64,000 nucleotides of DNA from Thermochromatium tepidum ATCC 43061 (GTDB taxonomy: Bacteria; Pseudomonadota; Gammaproteobacteria; Chromatiales; Chromatiaceae): NCBI RefSeq assembly GCF_009664085.1, contig NZ_CP039268.1:1039501-1103500 (forward strand). Direction: 5' to 3'. Every line of letters starts with the position of its first letter. Within the stretch, counting starts at the first letter, position 1. Positions 1-64,000 of this stretch are shown one piece after another. The translations under genes and the position numbers were made by a program. Below the pieces are notes generated by a model, which worked only from the letters and a program-made list of their open reading frames with translations, ran no database searches and was not told where the DNA came from.

Positions 1-2
1 GC

Positions 3-617
3 GATCCGCACAGTCAGGGCAATGCCTGCGTGGTCGCCGCCGGAACCGGACTCGGACAGGCCGGGCTGTTCTGGGACGGGCTGCGTCATCATGCCTTTGC
101 CACCGAAGGTGGGCACTCGGACTTCGCCCCGGCAGATGACCTAGAGTTTGCGCTCCTGGCCCATCTCAAGTCGCGTTTCGGACGGGTGAGCTGGGAGCGG
201 GTCGTCTCGGGTCCGGGGATCGTCAACCTGTTTGAGTTCCTGTGCTTTCATCACGGCGTTCAGGTACCGGACTGGTTGTCGGCGGCCATCAACGCCGGTG
301 GCGACACGGCGGCCATCATCGCCCAGGCCGCAGCCGAGGAGCGCTGTCCGCTGTGTCGTGAAACCATGAATCTCTTCATGCGGCTCTACGGACGCGAGGC
401 GGGCAATGTCGCACTCAAGCACATGGCGCTCGGCGGGGTCTATTTGGGCGGCGGGATCGCGCTGAAGAATCTCGCCTGTCTGCGCCGGGGCGGCTTTCTG
501 GAAGGCTTCTTTGACAAGGGGCGCATGGGCTCGTTGATGCGGCGGATGCCGGTGCGCGTCATCCTCCAACCCAATACACCGCTGCTTGGCGCGGCGCGTT
601 TCATGGCCTTGCAATGA
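3..617 (+). CDS. glk: Glucokinase, C-terminal part (5' end outside window)
   Basis: This is the C-terminal ~204 residues of a bacterial glucokinase (Glk family, PF02685), which phosphorylates glucose to glucose 6-phosphate with ATP in the cytoplasm. The reading frame is open to the window edge, so the GTG at 30 is internal and the real start lies upstream. Visible hallmarks are the glycine-rich stretch 'VVAAGTGLGQA', then 'TEGGHSDFAP' and 'RVVSGPGIVNLFEFL', which match the conserved Glk core and are followed by the C-terminal helical region. The TGA stop overlaps the ATG of tamA by 4 bases (ATGA), so the two genes are probably cotranscribed and translationally coupled. The N-terminal ATP-binding part cannot be judged. 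Confidence 0.93.
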   Translation, partial: DPHSQGNACVVAAGTGLGQAGLFWDGLRHHAFATEGGHSDFAPADDLEFALLAHLKSRFGRVSWERVVSGPGIVNLFEFLCFHHGVQVPDWLSAAINAGGDTAAIIAQAAAEERCPLCRETMNLFMRLYGREAGNVALKHMALGGVYLGGGIALKNLACLRRGGFLEGFFDKGRMGSLMRRMPVRVILQPNTPLLGAARFMALQ

Positions 618-2389
618 GGATTGTGCGGCATCGGCGGCCTTGGGTGATGCTCTCGCTGGCGCTTGGGTTGCTCGGTGCCGCACCGTCCGAGGCGATCGAG
701 CTAGAGGTCAGGGTCGAGGGGCTCCAAGGCGAGCTCGAGGCCAATGTCCTGGCGTTCCTGAGCATCCACAACGAGCGCGCCGAGACCGATCTGACCGCTG
801 CGCGCATCGAGGCCCTGCATCGTCGCGCGCCGGATCAGATCCGCACGGCGCTTGCGCCCTTTGGATTCTATCGCGTCAAGATCGAGGATCGGCTCGAACC
901 CCCGGCCGCTGCCTCAGGGACCTGGCGCGCCTACTATCGGATCGAGCCGGGTGAGCCGGTACGGATCGCTCGGGTCGATTATCGGATCACGGGTGAGGGC
1001 GCGACCGATCCGGTCTTTCCCAAGACCTTCCCCATGAAGGTCGGCGATGTACTGTTGCACGCCGTCTACGAGCAGGCCAAGTCCGACCTGCGCCATGCGG
1101 CCACCTCGGCCGGCTATCTCGACTATCGGCTCGATCGCCATCAGGTGCTCATCGATCTCCAGGCCTATGAGGCGCAGGTGTTCTTCTATCTGGAGACAGG
1201 TCCGCAATACCGTCTCGGCGCGGTGCGCTTCAAACAGGATCTACTCGACGAGGGGTTGCTGCGCCGCTATGTCCATTTCAAGCCTGGCGAGGTCTATAAC
1301 CCGGACGTCCTGCTCGGGCTCCAGGGACGTCTACTCAGCAGCGAGTATTACAGCGATATCGAGATCATCCCGCTCAAGGACGAGGTCGACGCCGACAACC
1401 GGGTGCCGATCGAGGTCGTGGCCCAGCGCAACAAGGCCAACGAGTATCGGATCGGTCTGGGCTTTGCTACCGATGTCGGGCCGCGTCTGACCCTGGACTA
1501 TCGCCGCCGCTATCTCACATCCCAGGGCGACAAGCTGCGCACCGAACTGAATCTGTCACCCGCGCTCTCGCAGTGGGATCTGGACTATCGCCTCCCGATC
1601 CAAGACCCGACCCGCGACTATATCCTCGTCAAACCGGTCGTGGCCTACTATGACAAGGCCATATTCCAGGGCTGGGCGCACAGTCTCCAGGTCGCGCACT
1701 CGACCCTGAGCCCGGGCGGTTGGCGACGCAACCTGGGCCTCGATTATAGCTATGAGGATCTCAGCCTCAACGAGGCCCCCCTGGAGGCGACGAGCGAACT
1801 GGCCCTCAGCGTCTCCTGGTCCAAGACGGTTGCAGACGACCCTATCTTGACCAACGATGGCTATCGGATCACCTACAGCCTGGTCGGATCCGTGCAGGGG
1901 CTGATCTCAGAGGCGTCCTATCTGAGCGGGCAGGTGCGGTTCAAGTGGGTGCGACGCTTTGCGCCCAACTATCGCTTGCTCACCCGCGCCGATCTGGGTG
2001 CGACCTGGGCCGAGCGTGTCACTGACCTGCCGGCCGGGCGACGTTTCTATGCCGGAGGCGACAGCTCCATTCGCGGCTGGGGATTCGATGCACTCGGGCC
2101 GAATGATCCTAAGACCGACGATACGCTCGGTGGGCGCTATCTCGCCGTGGGCAGCCTGGAGCTAGAGCGCCGCCTCCAGGGGCGCTGGAGCGCAGCCGTC
2201 TTCACCGATTTCGGCAATGCCTTCGATCCAGACTATAGCCAGGAGCTGGCTCAGAGCGTCGGCCTGGGACTGCGCTGGGCCTCACCGATCGGTCAGGTAC
2301 GTTTCGACCTGGCCTTTGCCGTCTCCAAGGACGCAGATGCCGGTATCCCCCCCGCCCGACTGCATATCGTGATCGGGCCGGACCTCTAG
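614..2389 (+). CDS. tamA: Translocation and assembly module outer-membrane protein TamA
   Basis: 591-residue Omp85-superfamily protein of the outer membrane. With the inner-membrane protein TamB it forms the TAM complex, implicated in outer-membrane protein insertion and lipid traffic to the outer membrane. A signal peptide occupies residues ~1-27 ('LSLALGLLGAAPSEA'). POTRA-type domains fill ~28-270, and a 16-strand barrel-type domain runs from ~275 to the C-terminus. The barrel carries the signature 'GGDSSIRGWGF' near residue 487, equivalent to the (V/I)RG(F/Y) lid-lock motif of Omp85 proteins. Length is typical of TamA. Immediate linkage to tamB, 15 bases downstream, supports TamA over BamA. 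Confidence 0.95.
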   Translation: MRIVRHRRPWVMLSLALGLLGAAPSEAIELEVRVEGLQGELEANVLAFLSIHNERAETDLTAARIEALHRRAPDQIRTALAPFGFYRVKIEDRLEPPAAASGTWRAYYRIEPGEPVRIARVDYRITGEGATDPVFPKTFPMKVGDVLLHAVYEQAKSDLRHAATSAGYLDYRLDRHQVLIDLQAYEAQVFFYLETGPQYRLGAVRFKQDLLDEGLLRRYVHFKPGEVYNPDVLLGLQGRLLSSEYYSDIEIIPLKDEVDADNRVPIEVVAQRNKANEYRIGLGFATDVGPRLTLDYRRRYLTSQGDKLRTELNLSPALSQWDLDYRLPIQDPTRDYILVKPVVAYYDKAIFQGWAHSLQVAHSTLSPGGWRRNLGLDYSYEDLSLNEAPLEATSELALSVSWSKTVADDPILTNDGYRITYSLVGSVQGLISEASYLSGQVRFKWVRRFAPNYRLLTRADLGATWAERVTDLPAGRRFYAGGDSSIRGWGFDALGPNDPKTDDTLGGRYLAVGSLELERRLQGRWSAAVFTDFGNAFDPDYSQELAQSVGLGLRWASPIGQVRFDLAFAVSKDADAGIPPARLHIVIGPDL

Positions 2390-2404
2390 TCGAGCACGCG
2401 ACCG

Positions 2405-5400
2405 ATGGACGATACCAAGCCCTCCGCGACACCCGAGACCGAACCGGAACAGGTCGCGCCAGCCCCCAAGCCGCGCCGCCGGCGCCGGCTCGTCTGGTTG
2501 GCCGGTTCAGTGCCGGCGCTGGTCCTGACGCTGGCGGCCGGACTCGGCATGTTGCTCGGCACCCAGACCGGGCTGCGCTGGGGTCTGGATCTGGCACAGC
2601 GTCTGGCGCCCGAGACGCTGACTGTGGGTCAGGTCGATGGGGACATCCTCGGTCATCTCCGGCTGTCGGACTTGGCGCTGAATCTGCCGACGCTGGGTCT
2701 GCGCATCGGCATGGTCGACCTCGAATGGTCGCCGCGTGCGCTCCTGTCTGGGGTGCTCGAGGTCGAGCATCTGGCGGTCCGCGATCTGGATGTGGTGCTG
2801 GCGCCCGTGACCAAGGACCACAAACCTCTGACCCTGCCCAATCTCCTGCTACCACTTGCTATTGCCGTTGGCGAGCTACGCCTGGAGCGATTGCGGCTCC
2901 TGGAGCTGGGCGTCGATGAACCGCTCTTCGCCCTGGAATCGGCCCGGCTCTCCGACAGCCGTCTCGTGCAGGGCGCGCTGGACCTGGGACGCCTGGAGGT
3001 GCGTCTGCGCGATCCCGCGCTGAGCGCCGGTCTCCAGGGGCGTGCAACCCTGACCGATCGCTATCCGCTCGCGCTCGCGCTCGACTGGGCGCTGGAGCTG
3101 TCGTCCGAGGCGCGGCTCGCCGGTCGGGGGCCGGTGAGCGGCGATCTACACCGGCTCGAGTTGAGTCAGGTGTTGAGCGGTTCCATCGAGGCCCAGCTTG
3201 CCGCCGAGGTGAGGGACGTGCTCGGCGCCCTGGGCTGGGAGGGCCGGATCGAGGTCGCGCGGGTCGATCTGCCGGCCTTCCGGCCCGATCTGCCGCCGAT
3301 CGAGACCCAGGCGCGGCTCACGACAACGGGCACGCTCGAGTCGGCCGGTCTCTCGGGGACGCTCGAGGCGCGCGCGCCGCAGCGGCCTGAACTCGGACGG
3401 CTCGGCCTGAATCTCGACCTGCTGTGGCGTGAACACCGGCTGAGTGTGCGGTCTCTGGCACTGAACGAGCAGGTCTCTAATGCCGATCTGCGCCTCCAGG
3501 GCGAGCTGGATCTGGGCGAAGAGCCGGGCCGATTCAGGCTAGAGGGCGACTGGAAGGGACTGCGCTGGCCGTTGAGCGGCGAGCGGGTCGCCGCGTCGTC
3601 CGAAGGCGCGTTGAAGGCTTCAGGGAGCCTTGAGTCCTTCGACTATCGGCTGTCCGGCCGGGTCGTCGGTCCCAGCATTCCGAGCACCAGCCTCGACGTG
3701 GCGGGGCAGGGCACGGCTACAGGTACCCAGCTTGAGGCCTTCGTGCTCGACACGCTCGACGGACGTCTGGAAGGGAGCGGCACCCTGAGCTGGACGCCGG
3801 ACCTGACCTGGGATCTGAGTCTGCGCGCGTCGGGTCTGAATCCGGGTGTCCATGTCCCTGACTGGCCGGGACACATTGATGGGCGCCTGACCAGCCAGGG
3901 CCAGATCGATGCCGAGGGGCGCCCCGAATGGACAGCGGTCATCGAGGAACTGAGCGGACGTCTGCGCGATCATCCGATCGCCGCGAGCGGTCAGGTACGG
4001 ATGACGGGCGAGACGCTCCAGATCGAGCGTCTGAGCGCCTCCTCCGGACCGAGTCGGTTGCATCTCGATGGGCATATCGAACAAGACCTGGATCTCCGCT
4101 TTGCGCTGGAGTCGCCCGACCTGGCCACCCTGTGGCCCGAGGCGCGCGGGCGCCTGAGTGCGTCCGGGCGGGTCCAGGGAACACGTGAAACACCGCGTCT
4201 CAGGTTCGACCTCAAAGGCGAACACATGACCCTGGCCGGAAACGCCCTCAACGAGTTGCGTGGAACGGCCGATCTGGGTCTTGTGCCCGATGGCCGCTTC
4301 GCCCTCCAGTTCACCGGACGCGATCTCGCGGCTGGCGGTCTGGGCTGGACGGTCTTCGAGCTGCGCGGCGATGGCCGGATGTCGGACCATCGGCTCTCGG
4401 CGCGGCTCACCGGCCAACCGCTCGCTCTCGATCTGGAGGCCGCGGGTGCGCTCGCCGAGGGCGGTGCCTATAGCGGTCGTCTGTCGACCCTGAAACTCAA
4501 CACCCGGGATTGGGGCCAATGGTCGCTCCAGCGTCCGCTGCCGCTGAGCTTCGCGGGCAAACGCCTCGCCGTCGGTCCCCTCTGTCTGCGTCAGGCCCAG
4601 GGTGCGGGCGGCTGTGTCGGCTTCGAGCAGACCGAGCCCGGACGCTGGACCGCCGATCTGGATCTGGACCGGCTCGACCTCAGACTGCTCAAGTGGCTGC
4701 TGCCGGATACCCTGAGCGCCGAGGGTTCGGGCCGGATCAAGGGCCGCTTCCAGGCCAATGGCGCCGTCCTGACCGGCAACGCCACCGCTGAGATCCCCCA
4801 GGGACATCTCAACCTCGACCTGGGTCGGGGCAAGCAGAAACGACTGGATCTCTCCAACACCCGTCTGACGCTAGAGTCGGGCACGGCTGGACTCTCGGTA
4901 CGTCTCGCACTGCCGATCGAGGGGCTTGGACGCCTCCAGGGCGATCTGGGCCTGCCCGGCTGGCGGCTGGACGCCTCGGCCCGTCCGGGTCAGACCCTGC
5001 GCGGCGGCCTACGCGCCGAGATCCCCGATCTGGCGCCGCTCGCTGGTCTGATGCCCGACATCAGTGGGCTCAAGGGCGCGATCTCATCCGACCTGAATCT
5101 CGGCGGGACACTCCAACGGCCCGGCGTCAGCGGCCGGCTCGACATCAAAGGTGTGAACTTCCAGCTGCCCCTGCTCGCGCTCGGCGTCGAGGACATGGAC
5201 ATCGAGGCCACGGCGCCCTCATTCGAGCGCTTCGACATCCGTGGTGCGGCCAAGCTCGGCGGCAGCACCCTGACCCTGATCGGGGAGGGGCGCACCGGCA
5301 GCCAGGGGCCGATGGCCAGGCTGCGTCTCGAAGGCGACAAGCTCAAGCTCGCCGACACCAAGGAGTATTTCGTGCGCCTTTCGCCGAGGATCGACATCGA

Positions 5401-6154
5401 GGTTGGCCCCAGCGGGGCCGTGGTAGGCGGTGAGATCCGCGTGCCCGAGGCGCGCATCCGTCCGCGCTCGCTCCCGGCCGGCACCGTCTCGCCATCGAGC
5501 GACGTCGTGCTCAAGTCGGCAGAGTCCAGTACGCCCTTTCCGATCAAGCTCGATCTGCGTCTGGTGCTCGGCGACGAGGTCACGATCGATGGCTTTGGCG
5601 TGCGCGGGCGGCTCTCGGGTGCCTTGAGGGTGCTGCAGGAACCGGGTCGCGAGATGCTGGGCGACGGTCAGTTGCAGATCACCGAGGGCCAGTACCGTCT
5701 GACCAGCGGCTTCGGACTCGCCGCCGAACTGGGCGCGCCGCTCAACATCACTCAGGGTCGGCTCATCTATGCCAAGAGTCCGATCGGCAATCCGGGTCTG
5801 CTGCTCCAGGCCGAGCGCGAGGGCAGCGACACCACGGCCGGGGTGCAGGTGGTCGGCACCCTGCGCCAACCCAAGATGACCTTTTTCTCCGACAGCGATC
5901 CCAACCTGACCCAGGCCGACATCACCAAGTATCTGATGACCGGCATCCCGCCCTCGTCCAATGATCGTGCCGATCAGGCGGGGCTTGCGGTCGGCACCTA
6001 TATCGCCCCAAAGATCTATATGGAATATGAAAACGGACTCGGCGCTGAGTCTAACAAGGTCAAGCTGCGCTATGACCTCTCCAAGCAGATCGAACTCCAG
6101 ACCAAGACCGGTAAGAGTCAGGGTGCCGACATCTTCTTCAAATTCGAGAACTAA
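2405..6154 (+). CDS. tamB: Translocation and assembly module inner-membrane protein TamB
   Basis: 1249-residue AsmA-like/TamB protein (C-terminal DUF490, PF04357). It is anchored by one transmembrane helix at ~30-52 after a Pro/Arg-rich cytoplasmic N-terminus. The remaining ~1190 residues are periplasmic, with repetitive short beta strands (many 'L.G.L.' units) that in this family form a long hydrophobic groove bridging the envelope. The last ~300 residues carry the conserved DUF490 region that contacts TamA ('GDGQLQITEGQY', 'YLMTGIPPSS', 'VGTYIAPKIYMEYENGL'). It lies 15 bases after tamA. The 3' end overlaps the next gene by 32 bases. Confidence 0.95.
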   Translation: MDDTKPSATPETEPEQVAPAPKPRRRRRLVWLAGSVPALVLTLAAGLGMLLGTQTGLRWGLDLAQRLAPETLTVGQVDGDILGHLRLSDLALNLPTLGLRIGMVDLEWSPRALLSGVLEVEHLAVRDLDVVLAPVTKDHKPLTLPNLLLPLAIAVGELRLERLRLLELGVDEPLFALESARLSDSRLVQGALDLGRLEVRLRDPALSAGLQGRATLTDRYPLALALDWALELSSEARLAGRGPVSGDLHRLELSQVLSGSIEAQLAAEVRDVLGALGWEGRIEVARVDLPAFRPDLPPIETQARLTTTGTLESAGLSGTLEARAPQRPELGRLGLNLDLLWREHRLSVRSLALNEQVSNADLRLQGELDLGEEPGRFRLEGDWKGLRWPLSGERVAASSEGALKASGSLESFDYRLSGRVVGPSIPSTSLDVAGQGTATGTQLEAFVLDTLDGRLEGSGTLSWTPDLTWDLSLRASGLNPGVHVPDWPGHIDGRLTSQGQIDAEGRPEWTAVIEELSGRLRDHPIAASGQVRMTGETLQIERLSASSGPSRLHLDGHIEQDLDLRFALESPDLATLWPEARGRLSASGRVQGTRETPRLRFDLKGEHMTLAGNALNELRGTADLGLVPDGRFALQFTGRDLAAGGLGWTVFELRGDGRMSDHRLSARLTGQPLALDLEAAGALAEGGAYSGRLSTLKLNTRDWGQWSLQRPLPLSFAGKRLAVGPLCLRQAQGAGGCVGFEQTEPGRWTADLDLDRLDLRLLKWLLPDTLSAEGSGRIKGRFQANGAVLTGNATAEIPQGHLNLDLGRGKQKRLDLSNTRLTLESGTAGLSVRLALPIEGLGRLQGDLGLPGWRLDASARPGQTLRGGLRAEIPDLAPLAGLMPDISGLKGAISSDLNLGGTLQRPGVSGRLDIKGVNFQLPLLALGVEDMDIEATAPSFERFDIRGAAKLGGSTLTLIGEGRTGSQGPMARLRLEGDKLKLADTKEYFVRLSPRIDIEVGPSGAVVGGEIRVPEARIRPRSLPAGTVSPSSDVVLKSAESSTPFPIKLDLRLVLGDEVTIDGFGVRGRLSGALRVLQEPGREMLGDGQLQITEGQYRLTSGFGLAAELGAPLNITQGRLIYAKSPIGNPGLLLQAEREGSDTTAGVQVVGTLRQPKMTFFSDSDPNLTQADITKYLMTGIPPSSNDRADQAGLAVGTYIAPKIYMEYENGLGAESNKVKLRYDLSKQIELQTKTGKSQGADIFFKFEN

Positions 6155-7082
6155 ACGGGCGCTCCTGCATCCGCGCGCCTGGCCGAGCTGGCTCGGGGTG
6201 TGGCTGATCCTGGCGCTGGGCCGGCTGCCTTTTCCGGTGCTGTGGGCGCTCGGATCGGTGTTCGGGCGTCTCGCCTATCTCCTGGCCGGCTCGCGGCGTC
6301 TGGTGGCGCGACTGAATCTGGAACGATGCTTTCCGGATCTCGGTGCTGCCGAACGCGAGCGTCTGCTGCGCGCCCATTTCGGTTGGCTTGGGGTGGCCGC
6401 GTTCTGTCAGGGCATTGTCTGGAGCGCCTCGCGCGCGCGCCTGGCGCGTCTGGTGCGTCTGCGCCACCGCGAGCGGATCGATGCCTGTATCGCCGCGGGC
6501 CGCCCGGTGATCGTGCTGGTGCCGCACTTTGTCGGACTCGAACTCGGCGGCGCGGCCTTCACGGCCCTGGTGCACTCGGGTGTCTATATGTACCAGAAGA
6601 TCCGCAATCCTGTGGTGGATCATCAGGTCAAGCGCGCACGCCGACGCTTTGGTAGCCTCTCGGTCGAGCGTCAGGACGATCTGCGCGCCCTGGTGCGGGA
6701 GATCAGACGCGGGACGCCCTTTTTCTATCTGCCCGATCAGGACGGCGGGCGGCGTGGGATCTTCGTGCCCTTTTGTGGGATCCCGGCCTCGACCGTGCCC
6801 ATGCTCGGGCGCTTCGCGGCCATGACGAACGCTGTTGTCATTCCGACCTTTCCGCGTTTCCTGCCCTGGGGGCGCGGGCTGGAGCTGACCTTCGCTCCAC
6901 CGCTCGACGACTTTCCGAGCGGCGATCCGCAACTCGACACGGCGCGCATGAACCGGGTCATCGAGGCCTGCGTGCGTGACACACCGGATCAATATTTCTG
7001 GGTCCATCGTCGCTTCAAGACCCGTCCACCGGGAGCGACGCCCATCTATCCGCCCAAGCGCAAGAAGCGCAACCATGGTTGA
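6123..7082 (+). CDS. Lipid A biosynthesis acyltransferase (LpxL/HtrB family)
   Basis: About 319 residues of the lysophospholipid acyltransferase superfamily, LpxL/LpxM branch (PF03279). These enzymes transfer a secondary acyl chain from acyl-ACP to Kdo2-lipid IVA at the inner membrane. Visible features are an N-terminal membrane segment (~19-45), the catalytic motif H-x4-E at H135-E140 ('PHFVGLE'), 'YMYQKIRNP', 'LPDQDGG' and the late 'YFWVHRRFKTRP'. No ATG exists near the expected N-terminus. The GTG at 6123 gives the family-typical length and overlaps tamB by 32 bases. The frame stays open further upstream, so this start is an inference. Acyl-chain specificity (LpxL versus LpxM or LpxP) cannot be read from the sequence. 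Confidence 0.9.
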   Translation: MPTSSSNSRTKRALLHPRAWPSWLGVWLILALGRLPFPVLWALGSVFGRLAYLLAGSRRLVARLNLERCFPDLGAAERERLLRAHFGWLGVAAFCQGIVWSASRARLARLVRLRHRERIDACIAAGRPVIVLVPHFVGLELGGAAFTALVHSGVYMYQKIRNPVVDHQVKRARRRFGSLSVERQDDLRALVREIRRGTPFFYLPDQDGGRRGIFVPFCGIPASTVPMLGRFAAMTNAVVIPTFPRFLPWGRGLELTFAPPLDDFPSGDPQLDTARMNRVIEACVRDTPDQYFWVHRRFKTRPPGATPIYPPKRKKRNHG

Positions 7083-8040
7083 TCCGGGCGTTCGCATGGA
7101 CGCCCTGCGCCTGGGGCGAGTCCGCGACTGGCTGCTCGGTGGGGCGCTGTTGCTGGTGTTGGTGGTTGCGGTCGAGTTCATGGTCGGCTGGTGGCCATTG
7201 CTGGCGCCCTGGCGCGCGCTCTCGCCGTGGCTGCTTGCCTGGTTGTTCCTGCTTACGGCCTTAAGCTATGGACTGCGTGCAGTGCGGGTGAGTGACTATT
7301 TTGGCGCGCGTCTGGCCGGGCGTTTCCCGTCGGTGCTGCGTCTGACCATCCTGCACAACACAGCCAACAACCTGCTTCCGATGCGCATGGGTGAGCTGGT
7401 CTTTCCCTGGCTGATGCGGCGCTATTTCGGGCAGGGTCTGCTGGACTCGGCCGCCGCTCTGGTCTGGATTCGGCTGCTCGATCTGCACTTCCTGGTGCTC
7501 GTCGCCCTCTTGATCCTCCAGCTTGGCCATCCCTCCTGGTTGTGGTGGCCGGCGGGCGGACTCTGGATCGCGGGGCTCGGCGTCCTGATCCTCCTGTCTG
7601 GGATGGGTGAGTCGTCCATGCTGGCCGGTGCGGGGCGCCTGCGCTCGATCCTGCGTCGGGTGCTCCAGGCGGTACCGGGCGATCCCTGGCTGATTGCACG
7701 TCTTTATGGCTGGACGGTCCTGATCTGGGGCCTGAAGTTCGTTGCCTTTGCAAGCCTGCTCCGGTCCTTCCTCCCGATCGATCTCTGGCGGCTGCTGGCG
7801 GGGGTCATGGGGGCGGAGCTCTCCAGCGTGCTGCCCGTCCACGGCATTGCCGGCTCCGGAAGCTATGAGCTCGCCGTGGTCGCCGCGCTGACGCCACTCG
7901 GGGTCGATCCAAAGCGGGCGCTGGCTGGCGCAGTCAATCTGCATTTGTTCCTGCTCGGGAGCACCTTATTGCTCGGCGCCCTGGCCTTTCTCTTGCCCAG
8001 AGGCGCGCTGCCGGTCGAGGCGCGCACCGCCGCTCCCTGA
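7075..8040 (+). CDS. Lysylphosphatidylglycerol synthase TM-region-like membrane protein
   Basis: 321-residue integral membrane protein of the UPF0104/LPG-synthase transmembrane family (PF03706), the flippase-like domain found in MprF and in many stand-alone proteins. About eight hydrophobic segments are visible, starting at ~18-36 and ending at ~290-312. The family-typical cytoplasmic/loop motif 'NTANNLLPMRMGEL' lies near residue 100, and 'GAELSSVLPVHGIAGSGSYE' near 245-265. There is no soluble aminoacyl-transferase domain, so it is unlikely to make lysyl-PG. A role in moving or modifying a lipid-linked product is plausible given its coupling to the lipid A acyltransferase. ATG at 7075 overlaps the previous stop by 8 bases. 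Confidence 0.82.
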   Translation: MVDPGVRMDALRLGRVRDWLLGGALLLVLVVAVEFMVGWWPLLAPWRALSPWLLAWLFLLTALSYGLRAVRVSDYFGARLAGRFPSVLRLTILHNTANNLLPMRMGELVFPWLMRRYFGQGLLDSAAALVWIRLLDLHFLVLVALLILQLGHPSWLWWPAGGLWIAGLGVLILLSGMGESSMLAGAGRLRSILRRVLQAVPGDPWLIARLYGWTVLIWGLKFVAFASLLRSFLPIDLWRLLAGVMGAELSSVLPVHGIAGSGSYELAVVAALTPLGVDPKRALAGAVNLHLFLLGSTLLLGALAFLLPRGALPVEARTAAP

Positions 8041-8108
8041 GCGATCCATCCAGCCACAACGGCACGATCACGCACGAGCGACCGCGCGGCGGGCGGATCG
8101 ACCTCGAG

Positions 8109-9071
8109 TCAATGGAAGTGATGCACGTAACGCAGATTCAGCCGCGTCCCTTCGGGTCGATTCTCGGCCAGTGTCTCCCAATAGAGATTGGCGAACAGAT
8201 GATCGTGCTTGGAGACGTGGTAGACGAGTCCCGGCCCCATACCCAGCACCTGTTCCTTGCTGTCCGAGCGCTCGCGCCCATCGACCTTGCTCTCGGTGAT
8301 CTGCTTGAGAAAGTAGCCATTGAGGCCGAGCCGCAGACGGTTGGGGATGACCTCATAGGCGCTGGCGAAGTTCAGATGCATGGCCTGACCGGCCTGTGAG
8401 TCGTCGGCGCCGAGTGCGCTGTTGGGGTCGGAGTTCTCGGCGTTCCAGAGATAGTGCAAACGCCAGGAGAGCGTCCACTTGGGATCGATGAAGAGGGTCG
8501 CGGCCCAGTAGGGATTGAATGAGAAGAAATGGCTGCCCGGATTGAGCGCATGATCGGGGTCATAGTCCCCGGTCGGCAGGATCATCTGCAACTCGATCCG
8601 TTGCATGAAGCGCGGTCCGTTCGGTCCCATGACCGGATCCCATTGCAGGAAGGGGCCGATCAACAGATCACCGAGATTGCCGCTGTTGTGCGAAAGGGCC
8701 TGATTGTCGTCGGGATCGATATCGAAACCGGCGATCGGCAGCATGAGGTTCAGACCCCATTTGCCGCCAAGCAGCAGCTCTTGATCAGACGAGTAGAGCA
8801 GCTGCGTCAGACTGACGTTGACGTCCACCTCGGCCCGTTCGAGTCCGCGCCCGGTCGGCAGGCGCAGGTCGTCGCCATCGGCATCCTTGAGATGCCCCTG
8901 ACGGTAGAACTGGAAGTATTGCTGGGCATACCAGCCCGGACCGGCCGGCGGTCCGCCATCGAGGAAGCTGGTGAAGCCGAGATTCAGGGCCGGCAGATCA
9001 TAGGCCGATACCAGCGGGGCCGTGGTCAGCGCCAGGGTGGCGGCCAGGGATTTCAGAGCGGAAGGGCGCAT
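8109..9071 (-). CDS. Outer-membrane transporter of the SphA / phenol MetA-pathway type
   Basis: 320-residue exported protein with a signal peptide ('LAATLALTTAPLVSA', residues ~7-21). It is rich in alternating beta strands ending in an aromatic residue ('LRYVHHFH'), as expected of an outer-membrane barrel. Composition and motifs ('YAQQYFQFYRQG', 'LGDLLIGPFLQWD', 'RIELQMILPTGDYD', 'NPYWAATLF', 'GMGPGLVYH') match the PF13557 transporter family named after phenol-degradation meta-pathway proteins. Those proteins are thought to admit hydrophobic compounds. The substrate is unknown. The start at 9071 is preceded by an AGAGG ribosome-binding site and yields a signal peptide. The gene is monocistronic and points against the upstream operon. 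Confidence 0.8.
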   Translation of the reverse strand: MRPSALKSLAATLALTTAPLVSAYDLPALNLGFTSFLDGGPPAGPGWYAQQYFQFYRQGHLKDADGDDLRLPTGRGLERAEVDVNVSLTQLLYSSDQELLLGGKWGLNLMLPIAGFDIDPDDNQALSHNSGNLGDLLIGPFLQWDPVMGPNGPRFMQRIELQMILPTGDYDPDHALNPGSHFFSFNPYWAATLFIDPKWTLSWRLHYLWNAENSDPNSALGADDSQAGQAMHLNFASAYEVIPNRLRLGLNGYFLKQITESKVDGRERSDSKEQVLGMGPGLVYHVSKHDHLFANLYWETLAENRPEGTRLNLRYVHHFH

Positions 9072-9179
9072 CGGAAGCCTCTTGTCGTTGTGTTTGGGAT
9101 CGAGCGCGCGGAAAGGTAACACAACTGCAATCGGTGTCCGAGCCTGGACGCGGCCTGCTCAGCGTTGGATGTGATCAGG

Positions 9180-9491
9180 TCAAGTCCTTGTCATAGGCGG
9201 TCCGAACCATCCTGAGTCGCTTGACTGGATCGGTCCGGTCAACCTCTGGGGGGCTGCGGGCGAATCGAGCGAGTTGAGATATTTCCAGATGCAGCTCGCG
9301 AAGAACTGGGCATCCTCCTGGAGGAATTCCAGGCGTGCAACCTTCGCGTAATGTCGCCGAATGGTTTCGGCATGCCGGAGCGCAAACTCATCTTCCGACA
9401 GTTGACGATCTTTTATCAACATTGATTTGACGTCTGGAATCGTGGCCAGATCATCGAAAAAAGCGCCACCAATACGAATCGTCTCGGTCAT
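9180..9491 (-). CDS. Small hypothetical protein in an AT-rich patch
   Basis: 103 residues, no family recognised. The N-terminal ~75 residues are mostly helical and charged ('IKDRQLSEDEFALRHAETIR'), and the C-terminal 25 are Pro/Gly/Ser-rich and probably disordered. No signal peptide or membrane segment is visible. It is supported by a strong GAGGAGG Shine-Dalgarno 6 bases before the ATG, and by a short palindrome just upstream (9511-9527) that could be an operator or leader hairpin. Codon use is less GC-rich than in the neighbours, and the flanking DNA is AT-rich, so it may be a recent arrival. It has no obvious partner gene. Confidence 0.6.
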   Translation of the reverse strand: MTETIRIGGAFFDDLATIPDVKSMLIKDRQLSEDEFALRHAETIRRHYAKVARLEFLQEDAQFFASCIWKYLNSLDSPAAPQRLTGPIQSSDSGWFGPPMTRT

Positions 9492-9510
9492 GGTCCATCC
9501 TCCTCTGATT

Positions 9511-9527
9511 TTCAGGAAAATCCTGAA
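9511..9527. promoter_or_regulatory. 17-bp palindrome upstream of the small hypothetical gene
   Basis: TTCAGGA-AAA-TCCTGAA is a perfect 7-bp inverted repeat with a 3-base centre. It lies just ahead of the ribosome-binding site of the leftward gene that starts at 9491, and is followed on the + strand by a T-rich run. It could be an operator, a leader hairpin, or a weak + strand terminator. No + strand gene ends nearby, so a regulatory role for the leftward gene is the simpler reading. Confidence 0.4.
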
Positions 9528-9890
9528 TTTTTTATTTTTTTATATTCGCATCAGATTGCCAGGATCGCTCGTCCTTCGTCGAATTTCTCCAATGGCGTTT
9601 ATTTTTCATGAAGTTTCGATGAGTAACTTTGATTTAAAATCTTGTCAATACCTCGATAATTCGTGCGCAGGCTTTTTGCTGATTTTTGCGTCGTGGAATA
9701 TCGTTCCGTGCATCCATGCATGATGATTCCGTTTTCAATGACACAAAAGGCCTAAACCCTGCTGTACGGTCGTCGTCGGTCGGTGAGTCTTGAGTCGGTA
9801 TCGCCGTGGCTGGAGACATTCGGCCACGCAAGTTATGCTCCACGCCCGAATACCCAAGCCTCAAACCCACTGGATCTCAAGACTTCACCG
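9528..9890. other. AT-rich intergenic region upstream of smc
   Basis: About 360 bases, with 9530-9720 clearly more AT-rich than the surrounding chromosome (T-runs, 'TTTATTTTTT', 'GATTTAAAATC'). I see no convincing gene: the short frames crossing it lack a ribosome-binding site and resemble nothing. It must contain the promoters of smc (rightward) and of the 9180-9491 gene (leftward), but no well-spaced sigma70 pair stood out for smc. Confidence 0.5.
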
Positions 9891-12800
9891 ATGAGACTCG
9901 AGCGCGTCAAGCTCGCCGGCTTCAAATCCTTCGTCGATCCCACGACCGTCTACTTTCCCAGCAATCTAGTCGGTATCGTTGGCCCGAACGGTTGCGGCAA
10001 GTCCAATATCATCGACGCGGTACGTTGGGTGATGGGCGAGTCCTCGGCCAAGCTGCTGCGCGGTGAGTCCATGGCCGATGTCATCTTCAACGGCAGCGCC
10101 GGGCGCAAGCCGGTTGGCGTGGCCAGCATCGAGCTGATCTTCGACAATAGCGACGGCGGGGCTGGGGGCGAGTACGCGGCCTTCAATCAGATCTCGGTCA
10201 AGCGTCAGGTCACGCGCGACGGTCAATCTAGCTACTTCCTGAACGGCGCCCGCTGTCGGCGCCGCGACATCCAGGATCTGTTTCTCGGCACGGGACTCGG
10301 GCCGCGTTCTTACGCCATCATCGAGCAGGGGATGATCTCGCGCCTCATCGAGGCGCGTCCGGAGGATCTGCGGCTGTTTCTGGAGGAGGCCGCGGGGATC
10401 TCCAAGTACAAGGAGCGTCGGCGCGAGACCGAAAATCGGATGCGCCATACCCGCGAGAATCTCGACCGGCTCGATGACGTGCGTGATGAAGTCGGTAAGC
10501 AGCTGCTGCATCTGGAGCTTCAGGCAGCGACGGCCGAGAAATATACTCAGTTGCGCGCCGAGGAACGTCGGCTGGATCTGGAACTCAAGGCGTTGCGCTG
10601 GCGTGCGCTCGACGACGAACTCCAGGCGTTGAGCCGACGTCTGGCCGAGGCCGAGACCCAGGTCGAGTCCGGTCTGGCCGAACAGCGGCGGCTAGAGGTC
10701 GAGATCGAGTCCAGACGCGAGGCGTACAACGCCGCTTCCGAAGAGTTCAACGCGATCCAGGGACGCTATTACGCCGTCGCTGCCGAGATCGCCCGCGCTG
10801 AGCAGGCCATCCGGTTCGCCAACGAGGAGCAGGGTCGGCTTAGGGGCGAGCTTAAGCGGCTCGATCAGGAGCTCTATGAAGCCACACAGCATCTGGAGCG
10901 CGATCGTGAACGCCTGGCCGAGATCGAGCGCGCGCTCGCCGAGGACGAGCCGCAGCTCAAACAGGCCGAGTCCGAACTAACGGAGGCGACGGTCGCGCTC
11001 ATGACGCTCGAGGACCGGCTCCAGTCCTGGGAGTCCGAATGGGAGGCCTTAAACATCGAGTCCGCGCACCCAGCCGAGCAGGCCCAGTTGGAGCGGGCTC
11101 GGCTCAAGGCGCTGGAGCAGGCCCAGGGACGCGAGCGCGAGCGTCGGCTCCGGATCGAGGGGGAGCGCGCGCGCTTGGATGACTCGGACGTCTCGGCACG
11201 GCTGGAAGCATTGGGCGAGCGCGAATCCGTGCTCGACGCGCGGATCGCCGCACTGGAAGTCGAACGCGACACGCTGCTCAAATCCCTGGCCGAGCATGAC
11301 TCAGCACTGCGCACGCTGGCCGACACGCTCGATCAAGTCCGCACCCGTCTGCGCGAAGCCAAGGGACGTCTGGCCGCGTTGGCGGCGCTCCAGGAGACGG
11401 CGCTGGCCGATACCGATGTCGAACGCCGCGACTGGCTGGCGCGCCATGGACGCGCGGGCGCGGCGCGTCTGTTCGAACGGCTCAGGGTCGAACCTGGCTG
11501 GGAGCGCGCGGTCGAGGTCCGGCTTGGGGCGGCCCTGCGCGCCCTGACGGTCGAGACACTGGAGACGATTACGGCAGAGACGGACGCCTTGCCGCCCGGT
11601 CTGGTGTTGCTCGAAACGGCGGGCGATCTCGTCCCGGATCCCGAGCCTGAGACCGGATACTGGCGGCTCAGCCGGCGTGTCCAGTCGCCCTGGCCGATCA
11701 GCGGACTGCTCGGCCCGACGCACACGGTCGCCCATCTGTCTGAGGCCCTGGCGGCCCGTCATCAACTGAGCCAAGATGCGACCCTGATCACGCCCGAGGG
11801 CATCGAGGTCGGTCGTCACTGGCTGCGTGTCCCGGAGCGCGACGGGACCTTCGGCGTGTTGGAGCGCGCCGAGACCATCGCTGCGCTCGAATCCGAACTG
11901 GCCGCACTTGCCGACGAGGAGGCCGAGTGGCGCGAAGAAGAGATCGAGCGGCGCGCCGCGCGCACCCGTTCCGAACAACGCCGGCGCGCGCTCGAATCCG
12001 AGCTGACCGCCCTGGGGCTTGAGCGCTCGGCCCTGCGCGCCGAACTGAGCGCCCTGCGCACGCGCGTCGAGCATGAGTCCGAGCGTCGGCGCGCGCTCGA
12101 CGAGGAATGGGCCGAGCTGGAACGCCAGAGCGCCGAGGTGCTCGCCGAGATGGAGGACGCGCGCGAGCGTCTGCATGACTGGCTCGATCAGATGGAGACC
12201 CTGGCCGAGCGCCGGGTCGGGCTGGAGCAGGAACGTACCCGTCTGCGCGCCCAGGTTGCCGCAAGCCGCGAGCACGAACGCGCCTGCCGCGACCGGGCGC
12301 AAGCCCTGCGCATCCGGGTCGAGTCCAACCAGGCCGCGCGCGCGGCAACCCTGCAAAGTCAGACCCGCGCCCAGGCCCAGCAAACCCAGTTGCTTGAACG
12401 CCGCGATGCCCTGATCGCCGCACTGGAAACGGGCGTCGAGCCGCTGGCTGAAGAGCGCGAACGACTCAGGGCGCATCTGGCGCGCCAGGTCGAGATCGAG
12501 GACGCATTGCAGGCCGCCCGCCGCCGGCGCGAGTCGCTGGAGACCGAGGTCCGCGCGCTGGAGCAGGAGCGCCAGCGCGTCGAGCAGCGACTCCAGGGCC
12601 ATCAGCATGCACTGGACGCCCTGCGTCTGGAACGCCAGGAACGCCTGGTCCGCCAGCGCACACTGGAGGAGCAGTGTGCAGAACTCGGTACCAGCCCGGG
12701 CGCGGTCCTGGAAGCGCTCGACCCGGCGGCGACCGAGTCCGTCTGGCAGGAAGAATTGAGCAGGGTTGTCGCCCGCCTCCAGCGTCTGGGCGCGGTCAAC

Positions 12801-13403
12801 CTGGCGGCGGTTGAGGAATTCAAGGCGCTCTCCGAGCGCAAGGCCTATCTCGACGCCCAGCACGATGACATCGCCCGGGCGCTGGAGACCCTGGAGCAGG
12901 CGATCCGCAAGATCGACCGCGAGACCCGCCGTCGCTTCAAGGAGACCTACGAGCAGGTCGATCGGAGCTTCCAGCAGCTCTTTCCGCGTCTGTTCGGCGG
13001 CGGCCAGGCCTACCTGGAACTGACCGATGCGGATCTACTGGAGACAGGCGTCAGCGTCATGGCGCGTCCGCCCGGAAAGCGCAACTCCAGCATTCATCTG
13101 CTCTCAGGCGGCGAGAAGGCCTTGACCGCTGTGGCCCTGGTGTTTGCCATCTTCCAGCTCAATCCTGCACCCTTTTGTATGCTCGACGAGGTCGACGCCC
13201 CGCTCGATGATGCCAACGTTGGGCGTTTCTGCGAGCTGGTGCGCGCGATGTCGGAACAGGTGCAGTTCATCTTCATCAGTCACAACAAGGTGACGATGGA
13301 GATTGCACACCACCTGATCGGTGTGACCATGCATGAGCCTGGTGTGTCGCGTCTGGTCAGCGTCGACGTCGAGGAGGCGGTGCGTCTGGCGACCCAGGGT
13401 TGA
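9891..13403 (+). CDS. smc: Chromosome segregation protein SMC
   Basis: 1170-residue SMC ATPase, which with ScpA/ScpB compacts and segregates the chromosome. The N-terminal head has the Walker A 'GPNGCGKS' at ~31-38. Two long coiled coils rich in Glu/Arg/Leu flank a hinge at ~505-665. The C-terminal head has the signature 'LLSGGEKAL', Walker B 'FCMLDEVDAPLDD' and the H-loop 'FIFISHNK'. The ATG at 9891 gives the family-standard start 'MRLERVKLAGFKSF'; in-frame codons upstream (from 9783) would add an unsupported extension. It ends 11 bases from the convergent cnoX/ybbN gene. This gammaproteobacterium thus uses SMC rather than, or besides, MukB. Confidence 0.97.
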   Translation: MRLERVKLAGFKSFVDPTTVYFPSNLVGIVGPNGCGKSNIIDAVRWVMGESSAKLLRGESMADVIFNGSAGRKPVGVASIELIFDNSDGGAGGEYAAFNQISVKRQVTRDGQSSYFLNGARCRRRDIQDLFLGTGLGPRSYAIIEQGMISRLIEARPEDLRLFLEEAAGISKYKERRRETENRMRHTRENLDRLDDVRDEVGKQLLHLELQAATAEKYTQLRAEERRLDLELKALRWRALDDELQALSRRLAEAETQVESGLAEQRRLEVEIESRREAYNAASEEFNAIQGRYYAVAAEIARAEQAIRFANEEQGRLRGELKRLDQELYEATQHLERDRERLAEIERALAEDEPQLKQAESELTEATVALMTLEDRLQSWESEWEALNIESAHPAEQAQLERARLKALEQAQGRERERRLRIEGERARLDDSDVSARLEALGERESVLDARIAALEVERDTLLKSLAEHDSALRTLADTLDQVRTRLREAKGRLAALAALQETALADTDVERRDWLARHGRAGAARLFERLRVEPGWERAVEVRLGAALRALTVETLETITAETDALPPGLVLLETAGDLVPDPEPETGYWRLSRRVQSPWPISGLLGPTHTVAHLSEALAARHQLSQDATLITPEGIEVGRHWLRVPERDGTFGVLERAETIAALESELAALADEEAEWREEEIERRAARTRSEQRRRALESELTALGLERSALRAELSALRTRVEHESERRRALDEEWAELERQSAEVLAEMEDARERLHDWLDQMETLAERRVGLEQERTRLRAQVAASREHERACRDRAQALRIRVESNQAARAATLQSQTRAQAQQTQLLERRDALIAALETGVEPLAEERERLRAHLARQVEIEDALQAARRRRESLETEVRALEQERQRVEQRLQGHQHALDALRLERQERLVRQRTLEEQCAELGTSPGAVLEALDPAATESVWQEELSRVVARLQRLGAVNLAAVEEFKALSERKAYLDAQHDDIARALETLEQAIRKIDRETRRRFKETYEQVDRSFQQLFPRLFGGGQAYLELTDADLLETGVSVMARPPGKRNSSIHLLSGGEKALTAVALVFAIFQLNPAPFCMLDEVDAPLDDANVGRFCELVRAMSEQVQFIFISHNKVTMEIAHHLIGVTMHEPGVSRLVSVDVEEAVRLATQG

Positions 13404-13414
13404 TCGCCTGAGGA

Positions 13415-14278
13415 TCAATACAGGATGCTCATCATCCTTGACCGATAGCGGGCGACCAGGGCGTTATCGCTGCCGAGTAGGTCGAATACCGCCAGCATCC
13501 CCTTGCGCCCTGCATCGTCACCATAGGTGCGATCGCGCTTGACGAGTTCGAGCAGATGCTCGAGCGCGCCCTCATAATCACCGCGCAGCACCTGATGTGC
13601 CGCCAGCTGATAGCGCGCCTCGCTGTCGCGCGGATCGGCCTGGAGACGGTCGTTCAGTTCGGACTCGCTCGGGGCACCCTCGATGACGCGGGCAAACTGG
13701 AGCCGACTCCGCAGCGCGGCGACCTCGGGATCCTTGACGAACTCCAGCGGCAGGGTGTCGATCGCCTCCAGCGCCTTGGCGATTTCGCCCGAGCTGGCTA
13801 GGAATTGGATCTCCATCAGCGGCAAACGCTTGTTGTCCGGATCCTCGGTGCGTGCCCGGTCGATGAGCGCGCGCGCCGCCGCCAGATCGCCGCCGGACAT
13901 GGCCGCCTTGGCCTGCTGGAGCAGGCCGTCGGACGCACGCGGGATGTGACGGTCGAGGAATTCGCGCACCTGGTGCTCGGGCAAGGCACCCATGAACTGA
14001 TCGATGGCCTGGCCATCGCGAAAGAGCTGCACCGTCGGCAGGCTGCGGATGCCGAACTGGACGGCGAGCGCCTGCTCGGCCTCGGTATCGACCTTGGCCA
14101 GCAGGAAGCGCCCGCCGTATTGCTCGGCCAGCTTGGACAGTATTGGCATCAGCATCCGGCAGGGTGCACACCAGTCGGCCCAGAAATCGACCAACACTGG
14201 GCGCTGGTAGGATCCTTCGATGACGATGGTGTGAAAATTGGCGGCGGTGACGGTGACGATGTTCGGCGAATGACTCAT
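13415..14278 (-). CDS. cnoX: Thioredoxin-TPR co-chaperone, CnoX/YbbN family
   Basis: 287-residue cytoplasmic protein. An N-terminal thioredoxin fold (~5-110) is joined to a C-terminal tetratricopeptide-like helical domain (~120-287). The active site is C37-A-P-C40 ('DWCAPC'), a complete dithiol. The E. coli member lacks the first cysteine, so this version should be redox-active, as reported for Caulobacter CnoX. Family members protect clients under oxidative (HOCl) stress and pass them to GroEL or DnaK. The start at 14278 puts the fold immediately at the N-terminus; the longer frame upstream has no thioredoxin homology. It is convergent with smc and divergent from trxC. Confidence 0.9.
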   Translation of the reverse strand: MSHSPNIVTVTAANFHTIVIEGSYQRPVLVDFWADWCAPCRMLMPILSKLAEQYGGRFLLAKVDTEAEQALAVQFGIRSLPTVQLFRDGQAIDQFMGALPEHQVREFLDRHIPRASDGLLQQAKAAMSGGDLAAARALIDRARTEDPDNKRLPLMEIQFLASSGEIAKALEAIDTLPLEFVKDPEVAALRSRLQFARVIEGAPSESELNDRLQADPRDSEARYQLAAHQVLRGDYEGALEHLLELVKRDRTYGDDAGRKGMLAVFDLLGSDNALVARYRSRMMSILY

Positions 14279-14501
14279 AGGGAGACTTGGAACTCGAGAA
14301 TTCGATGTCGGATGATGGCGGGGCATATAGCACCCAAGGCGACTGGTATGAAATGCGCCCATGAGCCCCCAACATAGCCATCGATCCCACTCGATTCAAG
14401 TGTGTGGCTTGCTGGCGAGGTGTGCCCTCCGGGATGATCTTGGGTGTCTTGGAGAATCCATGTGTCGGGGCGATGTCCGGTATCGCCTGGAGTGTCGAGT
14501 C

Positions 14502-14945
14502 ATGTCCCAATCCCTGCATGTCGTTTGTCCATATTGCGATGCCGTCAACCGGGTTCCGGTCGAGCGTCTGGATGCCGGTCCAAAGTGCGGTCAATGCCGG
14601 GCACCGCTATTTTCCGGTCATCCGGTGGCGCTCGATACGACAAGGTTCGAGCGGCATCTTACCCGCAGTGATCTGCCGCTCCTGGTCGATTTCTGGGCGC
14701 CCTGGTGTGGTCCCTGCCGAATGATGGCACCGGCCTTCGAGGCGGCGGCACGGCGGCTCGAACCATCCGTGCGTCTGATCAAGGTCAACACCGAGGAAGA
14801 GCCGTCTTTGGCCGCCCGCCTGGGGATCCGCAGCATCCCAACCCTCATCCTCTTTCGTGGCGGGAGCGAACTCCTCCGCCAGGCCGGTGCCATGGATGCA
14901 ACCGGCATCGAATCTTGGGCGCGGGGGGTTCTTGCGCGCGCCTGA
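14502..14945 (+). CDS. trxC: Thioredoxin 2 (zinc-binding)
   Basis: 147-residue thioredoxin-2. It opens with a zinc ribbon (C9-x2-C12 and C29-x2-C32), followed by a thioredoxin domain with the classical active site W-C69-G-P-C72. It reduces disulfides in the cytoplasm, and in E. coli it responds to oxidative stress. The ATG at 14502 starts the canonical 'MSQSLHVVCPYC'; upstream in-frame codons are not supported. It is divergent from the cnoX-type gene, with 223 bases between them, placing two thioredoxin-fold stress genes back to back. The next gene downstream, carA, has its own promoter. Confidence 0.93.
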   Translation: MSQSLHVVCPYCDAVNRVPVERLDAGPKCGQCRAPLFSGHPVALDTTRFERHLTRSDLPLLVDFWAPWCGPCRMMAPAFEAAARRLEPSVRLIKVNTEEEPSLAARLGIRSIPTLILFRGGSELLRQAGAMDATGIESWARGVLARA

Positions 14946-14994
14946 TGACCTAACGGCGCCGCCGCCCCAGGGTTGTGCCTGGACGAGCGCATGG

Positions 14995-15024
14995 TTGGAC
15001 AGCCTCGTGTCAGATCTCTAAAAT
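14995..15024 (+). promoter_or_regulatory. Predicted sigma70 promoter of carA
   Basis: TTGGAC (14995-15000), an 18-base spacer, and TAAAAT (15019-15024). This is a good match to the -35/-10 consensus, about 88 bases ahead of the carA start. It predicts transcription starting near 15031 and a leader of ~80 bases. I see no obvious PyrH/ArgR-type operator in the leader. Confidence 0.55.
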
Positions 15025-15111
15025 ACCGACGATTTAGCGCGTCGCATCCAAAGCGATCTTTCAGGGTTTTAGGCGTTGCCGACGCGCTCCCGCCCCGATT
15101 TGGAGACCCAC

Positions 15112-16263
15112 TTGAAAACACCCGCGATTTTGGTTCTGGAAGACGGCTCGGTCTTTCACGGAACCTCGATCGGCGCCGAGGGTTCCAGCGTCGGCGAGGT
15201 CGTCTTCAACACGGCCATGTCCGGCTATCAGGAGATCCTGACCGATCCCTCCTATCTGCGCCAGCTCGTCACCCTGACCTATCCGCACATCGGTAATGTC
15301 GGCGCCAACCCCGAGGACGAGGAGTCGGGCACTATCCAGGCCGCCGGGCTCATCGTGCGCGATCTGCCGGTGCGGGCGAGCAACTTCCGGATGGCCGAGT
15401 CGCTCGATGCCTATCTAGCCCGTCACAATGTGGTCGGCATCGCCGACATCGACACCCGGCGCCTGACGCGCATCCTGCGCGAGAAGGGGGTCCAAAACGG
15501 CTGTATCCAGGCTGGGGATGCCATCGACGAGGGCGCCGCACTGGCTGAGGCGCGTGCCTTCCCCGGACTCAAGGGGATGGATCTGGCCCAGCATGCCTCG
15601 ACCCGCGAGACCTACCCCTGGACCCAGGGTTCCTGGACGCTCGCACGGGGACTGCCCGAGCCGCTCAAGCCGGTCGAGGGCAAGCTGCCCTATCACGTCG
15701 TCGCCTACGACTACGGCATCAAGCGCAACATCCTGCGGATGCTGGTCGATCGCGGCTGTCATGTCACTGTGGTTCCAGCCCAGATGCCGGCGGCGACCGT
15801 GCTGGCGCTCCAACCCGATGGGGTCTTTCTATCCAATGGTCCGGGTGACCCCGAGCCCTGCGACTATGCCATTGCGGCCATCCGCACACTGCTGGAAACC
15901 GACATCCCGATCTTTGGCATCTGTCTTGGGCATCAATTGTTGGGTCTGGCCTGCGGTGCCCGGACGATCAAGATGAAGTTCGGCCATCACGGCGCCAACC
16001 ATCCGGTGCAGGATCTCAAAACGGGTGCGGTCATGATCAGCAGCCAGAACCACGGCTTTGCGGTCGATGAGGCGAGCCTGCCCGAGACGCTGGAGGCGAC
16101 CCACCGCTCGCTGTTTGACGGCTCACTCCAGGGCATCCAGCATCGCACCCGTCCGGCCTTCGGTTTCCAGGGCCATCCCGAGGCCAGTCCAGGGCCGCAC
16201 GATGTCGCACCCGTCTTCGATCACTTCATCGACCTGATGCGGGAGCGCAAACATCCGTCCTGA
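15112..16263 (+). CDS. carA: Carbamoyl-phosphate synthase small (glutaminase) subunit
   Basis: 383 residues. It hydrolyses glutamine and channels ammonia to CarB for carbamoyl phosphate, the precursor of pyrimidines and arginine. The N-terminal CPSase domain ('[11 protein letters not shown]', '[21 protein letters not shown]') is followed by a class I glutamine amidotransferase domain. That domain has the nucleophile Cys in '[11 protein letters not shown]' (~residue 270) and the His-Glu pair in 'GHPEASPGP'. I place the start at TTG 15112 because a GGAGA site lies 5 bases upstream and the protein then begins as other CarA proteins do. An in-frame TTG at 15076 lacks such a site. Confidence 0.95.
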
Positions 16264-16286
16264 TTTCCATGTCGCCATAAGACGGA

Positions 16287-16361
16287 ATTCAGACAGGATT
16301 CGCGGCTTGCACAGATTGGAAATCTTTCCATCCTAGAAAATCCTCTCAATCCTGTCTAAAT
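16287..16361. repeat. Inverted 'ACAGGATT'-type intergenic repeat between carA and carB
   Basis: The arms ATTcAGACAGGATT (16287-16300) and AATCCTGTCTaAAT (16348-16361) form a 14-bp inverted repeat with one mismatch, 47 bases apart. The right arm is preceded by an imperfect 9-mer tandem (AATCCTCTC then AATCCTGTC). The loop also holds a smaller palindrome, GGAAATCTTTCC. This resembles the dispersed ACAGGATT-containing intergenic repeats common in environmental proteobacteria. In the carA-carB transcript it would form a large hairpin. Confidence 0.6.
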
Positions 16362-16421
16362 CGCAAAGGCGGCACCAATCGCCCGACATCGCCAAGCTTT
16401 CCGAACCCCGCGTGAGACCCC

Positions 16422-19631
<3,210 letters not shown>

Positions 19632-19741
19632 ACCTGCATCGCGTTGCGCCGCTGGATGCGCTGCGGAGCCAACAGACCCGCAAGGGGTCGGCGCCGCCTG
19701 GGGGCCCTTCCCGGCGGCGCTTGCACATGAAGAGGAAATCC

Positions 19742-20221
19742 ATGATGAACAAAGTCCCTCTGACCGCCAGGGGTGCCGAGAAATTGCGTGAGGAATTGGA
19801 GCGGCTCAAACGCATCGAGCGCCCACGGATCATCGAGGCGATCGCTGAGGCACGCGCCCATGGTGATCTCAAAGAGAATGCCGAATATCACGCCGCCCGC
19901 GAGCAGCAGAGCTTCATCGAGGGCCGGATCAAGGAGATCGAGAGCAAGCTCTCGCATGCCCAGATCATCGATGTGACCAAGATGCCGCACGACGGCAAGG
20001 TCATCTTTGGGGCCACAGTCAAGGTACTCGAACTGGAGACCGACGAGGAGCACTGCTACCAGATCGTCGGCGAGGACGAGGCCGATCTGAAACAGGGTCT
20101 GATCTCGGTCAGCTCGCCGCTGGCGCGCTGTCTGATCGGCAAGGCCGAGGGTGACCTGGCCTCGTTCCAGGCGCCGGGCGGGGTGCGTGAGTTCGAGATC
20201 CTGGAGGTGCAATACGTCTGA
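19742..20221 (+). CDS. greA: Transcription elongation factor GreA
   Basis: About 158 residues. GreA rescues backtracked RNA polymerase by stimulating transcript cleavage through its secondary channel. The N-terminal coiled-coil hairpin (residues ~1-75) carries the conserved tip '[18 protein letters not shown]' with the catalytic acidic pair. The C-terminal FKBP-like domain (~80-158) ends 'FEILEVQYV'. AGAGGA at 19731 is a clear ribosome-binding site. Two adjacent ATGs (19742 and 19745) are possible; alignment with E. coli GreA slightly favours the second. It lies 110 bases after carB and converges on the SDR gene with a 9-base gap. Confidence 0.95.
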
Positions 20222-20230
20222 ATCGACCCC

Positions 20231-21085
20231 TCAGCCAGCACCGCCCCGCGAGATCCGTGCGATGACCCAATCCAGTCCGGCGGTGGGGAGCAGACGCTTG
20301 AGGGTGCCGAGCAGATGGGTAGGGAAGGTGACATAATACCGCGCCCGCGGGCGCGGGCTTTCTAGGGCGTGAATCAGCTTGGCGCAGACCACCTCCGGCC
20401 CCAGGGTGAAGGGCTGGACCGGTCCTTCCTGGGTCAAGCGTGCCTCGGCCCGACGATAGGCGTCGCGGTGGACGCTCGACTCCCGGTCGATGTTGGCCAA
20501 AAAGGCGCGATGGGCATTGTCGCGGAAACGGCTGAGGATCGGCCCGGGCTCGATCAGCGAGACCCAGATCCCAGAACCGCGCAATTCCAGCCGCAGGGTG
20601 TCGGTCAGTCCCTCGAGCGCATATTTGCTCGCGACATAGGCCCCACGATAAGGCAGGGGGATGAGGCCGAGAATGGAGCTGTTCTGCACGATTCGCCCCC
20701 GCCCCTGACGGCGCATGAGCGGGATGACGCGGCAGGTCAGGTCGTGCCAGCCGAGCAGGTTGGTCTCGAGCTGGGCGCGCAACACCTCGCGGCTTAGATC
20801 CTCGACTGCGCCTGGCTGACCATAGGCCCCATTGTTGAAGAGCGCGTCGAGCCGTCCGCCGGTCAGCTCCAGGGTGCGTTCCAGCGCCGCGCCGATGCTC
20901 GCCGGGTCGTCTAGATCCAGTTGCACGGTACTCAGTCCTTCTGCCTCGAGTCGGGCGACGTCCTCGGGCCGACGCGCCGAGGCGATCACCTGCCAGCCGC
21001 GCCTGACCAGTGCATGGGCGCAGTAGTGGCCGATCCCGCTGGAGCAGCCGGTGATGAGGATGCTGTGTGCCTGGGTCGATGTCAT
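20231..21085 (-). CDS. Short-chain dehydrogenase/reductase (SDR)
   Basis: 284-residue classical SDR oxidoreductase with a Rossmann fold. The cofactor motif is T12-G13-x3-G-I-G ('TGCSSGIG'), the structural motif is 'NNGAYG' (~84-89), Ser lies near 136-137, and the catalytic pair is Y150-x3-K154 ('YVASK'). 'SARR' after the second strand suggests NADP(H) preference. The C-terminal region is extended beyond the minimal ~250 residues and has an amphipathic stretch ('THLLGTLKRLLP') that may contact membrane or substrate. The substrate is unknown. It is convergent with greA and has transposon-relic DNA upstream. Confidence 0.88.
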   Translation of the reverse strand: MTSTQAHSILITGCSSGIGHYCAHALVRRGWQVIASARRPEDVARLEAEGLSTVQLDLDDPASIGAALERTLELTGGRLDALFNNGAYGQPGAVEDLSREVLRAQLETNLLGWHDLTCRVIPLMRRQGRGRIVQNSSILGLIPLPYRGAYVASKYALEGLTDTLRLELRGSGIWVSLIEPGPILSRFRDNAHRAFLANIDRESSVHRDAYRRAEARLTQEGPVQPFTLGPEVVCAKLIHALESPRPRARYYVTFPTHLLGTLKRLLPTAGLDWVIARISRGGAG

Positions 21086-21311
21086 CGTGAGTTTGAGCGT
21101 GTTGGTGTTGGTGGCGGACGGGCATTAACGCCAATCCAGCGCCTGACCGCAACCCAAGATTTGATGTTCCGGTGTGGGCCCCCATTGGATTCAGCCTTGA
21201 TATAAGGCGCCCGTTTGAAGGGCGAACCCAAAAGGCGAACGGGATGATTGTTACAGGCTGTGTGCAGGGTACAATAACACCCTATGGTTCAACGCGCTTA
21301 CCGCTATCGTT

Positions 21312-21431
21312 CACTGGACCTGCACCGCCTGCGGTACGCGCCATGACCGCGATCTCAATGCCGCGCGCAACATCCTGGCGGCGGGCCAGGCCATCCGTCA
21401 GGGCGCGGATGCCCTGCGGGTGCATGAGTGA
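21312..21431 (+). pseudogene. tnpB: tnpB 3' fragment (zinc finger and RuvC-III end)
   Basis: The translation contains 'HWTCTACGTRHDRDLNAARN', the second half of the TnpB zinc ribbon (C-x2-C) followed by the RuvC-III 'DRDxNAARNIL' motif, then a natural stop at 21429-21431. The first half of the protein is absent apart from eight or nine codons at 21284. The fragment cannot encode a nuclease. Its preservation probably reflects overlap with the right-end RNA and transposon end rather than selection on protein. Confidence 0.8.
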
Positions 21432-21618
21432 GTTGGGAATACCGGAGGATGTCCGGGAATTGAGGCCTGTGGATCGGGCGCTGGCGGCGGAACGGCGGCG
21501 ATTGAGCCGGTCTACGAGCCATCCCGCACTGAAGCAGGAAAGGCGGTCCGCGAGGACCGTCCGGCCAGGGAGCCGTACCCTGGGAATCCCCGTCCTTTAG
21601 GGCGGGGAGGATGTCAAC
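21432..21618 (+). ncRNA. Candidate right-end (omegaRNA/reRNA-like) segment of the mini-element
   Basis: In TnpB elements, the RNA that guides the nuclease is made from the element's 3' end and runs past the transposon border, so that flanking DNA becomes the guide. Here ~187 bases after the tnpB stop hold at least two stable hairpins and end exactly at TCAAC. The guide would begin at 21619, in the fmdB leader. Transcription is not shown by sequence alone; this call rests on analogy with ISDra2. Confidence 0.45.
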
Positions 21619-21651
21619 GACGAATGATCCTGTCTGTCATGGGAGAGAATC

Positions 21652-21987
21652 ATGCCGATCTATGAATATCGTTGTGAACACTGCGATCATGAGCTGGAGC
21701 AGATGCAGAAGATCAGCGACCCGCCGCTGACCGACTGTCCGGCGTGCGGCCGTCCCACCCTCAAAAAACGGATCTCGGCGGCTGGTTTCCGCTTGAAGGG
21801 CAGCGGCTGGTACGAGACCGATTTCAAGAAATCCGGCGACAAAAAGAAAAATCTGCACGATGGCGGCGGTGAGAAGAAGGACTCGGCGGCCAAGTCGGAC
21901 AGCGCTGGCTCCAGCGCCACGGCCAAGAGCGATGCGCCCACCGGCACCTCGACGTCCAAGCCGGCCGCCAAGGACGCGGTCTTATAA
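21652..21987 (+). CDS. FmdB-family zinc-ribbon protein
   Basis: 111 residues. The first ~42 form the FmdB/CxxC_CXXC_SSSS putative regulatory zinc ribbon (PF09723): 'MPIYEYRCEHC' with C8-x2-C11 and C29-x2-C32, then 'KKRISAAGFRLKGSGWYETD'. The tail is Lys/Ser/Ala-rich and disordered. The biochemical function is unknown; homologues are often encoded just upstream of aspS, as here. Its ribosome-binding site (GGGAGAG, 21641-21647) lies 30-odd bases beyond the right end of the mini-element. Insertion of that element has therefore displaced its original promoter region. Confidence 0.9.
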   Translation: MPIYEYRCEHCDHELEQMQKISDPPLTDCPACGRPTLKKRISAAGFRLKGSGWYETDFKKSGDKKKNLHDGGGEKKDSAAKSDSAGSSATAKSDAPTGTSTSKPAAKDAVL

Positions 21988-22012
21988 GGGGCTCGACCAG
22001 TTTCGTTAATAG

Positions 22013-22040
22013 TTGAACTTTTTTGTGCGAATGTTATAAT
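22013..22040 (+). promoter_or_regulatory. Predicted strong sigma70 promoter at the left end of the IS607-like relic
   Basis: TTGAAC (22013-22018), a 16-base T-rich spacer, and a perfect TATAAT (22035-22040). It precedes the relic coding sequence by a few bases and fires toward aspS. It is likely the original transposase promoter and could now contribute read-through transcription into aspS, 525 bases downstream. Confidence 0.55.
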
Positions 22041-22046
22041 ATCTGC

Positions 22047-22356
22047 ATGTCTCGCAAGATGGTCATGCCTCCAAGAGGCCGCCGAGTTCTTAGGGGTGTG
22101 TCCTCAGACGCTGTCGGTGCGTGAGTGGACGTGTCCGGATTGCGGAAGTATCCACGACCGCGATGTGAACGCGGCGATCAATCTGAAAAAGGTGGCCGAG
22201 AGTTCGGCTGGCGGCTGCCAGCCCTTTCAGCGACAAGCTGATTGCTCGGTGACAGCCTGTGGAGAGGTGGGCTCTGGTCTTGGGCACGCTCAAGACGAAA
22301 CCGGCCTCTGCGAAGCAGGAAGTCAGCTTCATTCCTGTGTGAGCAGGAATGAGTAA
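22047..22356 (+). pseudogene. IS607-family relic: TnpA helix-turn-helix start fused to TnpB tail
   Basis: Translation gives '[14 protein letters not shown]', the MerR-like start of IS607 serine-transposase TnpA, running directly in frame into '[19 protein letters not shown]'. The latter is the zinc ribbon and RuvC-III end of TnpB, followed by the characteristic tail '[10 protein letters not shown]' and a stop at 22356. Almost all of tnpA and tnpB has been deleted between them. The presumed ATG at 22047 is out of frame with the TnpA segment by one base near 22065, so the open part begins at GTG 22096 or not at all. This is a dead element, distinct in family from the one upstream of fmdB. Confidence 0.75.
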
Positions 22357-22565
22357 GTCTGATGGAACGGCTATGTATCACCGCGCGGCTCGACGCCCAG
22401 GGGCTTGGGTGTCTTAATCGGCGTGGCCGCGAACAGATCCGGTTGGTTCGATGACTTCCCTTGCGCCAAGCCGTTGCGGCCAGTAATCTCTCACGCCTTT
22501 TCATGATGGCTCCGGCCCTGTTCCGCCGGGTCCGTCCACCTTGATTTAGACGGGGCGATAGAGCG
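22357..22565. other. aspS upstream region
   Basis: About 209 bases between the IS607-like relic and aspS. No gene is evident. The right end of the relic probably lies in the first 20-40 bases. GGGGCGATAGAG just ahead of 22566 supplies a modest ribosome-binding site for aspS. No clear sigma70 pair was recognised here. Confidence 0.4.
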
Positions 22566-24344
22566 ATGCGCACGCAGTATTGTGGGGATTTGAGCAGCCA
22601 GCATATCGGCCAGGAGGTCGTCCTCTGCGGCTGGGTGCAACGGCGGCGTGATCATGGCGGGGTCATCTTCATCGACCTGCGCGACCGCGAGGGTCTGGTT
22701 CAGGTCGTGTTCGATCCGGATCGTCCCGAGGTGTTCAAGCGTGCCGAACAGGTGCGCAGCGAATACGTGCTCAAGATTACCGGACGGGTGCGGGCGCGTC
22801 CTGCGGGCACGGCCAACCCGGATCTCGCGACCGGTGAGATCGAGGTTCTGGGAGCGGATCTGGAGATCCTCAACACCGCCGAGACCCCACCGATCCATCT
22901 CGACAGCCACGCCGCAGACGCCTCCGAGGAACTGCGTCTGCGCTATCGCTATCTGGACCTGCGCCGCCCCGAGATGCAGGCGCGTCTGCGCACCCGCAGC
23001 CGGGTCACCCAGGTGATGCGCCGTTTTCTCGACGCGCACGGTTTCCTTGACATCGAGACGCCCATCCTGACCAAATCGACCCCCGAGGGCGCGCGCGACT
23101 ATCTGGTGCCCAGTCGCACCCATCCGGGCGAGTTCTTCGCGCTCCCCCAGTCGCCCCAGCTCTTCAAACAGCTCCTGATGATGTCCGGGTTCGATCGCTA
23201 TTATCAGATCGCGCGCTGTTTCCGCGACGAGGATCTACGCGCCGATCGTCAGCCCGAGTTCACCCAACTCGACCTTGAGGTCTCGTTCATGGACGAGGAC
23301 GAGCTCATGGGCCTGATGGAGGCACTGATCCGGGAGCTGTTCCGCGCGGTGATCGGCGTTGAGCTGCCCGATCCCTTTCCGCGTCTGACCTATGCCGAGG
23401 CGATGCGCCGCTTTGGCTCCGATCGGCCCGATCTGCGCATCCCTCTGGAGCTGATCGATGTCGCTGATCTCATGGCGGGGGTGGAGTTCCAGGTCTTCGC
23501 CGGTCCGGCGGCGGATCCCGAGGGGCGCGTGGTCGCGCTGCGTCTGCCCAAGGGCGGTGCGCTCTCACGCAAAGAGATCGACGGCTATACCCAGTTCGTC
23601 GGCATCTATGGCGCCAAGGGTCTGGCCTACATCAAGGTCAACGAGTGGACGACCAAGGGGCGTGAGGGGCTGCAATCACCGATCCTCAAGTTCCTGCCCG
23701 ATGCAACGGTCGCGGGTATCATGAGCCGCACTGGCGCCGTGGATGGCGACCTGATCTTCTTCGGCGCCGACAAGGCGCGGGTCGTCAATGAATCGATGGG
23801 CGCCTTGCGCGTCAAGCTCGGCCAGGAGCTAGGGCTGCTTGACGGCGAATGGCGTCCGCTGTGGGTGGTCGATTTTCCCCTGTTCGAGCGCGACCCGGTC
23901 AATGGGCGTTGGGTGGCACTGCATCATCCCTTCACCGCCCCTAAGGAGGAGCACCTCGGCCTGCTGGAGAGCGATCCGGGCGCCTGTCTATCGCGCGCCT
24001 ATGACATGGTCTTGAATGGCACCGAACTCGGCGGCGGCTCGATCCGTATCCATCGCGACGCGGTGCAGCGTCAGGTGTTCAAGCTCCTCAACATCAGCGA
24101 TGAACAGGCCGAGGAGCGCTTCGGCTTCCTGCTCAAGGCGCTGCGCTTCGGCTGCCCGCCACATGGAGGACTCGCCTTCGGTCTGGATCGGCTGGTGATG
24201 CTGATGACGGGCGCAAGCTCCATCCGCGACGTCATGGCCTTCCCCAAGACCCAGACCGCGGCCTGTCTCCTCACCGATGCCCCCTCGACGGTCGACGAGG
24301 CCCAGCTCAAGGAACTGTCGCTGCGTCTGCGGACACGCGCTTGA
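22566..24344 (+). CDS. aspS: Aspartyl-tRNA synthetase
   Basis: 592-residue class IIb aminoacyl-tRNA synthetase of bacterial type. It has an N-terminal OB-fold anticodon-binding domain (~1-110, '[24 protein letters not shown]') and a catalytic core with motif 2 '[20 protein letters not shown]'. The bacterial GAD insertion lies at ~285-425, and motif 3 is '[14 protein letters not shown]' near the end. It charges tRNA-Asp. Whether it also charges tRNA-Asn (non-discriminating type) cannot be settled here. Its stop overlaps the TTG start of nudB by 4 bases, so the two are coupled. Confidence 0.97.
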
Positions 24345-24793
24345 GCTTGGGCGAACACAAGCGGGCGCAGTCGGCGCTGGTCGTCGTCTGCACCCGTGGC
24401 GGTGAGTTCCTGCTGATGCGTCGTGCCTGGCCAGAGGGGTTCTGGCAGTCGGTCACGGGCAGTCTCGCGCCCGGCGAGACCCCCCGACACGCCGCCGCGC
24501 GCGAGGTCTGGGAAGAGACCGGACTGCGCGCCGGTGGGGCGCTGATCGATCTACGCTGGTCGGTACTGTTTCCGATCATCCCCGCCTGGCGTCATCGCTA
24601 TGCGCCCAATGTCTGCTTCAACCGCGAATATCGCTTCGCCCTGGTGCTGGATTCGCGGCGTCTGGTGCGGCTCAATCCGCGCGAGCATCTCGAATACCGC
24701 TGGCTCCCGGCACGCGAGGCGGTTGCGCTGGCCGGCTCCTGGACCAACCGCGAGACCATCCAAGCCGTCGAGGCCCATCGGGCCTGGCTTTGA
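24341..24793 (+). CDS. nudB: Dihydroneopterin triphosphate pyrophosphatase (Nudix)
   Basis: 150-residue Nudix hydrolase with the complete Nudix box '[20 protein letters not shown]' + 'TG' (GX5EX7REUXEEXGU). The position behind aspS, the length, and the 'W..VTGS' and 'NREYRFAL' features match NudB. NudB removes pyrophosphate from dihydroneopterin triphosphate in folate synthesis. It starts with TTG inside the aspS stop (TTGA overlap); a second in-frame TTG lies 6 bases on. Assignment to NudB rather than another Nudix family rests on these features and on the aspS neighbour. Confidence 0.85.
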
Positions 24794-24872
24794 GCCTTCA
24801 GGCAGTTGCCCCCATCTCCCGGCGACTGCCCAGCGCCTGACCCGATAACCCGCGAACCGTTCGACCCAATCC

Positions 24873-26672
24873 ATGCGCGACATCAAAGCCAACCTCGTCG
24901 ATCGACCCGCCACCCGTAATCTGATCGCGCTCAAGCGGCTGCTCCAGTTCGCCTGGCCCTATCGCCGACGGCTGGCGCTAGCGCTCGGTGCCCTCTTGAT
25001 CGCCGCTGGTTCGGTGCTCGCCTTCGGTCAGGTGATCCGGGTGGTGGTCGATTCGGGGCTCGGGACGGGATCGGCGGCGGCGCTCGATCGTGCGTTGCTG
25101 CTGTTTCTGTTCGTGGTCGGGGTCACCGCCGGGGCCATCCTCGTGCGTAGCTATCTTCTCAACTGGCTTGGCGAGCGGGTGGTGGCCGACATCCGTCAGG
25201 CCGTCTTCGAACGGGTGCTGGCCTTGGATGTCGCCTTTTTTGAGACCACGCGCACCGGCGAGGTCATTTCGCGGTTGACCAGCGACACGGCCATTCTGCA
25301 AGTGGTGGTCGGCTCGACCCTGGCGATGGCGATCCGCACCCTGCTTTTAATCCTCGGTGGGGTGTTAATGCTCTTGATCACCAGTCCGGAGCTGACCGGA
25401 CTGGTCCTGGCCGGTCTGCCGATCGTCATCGTCCCGGTCTGGGTCATCGGGCGGCGCGTGCGCCGGCTGTCGCGCGCCAGTCAGGATCGTATCGCCGACG
25501 TCGGCGCCTATGTCGATGAGGTCATCCATGGTATCCGCACCGTGCAGTCCTTCTGTCACGAGCCGATCGATAGCCGCCGCTACGCCGCTCAGGTCGAAGC
25601 GGCGTTCGAGGTGGCCATGCACCGGTCGCTAGCGAGCGCGCTGCTGTCCGCGATCGCGACCCTGCTGACCTTTGGGGCCATCGGCGTGGTGCTCTGGATC
25701 GGGGGACATCGGGTGCTGGAAGGCACCCTGAGCGGCGGCGAGCTGTCGGCCTTTCTGTTCTATGCCATCGTGGTCGCTGGGGCCGTGGGATCTTTGAGCG
25801 ACCTCATCGGGCAACTGTTACGCGGTGCCGGGGCCAGCGAGCGGCTGATCGAGCTCCTGGAGACCCAGCCGGCGATCCTGCCGCCCGCCGTGCCCGAGCC
25901 CCTGCCCAAACCGGGGCGCGGTCGGATTGAGCTGCGCGCAGTGCGCTTCGTCTATCCCTCGCGTCCGGATACACCAGCGCTCGACGGGCTGGATCTGACT
26001 ATCGAGTCGGGCGAGCGAGTGGCGCTGGTTGGTCCTTCGGGGGCGGGCAAATCGACCCTGTTTCAGCTCCTGCTGCGCTTTTATGATCCGAGCGAGGGGA
26101 GCGTGCTGTTCGATGGGGTCGATCTGCGCCGGGTCGCTCTGCACGACCTGCGCCGCCGCATCGCCCTGGTCCCTCAGGATCCAGTGATCTTTGCGACTAG
26201 CGTCTGGGAGAACATCCGCTATGGTCTGGAAGGCGCGAGCGACGCGGACGTGCGCCGCGCCGCCGAGGCGGCCCATGCGCTCGAGTTCATCGAACGGCTC
26301 CCCCAGGGGTTCGACGCCCAGCTGGGCGAGCGCGGGGTGCGGCTGTCGGGCGGTGAGCGTCAGCGCATCGCCATCGCCCGCGCCTTGTTGCGCGATCCGG
26401 CCCTGTTGCTGCTCGACGAGGCCACGAGTGCGCTCGATGCCGAGAGCGAGCGGCTGGTCCAGCAGGCACTCGAAGCCCTGATGCAGGGACGTACCAGCCT
26501 CGTCATCGCCCATCGTCTGGCCACGGTGCGCACCGCCGATCGGATCCTGGTGATCGACCGGGGGCGAATCATCGCCTCGGGTCGGCATGATGAGCTCCTG
26601 GCCCAGGGTGGACTCTATGCCCGGCTGGCAGCGCTCCAGTTCCAGGATCTCGCCGAAAGGCCACAGCCCTAG
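24873..26672 (+). CDS. ABC-type exporter, fused membrane and ATPase domains (MsbA-like)
   Basis: 599-residue half-transporter that works as a homodimer in the inner membrane. Six transmembrane helices (~30-330, type I ABC exporter, PF00664) carry the family motif 'RTGEVISRLTSDT'. The nucleotide-binding domain (~350-590) has Walker A 'GPSGAGKST' (~388), signature 'LSGGERQR' (~491), Walker B 'LLLLDEATSALD' and the switch 'AHRLATV'. It is closest in appearance to the ABC_msbA-like multidrug/lipid exporters found next to aspS or in lipid gene clusters. The substrate is unknown. It is not obviously the essential MsbA, which usually neighbours lpxK. Confidence 0.88.
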   Translation: MRDIKANLVDRPATRNLIALKRLLQFAWPYRRRLALALGALLIAAGSVLAFGQVIRVVVDSGLGTGSAAALDRALLLFLFVVGVTAGAILVRSYLLNWLGERVVADIRQAVFERVLALDVAFFETTRTGEVISRLTSDTAILQVVVGSTLAMAIRTLLLILGGVLMLLITSPELTGLVLAGLPIVIVPVWVIGRRVRRLSRASQDRIADVGAYVDEVIHGIRTVQSFCHEPIDSRRYAAQVEAAFEVAMHRSLASALLSAIATLLTFGAIGVVLWIGGHRVLEGTLSGGELSAFLFYAIVVAGAVGSLSDLIGQLLRGAGASERLIELLETQPAILPPAVPEPLPKPGRGRIELRAVRFVYPSRPDTPALDGLDLTIESGERVALVGPSGAGKSTLFQLLLRFYDPSEGSVLFDGVDLRRVALHDLRRRIALVPQDPVIFATSVWENIRYGLEGASDADVRRAAEAAHALEFIERLPQGFDAQLGERGVRLSGGERQRIAIARALLRDPALLLLDEATSALDAESERLVQQALEALMQGRTSLVIAHRLATVRTADRILVIDRGRIIASGRHDELLAQGGLYARLAALQFQDLAERPQP

Positions 26673-26772
26673 TCGAGTCCCATGCGTCAGAATTAAGGGC
26701 AGCTGGTATCGAGTAAACCCTGACTGAATCCAGGTGAGTCGTGATTAAGTCGCCACAACAGAGCGGATTGCC

Positions 26773-27264
26773 ATGAGTACTAAAAATAACCCGGTCCGGA
26801 TCCTGTTTGTCTGCATGGGGAATATCTGTCGATCGCCCACCGCGCACGGTGTGTTCCGGCAGCTGGTGAACGACGAAGGTCTGGCGCACCGTATCGAGAT
26901 CGACTCGGCCGGTACCCATGCCTATCACATCGGTGAGCCGCCAGATCGACGCGCGCTCGACACGGCGCGCATGCACGGCATCGATATCAGTGATTTGCGC
27001 GCTCGGCTGGTGGGGCCGGACGACTTTCGAGACTTCGATTATGTGTTGGCGATGGACCGCGACAACTACGAGTATCTGGCGCGCCTCTGTCCCAAGGGAC
27101 TGGAGGAGCGGCTCAGGCTGTTCATGGACTTCGCGCCCGAGCTAGGCATCCGCGAGGTACCAGACCCCTACTATGGCGGTCAGCGCGGTTTCGAGCAGGT
27201 GTTCGACATGATCGAGGCGGCGGCGCGCGGGCTACTGCTGGACGTCAAGAATCGCCATCTCTGA
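26773..27264 (+). CDS. Low-molecular-weight protein tyrosine phosphatase
   Basis: 163 residues, LMW-PTP family (PF01451). The P-loop C14-x5-R20 ('VCMGNICRSP') is at the N-terminus. The general-acid aspartate lies in 'VPDPYYGG' (~134), as in eukaryotic-type and YfkJ-like members rather than only Wzb types. It dephosphorylates phosphotyrosine or small phosphorylated substrates in the cytoplasm. It is monocistronic, and its 3' end overlaps the convergent deacetylase gene by 20 bases. The neighbouring surface-polysaccharide-type operon is compatible with a role in controlling a tyrosine kinase of exopolysaccharide export, but no such kinase is in the window. Confidence 0.92.
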   Translation: MSTKNNPVRILFVCMGNICRSPTAHGVFRQLVNDEGLAHRIEIDSAGTHAYHIGEPPDRRALDTARMHGIDISDLRARLVGPDDFRDFDYVLAMDRDNYEYLARLCPKGLEERLRLFMDFAPELGIREVPDPYYGGQRGFEQVFDMIEAAARGLLLDVKNRHL

Positions 27265-27988
27265 TGGCCTCATCCTCTGCGTCGAGCGCGTCATAGTCGG
27301 CGTAGTGCCGGAAACGGCGCAGATCGGCGTGTAGATCAGCGGCCAGCGCCAGTTCCGGATCATAGGGATGCACACCCAGGCGCAACCAACCGCGCGCCTG
27401 GGCGCGTGCACGGTTGTAGCGATTCCAGAGTCGAATGATCGGGATGCGCCAGGCGGCATCGGCCTCATAACCGAGCAGTGGCAGCGGATGAAAGCGCCCC
27501 GTTCGGGTGGCGATCACACCGCCGAAGACCTCACAATACTCGAACGGCAGCTCGACCAGTGCCGCGCGTGTCACCCGACCCAGGGCCCAGGCGGGCGGGA
27601 CATAGAGCCGGGGTGCGCCCAGTCCATGCGCACCGAACCAGTCATGGCAGCGGCGCATAAGCGCAAGTCGCCCAGACGTATCGAGCGTCAGGTGCTCGGC
27701 GACGTTGCGCGAAACGAAGCACGCATGGAGCCGGTGCCGGATCCCACCATAGCGCTCGACGCGATGGATCCAGCCATGTCCGGCCAGTTGATGCCCCCGT
27801 GCGGCATACTCCCTGAGCACCGCAAGCTGCGCCTCGCTCCAGTCCAGACCCGGGACCACCAGCAGCGTGATCGGATACACGCCCGCAGCCTCGAGCCATT
27901 CGACCAGAGGCTGCACGCGCGTCAGGGTGGCGGGCATGACGTCATGTACCGAGACTAGGGTACGGATCGCCGCAGGCACATCCATCAT
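27245..27988 (-). CDS. Polysaccharide deacetylase-like protein (DUF2334 type)
   Basis: 247 residues with the NodB-like/DUF2334 fold. 'TLVSVHDVMPATL' holds the early metal-binding HD pair. 'GHQLAGHGWIHR' supplies the H-x4-H-like metal motif, and 'LGVHPYDPE' the late histidine. Such proteins deacetylate N-acetylated sugars in polysaccharides or glycolipids. It has no signal peptide, so it would act in the cytoplasm on a precursor. The ATG at 27988 overlaps the stop of the glycosyltransferase gene (ATGA); a second ATG follows directly. As the last gene of a three-gene operon, it probably modifies the glycosyltransferase product. Confidence 0.8.
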   Translation of the reverse strand: MMDVPAAIRTLVSVHDVMPATLTRVQPLVEWLEAAGVYPITLLVVPGLDWSEAQLAVLREYAARGHQLAGHGWIHRVERYGGIRHRLHACFVSRNVAEHLTLDTSGRLALMRRCHDWFGAHGLGAPRLYVPPAWALGRVTRAALVELPFEYCEVFGGVIATRTGRFHPLPLLGYEADAAWRIPIIRLWNRYNRARAQARGWLRLGVHPYDPELALAADLHADLRRFRHYADYDALDAEDEAIRDGDS

Positions 27989-29121
27989 TCGGATTCCGGA
28001 GCGAGCATGCGGATCCAGTGACGCAGGTTGCTCGCGTTCAATGCGGCCGCCGCCGCCCGGGCCTGCTGGGCCCGTTGTTCGCGGACCTCGGGCGACAGGT
28101 CGCACAGTCGTTCCAGGGCCGCCGACAGGGATTCGCCCTCTTCGATCACGAACAGCCCCTGACTGAGCTGCTCCCAGCTCCGGATACCACAGGCCGGGGA
28201 GACCAGCACTGGGCGCGCCCGGGCCATGGCCTCGAGGGCGATGGTGCCGAAGGATTCGATCCGAGACGGCAGGATCAGCGCCTCGACGCTATCGATCAGA
28301 TCCAGGATCCGTTCCCGTCGCACCCAGCCGATGAGCCGCAGATTCGGGAGCCCAGCGGCCTGCGCCTCGAGCCAGCCCTTGAGCGGGCCATCGCCCGCGA
28401 TCAGAAATTCCAGGTCCGGCAGCGCGCGCGCCGCCGCGACGATCGCCTCAAGGTTCTTTTCTGGTGCCAGACGTCCGGCAAAGAGCACGCGCTCGACCCT
28501 AGGACGCAGCGGGGTCGGCGTGCGATCGAGGAAGCGTTTGGGGATGGGTGTGGCCATCAGTTCCAGCCGCTGGGCGCCGATCGCGCGTGCGACCTCCAGC
28601 ATCGACTCGGAATTGGCCAGCACCACCCGCCCGTGCTCGAACAGGTGTCGATGACAGGCGCGCAGATAGGCGTTGGCCAAGCGCCTGCCCAGCCCCCAGT
28701 GCGGAAACAGATCGGTCAGCGCCTCGAAGTGCGTATGGAAGCCCACCACGAGCTCGACCCCAAGCCGGCGCGCCAGATGCAGCCCGAACAGTCCGTAGGG
28801 GCCGGGCGTCGGCACCACGATCACCGTGGGGGCAAGCCGTTCCAGTCGCCGGCGGATGAAGGCCCGCGATGGCACCAGGATGCGCTGGGTCGGATCGCCC
28901 GGTAGTGGCAACGATAGACCACCATGCCAGCGCCCATTGTGATGACGCGGTGCAATCAGGGCCACCCGGGCCCCGGCCGCGCGCAGATGGTCGGCCAGAT
29001 CGCGGTAGTAGGCCCCAACGCCATTGCGCTCGGGTGCCGCGTCGGACAGGATGGCGACCCGCAGACCCACGGCCGAGGCCTCATCCACGGGCGTCGTGTC
29101 GGGTTCGGATCCGGTCAGCAT
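27985..29121 (-). CDS. Family 4 glycosyltransferase
   Basis: 378-residue GT-B glycosyltransferase. The N-terminal acceptor domain (PF13439-like) has the Gly-rich 'ERNGVGAYYRDLADHL'. The C-terminal GT4 donor domain has 'VLFAGRLAPEKNLEAI' and the E-x7-E nucleotide-sugar motif 'ESFGTIALEAM'. It resembles mannosyl/glucosyl-diacylglycerol-type transferases (MgtA/SQD2-like), which glycosylate diacylglycerol or phosphatidylinositol. The acceptor cannot be proved from sequence. It overlaps the sulfotransferase gene by 7 bases and the deacetylase gene by 4. Confidence 0.88.
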   Translation of the reverse strand: MLTGSEPDTTPVDEASAVGLRVAILSDAAPERNGVGAYYRDLADHLRAAGARVALIAPRHHNGRWHGGLSLPLPGDPTQRILVPSRAFIRRRLERLAPTVIVVPTPGPYGLFGLHLARRLGVELVVGFHTHFEALTDLFPHWGLGRRLANAYLRACHRHLFEHGRVVLANSESMLEVARAIGAQRLELMATPIPKRFLDRTPTPLRPRVERVLFAGRLAPEKNLEAIVAAARALPDLEFLIAGDGPLKGWLEAQAAGLPNLRLIGWVRRERILDLIDSVEALILPSRIESFGTIALEAMARARPVLVSPACGIRSWEQLSQGLFVIEEGESLSAALERLCDLSPEVREQRAQQARAAAAALNASNLRHWIRMLAPESE

Positions 29122-30311
29122 GTGGCGTCGGGTTCCAGGCTGGGTTCCGGGGCTTGGATGGCCCGTGCGGCAAGACGGACATAGAGTGCGCCGAGTTCGG
29201 CGACGATGTGTTGGATGTTTGGCCCGAAGTGCTCGGGCCGGTAGTCGTGGCCGCTGCGATAACGCCTGGAACGTTCGGTCTCGAGCCTCAGGATGCGACG
29301 GAAGTCGTCGCTCAGCTCCAGACCCAACTGGGCATGGACGCGCTCCAGGGTGGTGCCCAGGTCGCTATTGAGCGTCTGCATCGTCACCCAGGCGCAGCGC
29401 GACTCGGGCAGGGCAGCGAAGACCTGCTCCAGATGCCGGTAGTAAAACCCGAGTTGGGCGCTCAGACGCTCGGGCAGATCCGGGGCCACCGAGAGACTGT
29501 CAAACAGGGCCAACCCGGACTGGATCGAACTTAGCTGCGAAGGCAGGGTGCGCTCGGGTTCGCGCAGACAGAGGATGAAGCGGGCATCGGGGAATTCGGC
29601 GACCAGACTCCCGGCCAGGGGTGCAAAGGCGGCGTTCTTCGACAGCAGCCGTTTGTCGGGGCCATGGACATAGAGATGGCGTTGCAGACAGCCACGATAG
29701 AAGGCCAGCAGCCGACGACGCTCAGGCTCTGGCAGGTCGCGGTCGAAGGTGCCCAGGTGCCAGATGGACTCGGCGTGCGCCAGCGGCAGGACCAGGATGA
29801 AGCAGGCCAGCGCCGGCATCAGGGCGAAATAGTCCTCTTCTGGCGTATCGAGCCGCATCGGATGGACCGCATCCAGGCCGCTGAAGGCGTGTCGCTCCAG
29901 CCAGCCGATCAGACGCGCACCCGGGCGTCCGAGCAGGGCGTCGAGGCGCGCCAGCCCCAACCAGACATAGCGCGCGCTGATCGAGAGGGCGAACAGACAC
30001 TCCCAGGCGTGGAAGGTGGTGTAGCGCGCGTCCTGGGCCAGTACCTGATGCAGATAGGTGGTCCCACTGCGCGGGACCCCGAGCACGAACAGTGGTTCGC
30101 GGATCTGGACGCGGCGGTAGCCGGGAAAGAGGAGCTCGTCGAGCAGCAGACCCAGCCAGTGCAGCCCCTGGACCAGGGCAAACAGCGGCAGGAACAGCGT
30201 CATGACCAGCCGGCGCTTGCGACTCGGATGGGGCTGGCCGGGCGCGGGGACATAGGCCCGCCAGGCGATCGCGGCGAAGCGTTTCAGAGTGGCGAGCAGG
30301 AGTGACAACAT
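29115..30311 (-). CDS. Sulfotransferase family protein (PAPS-dependent)
   Basis: 398 residues, PF13469-type sulfotransferase. The 5'-phosphosulfate loop 'GVPRSGTTYLHQ' is at ~79-90, and the 3'-phosphate-binding region 'FPDARFILCLREPERTLPSQLS' is in the second half. A hydrophobic segment at ~36-60 may tether it to the membrane. It would transfer sulfate from PAPS to a hydroxyl of a glycolipid, sugar or small molecule. It is the first gene of a tightly overlapping operon with a GT4 glycosyltransferase and a deacetylase, suggesting a sulfated glycolipid or polysaccharide. The start at 30311 has a GAGGAG site; the longer frame to 30350 does not. Confidence 0.85.
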   Translation of the reverse strand: MLSLLLATLKRFAAIAWRAYVPAPGQPHPSRKRRLVMTLFLPLFALVQGLHWLGLLLDELLFPGYRRVQIREPLFVLGVPRSGTTYLHQVLAQDARYTTFHAWECLFALSISARYVWLGLARLDALLGRPGARLIGWLERHAFSGLDAVHPMRLDTPEEDYFALMPALACFILVLPLAHAESIWHLGTFDRDLPEPERRRLLAFYRGCLQRHLYVHGPDKRLLSKNAAFAPLAGSLVAEFPDARFILCLREPERTLPSQLSSIQSGLALFDSLSVAPDLPERLSAQLGFYYRHLEQVFAALPESRCAWVTMQTLNSDLGTTLERVHAQLGLELSDDFRRILRLETERSRRYRSGHDYRPEHFGPNIQHIVAELGALYVRLAARAIQAPEPSLEPDATC

Positions 30312-30438
30312 CGACGGCTCCTCGTGTTTTGCACGAAGCACGCCATCCAATCGCGTTGCGAATCCAAGGTCAAGGCGTCATTGGATCCGCTGGGGCGATC
30401 GGATGGCAGCGCGGGTCTTGGTGAGACGCCGAATCGTC

Positions 30439-33162
30439 TCAGGTGTCCTGGTCCATCGGGTCCGACTCGGCACGGCGCTCCGCCGCGACCTCGATGGACA
30501 TGCCGTCTGCGCGCTGTGGTGGCGTGGTCGCTTCGGGGGCGATCGCGTTCACGGGCGGCGCTGCAAGCAAGGGACGTTCGACCGGCGTCTGGAATTGGGA
30601 TGGCGCGGCAGGTGTCGTCGCTTCTGTACGCTTGGCCTCGGGTGGGTTGGCCGAATCGGCGTCTGGGCAGTGGCTGGACGCCTCCCCTGGTGCCTCCTGG
30701 GGCTCGATATACGGTTGCGTCATCTCACCGCTGGTCGAGTGCTCGGCGCTCGCCGCATTGCCTTCCTGCGCCTTGTCGTTTGCGCGCAGCGTCGCGGGGC
30801 GGCGCCGGTTGCGTCCGCCGCGACGCCGACGCGATGAACGTGGACGCTCGGCGCTGGGCGCGGCTGTCTCGGTCTCAGTGCTGGATTGAGCCCTCTCCGT
30901 ATCGGTCTCGGTCGGGTCGATGGGCCAGTGCTCGCCCGCGTCACTCGACTCAGGCACGGCGGGCCGCGTCTCAGGTGGTTTGGTTATCGCGGCCAGATCA
31001 CCCGACATATCGCTCGACTCGAGGGTCCGCTCCTGACGTAACGGGCGCGCTGGAGTATTGCCATTGGCGCCGCGCGACTCATCGGGGCGCGTTCCGCTGG
31101 TGTTTGGAGTGAAGCTGCGTCGCCCACGTCCACGCGTGCCATTACGGCGCCGGTCTTCGCGCGCACCCGCGGCGTCGCCGCCCTCGTTGTCTGCATCCCC
31201 TCGCGGCTGGAGCGGATCCTCCATCGACTGTGATGGGTTGCGTCGCGGCTCGTTGCGGGTGCTCTCCGAATCCTCGCCGAGGACGCCGCTAGCGCTTATC
31301 GCACGCTCGTCCAGCCTGGATACCGCCGGCGGCTGGGGGGCGGTGCTGGATCGCCCATCGGCCTCGGCGCGCTTGTCGGCGGGCTGAGGCTGGGTGTGAC
31401 CCGTCTCGTTGGTGCGCGAGACAAAGAGCCCGGTCCAGATCCGCTTGAGCAGGCTCTCGGATTCGGTGCGCTCGGTCTCTTTGCGACTGACCTCGGTCGG
31501 TGGACTCGGGTATGGACGCTCGGTCTGCCGCGGCGCGGGCGTGCTCGGGGCGATCAGCTTGACTGCCGGCTCCTCGCTGCGCGCGGGCTGGCCGCCGAGC
31601 TTGGCATAGGGCGGCACGGATGCGCTCGGCTCGGGGGCCGTCTTCATCGCGTAGCTCGGCTGTTCCTCGGGGAGTCCCTTGGCGAGGTCCTGGGTGCGGA
31701 TGCGCTCGATCTTGTAGTCGGGGGTCTGGAGGTGCTCGTTGGGGATGAGCAGGATCTCGACCTCATGGCGCTGCTCGATGTCGAGGATGGCGCGCCGCTT
31801 CTCGTTGAGCAGGAAGGTCGCGACGCTCACCGGGAGCTGGGCCTGGAGCCGCTCGGTGCTGTCTTTCATGGCCTCCTCCTCGAGGAGGCGCAGGATCGAG
31901 AGCGCAAGCGATTCGACACTGCGAATGGTCCCCTGGCCCTTACAGCGCGGGCAGACCTGCTGGCTCGACTCGCCGAGCGAGGGGCGCAGGCGCTGGCGCG
32001 ACATCTCCAGCAGACCGAAGCGCGAGATGCGTGCCATCTGTACCCGGGCGCGGTCCTGCTTGAGCGCCTCGCGTAACCGCTCCTCGACTGCGCGCTGGTT
32101 CTTTGGCGGCCCCATATCGATGAAGTCGATGACGAACAGCCCGCCGAGGTCGCGCAGACGCAGCTGGCGCGCGATCTCGTCGGCGGCCTCGAGATTGGTG
32201 TTGAGCGCGGTCTCCTCGATATCGGCGCCCTTGGTGGCACGCGCCGAGTTGATGTCGATCGCGGTCAGGGCCTCGGTGTGGTCGATGACGATCGATCCAC
32301 CTGAGGGCAGGCGTACCTCGCGCTGGAAGGCCGACTCGATCTGGCTCTCGATCTGGTAGCGCGTAAAGAGCGGTACCTCATCCTGATAGAGCCGCAGTTT
32401 TTTGAGGTTCTGCGGCATCACCTGCCGGATGAAGTTCTCGGCGCGCTCATAGACGGCGCGGTCGTCGATCACGATCTCGCCGATGTCGGCACGCAGATAG
32501 TCGCGGATCGAGCGGATGATGACGTCGCTCTCCTGATAGATGAGGAACGGCGCCTTGCGGCTCTCGCTGGAGTGGACGATGGCCTGCCAGAGTTGAAGCA
32601 GATAGTCGAGATCCCATTGCAGCTCCTCGACGCTCTTGCCGACCCCGGCGGTGCGCACGATCAGCCCCATGTCCTCCGGGATCTTAAGCTGGCTCATGGC
32701 ATCCCGCAGCTCGGTGCGCTCCTGACCCTCGATGCGTCGCGATACGCCGCCGGCGCGCGGGTTGTTGGGCATCAGCACCAGATAGCGCCCGGCGAGCGAG
32801 ATGAAGGTGGTCAGCGCCGCACCCTTGTTGCCGCGCTCCTCCTTGTCGATCTGGACCATGACCTCGCGGCCCTCCTTGATCGATTCCTTGATGTTGACGC
32901 GCGCGCCGGGCTTGATGCTGTTTGGCTCGAAATAAGAGCGCGCGATCTCTTTGAGGGGCAAGAAGCCGTGGCGCTCGGCGCCATAGTCGACGAAGGCGGC
33001 CTCTAGGCTAGGTTCGACACGGGTGATGATACCTTTGTAGATATTGGCCTTTTTCTGTTCGCGTCCTGGCGATTCGATATCGAGGTTATAGAGCAACTGC
33101 CCGTCGACAGTGGCCACGCGCAACTCTTCCGGCTGAGTTGCGTTGATGAGCATGCGTTTCAT
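30439..33162 (-). CDS. rne: Ribonuclease E
   Basis: 907-residue endoribonuclease E, central to mRNA decay and rRNA/tRNA processing. The S1 domain lies at ~35-120, followed by an RNase H-like/5'-sensor region and a DNase I-like catalytic domain with the metal-binding aspartates in '[12 protein letters not shown]' and 'FVIDFIDMG'. The zinc-link 'CPRCKGQG' is near residue 404. Residues ~520-907 are low-complexity, Pro/Glu/Arg-rich, with Arg-rich patches ('[15 protein letters not shown]') that should bind RNA and scaffold a degradosome. As in E. coli, it is divergent from rluC with a very long leader. AGGATAGGAA before the ATG is its ribosome-binding site. Confidence 0.97.
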
Positions 33163-33770
33163 GTTGTTCCTATCCTGCGCACCAGTGCGCGTGACCCGTG
33201 GTTGGGCGCCGCGCCCCAGGGTTTTGATTGCAAACCCAAGCGGGCGGATCGGCGCGTCGCCATTTGACGCTCGAGTGGTGCGAGCACGGCGTCGGCACAG
33301 TCCGTTCAGTCGACGACCTCGTGTCGGGCTGGAACGGGCACGCGCTTATGAACCATCGTTATGCAGGGCCACTTGAGGCCCCACGTCTATTCGGGCGGTC
33401 TAGATCGATAGACCACCTGCTTCGGAGCGGCGGAGGTGACACCGGCACGGCTGGCGTCCTCATCGGGCGACTCGGGAAGGGCGCTGGGTGTAGAATTCGA
33501 CCTTGCTCGACGTTGCCAAGCAGGCTTCATGCACGGCGGCCCCGAGGTGGCCTGGTCGGGTGTCGGATACCGGTCTTGGGTCCGTGGGTCGGACTGGCGC
33601 CCTTGTAATGGGCGTTGGGCGCAAACCCCCTGGATGCACTTGCCGCTCCGGAAAAATTCCGTGTTTCACTTGGCCAGCGCAAGGCGTCAATGGTAGCAGT
33701 GAACCCTATTTAGCAGCAATTGAGCCAAACGTTCAGGTTCAAACCCAGATTGAAAATTTCAGCCTCCACG
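33163..33770. promoter_or_regulatory. 608-bp rne-rluC divergent region with rne leader hairpin
   Basis: No convincing gene lies here; short frames on both strands have no ribosome-binding site or known motifs. It must carry promoters for rne (left) and rluC (right). Just upstream of the rne ribosome-binding site, the palindrome GCGCAC-CA-GTGCGC (33177-33190) and a GC-rich GGGGCGCGGCGCCC stretch (33215-33228 region) would fold into leader hairpins. In E. coli, a long structured rne leader is the target of RNase E autoregulation. A similar role is inferred here, though the sequence is not alignable by eye. Confidence 0.5.
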
Positions 33771-34769
33771 ATGAACTCAGGCATCGCCGATCATCCGCTC
33801 TCGTCCCTTCAAGGTGGGGATGCGGCGAAAGCGCCACAATATCTCCGGATCGATGACCAGTCCGAGGGTCAGCGGATCGACAATTTTCTGTTGCGCGTCC
33901 TCAAGGGTGTGCCGCGCAGTCATCTCTATCGCCTGCTCAGGCGCGGCGAGGTGCGTGTCAACAAGGGGCGGATCAAGGCCGAGTATCGCTTGAACGCCGG
34001 GGATGTGGTGCGCATCCCGCCGATCCGGCTCGGTGAGTCTGCATTGCCCGCGCGATTGACCGCGTCTCAGTTGGCGCGGCTGGAGGCGGCGATCATCCAT
34101 GAAGACGAGCGTCTGCTGGTGATCGACAAGCCCTCGGGGCTGGCGGTGCATGGTGGCAGCGGTCTGAGCTATGGTCTGATCGAATCGCTGCGTCAGCTGC
34201 GTCCCGGACGGGAGCTCGAGCTGGTGCATCGGCTCGACCGCGACACCTCGGGCTGTCTGGTCGTCTGCAAACGGCGGAGTGCGCTGCGCGAGCTCCATGC
34301 CCTGATCCGCGAGGGTCGCATGGACAAGCGTTACCTGGCCCTGATCCTGGGCGAGCTGCCGCGCGCGGAGTTGTTGGTCGAGGCGCCGCTCAAGAAGAAC
34401 GTGCTGAGCAGCGGCGAGCGTCTGGTGCGGGTCGACCTGCGCGAGGGCAAGGAGGCGCGCACCCGCTTTCGGCGTCTCAAGCGCTTTGCGTTCGACGGAC
34501 GGATCCTGACCCTGGTCGAGGCGGGGCTTCTCACTGGGCGTACCCATCAGATCCGTGTCCATGCCGCCCATCTCGGCACACCGCTGGCCGGCGACGACAA
34601 ATATGGCGACCCGGCGGCCAACCACTGGCTCAAGGGCTATGGACTAAACCGGTTGTTCCTCCATGCCTCGGCGCTGAGTTTCAAGCTCGAGTATAGGGTT
34701 CGTCCGCTGCGTCTGGAGTGCCCACTGCCGGCTGAATTGCAACAGGTGCTCGGTGTCCTGGAGAGCTGA
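33771..34769 (+). CDS. rluC: 23S rRNA pseudouridine synthase RluC
   Basis: 332 residues. An N-terminal S4 RNA-binding domain (~35-95, 'RIDNFLLRVLKGVPRSHLYR') is followed by the RluA-family catalytic domain with 'HRLDRDTSG' (catalytic Asp ~156) and the late 'GRTHQIRVHAAHLGTPLAGD'. RluC modifies U955, U2504 and U2580 of 23S rRNA in E. coli. Divergence from rne, as in E. coli, supports RluC over RluD. The ATG at 33771 has a poor ribosome-binding site; a TTG at 33720 would add 17 residues. The start is therefore uncertain. Confidence 0.92.
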   Translation: MNSGIADHPLSSLQGGDAAKAPQYLRIDDQSEGQRIDNFLLRVLKGVPRSHLYRLLRRGEVRVNKGRIKAEYRLNAGDVVRIPPIRLGESALPARLTASQLARLEAAIIHEDERLLVIDKPSGLAVHGGSGLSYGLIESLRQLRPGRELELVHRLDRDTSGCLVVCKRRSALRELHALIREGRMDKRYLALILGELPRAELLVEAPLKKNVLSSGERLVRVDLREGKEARTRFRRLKRFAFDGRILTLVEAGLLTGRTHQIRVHAAHLGTPLAGDDKYGDPAANHWLKGYGLNRLFLHASALSFKLEYRVRPLRLECPLPAELQQVLGVLES

Positions 34770-34772
34770 GAC

Positions 34773-35432
34773 TTGGACTTTGAACTGATCGTTTTCGACT
34801 GGGATGGAACCCTGATGGATTCCGAGGCGCGGATCGTCACCTGTATCCAGGCGGCCTTCCGGGATCTGGGACTGCCCGAACCCATGACCGAGACCGCGCG
34901 CGACGTCATCGGACTTGGGCTGGACGAGGCGATGGCGCGTCTGCTTCCCGCAGGGGATGCGGGATTGCGCGCCCAGGTGGCGTTGCAATACCGTCTTCAC
35001 TTCCTGGGCGACGACCAGCATCCCTCGGAGCTCTTCCCGGGCGCGCGCGAGACGCTCGCCTGGATGGCCGAACAGGGCTATCGACTGGCGGTGGCCACGG
35101 GCAAGAGCCGCGCGGGTCTGAACAAGTCACTCGCCGAGACTGGTCTGGAGGCTGTCTTCCATGCCACACGCACGGCGGACGAGACCTTCTCCAAGCCGCA
35201 TCCCCAGATGTTGCTGGAGCTCATGGCCGAGCTCGGGGTCAGTGCTGAAAAGACGCTCATGATCGGTGATACCGAATACGACCTACAGATGGCCAACAAT
35301 GCCGGGGCACGCTCGCTGGCGGTCTGTTATGGCGTCCATGATCCAGGGCGGCTGATGGCTTGCGGTCCGCTCGCCTGTCTCGATTCACTCTGGGCGATCC
35401 GCGACTGGCTGAGCGCCAGGCGGGCCGACTGA
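34773..35432 (+). CDS. HAD-superfamily phosphatase (phosphoglycolate-phosphatase-like)
   Basis: 219-residue HAD hydrolase. Motif I is 'FDWDGTLMDS' with nucleophile D9 and acid D11, motif II 'VATGKSR', motif III Lys in 'FSKPHPQ', and motif IV 'MIGDTEYDLQMA'. The helical cap at ~18-85 makes it a subclass I member similar to Gph/YieH proteins. The substrate is probably a small phosphate ester, not identifiable from sequence. It starts with TTG three bases after the rluC stop, with GGAGAG upstream. It is followed 34 bases later by the S49 peptidase gene; rluC-HAD-S49 is a recurring gammaproteobacterial order. Confidence 0.88.
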   Translation: MDFELIVFDWDGTLMDSEARIVTCIQAAFRDLGLPEPMTETARDVIGLGLDEAMARLLPAGDAGLRAQVALQYRLHFLGDDQHPSELFPGARETLAWMAEQGYRLAVATGKSRAGLNKSLAETGLEAVFHATRTADETFSKPHPQMLLELMAELGVSAEKTLMIGDTEYDLQMANNAGARSLAVCYGVHDPGRLMACGPLACLDSLWAIRDWLSARRAD

Positions 35433-35466
35433 CTTCCGCTGTCTCCACTGTACCCCGAGGATCGTC

Positions 35467-36477
35467 ATGAGCTGGAAATTTTGGAAGCAACACCGCGAAC
35501 CCATGCCGGCACCCGAGCGACCGGACTGGGAGCGCGTCCTGATCAACCGGCTCGTGGCCGAGTATCTGGATGACCAGCGCAAGCGGCGACGCTGGTCGAC
35601 CCTGTTTAAGCTGCTGATCCTGGTCTATCTGTTCGGCGTGCTGGTCGCGGTCAACAGTCAGGGGCTGTCCGAGGCGGTCAAGGTCGGGGAGGATCACACG
35701 GCACTGATCGAGATCAATGGCATCATTGCCGCCGATTCAGACGCCAGCGCCGATCGCGTCATCACTGCCTTGCGCGCCGCCTTCGAGTCCAAGCATGTCA
35801 AGGGCATCATCCTGCGCATCAACAGCCCGGGCGGTAGCCCGGTCCAGGCCGGCTACATCAACGACGAGATCCGGCGTCTGAAGGAAAAATACCGGAAGGA
35901 CCATCCCGGCAAGGACATGCCGGTCTATGCCGTGGCCGTCGATCTCTGTGCCTCAGGTGGCTATTACGTCGCCGCTGGGGCCGATGCCATCTATGTCGAC
36001 AAGGCGAGTCTTGTCGGATCGATCGGGGTGCGGATCGACAGCTTCGGTTTCCAGAAGGCGATGGAGGAGCTCGGGATCGAGCGGCGTCTGCTGACGGCCG
36101 GGGTCAATAAGGGCATCCTTGATCCCTTTTCACCGCTCGAGCCGGCCCAGCGCAACTTCATCCAGGGCGTGCTCGACCGGCTGCACCGCCAGTTCATCGC
36201 CGCCGTGAAACAGGGCCGCGGCGACAAACTCAAGGGTGGGGACGAGCTCTTCAGCGGATTGTTCTGGAGCGGCGAGGAGGCGGTCGAGCTGGGGCTGGCC
36301 GATGGTCTGGGCAGCTCCAGCCAGGTGGCGCGCGAACTGATCAAGGCCGAGAAGATCGTCGAATACACCAAGAAGCGCGACCTGCTCGAATCGATCGCCA
36401 AGCGGTTCGGCGTGTTGGTCGGCGTCGGGTTGTTGGAAGGACTGGGCGTCTCGACCGCTCTGAACCTGCCCCATTGA
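35467..36477 (+). CDS. sppA: S49-family signal peptide peptidase (SppA-type)
   Basis: 336 residues, short (36K, single-domain) SppA. A cytoplasmic N-terminus is followed by one transmembrane helix (~46-65), then the periplasmic peptidase S49 domain. The nucleophile is S163 in 'LCASGGYY' and the general base is K215 in 'GVNKGILDP'. Their 52-residue spacing equals that of Bacillus SppA. The substrate-binding 'LRINSPGGSPVQAG' lies at ~115. It degrades leftover signal peptides in the membrane, or in other species cleaves envelope proteins. It is last in the rluC-HAD-sppA operon and ends 7 bases from a convergent gene. Confidence 0.9.
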   Translation: MSWKFWKQHREPMPAPERPDWERVLINRLVAEYLDDQRKRRRWSTLFKLLILVYLFGVLVAVNSQGLSEAVKVGEDHTALIEINGIIAADSDASADRVITALRAAFESKHVKGIILRINSPGGSPVQAGYINDEIRRLKEKYRKDHPGKDMPVYAVAVDLCASGGYYVAAGADAIYVDKASLVGSIGVRIDSFGFQKAMEELGIERRLLTAGVNKGILDPFSPLEPAQRNFIQGVLDRLHRQFIAAVKQGRGDKLKGGDELFSGLFWSGEEAVELGLADGLGSSSQVARELIKAEKIVEYTKKRDLLESIAKRFGVLVGVGLLEGLGVSTALNLPH

Positions 36478-36484
36478 GGCGGCC

Positions 36485-37093
36485 TCAGTGGGTGAGGGCA
36501 GTCTGGAGCGCCTCCAGATCGAGCCGCTCGAAATAGGCCTCGATCGGCTTGCTGTCGGCCAGGTGGCTGCCCTTACCCTGGATCACCAGTCGGTTACCGA
36601 CCATGAGGGTGATCTCATAGTCCTGGGTGTTGGCGGCGTGCTCCAGCATCCCGCGATAGCCCTTGAACGAATAGGTCTTCATGTCGGGGTTGTTCTGCAT
36701 CACGAACGGCATGGACATGGCCATGGTCAGCATCGGCATCAATGGCGAGTCGGCCATCAGTCTGAGCGTGATCTCGGCGCCATCCTCGCGCCGGTAGCTC
36801 CGGGTCAGTGTGGTGCCCGTAATCACGGCCGCGATGCCGCCAGCCTGCGACCTGGGCTCATCTGCCGTCCAGCCGGGGAGCGGTTCTGGCAGGAGCTTGA
36901 CCAAATTGGCCGTCATCTGTTCCTGGATCTTATTGACCGCGAAATTGAGCGTCTCGATGGCGCTTCTCAGCTCGCCGGACTCATAGGCCTTGCGGGCGGC
37001 TTCGATCTGATCACTTACCTCGTCGGCCTGGATGGAGCCGGTCAGACAGAGGGCAGCGACGAGCAATAGTGGCTGGGTGCGTCGAATGCTCAT
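36485..37093 (-). CDS. Exported hypothetical protein
   Basis: 202 residues with a signal peptide ('LLLVAALCLTGSIQA', cleavage ~24). A short helical region that may form one TPR-like hairpin (~26-65, 'IEAARKAYESGELRSAIETLNFAV') comes next, then a conserved beta-rich domain opening 'LLPEPLPGWTADEP'. Similar periplasmic proteins occur in many proteobacteria without known function. The ATG at 37093 is chosen because it starts the signal peptide and has GGAGAT 7 bases upstream; the longer frame is unsupported. It is monocistronic, between sppA and the RND operon. Confidence 0.75.
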   Translation of the reverse strand: MSIRRTQPLLLVAALCLTGSIQADEVSDQIEAARKAYESGELRSAIETLNFAVNKIQEQMTANLVKLLPEPLPGWTADEPRSQAGGIAAVITGTTLTRSYRREDGAEITLRLMADSPLMPMLTMAMSMPFVMQNNPDMKTYSFKGYRGMLEHAANTQDYEITLMVGNRLVIQGKGSHLADSKPIEAYFERLDLEALQTALTH

Positions 37094-37308
37094 GGGTTGA
37101 TCTCCAAGTTTTATTAAGGTGGCCCATAAAGACCATCGGGCCAAAAGGCTAAAACACGCTTCGAGCGGTCTTCCGGGAAGGCGTGAACAATAGAGCAATT
37201 TCAAAGCCCTGCCCCTGTCAAGGTAGATCTCAGCAAAGCGGGAGCTCAGTCATGGATAATCTTGGTTGTACAGGAGTGGCTTTATATAAAAACATAAAAA
37301 TCAATTAT

Positions 37309-40300
37309 TTAATCGAATTCGATCCGGTGCTCGGCCAGTTCCCGCTCCAACTGTCGCCGGACTGTCCCAGGCGATCCGCTATGGCGTGCCAGCCGGTCAT
37401 AGGCTACAGGCACCACGAACAGGGTAAAGACCGTCGCCGCCAGCACCCCGGCGAGGATGACGATCCCTAAGACCGTGCGCGTCTCGGCACCGGCGCCACT
37501 GGAGAGCAACAATGGGATGGCCCCGGCGGCGGTGGTGACGCCGGTCATGAGGATGGGCCGCAGCCGCGTCTCGCTTGCCGCGATCAGGGCCGCGCGAAAC
37601 TCCAGCCCCTGATCGCGTAGCTGATTGACGAACTCGACGATGAGGATACCGTTCTTGGCCGCCAGACCCACCAGCATCACCAGCCCGATCTGGCTGAAGA
37701 GATTGAGCGTCTGGCCAGTAAGCCACAACCCAAGCAGCGCCCCGGCCATGGCCAGGGGCACCGTGAGCATGATGACCAGCGGCTGGACCCAGCTCTCGAA
37801 CTGCGCGGCCAGCACCAGATAGACCACGATCAGCCCCAGCACGAAGACGAACAGCACCCCCTCGGCGCTGCTTCGGAAGTCACGACTCTGACCCTTGTAG
37901 TCGATCTGGGCGTACTGGGGCAGATGGGCGCGGACCTTGGATTCCAGGTAAGAGAGCGCATCGCCGAGCGCCAGCCCTGGGGCCAGACTGGCCTCGAGGG
38001 TGATGGCGCGGATGCGGTTGAAGCGGTTGAGGCTCGGCGACGTAGCGGTCTCGATCACGCGCGCCAGGCTTGCGAGCGGGATCAGGGCGTCGCTATATGC
38101 CGAGCGGACATAGAGGTTCTCCAGACTGGCCGGTGTGCGCTGTTGATCGCGTTCGCCCTCCAGGATGACGTCATACTCCTCGCCCTGATCCAGATAGGTC
38201 GTCACCCGGCGCGAGCCGAGCATGGTCTCGAGGGTGCGCCCGAGCGTGCCGATCCTCACCCCGAGGTCGGCGGCGCGGTCGTAGTCGATCTCGACCCGCA
38301 GTTGCGGCTTGGTCTCCTTGTAATCCCAGTCGATGCCGGTCAGACCCGGATTGTCCTGCTCGATCGCGGCGAGCAGGGTGTCACGCCAGGCGGCCAGTTC
38401 CTCGTAGCTGCCGCCACCGATGACGAACTGGACCGGCTTGCTGGTGCGTGCGCCGAAACCCTGACGCATGACTGGGAAGGCGCGTACCCCCGGCAGATCG
38501 GCGAGCCTGGCGCGCACCTCATCCATGATCACCCAGGCCGAGCGGCGCTTGTCATGGCGGTCGAGCACCAGGGTGATCATGCCGGTGTTGAAGGTCGCGG
38601 TGTTGGAGAAGGCGCGCGGACTGCGCACCAGCAGGCGGATCGCCTCGCCGCGCTCGACATAGGGCATGAGCCGGCGCTCGATCTCTTCCATGTAGGTCTT
38701 CATATAACTGTGGGACGCCCCCTCGGGTCCGTTGACCAGGATGAAGAAGGCGCCGCGATCCTCGCGCGGGGTGTATTCCTGCGGAATGCGTTCGAACAGC
38801 CAGACGGCGGCGCCGAGTGTACCGATCAGCGCCAACAGGATGATCCAGGGCCGGCACAGCAGGAATTCGAGCAGACGCCGATAGGGCCTTCGGATCGCCA
38901 GGAAGCTGCGTTCGATGTGCTCGGCGAGTCCGGCGGGCGCGCCTGCGGGCCGATGTCCCGCCGGCAGCACCCTGGAGGCCAGCATCGGTGACAGCGAGAG
39001 GGCGACGAAGGACGAAAAGACCACGGCAGCGGCCAGGGTGAGCGCGAACTCGGAAAATAGCCGTCCCAGATCCCCTCGCAGGAAGGCGATCGGGGTGAAG
39101 ACCGAGGCCAGCACGGTGGTGGTCGCGATCACGGCGAAACCGACCTGACGTGTACCCCGGTAGGCGGCGACCAGCCGCGTTTCACCATATTCCTCCATGC
39201 GCCGGTGGATGTTCTCCAGCACCACGATGGCATCGTCCACCACCAGCCCGATGGCCAGCACCAGGGCGAGCAGGGTCAATATGTTGATCGAGAACCCGAG
39301 CGCAAAGAGCACCGTGAAGGTCGACACGATCGACACGGGCACTGTGACTGCCGGCACCAGGGTCGCGCGCCAGTTGCCCAAGAATAGAAAGATCACCAGT
39401 ACCACCAGCGCGATGGCGCTGGCGAGCGTCTTGTAGACCTCCTTGATGGCCTCCTCGACGAACACCGAGCTGTCGAAGCTCTGGCTCAAGTGCATCCCTT
39501 CAGGCAGGGAGCGGTTGATGCGTGCCATCTCGGCCTTGGCCGCCTGGGCGACGGCAAGGGTGTTGGCGGTCGATTGCTTGACGATACCCAGTCCGACCAT
39601 GGGCCTACCGTTGCCGCGAAAGAGGGTGCGTTCTTCCTGGGTGCCGCGCTCCACGCGCGCCACATCACCGAGCCGTACCAGATAGCCATCCGCGCCACGC
39701 TTGAGCACCAGCCGTGCGAAGTCGTCTGGGGTGCTGAAGGCGCGCTCGATGCGCACGCTGAACTGGCGGTCGATCGACTCGATCTCGCCGGCCGGCAGCT
39801 CGATGTTCTCGGCGCGCAGCGCGTCCTCAACGTCTGTGACTGTCAGTTCGCGCGCGGCCAGGGCGCGGCGGTCGAGCCAGACGCGCATCGCATAGGTCTG
39901 CTCGCCGCCCAGCCGCACCCGCGCCACGCCGTCGAGTACCGAAAAGCGATCGACCAGATAGCGGCGTGCATAATCTGAGAGTTCGGGGACCGTCATCCGC
40001 TCGCTGGAGAGGTTGAACCAGAGGATGACGTCGTCGTTGCTGTCGACCTTCTGGATCTCGGGCGGATCGGCCTCACGCGGGAGCTGATCGAGGATGCCGG
40101 AGACACGGTCGCGGATGTCGTTGGCGGCACCGTCGAGGTCGCGGGCGATGCCGAACTCGATGGTGATGCGCGAACGCCCGTCCTCGCTGGTCGATTCGAT
40201 GGTGCGGATGCCCTCGACCCCGGCGATGCGTTCCTCGATGACCTGGGTGATGCGGGTCTCGACCACGGCTGCCGCCGCACCGCGATAGGTGGTCTCGATT

Positions 40301-40437
40301 GAGACCACGGGTGGGTCGATGTCCGGAAACTGGCGCAGCGGTAGCCGATCGAACGCGACCAATCCGAAGGCGACCAGCAGGGATGACAGGACGCCGGCCA
40401 GGACCGGGCGAGTGATGGAGAGGTCAGAGAGGATCAA
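37309..40437 (-). CDS. RND-family multidrug efflux permease (AcrB/MexK type)
   Basis: 1042-residue HAE-1-like RND transporter, an inner-membrane proton antiporter. There are twelve transmembrane helices in two repeats with large periplasmic loops. TM4 has the proton-relay Asp pair in 'GLVVDDAIVVLENI'. The hydrophobic repeat motif 'LVYLVLAAQFESW' begins the second half, and 'GLAAKNGILIVEF' is TM10. It pairs with the adaptor encoded just upstream (overlap ATGA at 40434-40437). No outer-membrane factor gene is here, so a TolC-like channel from elsewhere is expected. The substrates are unknown. Confidence 0.94.
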   Translation of the reverse strand: MILSDLSITRPVLAGVLSSLLVAFGLVAFDRLPLRQFPDIDPPVVSIETTYRGAAAAVVETRITQVIEERIAGVEGIRTIESTSEDGRSRITIEFGIARDLDGAANDIRDRVSGILDQLPREADPPEIQKVDSNDDVILWFNLSSERMTVPELSDYARRYLVDRFSVLDGVARVRLGGEQTYAMRVWLDRRALAARELTVTDVEDALRAENIELPAGEIESIDRQFSVRIERAFSTPDDFARLVLKRGADGYLVRLGDVARVERGTQEERTLFRGNGRPMVGLGIVKQSTANTLAVAQAAKAEMARINRSLPEGMHLSQSFDSSVFVEEAIKEVYKTLASAIALVVLVIFLFLGNWRATLVPAVTVPVSIVSTFTVLFALGFSINILTLLALVLAIGLVVDDAIVVLENIHRRMEEYGETRLVAAYRGTRQVGFAVIATTTVLASVFTPIAFLRGDLGRLFSEFALTLAAAVVFSSFVALSLSPMLASRVLPAGHRPAGAPAGLAEHIERSFLAIRRPYRRLLEFLLCRPWIILLALIGTLGAAVWLFERIPQEYTPREDRGAFFILVNGPEGASHSYMKTYMEEIERRLMPYVERGEAIRLLVRSPRAFSNTATFNTGMITLVLDRHDKRRSAWVIMDEVRARLADLPGVRAFPVMRQGFGARTSKPVQFVIGGGSYEELAAWRDTLLAAIEQDNPGLTGIDWDYKETKPQLRVEIDYDRAADLGVRIGTLGRTLETMLGSRRVTTYLDQGEEYDVILEGERDQQRTPASLENLYVRSAYSDALIPLASLARVIETATSPSLNRFNRIRAITLEASLAPGLALGDALSYLESKVRAHLPQYAQIDYKGQSRDFRSSAEGVLFVFVLGLIVVYLVLAAQFESWVQPLVIMLTVPLAMAGALLGLWLTGQTLNLFSQIGLVMLVGLAAKNGILIVEFVNQLRDQGLEFRAALIAASETRLRPILMTGVTTAAGAIPLLLSSGAGAETRTVLGIVILAGVLAATVFTLFVVPVAYDRLARHSGSPGTVRRQLERELAEHRIEFD

Positions 40438-41555
40438 GGCAACTGCCCCAGCTCGGCTTTGGCTGGGCGGGTGCCCGGCACGGACGAGACGCCGGGGATG
40501 AGTCGGATCGGCTGACCGGGACGGATCTTCTCCTGACCCTCGGTGATCACGCGATCCCCAGGCCTCAGTCCCTCACGGACCTCGACCCAGCCGGGAATGC
40601 GCGTACCGATGCGGATCCGGATCTGTTCGGTCGTCAGCCCAGACGCGCCCTCCATGACCCGCAGTACGAAATGTTCCTGTCCGCGATGCAGGATCGCCGC
40701 CTCGGGGATGGTGAGCGACTCGCGCGGGTCGAGCATCAGCACCACCTGCATCAGGAGTCCAGGTTTGAGGCTGAGGTCGGGATTGGGCAGGATGGCGCGC
40801 ACCCGCACCGAGCGCGTGACCGGATCCACACGGCTGTCGATACTGCGCACTACGCCCTTGAAGACGCGTGTGCCGAAGGCCGCACTCGTGGCCTCGATGC
40901 CGAGTCCAGGCTGGAGCGCGGCGAGATGGACGCTGGAGACGCTAAAGTCGAGCTTCATGAGCCGGTCATCGTCAAGGGTCGTGATCAGATCCCCTGGTGT
41001 GACCAGTGCGCCCGGGCTGACGTTGCGCAGACCCAGCACGCCATCGAAGGGGGCCTTGATGAAGCGGTCGGCTAGGCGCGACTCGATGGCAGCGAACAGG
41101 GCGCGTGCCGTGTCGAGATCACGCTTACGCTCGTCGAGCAGGGATTCGGAGGCCGCGCGCTGGGCCACGAGCGACTTGACCCGGTTGTATTGTCGCTCGG
41201 CCTCACGCAGGCGCACGCCGGCCTCTTCCAGTAGGGCGTGCTCCTCGGCGCTGGTCATCTCGACCAGCGGGTCACCGGCGCGCACCCGCTGGCCATCCTC
41301 GAAGTGCACCACCGAGATGGTCTCAGTCACCTTGGAGGTGATGGTGACCGATTCATTGGCCTTGAGTGTGCCCAGGGCCTCGACCCGCTCGTCGAGCGAC
41401 TGGGCGCGCGTCTCGACCGCCACCACGGGCGTGACGGTCGGCGTGGCTCCGGGTTTGGCCGCCCAGGCACTTGGCGCAACTGGCCCGATCAGTAGCGGGA
41501 TCAGGATGGAAATCGAGAGAACGCGCATCAATCGGGACTCGATCTGTGCTGTCAT
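40434..41555 (-). CDS. RND efflux periplasmic adaptor (membrane fusion protein)
   Basis: 373 residues. A signal peptide/anchor lies at ~10-33 ('LSISILIPLLIGPVAPSAWA'). A split lipoyl domain follows ('VHFEDGQRVRAGDPLVEM' and 'FIKAPFDGVLGLRNVSPG') around a short alpha-helical hairpin (~100-155), then beta-barrel and membrane-proximal domains ending 'GDRVITEGQEKIRPGQPI'. It bridges the RND permease to an outer-membrane channel. It is the first gene of the two-gene efflux operon. M10 is an alternative start that would begin directly at the signal peptide. Confidence 0.92.
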   Translation of the reverse strand: MTAQIESRLMRVLSISILIPLLIGPVAPSAWAAKPGATPTVTPVVAVETRAQSLDERVEALGTLKANESVTITSKVTETISVVHFEDGQRVRAGDPLVEMTSAEEHALLEEAGVRLREAERQYNRVKSLVAQRAASESLLDERKRDLDTARALFAAIESRLADRFIKAPFDGVLGLRNVSPGALVTPGDLITTLDDDRLMKLDFSVSSVHLAALQPGLGIEATSAAFGTRVFKGVVRSIDSRVDPVTRSVRVRAILPNPDLSLKPGLLMQVVLMLDPRESLTIPEAAILHRGQEHFVLRVMEGASGLTTEQIRIRIGTRIPGWVEVREGLRPGDRVITEGQEKIRPGQPIRLIPGVSSVPGTRPAKAELGQLP

Positions 41556-41644
41556 GCATCACGCCGAGTGTGTCCAGGGGCGGTGGACGCGACACCCTAT
41601 GTTAGGTGTTCGGCTCTACGGAGAGTTCCTGGTGGCGCAGAAAC

Positions 41645-41682
41645 ACAACCGGCCCTGTCAGGGTAATGACAGGGCCGGTTGT
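41645..41682. terminator. Perfect 16-bp hairpin, probable terminator
   Basis: ACAACCGGCCCTGTCA (41645-41660), a 6-base loop, and its exact complement (41667-41682). It lies downstream of the leftward periplasmic-protein gene that ends at 41732, and upstream of the RND operon. On that strand it is followed by TGTTTCT, a weak U-tract. It is most likely the terminator of the upstream gene, insulating the efflux operon. Confidence 0.65.
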
Positions 41683-41731
41683 TGTCTCAGGGCCTTGCGC
41701 TGGGGTCAATCACTCGACCCGGTGCGCCGCT

Positions 41732-42265
41732 TCAATGGGTCTGGGTCGAAGACTCGACCGGGGCCTGGGCCTGATGCTGGGGCAGCTTAGCAAGATGGCG
41801 GCTCGGATGTTCGGCGCGACGTTCCTCGATCCAGTGCTTCATGGCCTCGCGGTGCTCCTCGATCCGCTGCTTGACCTGTTCGCGATAGGCGTCCATCTCG
41901 CGACGATGTGCCTCCAGTGAATCAGGCATGGCCGGGAACTGGCCGAGTTCTGGCCTCTTGGGGAGCTCGGACGCCTTCGGATACTCACCGAACTCAGGGG
42001 CGGCCGGAGGTTCAGGGGACGCGAGCCAGGCCGGACGGTTGCGGTCGAACCAGGCCCGTTGCTGCTCGAAGAACTGGCGTTGTGCCTCGAACGCCTCGCG
42101 CATGGCCTTGTCGTGTTGTTCAAACATCGCCTGTTGCTGCTCGATCAGGGCCTTGAACTGATCGGCACTTGGTGCAGTGGCTGGATAGGGCGCGGCATAC
42201 CAGGCAAGGGACGTGGTCGTGGTGGCGATGAGCGCGATGGCGGAGGCGGCTTGGATCAGCTTCAT
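41732..42265 (-). CDS. Exported helical hypothetical protein
   Basis: 177 residues. A signal peptide ('LIQAASAIALIATTTTSLA') is followed by an Ala/Pro/Tyr stretch, then two long Glu/Gln/Arg-rich amphipathic helices ('FKALIEQQQAMFEQHDKAMR' and 'MDAYREQVKQRIEEHREAMK') separated by a proline-rich segment with repeated 'PE.G..P' units. The mature protein is expected to be periplasmic and coiled-coil-like. I recognise no family. The start at 42265 has AAGGTG upstream. A near-consensus promoter precedes it and a perfect hairpin follows it, so it looks like a well-expressed single-gene unit. Confidence 0.72.
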   Translation of the reverse strand: MKLIQAASAIALIATTTTSLAWYAAPYPATAPSADQFKALIEQQQAMFEQHDKAMREAFEAQRQFFEQQRAWFDRNRPAWLASPEPPAAPEFGEYPKASELPKRPELGQFPAMPDSLEAHRREMDAYREQVKQRIEEHREAMKHWIEERRAEHPSRHLAKLPQHQAQAPVESSTQTH

Positions 42266-42367
42266 GTGACACACCTTAAAGTTCGAAAGACTTGTTCAAG
42301 GTTCGATGCACCGCATTTGAGTGTTTGGCGACAAGTAGCGATGCGTTCTGGTAGATCGATGTGGTTC

Positions 42368-42395
42368 ATTATATAAGAAAATTATGAAATATCAA
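42368..42395 (-). promoter_or_regulatory. Predicted strong sigma70 promoter of the helical exported protein
   Basis: On the minus strand: TTGATA (42395-42390), a 16-base spacer, and a perfect TATAAT (42373-42368). The surrounding 40 bases are strongly AT-rich against a GC-rich chromosome. It predicts a start near 42361 and a ~95-base leader for the gene starting at 42265. Confidence 0.65.
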
Positions 42396-42451
42396 TAGCT
42401 AATACCCTGGCCGACCTCGGAGGGGATCTGGGGACAATCTTGGCAGACGGT

Positions 42452-42886
42452 CTAGGCGCGGACCTCTCGGTGGTCGATGCAGTCGAGATAGCCGGCCTCG
42501 TCAAAGGGCAGGCGCTGATGCTGAACGCGCCAGAGCGACTCGGCCAGACACTCCATGATCGCATGCTCGACCTGATGCGGATCGCCGAGGTGGGTAAGCA
42601 AACGCTGGTAGCGTTCGCGGATACCCCGCGGCTGATCGATACTGAGCTGTTCAAGAATCGCCAGATGGAGTCCCAGATGCAGAAAGGGATTGGTCTGGCC
42701 CAGTTCGGGCGGAAAGTCCTGATCAAGCGCGCGGGTGCCATCCTCTAAAAACGGCCAATACTCTGGGTGACGACGCATCAGTTCGACGATTTGGGATTCA
42801 ATCGGCCCTAACGGCGCCTGGGCCTTAGCCTTGCGCCAGGCCTCGAGAAAGATCCGGCGGTGTGTCTGACGGTCAGTGCTGAACAT
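42452..42886 (-). CDS. DUF1841 family protein
   Basis: 144 residues matching the DUF1841 family (PF08897): 'MFSTDRQTHRRIFLEAWRKA', 'HPEYWPFLED', 'NPFLHLGLHLAILEQLSIDQP' and 'HAIMECLAESLW'. The His-rich helical core ('FLHLGLHLAI', 'VEHAIMECL') suggests a four-helix bundle that might bind metal, but no function is established. The ATG at 42886 lies within the end of nth (14-base overlap), and DUF1841-nth linkage is common in gammaproteobacteria. A longer in-frame reading upstream is just nth in another frame. Confidence 0.85.
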   Translation of the reverse strand: MFSTDRQTHRRIFLEAWRKAKAQAPLGPIESQIVELMRRHPEYWPFLEDGTRALDQDFPPELGQTNPFLHLGLHLAILEQLSIDQPRGIRERYQRLLTHLGDPHQVEHAIMECLAESLWRVQHQRLPFDEAGYLDCIDHREVRA

Positions 42887-43547
42887 GGTCAAGGGTGTTG
42901 GATGGAGCGGGGTGAGGTGGGGTTTTGTCCGGATACTCGCACAGGTCGGCGATGAGACATTCTGGGCAACGCGGTTTGCGCGCGGTGCAGACATAGCGTC
43001 CGTGCAGGATCAGCCAGTGGTGGGCATTGCGCTGAAACTCGCGCGGAACCTGATTCAAAAGCCCCTGCTCGACCGCCGCCGGCGTCTTGCCCGGTGCCAA
43101 TCCGGTACGATTGGCGAGCCGGAAGATATGGGTGTCGACCGCCATGGTCGGCTCGCCAAAGACGGTGTTGAGAATGACGTTGGCGGTCTTGCGTCCGACG
43201 CCGGGTAGCGCCTCCAATGCTGCCCGGTCGCGCGGAACCGCGCCACCATGACGTTCGATCAGGAGCGCGCAGGTCCGAAGGATATTGCGCGCCTTGGTGT
43301 TGAATAGACCGATGGTGCGGATATGCGCCTTGAGTCCGTCCTCGCCCAGGGCCAGGATCGCCTCCGGTGTATTGGCGCGGGCGAAGAGTCTGGCTGTGGC
43401 CTGATTGACGCTCTTATCTGTCGCCTGAGCTGAGAGCATCACGGCGATCAGTAGCTCGAATGGGGTGCGATAGACGAGCTCGGTCCTAGGGTTCGGATTG
43501 ACTGTGCACAAGCGGGCGAAGATTTCATGACTTTTCTCGGCATTCAT
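42873..43547 (-). CDS. nth: Endonuclease III
   Basis: 224 residues. A DNA glycosylase/AP lyase that removes oxidised pyrimidines in base-excision repair. The helix-hairpin-helix 'LPGVGRKTANVI' contains the catalytic Lys. The catalytic Asp is in 'AVDTHIFRLANR'. A [4Fe-4S] cluster is bound by C-x6-C-x2-C-x5-C ('CTARKPRCPECLIADLC'). The start at 43547 gives 'MNAEKSHEIFARL', in register with E. coli Nth. The frame continues upstream for ~90 codons, but that stretch is antisense to the lytic transglycosylase gene and has no homology. Confidence 0.96.
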   Translation of the reverse strand: MNAEKSHEIFARLCTVNPNPRTELVYRTPFELLIAVMLSAQATDKSVNQATARLFARANTPEAILALGEDGLKAHIRTIGLFNTKARNILRTCALLIERHGGAVPRDRAALEALPGVGRKTANVILNTVFGEPTMAVDTHIFRLANRTGLAPGKTPAAVEQGLLNQVPREFQRNAHHWLILHGRYVCTARKPRCPECLIADLCEYPDKTPPHPAPSNTLDHVQH

Positions 43548-43644
43548 GGTTGCATTGTTGGTTTGAGTGTCGTTTGATGCATCATCATCGGCCCGATCAT
43601 GATTCTTCTGGATCATCCCAGCTGTCTTGAAATCTGGGCTTTTC

Positions 43645-44421
43645 ATGCAAACTCTGATGAACCAGAAACCGATCGCTCGATTGTCCACGCTGCTGTTTGC
43701 GCTGATCCTTCCGCTGTCCGTTCTCGCTGAGGGCGAGAACGCAGCGGTAAGCCCGGTCGATCCGGGTCGGCCGCTGCTGCCGACGCCGCCCGACCGGCCC
43801 AAGCCTAGCCGCACCCAGGTTCAGGCCATGATTCCGGAGGTCGCTCGGCGTCATGGTGTCGAGGAGGCGCTGGTGCATGCGGTGGTGGCCGCCGAGTCGG
43901 ACTATGATGCCCACGCCGTCTCGCAGGCCGGTGCCGTGGGCCTGATGCAGCTCATGCCGCCGACCGCCGCCGACTATGGTGTGACCTCGCTGGACGATCT
44001 GTTCGATCCCAAGATCAATCTCAATACCGGCACCCGCCATCTCAAGCGCTTGCTGCGCAAGTACAATGACGACTATGGGCGCGTCATCATGGCCTATAAC
44101 GCGGGCGAGGGCGTGGTCGATCGCACCAACAGCCAGGTCACCTATCTGGAGACGCTCAACTACACCGAGGCCGTCATCCGTCACTATCGGCGCAATGGCG
44201 GGACAGCGCCTACGCAGGCCGCGCTCGAACAGGTGCAGGCACTGCGCGGCGTGCGCAACGCCGGACAGGCCCGGCGGCTGTTGAAAAAATATCTCGACCC
44301 ATCACTCTTATCACTCAAGGTCCAGCCGACGTTGGACGTGCGCTATCTCAATCCGGCCCTCCACGACAGCGCTCCAGAGAGTAGGCCCATGTTCGAACTC
44401 GACAAGACCATCATTCGCTGA
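43645..44421 (+). CDS. Lytic transglycosylase (SLT domain)
   Basis: 258 residues. An exported murein-cleaving enzyme of the Slt/MltC-E-like family 1. The signal peptide 'LSTLLFALILPLSVLA' is followed by a proline-rich linker. The SLT domain (~65-185) has the catalytic Glu in 'VVAAESDYDAHAVS' and the family motifs 'GAVGLMQLMPPTA', 'NLNTGTRHL' and 'MAYNAGEG'. The C-terminal ~70 residues are unassigned. The start could be ATG 43645 or ATG 43657; both give a signal peptide and neither has a strong ribosome-binding site. It is divergent from nth. Confidence 0.9.
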   Translation: MQTLMNQKPIARLSTLLFALILPLSVLAEGENAAVSPVDPGRPLLPTPPDRPKPSRTQVQAMIPEVARRHGVEEALVHAVVAAESDYDAHAVSQAGAVGLMQLMPPTAADYGVTSLDDLFDPKINLNTGTRHLKRLLRKYNDDYGRVIMAYNAGEGVVDRTNSQVTYLETLNYTEAVIRHYRRNGGTAPTQAALEQVQALRGVRNAGQARRLLKKYLDPSLLSLKVQPTLDVRYLNPALHDSAPESRPMFELDKTIIR

Positions 44422-44437
44422 AATCGTTGATCAGGGT

Positions 44438-44884
44438 ATGAATCAAACAATCCAAAAACTGCGCCAGATTGCTCAGGACAGCACCCTAAGCGCCGAGGAC
44501 AAGGTCATTGAGCGGCATGAGATCCAAGCCTCCTGTGCGGAGCTGGCCGCGCCCCTGGTTCAGGCCTTTCGGGATGTCGCAGGTGAGTTCGTGCGCGTCT
44601 CGGTACTCAGCCGTATTTGGCCCGGCGACTATGACCGTCGCGATGATCGCGTTTCCGGATTGTTAATCCAGTGGATCGGTCCGGAGTCCGCCCCACATGG
44701 GCTGAAGCTGGCCGTGCCCAATGGTTCGCTCACCTTCGAGGTGACACTCAAGCGCGACGGCTCGCCTGTCTTTACCTGCGTGCGCGACACGCTCGGGCAG
44801 CGTCCTGCGATCATGGACTTCGCCAACCGCGACGATTGGCTGGAGTTCTTTTATAAATCCATCGCCGATCTGGTGGAACTTTGA
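44438..44884 (+). CDS. Conserved hypothetical protein
   Basis: 148 residues, cytoplasmic, no signal peptide. The helical first third ('SAEDKVIERHEIQASCAELA') is followed by a mixed alpha/beta region ('LSRIWPGDYDRRDDRVSGLL', 'MDFANRDDWLEFFYKSIADL'). I do not recognise the family. It sits 16 bases after the transglycosylase gene and 17 before the OmpA-like lipoprotein gene, in the same direction, so cotranscription with cell-wall functions is likely. No catalytic motif is visible. Confidence 0.7.
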   Translation: MNQTIQKLRQIAQDSTLSAEDKVIERHEIQASCAELAAPLVQAFRDVAGEFVRVSVLSRIWPGDYDRRDDRVSGLLIQWIGPESAPHGLKLAVPNGSLTFEVTLKRDGSPVFTCVRDTLGQRPAIMDFANRDDWLEFFYKSIADLVEL

Positions 44885-44901
44885 CGGACAGGGGCAACCG
44901 C

Positions 44902-45579
44902 ATGACTCGACTGAATACCAGGACACTAGTTCTCTCCGGCGTGGCTGCCGCACTCGTCAGTGGCTGTGCCGCCGATGGCTCGGGTCTGACCGAGACCGGG
45001 CGCAGCGCCGCTATTGGCACCACGGCGGGCGCGGCGACCGGTGCACTCATCGGCTCGCTGAGCGGCGACGCAGGCAAGGGGGCACTGATCGGTGCCGTGG
45101 GCGGTGCCCTGGTCGGGACCATGGTCGGTTCCTACATGGAGGAGCAGAAGCGCGACTTCGAGCGACAGCTTGCACCCGAGATCGCCGGCGGCGTCATCCG
45201 GGTCCAGAAGTTGCCCGACAATCAGCTCCTAGTCGGTATGACCAGCGCGACCGCCTTCGAGGTCGACTCCGACCGCATCCAGCCGAGTTTCTACAGCACG
45301 CTCGACAAGATCTCGGCCATCGTGCGCAAGTACGGCAAGACCCAGCTCGCCGTCTCGGGTCATACCGACAGTACGGGATCGGCGGCCTACAATCAGACGC
45401 TCTCTGAGCGGCGCGCCGCCTCGGTCGGATACTATCTTGAGCGTAGTGGCGTGCTACCGCAGCGCATCTATTTGTCCGGCTACGGCATGAATCAGCCCAT
45501 CGCCAGCAACGCCACAGAGCAGGGGCGGCGACTCAACCGACGGGTTGATATCGTCATCATACCGATCACCCAGGGGTGA
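44902..45579 (+). CDS. OmpA-family outer-membrane lipoprotein (YiaD-like)
   Basis: 225 residues. The lipoprotein signal ends at lipobox 'LVSG-C22'. Glycine-rich repeats (~35-85, 'GTTAGAATGALIGSLSGDAG' type, a glycine-zipper domain) follow, then a C-terminal OmpA peptidoglycan-binding domain (~110-225) with 'AVSGHTDSTGSAAYN' and 'SERRAASV'. The domain order matches YiaD/PAL-like envelope lipoproteins that tether the outer membrane to murein. The ATG at 44902 is chosen for the signal peptide. It is followed by a strong intrinsic terminator. Confidence 0.9.
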   Translation: MTRLNTRTLVLSGVAAALVSGCAADGSGLTETGRSAAIGTTAGAATGALIGSLSGDAGKGALIGAVGGALVGTMVGSYMEEQKRDFERQLAPEIAGGVIRVQKLPDNQLLVGMTSATAFEVDSDRIQPSFYSTLDKISAIVRKYGKTQLAVSGHTDSTGSAAYNQTLSERRAASVGYYLERSGVLPQRIYLSGYGMNQPIASNATEQGRRLNRRVDIVIIPITQG

Positions 45580-45587
45580 CGGATACC

Positions 45588-45613
45588 AAAAACGCGGCCT
45601 GGGCCGCGTTTTT
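45588..45613. terminator. Bidirectional intrinsic terminator
   Basis: AAAAACGCGGCC (45588-45599) and GGCCGCGTTTTT (45602-45613) form a GC-rich hairpin flanked by A-run and T-run. It works on either strand: for the OmpA-like lipoprotein operon ending at 45579 (+) and for cydABX ending at 45632 (-). Confidence 0.9.
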
Positions 45614-45631
45614 CGTGGGTGTGTCCGAGGT

Positions 45632-45751
45632 TCAGCGGGATCGCTCGTCGTCAGCCGTGCCCTGACACTGATCAGACTCATACCAGAGTACATTGATGAC
45701 GCCGAAGGCCAGCGCCAGGAGGACGCCGAGTATCCAGGAGAAGTACCACAT
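45632..45751 (-). CDS. cydX: Cytochrome bd oxidase small subunit CydX
   Basis: 39 residues. It begins 'MWYFSWILGVLLALAFG' and continues 'VINVLWYE', the CydX/YbgT signature. The single transmembrane helix (~3-23) is followed by the invariant W-Y-E and a short polar tail. CydX stabilises the haem groups of the CydAB quinol oxidase in the inner membrane. The gene lies 80 bases after cydB on the same strand, with GAGGAA 8 bases before the ATG, and directly precedes the shared terminator. It is easily missed because of its size. Confidence 0.92.
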   Translation of the reverse strand: MWYFSWILGVLLALAFGVINVLWYESDQCQGTADDERSR

Positions 45752-45831
45752 GGCTTGTTCCTCGATGAATCAACGGATGACTTGAACCTGTCGCCGGAAC
45801 ATCGTTGGGGTTCGGCGACAGGAAAGGGCGC

Positions 45832-46974
45832 TCAATAGGCGAGATGATCCTGCGCGCGGATCTCCTCGACCGTCACCCGCCGCCACATCTTGGCATAGGT
45901 CCAGGTGGTATAGGCCAGGATCAGCGGCACGAAGATCACCGCGGCCCAGAACATCACCGTCAGGGTCAGATGGCTTGAGACCGCGTCCCAGACCATCAGA
46001 CTGCTGTTGGGGTTGGTACTCGACGGCATGATGAAGGGGAACATGGACGCGCCAGCGGTGACGATGATCCCGGTCAGCCCCAGGCTGCTGGCGACCAGAC
46101 CCCAGCCGGGCCGGTCGGACATCGAGGCCAGCACCGCCAGCCCCATCCCTGCAAAACCCAGTAACGGGAACAGCAGCGTCCAGGGGTAGGCCGAGTAGTT
46201 GGCCAACCAGGCGAAGCCCTCGCGCACGACCTCCTTGGTCAGCGGATTGGGCGTGGCATCCAGTGCCGGCATCGAGACGACCTTGTAGCCATCCACCCCG
46301 ATCGTCAGCCAGACACCGGCCAGCGCAAAGGCGACGATGGTGGCCAGACCTACCTTCTTGGCCACGCCCTTGGCCCGGCCTGCGATCGGCTCCTCCGTGC
46401 GCAACTGGAGCCAGATCGCCCCATGCGTGACCAGCATCCCGAGGCTGATCAACCCGGCCAACAGCGCAAAGGGGTTGAGCAGTCCGAAAAAGCTGCCGCT
46501 GTAATAGGGGCGCAGCAGGTCGTCGAGATGGAAGGGCACGCCCTGGAGCAGATTGCCGAAGGCGATGCCGAACACCAGCGCCGGTACCGCGCCGCCGACG
46601 AACAGGCCCCAGTCCCAGGCGTTGCGCCAGCGCGGATCAGCGATCTTGCTCCGATAGTCGAAGCCGACCGGGCGGAAGAAGAGCGCAAACAAGGCAAGCA
46701 GCATCGCAAAATAAAAGCCGGAGAAGGCCGCGGCATAGACCAGCGGCCAGGCAGCGAAGATGGCCCCGCCGGCCGTGATCAGCCACACCTGATTGCCGTC
46801 CCAGTGGGGACCTATGGTGTTGATGATGACGCGGCGCTCCTCGTCGGTCTTGCCCAAGAAGGGCAGCAGGGCCCCCACGCCCATGTCCAGCCCATCGGTG
46901 ACGGCAAAGCCGATGAAGAGCACACCCACGAGCACCCACCAGATGAACTTCAGGGTTTCATAGTCGAGGATCAT
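45832..46974 (-). CDS. cydB: Cytochrome bd ubiquinol oxidase subunit II
   Basis: 380 residues, inner-membrane subunit II with nine transmembrane helices. The start 'MILDYETLKFIWWVLVGVLF' and 'GFAVTDGLDMGVG' are diagnostic, as are 'RRVIINTIGPHWDGNQVWLI' and 'RPVGFDYRSK'. It forms the heterodimer with CydA in the bd-type terminal oxidase, which reduces oxygen at low tension and helps resist NO, sulfide and peroxide. It starts 15 bases after cydA. For an organism living at oxic/sulfidic boundaries, a sulfide-tolerant oxidase is a good fit (inference). Confidence 0.97.
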   Translation of the reverse strand: MILDYETLKFIWWVLVGVLFIGFAVTDGLDMGVGALLPFLGKTDEERRVIINTIGPHWDGNQVWLITAGGAIFAAWPLVYAAAFSGFYFAMLLALFALFFRPVGFDYRSKIADPRWRNAWDWGLFVGGAVPALVFGIAFGNLLQGVPFHLDDLLRPYYSGSFFGLLNPFALLAGLISLGMLVTHGAIWLQLRTEEPIAGRAKGVAKKVGLATIVAFALAGVWLTIGVDGYKVVSMPALDATPNPLTKEVVREGFAWLANYSAYPWTLLFPLLGFAGMGLAVLASMSDRPGWGLVASSLGLTGIIVTAGASMFPFIMPSSTNPNSSLMVWDAVSSHLTLTVMFWAAVIFVPLILAYTTWTYAKMWRRVTVEEIRAQDHLAY

Positions 46975-46989
46975 GATTCGGTCTCCAGC

Positions 46990-48594
46990 CTAGTCGAGCG
47001 GTTTGTGCGGGGCCAGCGCCGGGGCCATGCCGCCCGCTGGACCGGCGCTGCGCTCGTGATGATAGTGCCCGGTATGCAGTGAGCTCGGACCCAGACGCGC
47101 GAACTTGAACATCAGATAGATCTCGATCAGGAACAACAGGGTATAGAAGAGGATGAATCCCGAGAGACTGATGACCAGATCGTTTGCTGTCAGGCTGGAT
47201 GCAGCAATCGATGTCGGTAGTACCTCGCCGATGGCCCAGGGCTGACGTCCGAACTCGGCGACGAACCAACCGGTCTCGGCGGCGATCCAGGGCACCGGGA
47301 TGCTATAGAGGAAGAGGCGCAACAACCAACGTTGCTTTTCGATGACGCGCTTGGCGTTGAAATAAAAACCCAGTGCCAAGAGCAAGAGCATCCAGACACC
47401 AGCCCCGACCATGATGCGGAAGGTCCAGAACAACGGCGCGACCTCGGGGATGGAATCCTTGACGGCCAGTTGGATCTGCTCCTCGCTGGCCGTGGCCGGA
47501 TTCTCGGTATAGCGCTTGAGCAACAGACCGTAACCGAGGTCCTTCTTGTGTTGCTCGAAGACGGCGCGGTTTTCAGGGGTGTCCTCGCCGCTGCGCAGCC
47601 GCTCCAGATACGCATAGGCGATCATACCGCTGCGAATGCGCACCTCGTGCTCGCGCATCAGGTCATTGAGGCCCTTGACCTCCTGGTCGAAGGACCGGGT
47701 GGCGATCAGCCCCAAAAGCCAGGGGATCCGGATGGCGTCATGGGTCTCCTGCGCCTCGTTGCTGGGGTGGCCATAGACCGTAAAACTGGCCGGGGGTGGC
47801 TGGGTGTGCCATTCGGCCTCGATCGCGGCGAGCTTCACCTTCTGCACATCGCCGACCTCATAGCCGGACTCGTCGCCAAGCAGGATGACCGAGAGGATAG
47901 AGGCCAGGCCAAAGCCCACCGCCACCGAGAACGAACGCTTGGCGAAGGCCAGGTCGCGCCCCTTGAGGATGTACCAGGAACTGATACCGAGCACGAACAT
48001 GGAGGCGGTCACATAGCCCGCGGCGACCGTATGCACGAACTTGACCTGGGCGACCGGGTTAAACAGCAGCTCGCTGAAGCTGGTCATCTCCATGCGCATG
48101 GTCTCGTAGCTGAACTCGGCGCCGACTGGATTCTGCATCCAGCCGTTGGCGACCAGGATCCAGAGCGCCGAGAGGTTGGAGCCGAGCGCGGTCAGGAAGG
48201 TGACGACCAGATGCTGGCGCTTGGAGAGCCGCTCCCAGCCGAGGAAGAACAGGCCAATGAAGGTCGACTCTAGGAAAAAGGCCATCAGGCCCTCGATGGC
48301 GAGCGGTGCGCCGAAGATGTCACCGACATAGTGGCTGTAATAGGCCCAGTTGGTCCCGAACTGGAACTCCATGGTCAGGCCGGTGGTGACACCCAGGGCA
48401 AAGTTGATGCCGAACAGCTTGCCCCAGAACTTGGTCATATCCCGGTAGATCTCGCGACCGGTCATGACATAGACGCTCTCCATGATCACCAGGATCCAGG
48501 AGAGTCCGAGCGTCAGTGGAACGAAGAGGAAGTGATACATCGCCGTGATGGCGAACTGCCATCGCGAGAGTTCGACCATGGTACCGTCGAGCAT
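46990..48594 (-). CDS. cydA: Cytochrome bd ubiquinol oxidase subunit I
   Basis: 534 residues, haem-bearing subunit I. It follows E. coli CydA closely: '[15 protein letters not shown]' with haem ligand H21, '[15 protein letters not shown]', '[18 protein letters not shown]', and the second haem ligand in '[12 protein letters not shown]'. The Q-loop runs from '[10 protein letters not shown]' through '[15 protein letters not shown]' and is of the long type; the late Met ligand is in 'FRIMVGAG'. It oxidises quinol at the periplasmic face and reduces O2 to water. First gene of cydABX. Confidence 0.97.
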
Positions 48595-48948
48595 GAGCGA
48601 GTCTCCTGAAATCCAGCACTGGATGTCGCGGAAGGTTGGCTACATCGACGCGACTCCGACAGAGCCGCGCCATGACGGGAGACTATACCGGATTGGGCTT
48701 CTCGGGAATAACCTGATTCAGCTTTCGTTCATGTTTTGAAGCGTTCACGCCCGATGACCAGCCGCCACACGGTCGCCGAGTTTCCACCTGATGAATGCCT
48801 ACCGGGAGGGCGGCGCTCGCCGCAGCCGCAAGGGTGCAGTGAAACTGGACGCGCTGAAGCAGGACGTCGAGTGTGTTCCTGTTTGGGTAGGAAAGGGGTC
48901 CACTGATGGAACGGAGGCGGGTCTATGTTGGGGCGTGGTCTTTTGAGG
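48595..48948. other. cydA upstream region with a possible coding relic
   Basis: 354 bases between cydA and the NifX-like gene. The part nearest cydA should hold its promoter: on the minus strand TATAGT (48687-48682), with TTATTC 18 bases further upstream, is a plausible but weak sigma70 pair. No FNR-type TTGAT-N4-ATCAA box was found. The stretch 48790-48950 read rightward gives 'GAVKLDALKQDVECVPV' in one frame without a start. That reading vaguely resembles transposase tails, but I cannot assign it. Confidence 0.35.
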
Positions 48949-49338
48949 TCAAACCTCGTTTCCGGCGGACTGGCCATGCCTGTGGCCATGATCGTCGTCA
49001 TGGGGAGCCGGTTCCGGTAGGGGGCGACCGGCGGCAAGATCGGCGGCTGCGGCGCGCGGGTCGGTCGCACTGGTGGCATAGACCGCGATCCCGTGACGGG
49101 ACATCCGGGCGCGGAATCCATGCCCCGCGCTCTGGGTCAGGATGGCATCGATTCCGCGCGTAAACAGCGGATGATCGTCGCCGTGATGATCATGCAGCGA
49201 GAGTCCGGCAGGCAGATCCAGACGCTCGATCTCGACCGGCTCGCCCTTTCCGTCGGCCTCCAGGATGAGAAAGCGTCTGGCCTTGCCGGCATGTCCGGTG
49301 ATGGTGCGGAAGTTTTGACTGGTGACGGCGATGCGCAT
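48949..49338 (-). CDS. NifX/dinitrogenase iron-molybdenum cofactor-like protein
   Basis: 129 residues with the PF02579 NifX/NifB-C fold: 'MRIAVTSQNFRTITGHAGKA' at the start, then 'ILTQSAGHGFRARMSRHGIAV'. Such stand-alone domains bind metal clusters or their precursors, and many lie outside nif clusters. The tail is His/Asp-rich ('HDDDHGHRHG') and another His cluster sits at ~49-56 ('HDHHGDDHP'), suggesting metal binding. It lies 51 bases after the next upstream gene on the same strand and probably shares the FNR-boxed promoter at 49878. No nitrogenase genes occur in this window. Confidence 0.85.
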   Translation of the reverse strand: MRIAVTSQNFRTITGHAGKARRFLILEADGKGEPVEIERLDLPAGLSLHDHHGDDHPLFTRGIDAILTQSAGHGFRARMSRHGIAVYATSATDPRAAAADLAAGRPLPEPAPHDDDHGHRHGQSAGNEV

Positions 49339-49389
49339 GGCGTGGGTGTTCCGAAGGTCAGTGGATTGTTGAAAGGCGTATAGGCGGTC

Positions 49390-49809
49390 TTAGTCGGGCT
49401 GCCCGGCGGTCTCGGTACGGTGTTTGTGGAGCCCCATGGCCCAGTCCTCCATGACCGCATTGGCCACCGGCATGGGCGTCTCCATGAAGGTGATCAGAAA
49501 GCCCTGCTCGGTCTCGGCGATCCCGATCGAGCGCGGACGACAGGCAAGCAACTCGGGTCTGGGTAGCGAGATGCCAAAACAGAACACCAGGTTCCGGGCC
49601 GCGCGGATACCCTCGCCGATGTGGCCCTCGGGCAGCGAGCGGGTATGGGCATAGTGATCGAACTCGGCAATGAAGACCGCGCTGCGATGCGACTCGATGC
49701 AGGCGCGGAAATAGCCGCAGATCGCCTCAACCGAATGGAAGGGCGTCTCCTCGCGCGCAATCTCCAATGAATAGATGGGATATTCGGCGAATGCGAGTGA
49801 TGTTTTCAT
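49390..49809 (-). CDS. Conserved hypothetical protein of the FNR-linked operon
   Basis: 139 residues, cytoplasmic, probably alpha/beta. Notable segments are 'YPIYSLEIAREETPFHSVEA', 'YFRACIESHRSAVFIAEFDH' and 'ARNLVFCFGISLPRPE'. I do not recognise a named family with certainty. The ATG at 49809 fits a promoter carrying an FNR-like box centred ~75 bases upstream, and the NifX-like gene follows on the same strand. Oxygen- or redox-dependent expression is inferred from that context. The two cysteines (~residues 37 and 86) are the only candidate redox residues noted. Confidence 0.7.
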   Translation of the reverse strand: MKTSLAFAEYPIYSLEIAREETPFHSVEAICGYFRACIESHRSAVFIAEFDHYAHTRSLPEGHIGEGIRAARNLVFCFGISLPRPELLACRPRSIGIAETEQGFLITFMETPMPVANAVMEDWAMGLHKHRTETAGQPD

Positions 49810-49848
49810 CGGTCGTTGAGACCCCGGCCGGGGACGATGCAGTTTCAC

Positions 49849-49891
49849 TAATTAGCCGCTGGACTGGATGAAGGGCATTGAAAAGGATCAA
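49849..49891 (-). promoter_or_regulatory. FNR-type box with matching -10 element
   Basis: TTGAA-AAGG-ATCAA (49878-49891) matches the FNR consensus TTGAT-N4-ATCAA with one mismatch. On the minus strand, TAATTA (49854-49849) lies 33 bases from the box centre. The box would therefore sit near -42, the class II activator position. It would drive the genes starting at 49809 and 49338. The FNR-family regulator encoded immediately upstream has the E-x2-SR recognition residues for TTGAT. Confidence 0.7.
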
Positions 49892-49931
49892 GTTCAGCGA
49901 CTCGTCCGCGCGGCGGTCGATGGTCGGCCTT

Positions 49932-50639
49932 TCAATTATCTGCCAGCCGTCGCAGATTGGGGATGTCGAGCAAAAAGAGATTGGGCGCGGTTTCGACCAG
50001 AAGGCCCTGCCGCTTGAACTCGGCGATGGTGCGGCTGGCCGTCTCTGTGGTCACGCCGAGCATGGCCCCCATGTCCTCGCGGCTGAACAACGGGCATTCG
50101 CTGGTCTCGCGGTCGCGCACCAGGCGCAGCAATAGCCGTGCTACACGCTGGCGTGCCGAGCCGGTCGAGAGTTCGGTCAGCCAGGCGTCGGCCTCGGTCA
50201 GGGCACGTTGCCAGCGGGCCATGAGCTCGCGATGCAGGCCTGGGTTGGCGCGTCCGAGTTCGCGTACCAGTCGCGCCGGATAGCGACAGACCTCGGTGGC
50301 ATGCAGGGCGATGGCGTCGTGCTGATAGCGGTCGTCGAGGAGCGACTCCAGACCCAGCACATCGGTGGATCGGGCGATGCGCACGATGCGCTGGCTGCCG
50401 TCGGGCAGATATTGAACCAGTTTCAACATCCCCGAGCGCACGGTGAACAGATACTCACCCGTATCGCCGGCCAGATAGAGATGCGCGCCGGGCTTGAGCC
50501 TGAACTGGTCGATCGGTTCGTGAATGCGCTCGAAATCTGCCTCGCTCAGGCCGGAAAAGAGCACCGAGGTCCGTAGCGCACAGCTGAGGCAGTTGGCCTC
50601 GCCAGACCAGGCCTCGCGGAGAGAGACTGTTTTCGTCAT
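49932..50639 (-). CDS. CRP/FNR-family transcription regulator
   Basis: 235 residues. A cyclic-nucleotide-binding-like sensor domain (~25-145), a long dimer helix, and an HTH domain with recognition helix 'TTETASRTIAEFKRQGLL'. The E-x2-S-R pattern is that of FNR, which binds TTGAT half-sites. Of the four Fe-S cysteines of E. coli FNR, three positions are matched: C17 and C20 of the N-terminal C-x2-C and C118 in 'ATEVCRYP'. The cysteine expected five residues after C20 is Val26. It may therefore not hold a standard oxygen-sensing [4Fe-4S] cluster. It neighbours cydABX and an FNR-boxed promoter. Confidence 0.88.
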   Translation of the reverse strand: MTKTVSLREAWSGEANCLSCALRTSVLFSGLSEADFERIHEPIDQFRLKPGAHLYLAGDTGEYLFTVRSGMLKLVQYLPDGSQRIVRIARSTDVLGLESLLDDRYQHDAIALHATEVCRYPARLVRELGRANPGLHRELMARWQRALTEADAWLTELSTGSARQRVARLLLRLVRDRETSECPLFSREDMGAMLGVTTETASRTIAEFKRQGLLVETAPNLFLLDIPNLRRLADN

Positions 50640-50900
50640 CGGTCGGGATCGACTCCTAAATCAGTCCGCATCCGCAGAAGCGCGGCGCGGCTCAGTGCCT
50701 GGGATCCGTCTCCGTGCGCGTTGGGTTCAGCTTGTATCGACGCGGTTGGAGTGATCAAAGTTAAAATATTACTCGAACGTCGGTGAGGCGAGCGGGCTTG
50801 GCGTGTCATTGACAAAGTGCAATTTGGTGGTTGCGGTGGTGCTAGGGGCTTCGCCGTGTGCTCCGACAACATTCATCCTTCGTGATTCCATGGCAAACGC

Positions 50901-52802
50901 ATGACCCTGCTCAGTCTCGATTCGATCGGTCTCTCCTACGGCCTGCCGCCGCTGCTCGAGGGGGTCTCCTTCGCCATCGAGCGTGGCGAACGGATCTGTC
51001 TGATCGGGCGCAACGGGGCGGGCAAATCGACGCTGCTGAGGATCATCGCCGGTGAGCTCCAGCCCGATAGCGGTCGCATCCACCTGAGCCAGGGTCTGCG
51101 CATCGGGTATCTCGCCCAGGATCTGCCGGCTGGCTCTGCTGCCAGCGTCTTCGAGGTGGTCGTCTCGGGACTCGGTGAGCTGGGGGCACTGGTGCGCGCG
51201 TATTTCGACCGCTCGCACGCGCTGGGGCCGGATGCGAGCGGACCTGAGCTTGCCCGACTGGCCGAGCTCCAGCATCGACTGGAAGAACAAGGCGGATGGG
51301 AGATCGAACAACGCGCCGAGCGTGTCATCGCGCGGCTCGGGCTGGACGCCGAGGCGCGGTTTGATTCGCTCTCGGGCGGGATGCAGCGGCGGGTGATGCT
51401 GGCGCGTGCCCTGGTGGTGGAGCCGGATCTGCTGTTACTCGACGAGCCGACCAACCATCTCGACATCGACAGCATCACCTGGCTAGAAGAGTTTCTGGTC
51501 GGCTTTCGGGGGGCGCTCTTGTTCATCACCCATGACAGGCGTTTTTTGCAGCGGGTCGCCACCCGGATCCTGGAGCTCGATCGCGGTCGTCTCACCGACT
51601 GGCCGGGTGATTACGCCAACTATCTGCGTCGGCGCGAGGAGCGGTTACACGCCGAGGCGCAGGCCAATGCGCACTTCGACCGCAGGCTCGCCGAGGAGGA
51701 GGTCTGGATCCGGCAGGGCATCAAGGCGCGGCGCACCCGCAACGAGGGCCGGGTGCGCGCGCTCGAAGCCATGCGCGCCGAACGCCGGGCCCGGCGCGCG
51801 CTCCAGGGTGCGGCGCGCCTCCAGCTGAGCGAAGCTGAGCGCTCAGGCAAGCTGGTGGTCGAGGCCGAGGGTGTGACCCATCGCTGGGGCGACAAGATCA
51901 TCATCCGCGACTTCTCGACCCTCATCTGGCGCGGCGACAAGGTCGGCATCATCGGACCCAATGGCGTGGGTAAGAGTACGCTGCTCAAGCTTCTGCTCGG
52001 TGAGCTGGAGCCGCAACAAGGCCGCATCCGGCGCGGCTCCAATCTACAGATCGTCTATTTCGACCAGAGACGCGCCCAGCTCGACCCGGAGAAGAGCGTG
52101 CGCGACACCGTCGCCGGTGGCAGCGATCAGGTCGAGGTGGCGGGGACCCGGCGCCACGTCCTGTCCTATCTCAAGGACTTCCTGTTCTCCCCGGAACGCG
52201 CCAACCAGCCGGTCAAGGCGCTCTCGGGCGGCGAGCGCAACCGTCTGCTGCTGGCCAAGCTCTTTACGCGTCCGGCCAATCTGCTGGTACTCGACGAGCC
52301 GACCAATGATCTCGACACCGAGACGCTCGAACTCTTGGAAGAGCGGCTGCTGAACTACTCGGGGACATTGCTGTTGATCAGCCATGACCGTGCCCTGCTC
52401 GACCATGTCGTCACCAGTATCCTGGCGTTCGAGGGCGATGGGGTCGTGCGCGAGTCTGTCGGCGGCTATGAGGACTGGCTCAGGCAGCGTCCGCCTCCGG
52501 TCACACCGGTCTCTGTACCCGAAGTGAGCGCGCCCGCGACTCAGAGGTCCAAGCCCAGGTCCAACCCCAAGCGCGCCACCAACAAGCTCAGCTTCAAGGA
52601 GGCGCGTGAGCTGGCCGAGCTACCAGGGCGTATCGAGTCGCTGGAGCAGGAACAGACGGCGCTGCACGCGCGTCTGGCCGATCCCAGGCTCTATCAGGGC
52701 GACGGCACCGAGGTCGTCACCGTCAAGGCGCGTCTGGGGGCCGTGGACGCCGAGCTGGAAGCGGCCTATGCACGTTGGGAGGCGCTGGCTGCACGCGAGT
52801 GA
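50901..52802 (+). CDS. uup: ABC-F ATPase (Uup-like)
   Basis: 633 residues with two ABC ATPase domains in one soluble protein and no membrane domain. Walker A motifs are 'GRNGAGKST' (~37) and 'GPNGVGKST' (~353), signatures 'LSGGMQRR' and 'LSGGERNR', and Walker B 'LLLLDEPTNHLD' and 'LLVLDEPTNDLD'. An arm/linker region lies between the domains, and a C-terminal coiled coil (~560-630, 'ELAELPGRIESLEQEQTALH') is typical of Uup. ABC-F proteins act on ribosomes; Uup also affects precise transposon excision and DNA repair. The gene is divergent from the FNR-family gene. Confidence 0.93.
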   Translation: MTLLSLDSIGLSYGLPPLLEGVSFAIERGERICLIGRNGAGKSTLLRIIAGELQPDSGRIHLSQGLRIGYLAQDLPAGSAASVFEVVVSGLGELGALVRAYFDRSHALGPDASGPELARLAELQHRLEEQGGWEIEQRAERVIARLGLDAEARFDSLSGGMQRRVMLARALVVEPDLLLLDEPTNHLDIDSITWLEEFLVGFRGALLFITHDRRFLQRVATRILELDRGRLTDWPGDYANYLRRREERLHAEAQANAHFDRRLAEEEVWIRQGIKARRTRNEGRVRALEAMRAERRARRALQGAARLQLSEAERSGKLVVEAEGVTHRWGDKIIIRDFSTLIWRGDKVGIIGPNGVGKSTLLKLLLGELEPQQGRIRRGSNLQIVYFDQRRAQLDPEKSVRDTVAGGSDQVEVAGTRRHVLSYLKDFLFSPERANQPVKALSGGERNRLLLAKLFTRPANLLVLDEPTNDLDTETLELLEERLLNYSGTLLLISHDRALLDHVVTSILAFEGDGVVRESVGGYEDWLRQRPPPVTPVSVPEVSAPATQRSKPRSNPKRATNKLSFKEARELAELPGRIESLEQEQTALHARLADPRLYQGDGTEVVTVKARLGAVDAELEAAYARWEALAARE

Positions 52803-52850
52803 GGCGCCCGATCGAAGCACATCCACATCCATCTATTCGGAGTAGAGCCA

Positions 52851-53696
52851 TTGAAATTCACGGTCGAGGGCTTCCGTGCCTGGAAGCACAAATGCGTGAC
52901 CCTGCTTGGTATGTCCGGGGTCGGCAAGACCCATCTCGCGGCGCTGCTGCGTCGTCACGACTGGTTCCATTACTCGGGTGATTATCGCATCGGCACCCGT
53001 TATCTCGATGAGCCGATCCTGGATCTGATCAAGTCATACGCCATGCGTGATCCCTTTCTACGCGATCTGCTGCGGCGCGATTGGATCACCATTCGCAATG
53101 TGATCAAGATCAATGATTTGGGCCCGGTACTGAGCTTCATCGGCAAGCTCGGCAACCCCGAGCTGGGTGGGTTGCCGCTCAATGAGTTCAGCCGCCGCCA
53201 GGCGCTCTATCGTGAGGCCGAGATCGCGGCCATGCTCGATCTGCCCGAGTTCGTGCGCAAGGCGCAGGAGATCTACAACTATGCCCATCTGGTCAATGAT
53301 GTCGGCGGCAGTCTGTGTGAACTCGACGAGCCGCGCGTCATCGACCTGCTTGCCCGACACAGTCTGATCCTCTATATCCGCGTCCCCGAGTCCGACGAGA
53401 TCAAGCTCATCGAGCGTGCCCAGGCCGATCCCAAGCCACTCTATTACCGGCCCGAGTTCTTGCAGGCCGCGGTTCGGGACTATCTAGAACTGCGCCAGCT
53501 CGACTATGTGGCCCAGATCGATCCGGACGACTTCACGCGCTGGGTCTTCCCGCGTCTCTTTCATTCGCGCGTGCCGCGCTACGAGGCGATCGCACGCCCG
53601 CACGGTTACACGGTCTCGTCCAAGGATGTGGCGCTGGTGCGTGACGAGGCCGATTTCCTCGAGCTCGTCGAGTCGGCCATCGCGCGCACCGCGTGA
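52851..53696 (+). CDS. P-loop ATPase of unknown role, upstream of metA
   Basis: 281 residues. The N-terminal kinase-like P-loop is 'LLGMSGVGKTHLA' (K26-T27), followed by an alpha/beta core. Later segments are 'HLVNDVGGSLCELDEPRVI', 'HSLILYIRVPESDEIKLI' (a central strand) and a C-terminal helical part. It could be a small-molecule kinase or NTPase; no lid or substrate motif is recognised. The TTG start at 52851 is supported by GGAGTAGAG 5 bases upstream. The gene ends 18 bases before metA in the same direction, so a link to methionine synthesis is possible but unproven. Confidence 0.75.
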   Translation: MKFTVEGFRAWKHKCVTLLGMSGVGKTHLAALLRRHDWFHYSGDYRIGTRYLDEPILDLIKSYAMRDPFLRDLLRRDWITIRNVIKINDLGPVLSFIGKLGNPELGGLPLNEFSRRQALYREAEIAAMLDLPEFVRKAQEIYNYAHLVNDVGGSLCELDEPRVIDLLARHSLILYIRVPESDEIKLIERAQADPKPLYYRPEFLQAAVRDYLELRQLDYVAQIDPDDFTRWVFPRLFHSRVPRYEAIARPHGYTVSSKDVALVRDEADFLELVESAIARTA

Positions 53697-53714
53697 ACAT
53701 TGCGAGGATCGACC

Positions 53715-54788
53715 ATGCCCATCGTCGCTCACAACGATCTCCCGACCTTCGCCCGACTGCGCGAGGAAGGTCATCAGATTCTTGATCCCGATTTTGCGCT
53801 CCATCAGGACATCCGCGAACTCCATATCGGTCTGCTCAATATGATGCCGGACGCGGCCTTGGCGGCAACCGAGCGCCAGTTTTTTCGCTTGATCGGCGAG
53901 AGTAACCAGATCGCACAGTTCTATGTCCATCCCTTCACGCTCGCGGAGCTTGAGCGTGGTCCCGAGGCGCGCGCCCATGTCGAGCGCTATTACCAATCCT
54001 TCGACCAGATCCGCGCTGAGGGGCTGGATGCACTGATCATCACCGGCGCCAATGTCACTGCACCGGATCTGGCGCTGGAGCCGTTCTGGGAGCCGCTGAT
54101 CGAGGTGGTCGACTGGGCCTACGACAACGTCTGCTCGACGCTCTGTTCGTGTCTCGCGACCCATGCGGTGATGCAGTTTCGCTATGGCGAGCGGCGGCGG
54201 CGTCAGCCGTTCAAACGCTGGGGGGTCTTTCCGCATCGGGTGCTGGTGCGCCGCCATCCGCTGGTGGCTGACGTCAATACCTGTTTCGACGTGCCACACT
54301 CGCGCTTCAACGACATCAGTCATGAGCAGTTCGTCAGGGCCGGTCTGCATGTGCTTGTCGAGAGCGAGGAGGCGGGTGTGCATCTGGCGGTCAGTCCAGA
54401 CGGCTTCCGGCAGGTCTTGTTCCAGGGGCATCCCGAATACGACACCATTTCCTTGCTCAAGGAATACAAGCGTGAGGTGGGGCGCTTCATCGCCGGTGAG
54501 CGGCCTGACTATCCACCCTTCCCAGACAACTACTTTGGGCTCCAGGCGCGGGCCATCCTCGATGAGCATCGCGAGCGCGTCATCCAGGCGCTCGATCAGG
54601 GCCGGACCCCACCAGAGCTGCCGGAACGGCTCATCGCCCCCAGTCTGAACAATACCTGGCACGACACGGCCGAGGGCGTCATCGGTAACTGGATGGGGCT
54701 CATCTATAAGGTCACCCATCTCGATCGCCGTCAGACCTTCATGGCAGGCATCGATCCGAACGATCCGCTCGGATTGGGCCTCAGGTAA
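53715..54788 (+). CDS. metA: Homoserine O-acyltransferase (MetA family)
   Basis: 357 residues, MetA-type class I amidotransferase-like fold. It activates homoserine by acylation for methionine synthesis. Catalytic Cys146 lies in 'STLCSCLATHAVMQF', and the His-Glu pair is supplied by 'FQGHPEYD'. At the position that distinguishes succinyl- from acetyl-CoA users (Gly or Glu at E. coli residue 111), this protein has Thr115 ('TGANVT'). The acyl donor is therefore not predictable. The ATG at 53715 has GAGGATCG upstream. A solo transposon right end lies beyond its stop. Confidence 0.9.
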   Translation: MPIVAHNDLPTFARLREEGHQILDPDFALHQDIRELHIGLLNMMPDAALAATERQFFRLIGESNQIAQFYVHPFTLAELERGPEARAHVERYYQSFDQIRAEGLDALIITGANVTAPDLALEPFWEPLIEVVDWAYDNVCSTLCSCLATHAVMQFRYGERRRRQPFKRWGVFPHRVLVRRHPLVADVNTCFDVPHSRFNDISHEQFVRAGLHVLVESEEAGVHLAVSPDGFRQVLFQGHPEYDTISLLKEYKREVGRFIAGERPDYPPFPDNYFGLQARAILDEHRERVIQALDQGRTPPELPERLIAPSLNNTWHDTAEGVIGNWMGLIYKVTHLDRRQTFMAGIDPNDPLGLGLR

Positions 54789-54909
54789 GGCGGCCTGAAC
54801 CTGCACGGTCGGCTGGGTTCGCGTGCCGACGGGGTGTCTCCGGCCCAGAGATCGGGCACGCCGCTCGGTACGCCATCCTGGCCGGTGCGCGTGACGACCT
54901 CGACGCCAC

Positions 54910-54936
54910 CCGGTCTGAAGGTCGGGGAGGATGTCA
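54910..54936 (+). mobile_element. Solo right end of an IS605/TnpB-type element
   Basis: CCCGGTC-TGAA-GGTCGGG (54910-54927 region) forms a 7-bp hairpin with G-U pairs. It is followed by GGAGGATGTCAA, the same sequence that follows the right-end hairpin of the element at 21202-21618. No tnpB sequence or left end was found in the 120 bases upstream. It is a relic marking the border between metA and the CRISPR-associated genes. Confidence 0.6.
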
Positions 54937-55013
54937 AACGAGCGGTCTTAAGTGAAGGAACGGCGACACCCGAGCGAGGCGTTCAACGACTCTCGAACCG
55001 GCGAGGCCGGCAT

Positions 55014-56141
55014 TCAGGCACACTGAATCCTGATCTGCTCGGGCTTGAGCGGCAGAAACACGGTGACGCGCTCGCCGTCCCTGGAGGTGGCGATCTGATA
55101 GCGCGCGGCCGAACGTGCGCCGAGCACCGTTTCCAGCTTGCCGTTGATCCGCGACTTGTGCGGCTCGAAGTATTTCGCACAACGGATGGTGATGGCCTTG
55201 CGCTCGGTGATCGCCTTCTCGATGCGCTCATAGGCCGCGCTCATGGGATTGAGCACCCGACCGGCCAGGGCCAGGAACTCTTCGGCCAGGGCTTGGGCCG
55301 ACCAGTCGGTAGCCTGCTCGCCACGGGCGGCCCGCTCGGCCAGCCATAGCAGGATCAGAAACTCCGTCTCGCTCAGTCCCAGCGCCTCATCATCGGCCCA
55401 GGCTTCACGGCAGGCGATGTCCAACACCAACTGCGGCGCTTGCAGTCCGCGATTGGCCGTGGCCACCACCCGGCTGAAGCTCGCCTGCCCAGTGCGCAGC
55501 CGCTCCGGCAAACCGTCGCGTAGCCTCACGAAGGGGATATCGGCCAGATCCACACGCGCGTTGCGCGCATCGACCGTGACCTCCTTGTCGCCGCGCTTGC
55601 TGTGGATCGGATGCTCATAGGGCGTTGGATAGTAGAAGTCGCGGTTGGTCTCATAGGGGTCGGAGACCAGCACATGCGACAGCCGATCCTGGGGCCGCCC
55701 GTAGAGCGAGAGCGCATAGCCGAGATAGTAGCCCATGGTCTTGCGCCCACCGGCGATGGAGACATGGAGCTCGCTGTCGGGGTCGGCGGTCAACGCGCGC
55801 AAGGTCTCAGTGATGAAGTCCGCGGCCAGGGTGTTGTCGGCCTGGGTGCGGATGTCGTCGAGCGGGCGGCCCTCGGCGTCCCGAAGGACATGGATCTGCT
55901 CAGGCGTAAAGAGGATCGGGGGGAGCCCATAGTCCTCACACAGCCGATGGAACCAGCGCCCGCCGGCCAGCAGATTGAGCCGGGCGTTGTCGGCGCCGGT
56001 GGCGGTGGTGATCAGATGGATCGCGTGCGGGATCCAGGGATCCTCATCCCGGCAGGCCAGCGCATAGAGCGTCTCGGTGACGATCTGCGGGGTCAGGCCG
56101 GTGACGGCGAGCAGGATACGACGGGGCGTGGGTTGGGTCAT
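55014..56141 (-). CDS. NE0113-family CARF protein, predicted cyclic-oligoadenylate ring nuclease
   Basis: 375 residues. The N-terminal ~215 match the CRISPR-associated NE0113 family (TIGR02584/PF09623): 'RRILLAVTGLTPQIVTETLY' at the start and the CARF ligand motif 'SIAGGRKTMGYYLGYALSLY'. This family is linked to type III systems and predicted to bind, and probably cleave, cyclic oligoadenylates, switching off CARF effectors. The C-terminal ~150 residues ('LSETEFLILLWLAERAARG', 'YERIEKAITERKAITIR') look like a winged-helix extension. The start at 56141 places the CARF strand at the N-terminus. It is last in the leftward CRISPR operon, 108 bases after the Card1-like gene. Confidence 0.82.
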   Translation of the reverse strand: MTQPTPRRILLAVTGLTPQIVTETLYALACRDEDPWIPHAIHLITTATGADNARLNLLAGGRWFHRLCEDYGLPPILFTPEQIHVLRDAEGRPLDDIRTQADNTLAADFITETLRALTADPDSELHVSIAGGRKTMGYYLGYALSLYGRPQDRLSHVLVSDPYETNRDFYYPTPYEHPIHSKRGDKEVTVDARNARVDLADIPFVRLRDGLPERLRTGQASFSRVVATANRGLQAPQLVLDIACREAWADDEALGLSETEFLILLWLAERAARGEQATDWSAQALAEEFLALAGRVLNPMSAAYERIEKAITERKAITIRCAKYFEPHKSRINGKLETVLGARSAARYQIATSRDGERVTVFLPLKPEQIRIQCA

Positions 56142-56249
56142 GCGTGATGCCTGTGACAGTCCGGTCTCAATCGGACGCATGGTGCGCGTAAACGCGCTCA
56201 GTCGCCTTGCCTGCAAGCTTGCGGGACAGGCGGCGCGTTTAGCCCCCGC

Positions 56250-57443
56250 TCAGTCTCGACCCGAAAGCCAATCGAGCACCAGCTCGCGTAAATTGGCCAG
56301 CTCATCGGGGCCAATCAGTCTGAAGCGAGCCTGTTTGGCCCGTTCGATCAGCACCTCCGAGGGCTGACGCGCCGACAGCAACCAGGTATCGCCAAACAAG
56401 CCCCTCGCATCCTGACTCAGGCTTTTCAGCTTGTAGGCGATGTCGTTCTCGTTGTTGGGACCGATGCGCGGTGTCTTGTATTCGATGAACAGCAGCTGAT
56501 TGATGTGGCAGGCCAGAACATCGAATTCGTTGATGGTCTTCTGTGTGTCGGCCCACACCCCCTCGACACTGAGTCGCGTATCGAAGGCGCCGGCATCCTT
56601 GACCGTGTGCCAGGCGTATTCCTTCAGCCAGCCACCGCGCACGAAGCGCGCGGCCTCGACGCTGGTAAAGGTGACGTCCGGCGAGCCGTCCTGCCAGGTG
56701 ATCAGCCCCGCCTTCATCAGCTCGCCCAGCGCCTTGGCCCAGATCCCGAACGGCACGGTCTCGAAGGCCTGGTCGGGCGCCACCAGCCGCTCTTCGTAAG
56801 TGCCGGGAATGTTTTCCAGCGCCCGGTCGACCAGGCGGTTCATCGCCCCGATGAAGGTTTGCAGATTGGGATCGGCGATATGCTTGCCGAGAAACTTGCA
56901 GGTAGCCTTACGCTGATTCACGGCCTCACGCCAGCTAACATCATCGGACGCCGCCCGGCGGAACCGAAACCCCTGGGCCGCCAGATACAGCGGCACATCG
57001 AGCACGTTACCCATCGGCGTGGGTTCAGGCAGCGACGCCTGCGCATTGGGCAGATATTCGATGCGCCGGTGGGCCGTGTCGGTGTAAAGGATGTGACTGG
57101 CAATCCCACGAAACGCCTCGACGAATCCCAACGACATCAGCTTGGTGCCGCCGGTGGCATTGAGGACGATTTCAGCGTCCGCCTGCTCCTCGATGAGCCG
57201 ATCGGCCAGCGTATCGGCATACGCCTTGATCTCGCGCAGTCCGGCATCGGGCACGTCCAGGCACAGTTCCACCCCGATGCCCTGCTCCTTCAGGAGCTTT
57301 TCGAGGCGCCGGTCGAGACGACGCTCGGCCATCTCGCGGGTGACCATCAGGAGCACCCGATCCGGGCGCTCCATGAGGATGGGGATCAGATTGGGCAGGA
57401 TCTGAGCGGACACCAGCGCGATATGGATTTTCATAGCCATCAT
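56250..57443 (-). CDS. Card1/Can2-like CARF nuclease
   Basis: 397 residues. The N-terminal CARF domain (~1-150) has 'IALVSAQILPNLIPIL' and the ligand motif 'LNATGGTKLMSLG'. A central winged-helix region is followed by a C-terminal PD-(D/E)xK nuclease domain with Asp in 'INEFDVLAC' and E-Y-K in 'LLFIEYKTPRIG' (DUF1887-like). This architecture is that of Card1/Can2, which on binding cyclic tetra-adenylate degrades DNA and/or RNA and induces dormancy. The ATG at 57443 overlaps the stop of the vapC relic (ATGA). M4 (57434) is an alternative start. Confidence 0.85.
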   Translation of the reverse strand: MMAMKIHIALVSAQILPNLIPILMERPDRVLLMVTREMAERRLDRRLEKLLKEQGIGVELCLDVPDAGLREIKAYADTLADRLIEEQADAEIVLNATGGTKLMSLGFVEAFRGIASHILYTDTAHRRIEYLPNAQASLPEPTPMGNVLDVPLYLAAQGFRFRRAASDDVSWREAVNQRKATCKFLGKHIADPNLQTFIGAMNRLVDRALENIPGTYEERLVAPDQAFETVPFGIWAKALGELMKAGLITWQDGSPDVTFTSVEAARFVRGGWLKEYAWHTVKDAGAFDTRLSVEGVWADTQKTINEFDVLACHINQLLFIEYKTPRIGPNNENDIAYKLKSLSQDARGLFGDTWLLSARQPSEVLIERAKQARFRLIGPDELANLRELVLDWLSGRD

Positions 57444-57875
57444 CTTGTTGTGTTTGCTGATGGTTCGTCGGCGAACGCAATGACCTCGATGCGCTCGGCG
57501 GCGGCACGTTCGAGACGCCGATCATTGGTCCAGAACTCATCGCAACCCGCGTCGATGGCCGCGGCGAGGTGCAGGGCGTCGGGAGTCGAACAACCGATGT
57601 TGTGCACGCAGTTCGGTTGCCTGCTCGAACACCGATTGGCTCATGCCCAGAGTGCACACTTCGGGGCGAGCAAAAAATTGCTCGAATCGCTCCAATAACG
57701 GCATGTCGCTGTGCCGCATGGGAAAGATGCGGAATTTCAGACGGGTGAGCGGGGTTATGTAGATCCGCACCTGATCGATACGCGGATCGAGTCGCGTGGT
57801 CATGCGCTGGCTCTAGGGTGCGACACCCTGAACCCGATAGATGACGACGCAACTATCCCAATAGATCCGGCTCAT
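57440..57875 (-). pseudogene. vapC: vapC-type PIN-domain toxin, two inactivating lesions
   Basis: It reads 'MSRIYWDSCVVIYRVQGVAP' then TAG (57815-57813), probably from a TGG (Trp) codon. The frame continues in register through 'ITPLTRLKF' and 'FEQATELRAQHRL' until an extra base near 57589-57590. After that the true sequence resumes in the next frame as 'STPDALHLAAAIDAGCDEFW' + 'TNDRR'. These pieces are the complete PIN fold with its acidic active-site residues. The length is one base over a multiple of three. Start overlaps the vapB stop and stop overlaps the Card1-like ATG. As sequenced, no active toxin can be made. Confidence 0.85.
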
Positions 57876-58120
57876 GGTTCCCCCCAACTCGCACGCTCCC
57901 CGGCCAGATAGGCGTCGATCTCCTCGCGCGTGTAGCACCGCTGCAACGGATGAGCGTCCAGTTGCCGAAAGAAATCTTGCAACGAAGTGCTGTCGTTTGG
58001 CCCAAATCGCTCGGGTACGAGCACGATCACCTCTACCTCTCCTTTCGGCGAGTCGGCCGGCAGCTCCAATTGGAGCCGGCGGCGACTGTCGATGGTGGCG
58101 TTGAATTTCAGGGCGCGCAT
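57872..58120 (-). CDS. vapB: VapB-type antitoxin
   Basis: 82 residues, intact. The N-terminal 'MRALKFNATIDSRRRLQLEL' has the beta-hairpin pattern of swapped-hairpin/AbrB-like antitoxins. The C-terminal half is acidic and helical ('STSLQDFFRQLDAHPL', 'CYTREEIDAYLAGERASW') as expected for toxin wrapping. It lies 28 bases after csm5 and overlaps the vapC start (ATGA), the standard vapBC layout. With the toxin broken, it may survive as a leftover, as a DNA-binding autoregulator, or as an antitoxin against a related PIN toxin elsewhere. Confidence 0.8.
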   Translation of the reverse strand: MRALKFNATIDSRRRLQLELPADSPKGEVEVIVLVPERFGPNDSTSLQDFFRQLDAHPLQRCYTREEIDAYLAGERASWGEP

Positions 58121-58148
58121 GGTCGTGTCCTCGCGGGCGGTTTCGGGG

Positions 58149-59831
58149 TCAGGCCGATGCCTTCTGTCGCAATGCCTGGATCTGCTCCTGACGTTCGCGT
58201 TTCTTCTTGCTTGCCGGCCAGCCGATGTAGCCATAGATCTCCTCGGCCAGATCGGCCAGGGCCATACAGTCCGCTGCCGGCCAGGACTCGACCGCCTCCT
58301 TGAACAAGGCCACCAGCCGATTGGCCAATTCACCCCCGGCTTGCCGGAGATTGGCCTGCCGATCCTGTTCCAGCCGCATGCGCAGTGCTTCCAGTTGACG
58401 CCCCTGCTCAGAGAGCGTGGCCAGCCGCGCCGCTCGCTCGGCCTCTTCGCGCGCCTGGCGTTCAGCCGCCTCGCGCTGGGCCTGGTCACGCGCCCGCTCG
58501 GCCTCGAGACGCTCGCGCAAGGTGCGGCGACGGGCCTCGACGGCATCGCGCCAATGCGCCTCGGCAGAGGCTTCGTTCAGACCTTGCTCAGTCAGGCCAA
58601 CAGGCCACTCGGCGAACGCCTGATCGTGCAGGACCGCCTCGACCAGTACCCAGCCGAAAGGGATCAGATCCCGGCGTTGCTGGATGTCCTGGGCGGCCAG
58701 CCACACGGTCTTGGTGACGGGCAAATCCTCGTAGCGGGTCTTGCCGGTGGCGGGATCCTTACCCATGTTGATCTTGATCGAGCGCACGCCGTTGAGCGTC
58801 ACCGACTCGGCCCCGCTATAGAAACCGACCCGCAACAAAAAGGCGCGCCGGGCGCTGAAGGCCGGTTCCTGGGCGTCGAGGATCTGTCGGATCGCTGCAT
58901 GCCAGGTGGCGTCCAGATAGCTGCGTGATCCCAGTTCCTGAAGTTCGCGCTCTAGGATCGGGCGATAGAACGCCTGGCAGGCCTCGGCCAGTTCCTCGAA
59001 CGTCCAGCGCAACTCGGGCTTGGGCAGCTCGGGGCGGGTCAGGCCGCCGAGTTCTTGGAGTGATAGTCGCCCCTGAAAGGCGCGTGGGCGCATGGGCGGG
59101 ATGCACTCGACGACCTGGCGCAGGTTCTCGGCCTGTGCGGCGACCTCGCGCCCATCCTTGGTGACCGGCTGACGCTTGCGGTTGACGGCGTAACGGATCT
59201 CGGTGCCGAGCGTCTCGGGCGGGCGCACGTCGGCGGCATCGCCGAGTTGGACCAGACGCATTGGATCCTGGTCGAAATTGGCATAGCCGAACAGGCGTTT
59301 CTGGAACGGGACATTACGCGCGTTGGCAGGCAGACGCTTGATGTCATCCGGCAGCGACGCGCCGCCATTGACCCGATCGAGCAGCGCGGTGCGGATCGCC
59401 CCCTTGAGGCTGGAGCCGGGCAGGATCGGGCGGCGGGTGGCGGCATCACTATAGGTACGCATGATGCGTAGCTGGTTGATGATGTCGCGCTCGCGCTGGG
59501 CGGTTTTACCCACCCGCTCGGCGTACTCGGCGGCGATGGTCGGCAGCACCGGAATCACATGCTCGGCCTCGGGGATCAGCCGCTCGGCCTGACGATGAAA
59601 GAACCCCTGCACCTGCTTGAGCAACTCGACCGTGGGCGGACCGTTCAGAATACGCAACAGGTCGGCGCGGGCCGCCTCCGGCAGTGCCCGCAAGGCCGCC
59701 TCGGGACTGAAGCTGTAGAGTCCCGTACCGTCGATGACGTACTGGGTCGGCTCATAGTCCTCACCTGTGCCGATATGCAGCGGCGAGAGCGGCGTGATCG
59801 CGAGGTTCCAGGTCGAGAATCCGTGACTCAT
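58149..59831 (-). CDS. csm5: Type III-A CRISPR RAMP protein Csm5, extended
   Basis: 560 residues. Residues ~1-402 are Csm5 (Cas7-like RAMP at the crRNA 3' end of the effector complex): 'ITPLSPLHIGTGEDYEP', 'LPGSSLKGAIRTALLD' and 'LLRVGFYSGAESVTL'. Residues ~405-560 are an addition: a ~75-residue highly charged coiled coil ('RRRTLRERLEAERARDQAQR' onward), then a helical segment and a Lys/Arg-rich tail. Many Csm5 proteins are only ~350-420 residues. The ATG at 59831 overlaps the csm4 stop (ATGA). Csm5 is also needed for crRNA 3' trimming. Confidence 0.9.
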   Translation of the reverse strand: MSHGFSTWNLAITPLSPLHIGTGEDYEPTQYVIDGTGLYSFSPEAALRALPEAARADLLRILNGPPTVELLKQVQGFFHRQAERLIPEAEHVIPVLPTIAAEYAERVGKTAQRERDIINQLRIMRTYSDAATRRPILPGSSLKGAIRTALLDRVNGGASLPDDIKRLPANARNVPFQKRLFGYANFDQDPMRLVQLGDAADVRPPETLGTEIRYAVNRKRQPVTKDGREVAAQAENLRQVVECIPPMRPRAFQGRLSLQELGGLTRPELPKPELRWTFEELAEACQAFYRPILERELQELGSRSYLDATWHAAIRQILDAQEPAFSARRAFLLRVGFYSGAESVTLNGVRSIKINMGKDPATGKTRYEDLPVTKTVWLAAQDIQQRRDLIPFGWVLVEAVLHDQAFAEWPVGLTEQGLNEASAEAHWRDAVEARRRTLRERLEAERARDQAQREAAERQAREEAERAARLATLSEQGRQLEALRMRLEQDRQANLRQAGGELANRLVALFKEAVESWPAADCMALADLAEEIYGYIGWPASKKKRERQEQIQALRQKASA

Positions 59832-60808
59832 GCGGCCACCTCCAGCAGCGGCAGATGGATCGGAATACAGGGGGCATAGCCCTGGTGGACGGTCTCGGGG
59901 ATGACCTTGGAGAGCGAACCGTCGCCCCCGAGTCCCTGTCCGATGAAGGGTGACTCGGGCATCCGGCGCGGGGTCAGAATCGCCCCGGCGCGCGCGAGCA
60001 ACAGCGGGGTCTTGAACGGATTGCCCTCGTGCACTGCCAGATCCCCGTGACGCCCGAAACGGGTGAAGACCTCGTAGAAGCAGCGGTCGGCGTCCCACGC
60101 CAGCCCCTGGGGCGCACAGGGGGCGAGCGTCAGACAGGCATTGGCATTGTCCTGCTGCGGCCAGGGGGCGTTGGGGATCGTCTCGACGTCGAACTTGCCC
60201 AGTCCGATGCTCGCGTCCCGTCCAAAGCCCGAGGTGCCGATGTCGGCGAAGAGTTGCGCGATCTCATCGCCAGACAGACGCTCGGGGTCGAAGACCAGGC
60301 GACAGACGAGCGCCACCCCGGGTGCGTGCCAGCGCTGCATCTGGGTATAGGGCGCAAACTCACCGCGTCCCGTGGTGCCTGTCAGCCGGTTGAGGCTGTT
60401 GTGGGGTTGGGGATGGGTGAGCGACAGCGATCGCGGCGGGTCCGTTTCCGAGCGCTGGGCCGCGAGCAGCTCGCCATCGCTGTGGGCCTGACCGAGCCAG
60501 TCGAGCAGCGGCACGGACAGTGCCGTCAGCGGGATCCAGTGCCGACGCTTGGCCTGCTTGCGATCGGCGCCAGGGATCTCACGAAACAGCGACAACGGCA
60601 AGGCCGGACGCGGCAGATAGCCCTCGGGTAAGGCATCCGAGACGACCGCGAAGGGGCGTCCTGCCGTATAGCCGGCGAGTAGCGCCGTGAGGCGCTTGAC
60701 CCCGAACCGATGCCGGGCCGCCCAGCACAGTTGCCCAAATAGCGTGTCACCCAAGAGCAGCGACCCGAACGCGGTCAGCGGGCGCAGACGCAGTGCAAGA
60801 GTCTCCAT
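59828..60808 (-). CDS. csm4: Type III-A CRISPR RAMP protein Csm4
   Basis: 326 residues, Cas5-like RAMP. It caps the crRNA 5' tag end of the Csm complex and contacts Cas10. Evidence is the N-terminal ferredoxin-like strand 'LRLRPLTAFGSLLLGDTLFG', the glycine-rich loops 'GTSGFGRDASIGLGKF' and 'PFIGQGLGGDGSLSK', the length, and the position between csm3 and csm5. No nuclease motif is expected in Csm4 and none is visible. It starts 14 bases after csm3. Confidence 0.88.
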   Translation of the reverse strand: METLALRLRPLTAFGSLLLGDTLFGQLCWAARHRFGVKRLTALLAGYTAGRPFAVVSDALPEGYLPRPALPLSLFREIPGADRKQAKRRHWIPLTALSVPLLDWLGQAHSDGELLAAQRSETDPPRSLSLTHPQPHNSLNRLTGTTGRGEFAPYTQMQRWHAPGVALVCRLVFDPERLSGDEIAQLFADIGTSGFGRDASIGLGKFDVETIPNAPWPQQDNANACLTLAPCAPQGLAWDADRCFYEVFTRFGRHGDLAVHEGNPFKTPLLLARAGAILTPRRMPESPFIGQGLGGDGSLSKVIPETVHQGYAPCIPIHLPLLEVAA

Positions 60809-60822
60809 CCAGTGGCCCCCGC

Positions 60823-61539
60823 TCAGTCGAGCCTCAGTTGATCCAGACGCGCTTGAAGGTTGTCCTGCCCCAGCGTGAGGCCCTTGAAGCGGATCTTGCC
60901 GTAACCGCGCGACCCCGAGCCGCCGAGCCCGGTCAGCTCCAGGAGCTTGAGGCCCACCAGCAGCTCATCGAGCAGATCCTCGCCGTCGTGCACCCTGAGG
61001 GTGAGTTGAAAGTTGAAGCGTGCACCTGCCGGCACGCGCTCGGTGTTGCGCGGATGCTCGGCCACGCCCCGGATGCGGTCGATCATGTTCTCGGTCTTGT
61101 GCTCGGTCAGGAGCAGGTTGTGGTCCCGCATCTCCGCGACCCAGGCCGGATCGAGATTGCAGTCCCAGAACGCCAGCCGCGTGGGGCCGATCTCGCGCAC
61201 CAGCTCTAGATCGGGATCGCCCTCGGGCGCCCCGCCGAAGAGCTTGAGGATGACCTTGGCCGCATGCTGTTGCGCGGACGACAGCTCGGGCTTGGCGACA
61301 TCACGGAACCCCACCGGCTTGCCGTCGGTGATCCCGACCAGTCCGGCACGCCATTCGAGCAGACTACGCATCTTGCCCTTGAGGCTGGAGCCAGGGATGT
61401 AGGGTTCGCTGGTGACCGGGTTCTTGACCACCGGATTGTCGGTACCGCCGATGTGCATCTCGGTGCTGCTGCCGCCGATGTGCAGTCCGCTGATGAGTTC
61501 GATCTGGCCGGTGAGCTTCTGGATCTGGGTGAGTTGCAT
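60823..61539 (-). CDS. csm3: Type III-A CRISPR backbone RNase Csm3
   Basis: 238 residues, Cas7-family backbone subunit present in several copies per complex; it cleaves target RNA at 6-nt intervals. 'ELISGLHIGGSSTEMHIGGT' leads to Asp34 ('GGTDNP'), which aligns with catalytic D33 of Streptococcus thermophilus Csm3, so target-RNA cleavage should be intact. Further motifs are 'YIPGSSLKGKMRSLLEW' and the C-terminal 'LGGSGSRGYGKIRF'. The ATG at 61539 is the family-typical start. It lies 29 bases after the Uma2-type gene. Confidence 0.94.
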   Translation of the reverse strand: MQLTQIQKLTGQIELISGLHIGGSSTEMHIGGTDNPVVKNPVTSEPYIPGSSLKGKMRSLLEWRAGLVGITDGKPVGFRDVAKPELSSAQQHAAKVILKLFGGAPEGDPDLELVREIGPTRLAFWDCNLDPAWVAEMRDHNLLLTEHKTENMIDRIRGVAEHPRNTERVPAGARFNFQLTLRVHDGEDLLDELLVGLKLLELTGLGGSGSRGYGKIRFKGLTLGQDNLQARLDQLRLD

Positions 61540-61568
61540 GGAATGGTCCTGATTCGATAAACGAGGGG

Positions 61569-62045
61569 TTAGGCATCGACTGTCTGCGGAAAACCAGGGC
61601 ACAGCACCGATTGCGCGAGCTTGCCGTCAGGCCGGTAGAACAGCATGGCGCCGCTGTCCTCGCAGAGCCAAACCTCTTGCGCGCCCTGTTCGAAATAAAG
61701 CAGTCGTTTATCCACGAGTTCCGCCAGGAGATTGTTCGGCGAGGCGACCTCCACCACGATCTCCGGCGCGGCGGGATAGGGCGTGATCGTTCCATGTCGC
61801 TGCAAAAAGGCCGTCGAACACCACACCACATCCGCAACCTTGACGTTTTTCGACGTTTGAATGCTGCATTCGACAAAAGCCTTTCCCGACGGCATCTTTT
61901 CCTTCAATAAAAAAGCAATCGCGGTTTGCAACATGCCATGCAGGTTACTGGCTGGAGTCATTTCGATTTTGCCCCATTCATTCAATTCGATCTTGAACGG
62001 CAGGTCCGCCAGGAGTGGATCGTCAATCACTGAAGACCAATTCAC
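61569..62045 (-). CDS. Uma2-family (DUF820) predicted endonuclease inside the csm operon
   Basis: 158 residues of the Uma2/DUF820 family (PF05685), a PD-(D/E)xK-fold group abundant in cyanobacteria and some proteobacteria. Motifs are 'LPFKIELNEWGKIEMTPASN', 'VADVVWCS' and 'PEIVVEVASPNN', with the E-V acidic strand and 'KRLLYFEQGAQEVWL' where the catalytic Asp, Glu and Lys/Gln reside. I place the start at GTG 62045 because GGAGGTGA lies 7 bases upstream and family members often begin 'MNW'. The 5' part is more AT-rich than the csm genes, suggesting insertion between csm2 and csm3. A function in immunity is unproven. Confidence 0.82.
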   Translation of the reverse strand: MNWSSVIDDPLLADLPFKIELNEWGKIEMTPASNLHGMLQTAIAFLLKEKMPSGKAFVECSIQTSKNVKVADVVWCSTAFLQRHGTITPYPAAPEIVVEVASPNNLLAELVDKRLLYFEQGAQEVWLCEDSGAMLFYRPDGKLAQSVLCPGFPQTVDA

Positions 62046-62102
62046 TTTGTTCACCTCCACGACCAGATCTCGGATCGAATGGATAGTTAGGGACCCGCGC
62101 CC

Positions 62103-62585
62103 CTAGTTCTCGCGCGGGCGCTCGGCCTTGTAGAAGCCCAGGAAGGCCTCCAGGAACAGCTTCACCTGGCCCAGTGTCTTGGCATCCTCGGCCTGACGCA
62201 GACAGTGATTGAGCAGGGCCACGAAGTTGGCATCGACCAGATCGCGCCCCTTGGCATAGGCGGCCTTGGCGTTGAGCATCAGGATGAAGGGCCGGTACTC
62301 CGCAAAGCGCTCGGGGGCCTGCTCCACCTTGGCCACCCACATCAACAGCTCATCGTAGAACCGGCGCAGTTGGCTCGGCTTGTTGCAGCGCTGGTTGCTC
62401 TCGCTGATGGTCTTGGCACAGCGCTGGGCTACCTCGTTGAACAACTGGGCCTCCAGGTTGGCGCCAAACCGGACCCGGCTCAGATCGATGCCCGGCACAG
62501 GGGGTTCGTCGCGCCGTTGGAAGCGGTTGTCGCCGCCCCGCTGGGGGCCGCGTGGGTTGGAGTAGTTGGAACGTCCTTCGGCCAT
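62103..62585 (-). CDS. csm2: Type III-A CRISPR small subunit Csm2
   Basis: 160 residues, Cas11-type small helical subunit lining the target-RNA channel. The first ~45 residues are disordered and Gly/Arg/Asn-rich. The helical core has 'SNQRCNKPSQLRRFYDELL', 'ERFAEYRPFILMLNAKAAYA' and 'FLEAFLGFYKAERP', which fit the Csm2 family. It follows cas10 by 13 bases. The Arg/Asn-rich N-terminal extension is longer than in short Csm2 proteins. Confidence 0.9.
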   Translation of the reverse strand: MAEGRSNYSNPRGPQRGGDNRFQRRDEPPVPGIDLSRVRFGANLEAQLFNEVAQRCAKTISESNQRCNKPSQLRRFYDELLMWVAKVEQAPERFAEYRPFILMLNAKAAYAKGRDLVDANFVALLNHCLRQAEDAKTLGQVKLFLEAFLGFYKAERPREN

Positions 62586-62598
62586 GGGATGAATCCTC

Positions 62599-64000
62599 TC
62601 AGTCGCGGGTCTGATAGAGATGGGTAAAGAGCGCCAGGCGATAGGCACCGCCGAAACGCTCGATGCCCTGCTGGGCGATGACCTGAGCCAGACGCTGCAT
62701 CAGGCGCCGACGTTCCGGTTCCAGATCGCGACCACGCAGGCGTTGCTCCAGCATCCGATAGGTGCGATAGGCAAACTGGCTGTGCCAGATGGCATCCTCC
62801 GGGCGTGCGGTCTTGGGATTCTGGAACCGCTCCGCCTTGTCGATGAGTTCCAGCAGGCCATAGAGATATCCGGTGCTCAGACCGATCTCGGTCACCAGCC
62901 CCTCCAGTTCGGTGCGCGCCTGGTCCAGTTCATCGAAGGTCGTCCAGGGTACGGTCTGGCCAAAGCCGGTCACGCTGTCTTTCGCGGGACGGTGCGTCTT
63001 GGCCGCCTCCAGGGCCTGTTCGCCAAGTTCCGCCAGATGGCGCACGGGGAGCCCCGGCTTGGTGGTCGAGAGACCGGCCGAGAAATGGATGCCGGGGTTC
63101 TCGGCGACATAGCACCGAAACGCGGCACGCAGTTCACGCGCCAGATCCATCTGCGTCTTCCAGGGGCCGATCAGGAAGAAGTCATCCCCGCCGGCAAACA
63201 CGGTATAGGCATTCTTGTAGCGGGTGCGGCACAGCCACGGCAGATAAAGGGCGAAGAAGGCGTTCATCTGGCGCGAGAGCGCGGCCATCTTGGCGAAGGT
63301 CGGGGCCTTGAGTCCGCGCTGGAAAATGGCACCCAGGTTGTCCACATCGCCCTTGAGCGTGGTCAGGGCGCGAATGCCGACCCAGCGCCCGCGCCCATCG
63401 AGGCGCTGATCCTCACAGGCCAGATGGTTGAAGGTCTTGGGTTCGCCGGGACCGGCGTCAAACGGCTCCTCGGGATCGGCGCGACCGTATTTGTCCTCGA
63501 ACCAGGGATGACCGACCTCATCGCCCAGAAAGCGCGGGATATAGGCGTTGATCGCGCGGCGCGCGTAGCCGTTCCACAGCGGGCAGGTGCCGTCTTCATC
63601 CGGCAGACTGAAATCCCAGACCCGTAACAGGTTGTCGCACCAGACCTCGGGACCAAAACGCCCGCTCGCCTCCTCGTCGCCGGTGAAGCCGATGCGATAA
63701 CCGAACAGGTCGATGGCGAGCGTGTCGCGGACGATCGGGGAGCGACTCACCAACAGCCGTTCGTGGCGGGTCAGCCAGTTGCCCAGGTCGATCTGGTCCT
63801 TGGCCAGACGCCCGAGCTGGATGGTGCGACCGGCCTCCGTGAGGTGCGTGACCGCCGGCGACCGTCCGTCGATCTGACAGACGCCACGGGTGTTGTCGAA
63901 GCGGTCGAGGAAACCCGTAAAGGCCGCCGTCGGGGCCGACTCGCCACAGAGCCCGAAGCGTTGGGCCTTGGCCTGTTCGAGCTGGGCGAACAGCCGTTTC
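62599..64000 (-). CDS. cas10: Cas10/Csm1, C-terminal part (5' end outside window)
   Basis: 467 residues are visible and the frame is open to the right edge. Cas10 is the large subunit of type III complexes and makes cyclic oligoadenylates on target recognition. The Palm-2 cyclase motif 'VFAGGDDFFLIG' is intact, preceded by 'LKGDVDNLGAIFQRGL' and followed by the 'IHFSAGLSTTKPGLPVRHLA' strand and the C-terminal D4 helical bundle. The HD DNase domain, if present, lies outside the window. Csm2, Csm3, Csm4 and Csm5 downstream make this subtype III-A. The GTG at 63753 is internal. Confidence 0.95.
   Translation of the reverse strand, partial: KRLFAQLEQAKAQRFGLCGESAPTAAFTGFLDRFDNTRGVCQIDGRSPAVTHLTEAGRTIQLGRLAKDQIDLGNWLTRHERLLVSRSPIVRDTLAIDLFGYRIGFTGDEEASGRFGPEVWCDNLLRVWDFSLPDEDGTCPLWNGYARRAINAYIPRFLGDEVGHPWFEDKYGRADPEEPFDAGPGEPKTFNHLACEDQRLDGRGRWVGIRALTTLKGDVDNLGAIFQRGLKAPTFAKMAALSRQMNAFFALYLPWLCRTRYKNAYTVFAGGDDFFLIGPWKTQMDLARELRAAFRCYVAENPGIHFSAGLSTTKPGLPVRHLAELGEQALEAAKTHRPAKDSVTGFGQTVPWTTFDELDQARTELEGLVTEIGLSTGYLYGLLELIDKAERFQNPKTARPEDAIWHSQFAYRTYRMLEQRLRGRDLEPERRRLMQRLAQVIAQQGIERFGGAYRLALFTHLYQTRD

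Follow-up and report, generated by a model that had tools for sequence, protein, structure and literature searches.

Between a short-chain dehydrogenase (SDR) gene and an fmdB-like gene, the window (the whole stretch of 64,000 nucleotides of Thermochromatium tepidum DNA that was analyzed) carries a short element with remnants of tnpB, here called elem1. The locus raises the question of whether elem1 is a mini-element with two working ends, movable by TnpA in trans, as an earlier note on this DNA had suggested, or what is left of an element that no longer moves. We compared it with the rest of the source genome (a single contig of 2,958,290 bp, from an organism that the taxonomy used assigns to the genus of Allochromatium tepidum) and with relatives in other genomes. 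Elem1 is likely an immobile relic, present in one copy, of a tnpB-only element of the ISDra2-like kind, since it shows no left hairpin and neither further copies nor a close nuclease were found.

The element upstream of fmdB and its full-length relative

The genes and coding remnants at this locus are as follows (positions are those of the window).

20231-21085, divergent: short-chain dehydrogenase (SDR) gene, with elem1 downstream of it
21199..21617, + strand: elem1, a tnpB element with a left truncation and an internal deletion, running from GATATAAGGCGC to TCAA
21248..21275, + strand: sigma-70-like promoter, TTGTTA-16-TACAAT, 9/12 consensus match
21284..21310, + strand: tnpB codons 1 to 9 (MVQRAYRYR), start ATG at 21284-21286
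21312..21431, + strand: last 39 tnpB codons and stop (21429-21431), in a different frame; Zn-ribbon end with RHDRDLN
21652..21987, + strand: fmdB-like Zn-ribbon gene (PF09723), between elem1 and a second element, elem2

The bounds of elem1 were set by BLAST against a full-length element of A. tepidum from 21227 on, by a 12-mer on the left and by 12 copies of the right end. That full-length element, the best relative found, is a 1,532-bp tnpB-only element of Allochromatium tepidum NZ, located at positions 61682-63213 of pAt1 and in two chromosomal copies, the three copies being 99.0 to 99.9% identical to the reference copy. It encodes a complete 411-aa TnpB (WP_213382327.1) and is without tnpA, the IS1341-type arrangement, as for the parent of elem1. 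It resembles elem1 in its RNA scaffold, right-end hairpin and TCAA end, but differs in having a complete tnpB, a complete left end with an 8-bp hairpin and TTTAT before it, and three near-identical copies. In the BLAST alignment, the right 306 bp of elem1 (query 163-468) are 91% identical to the C-terminal and right end of the A. tepidum element, and query 78-162 matches its left end and N terminus at 76% identity over 87 bp; the step between these two blocks is the internal deletion of elem1. In particular, the comparison places the deletion junction exactly at 21311/21312, so that the remnants previously described as about 9 N-terminal and about 40 C-terminal codons joined out of frame are indeed present, as 9 and 39 codons. 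In the C-terminal remnant, 37/39 residues are identical to the A. tepidum TnpB despite 11 base differences, of which 7 lie in codons whose residue is kept and 4 in the two changed codons. Thus, tnpB would have stayed intact for much of the divergence between the two elements, its loss coming later, and it was probably under selection during much of that time.

The TnpB of the A. tepidum element contains the domains PF07282, PF12323 and PF01385, and the TnpB of ISDra2 (8bf8/8exa) matches it over its whole length (E = 7.8e-52); its top match is an AI-designed nuclease (9yyg). On these two grounds, the domains and the whole-length match, the name ISDra2-like, already used in the earlier note, is appropriate for the TnpB class of the full-length relative. 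The family of elem1 and the A. tepidum element shares with ISDra2 of Deinococcus radiodurans (IS200/IS605) the TnpB class and a 3' RNA scaffold with a guide taken from the flank, as described in PMC8612924, but it differs from ISDra2 in its hairpins and in the lack of tnpA, and TTGAT is not established for elem1. A wider contig search for TnpB relatives gave two loci, one in Thiocapsa imhoffii (70%, frame broken) and one in a MAG (35%). We could also observe that, in A. tepidum pAt1, the full tnpB-only element at L058 lies directly upstream of a gene annotated as csm6.

In all seven congeners searched (7/7), the SDR and fmdB genes are near each other with no elem1 match between them. The intergenic region is clearly alignable in four of these (G073, G140, G124 and G146), where it measures 78, 78, 78 and 89 nt, against 67 nt for the joined flanks of the window once elem1 is removed. 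The joined flanks align with the four congener regions, which are related to one another, better than 97.75% of 2,000 shuffles (p = 0.02), in favor of the relic interpretation. Insertion at TTTGAT (21160-21165), a motif also found in the four congeners, is less likely, as it needs a further host deletion of about 44 nt.

According to the relic interpretation, an ancestral copy would have inserted upstream of fmdB, one internal deletion would have removed about 1.1 kb of tnpB, and the outer 35 bp or so of the left end would have been lost together with the terminal hairpin. What remained would be the region of the tnpB promoter, a complete omegaRNA scaffold and a right end with TCAA, and if elem1 gives rise to an RNA, this would be an orphan guide directed at the former donor site. 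The anatomy of elem1, its relative, the missing left hairpin, the retained RNA pairs and the lack of a close full-length TnpB among those found are observations; we infer how the deletions followed one another, where exactly the left boundary lies and that elem1 is now inactive beyond its occupying the fmdB leader.

The guide RNA segment and its possible partners

Downstream of the tnpB remnant, two further features bear on guide function.

21442..21617, + strand: omegaRNA/reRNA scaffold, 176 nt, four helices counted
21618..21633, + strand: would-be guide, 16 nt, in the fmdB leader

The preserved right-end RNA-like segment that had been proposed is real, as seen from Rfam matches below threshold, from its fold (z = -2.8) and from covariation across the family. 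The match to HgcC (RF00062) scores 32.3 bits (E = 3.5e-5) and does not reach the gathering score of 50, and that to sot0042 scores 16.4 bits (gathering score, 88); sotRNAs (RF02656) are described as omegaRNAs of haloarchaea in PMC12558985. Seven RNA segments (from the window, A. tepidum, two loci of G140, T. imhoffii, G148 and G146) align at 87% mean column identity. The covariation test covered 26 of the 53 pairs of the RNAalifold consensus, in four helices picked from the tested alignment itself, the weaker 5' half of the consensus being left out. Standard pairs filled 96.7% of the cells, 6 pairs showed two-sided change, and the covariation score lay above all 500 shuffles (0/500) and all slid versions; the count of further pair types, reached by 23/500 shuffles, was weaker. 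Thus, a conserved scaffold that ends at the right end and shows covariation, as in TnpB omegaRNAs, is present. Since the tested alignment also served to choose the helices, and since five or more of its seven rows come from relics or mini-elements, the covariation supports the RNA fold of the family and not the present function of the elem1 copy.

The window row keeps 26/26 counted pairs, and the promoter-like site at 21248-21275, one of three such sites in 21000-22450 (0.4 in shuffles), is probably what is left of the tnpB promoter. Neither would have to persist in a relic that died long ago, so their retention counts against the relic interpretation and in favor of an alternative in which elem1 is a guide-only element, its tnpB promoter driving an omegaRNA used by a heterologous resident TnpB (for instance of the L016 type or of the IS607-type copies) and protecting or marking the donor site. 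We regard this alternative as unlikely. It can draw on the covarying scaffold with all counted pairs kept, on the promoter-like site, on the genome's long open frames for TnpBs of other types and on a like arrangement in the congener G140; against it stand the distance of the nearest full-length resident TnpB, whose right-end RNA is also different, and the guide itself. The would-be guide does fall in the fmdB leader, as proposed before, and its length and origin in the flank follow the description of TnpB guides and of the ISDra2 3' RNA scaffold in PMC8612924. It matches only its own flank: no second genomic site with at most one mismatch was found, and one site with two mismatches is preceded by ACCAGT and not by a TTGAT-like motif.

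The own genome has 23 places with a TnpB Zn-ribbon, 10 of them with open frames of 382 to 494 aa: five 382-aa copies with Y1 TnpA, four IS607-type copies and L016. A full cognate tnpB, which the earlier note would have taken as support, was not found, the best full-length match to the A. tepidum TnpB among loci L002-L037 being L016, at 33% identity. Short TnpB remnants reach 47 to 64% over 25 to 66 residues, and none of the 8 out of 33 candidates scored was a relative at E ≤ 1e-40.

In G140, a mini-element of 284 bp (L063:2714-2997) has the same RNA family and a deleted tnpB, as does elem1, but differs from it in a complete left end with hairpin, preceded by TTGAT, and in retaining only the last tnpB codons; a promoter-like stretch was recognized by eye. 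The best TnpB in the G140 draft genome, with 8 of 23 candidates scored, is about 38 to 42% identical to that of A. tepidum. That several independent deletions stop short of the RNA is suggestive of selection for its retention, as far as the sequences go, although the tnpB-deleted derivatives were found using queries that contained the RNA, and hairpin-only scraps without RNA also exist. One scrap of about 45 bp in G140 (L064, near 2878-2930) consists of a left end, a hairpin and TGTCAA that enclose neither an RNA nor a gene.

The ends of the element and its mobility

The features discussed for the two ends are the following.

21197..21201, + strand: TTGAT, the left end of the earlier note; its GAT belongs to the element, and it is probably not a target site
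21587..21608, + strand: right-end hairpin, TCCCCGTCC-TTTA-GGGCGGGGA
21614..21617, + strand: right-end tetranucleotide TCAA, boundary from 12 copies

The right-end copies come from the window, A. tepidum (L059, L060, L061, L062, L147 and L148), G140 (L063 and L064), Thiocapsa imhoffii (L106), G148 (L151) and G146 (L149); the degenerate relatives L065, L150 and L154, without an intact GATGTCAA, were left out. In none of the 12 copies does homology extend beyond GATGTCAA; the base that follows is a G in four of them, a C in three, a T in three and an A in two. Since homology stops at 21617 and the following base varies, the right end of elem1 is TCAA and not the TCAAC that had been claimed, in which the C occurs in only 3/12 copies. 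Moreover, the ISDra2 right-end oligonucleotide given in PMC2806898, GGTTCAAGAGTCC, has TTCAAG and no TCAAC; together with the 12 copies, this rules out TCAAC as an exact ISDra2-type end. A subterminal right-end hairpin with a TCAA-type end, as in IS200/IS605 tnpB-only elements, is present in elem1. We also noticed, at L006 (G000 C1:1187680), a near-perfect palindrome of two right-end hairpins, TTGACATCCTCCC...GGGAGGATGTCAA.

At the left, the A. tepidum element has GATATAAGGCGC beginning 35 nt in from its end, inward of the terminal hairpin that elem1 lacks; in the window, GATATAAGGCGC lies right at the boundary that had been supposed, TTGAT/ATAAGGCGC. It follows that GAT belongs to the interior of the element, which leaves only TT as new sequence, so TTGAT at this place is probably coincidental. 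In the relatives, the left end is laid out as a target-like pentamer or tetramer, 16 to 17 nt, a hairpin CCCCGYCC-TTYA-GGGCGGGG or near, and then GATATAAGGCGC or GGATAGCGC, as seen in A. tepidum, in the G140 mini-element and in congener elements with tnpA (L161, L163 and L164). The target is TTTAT in A. tepidum (three copies with different flanks), TTGAT in the G140 mini-element (a single copy; this use of TTGAT by a real relative counts against the relic interpretation) and, as read, TTAC in the three tnpA-bearing elements; Thiocapsa imhoffii has a degenerate form of the left end. Between L059 and L063, a change in the target goes along with one in the bases preceding the left hairpin (TAAA beside TTTA, TCAA beside TTGA), which resembles a base-paired target code, in two cases only; TTAC/AAAG in L161 breaks plain complementarity.

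The left hairpin is found in the minimum-energy DNA fold of L059, L063 and L016, whereas the hairpin next to the target site that is typical of IS200/IS605 elements is absent from the fold of window positions 21160-21240. Against shuffles, only L059 is far more stable (z = -4.35, versus -1.30 for L016, -0.89 for L063 and -0.44 for the window); that the left end of L063 is no more stable than shuffles again counts against the relic interpretation. The 33 nt at 21166-21198, taken alone, match neither the congener intergenic regions (p = 0.46), as likewise in nonsignificant first tests, nor known left ends (p = 0.68), and this last value speaks against their being a decayed outer left end; the failure to match either counts against the relic interpretation. 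We conclude that the outer left end of elem1 appears to be lost and infer the exact left boundary. Contrary to the view that both ends are kept, elem1 lacks its outer left end along with the hairpin there. For that reason TTGAT, which is right as the ISDra2 target (PMC2806898), is unlikely to be the boundary of elem1.

These results bear on the idea that elem1 is mobile but nonautonomous, with TTGAT as its true left end and TnpA acting on it in trans, which we consider improbable. TTGAT at 21197-21201, its presence before the complete left end of the G140 mini-element, and the intact right-end hairpin and TCAA are in its favor; the interior position of GAT in A. tepidum and the missing left hairpin are against it, as is the finding that, besides the own genome, a related left end was met only in G073 (A. 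tepidum) among 210 genomes of the order, with at most four candidates scored per genome. Furthermore, elem1 is a single copy. Its right-end 29-mer occurs once in the genome even with 3 mismatches allowed, and related ends elsewhere in the genome are limited to the last 35 bp or so, besides a C-terminal coding piece; L003, L004, L005 and L036 share those 35 bp but carry an L016-like RNA.

The genome has seven Y1 TnpA places, five of them intact; A. tepidum gave six Y1 TnpA matches. The five intact TnpA-TnpB elements of the own genome end in GGTTGTTTAC, unlike elem1, which excludes them as its movers, and no elem1 match was found by BLAST within the 1.5-kb surroundings of the Y1 genes L030-L035. 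L035 is a 246-aa Y1 frame with no elem1-like end by BLAST, and L036 is a 61-aa Y1 TnpA remnant beside an L016-type right end. Given the unique copy, the best TnpB at 33% and the unlike ends of the five elements, mobilization in trans is unlikely. Nonautonomous IS200/IS605 derivatives of the MITE-like kind include PATEs and REPINs. Elem1 resembles these in being a short deletion derivative, but it is a single copy without the left hairpin needed for movement, and no matching transposase was found for it in the genome; several same-deletion copies at different sites, another MITE-like trait, are seen for elem2.

Exaptation of elem1 as the fmdB leader or promoter through its promoter and hairpins is also improbable, since, even if elem1 ends 34 bp upstream of fmdB on the same strand and has a promoter-like site, that site matches only 9/12 and congeners have fmdB without elem1.

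The second mini-element and its family

Immediately downstream of fmdB, the window carries the second element.

21988..22370, + strand: elem2, an IS607-type mini-element, GG to GG, unrelated to elem1, its first base directly following the fmdB stop codon
22109..22356, + strand: C-terminal remnant of an IS607-type tnpB frame
22256..22321, + strand: guide RNA core, RAGATH-18-like, 24.5 bits, below the gathering score of 44.9

Four copies, including elem2 itself, share the same junction, elem2 being 96 to 97% identical to L023, L025 and L026; a fifth copy of the family, L155, has an independent, larger deletion (about 281 bp), with pieces 94 to 96% identical. The parents are four elements of about 1.4 kb (L009, L010, L011 and L015), 94 to 97% identical in the right piece and 90 to 98% in the left piece, with open TnpB frames of 420 to 494 aa; their tnpA, as read in L009, is only a short MerR-like N-terminal piece. 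A RAGATH-18-like RNA occurs in all nine copies of the family, weakly (23.9 to 24.9 bits, E = 0.03 to 0.055; gathering score, 44.9). RAGATH-18 is described as the guide RNA of IS607 TnpBs, with 64% of the RNAs (10,258/16,029) adjoining an IS607 TnpB (PMC11061315). Elem2 is like the IS607-type elements with RAGATH-18 described there, which are unrelated to elem1 and have a different TnpB and different ends. It is the elem2 family, and not elem1, that fits the earlier note's proposal of mobilization and guidance in trans for a mini-element, and this multicopy family looks much more alive than elem1.

As a tentative and rather doubtful proposal, TnpB elements of the purple sulfur bacteria compared here may repeatedly shed tnpB and keep the guide RNA, the guide-only mini-elements parasitizing intact copies through the TnpB of the parents in trans. 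If so, the parents' TnpB, using the flank-derived guide of the mini-element, would cut empty donor sites, and the mini-elements would be retained; the elem2 family, with four same-junction copies, one independent deletion and four tnpB parents, would be a concrete case, and elem1 would stand for an orphaned end stage, its TnpB gone from the genome. Many guide RNAs that do not adjoin a TnpB gene are already known (PMC11061315); the literature matches listed included none that dealt with guide-only TnpB mini-elements from these bacteria. Since parents that bear tnpB occur together with guide-only derivatives, all of one IS607-type family, in a small, one-contig genome, the use of guides in trans would be directly testable here. 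The same genome also contains, at C1:131.9 kb (L159), a full IS607-type serine recombinase with a like N terminus, the start region of which is 76% identical to elem2 over 68 bp.
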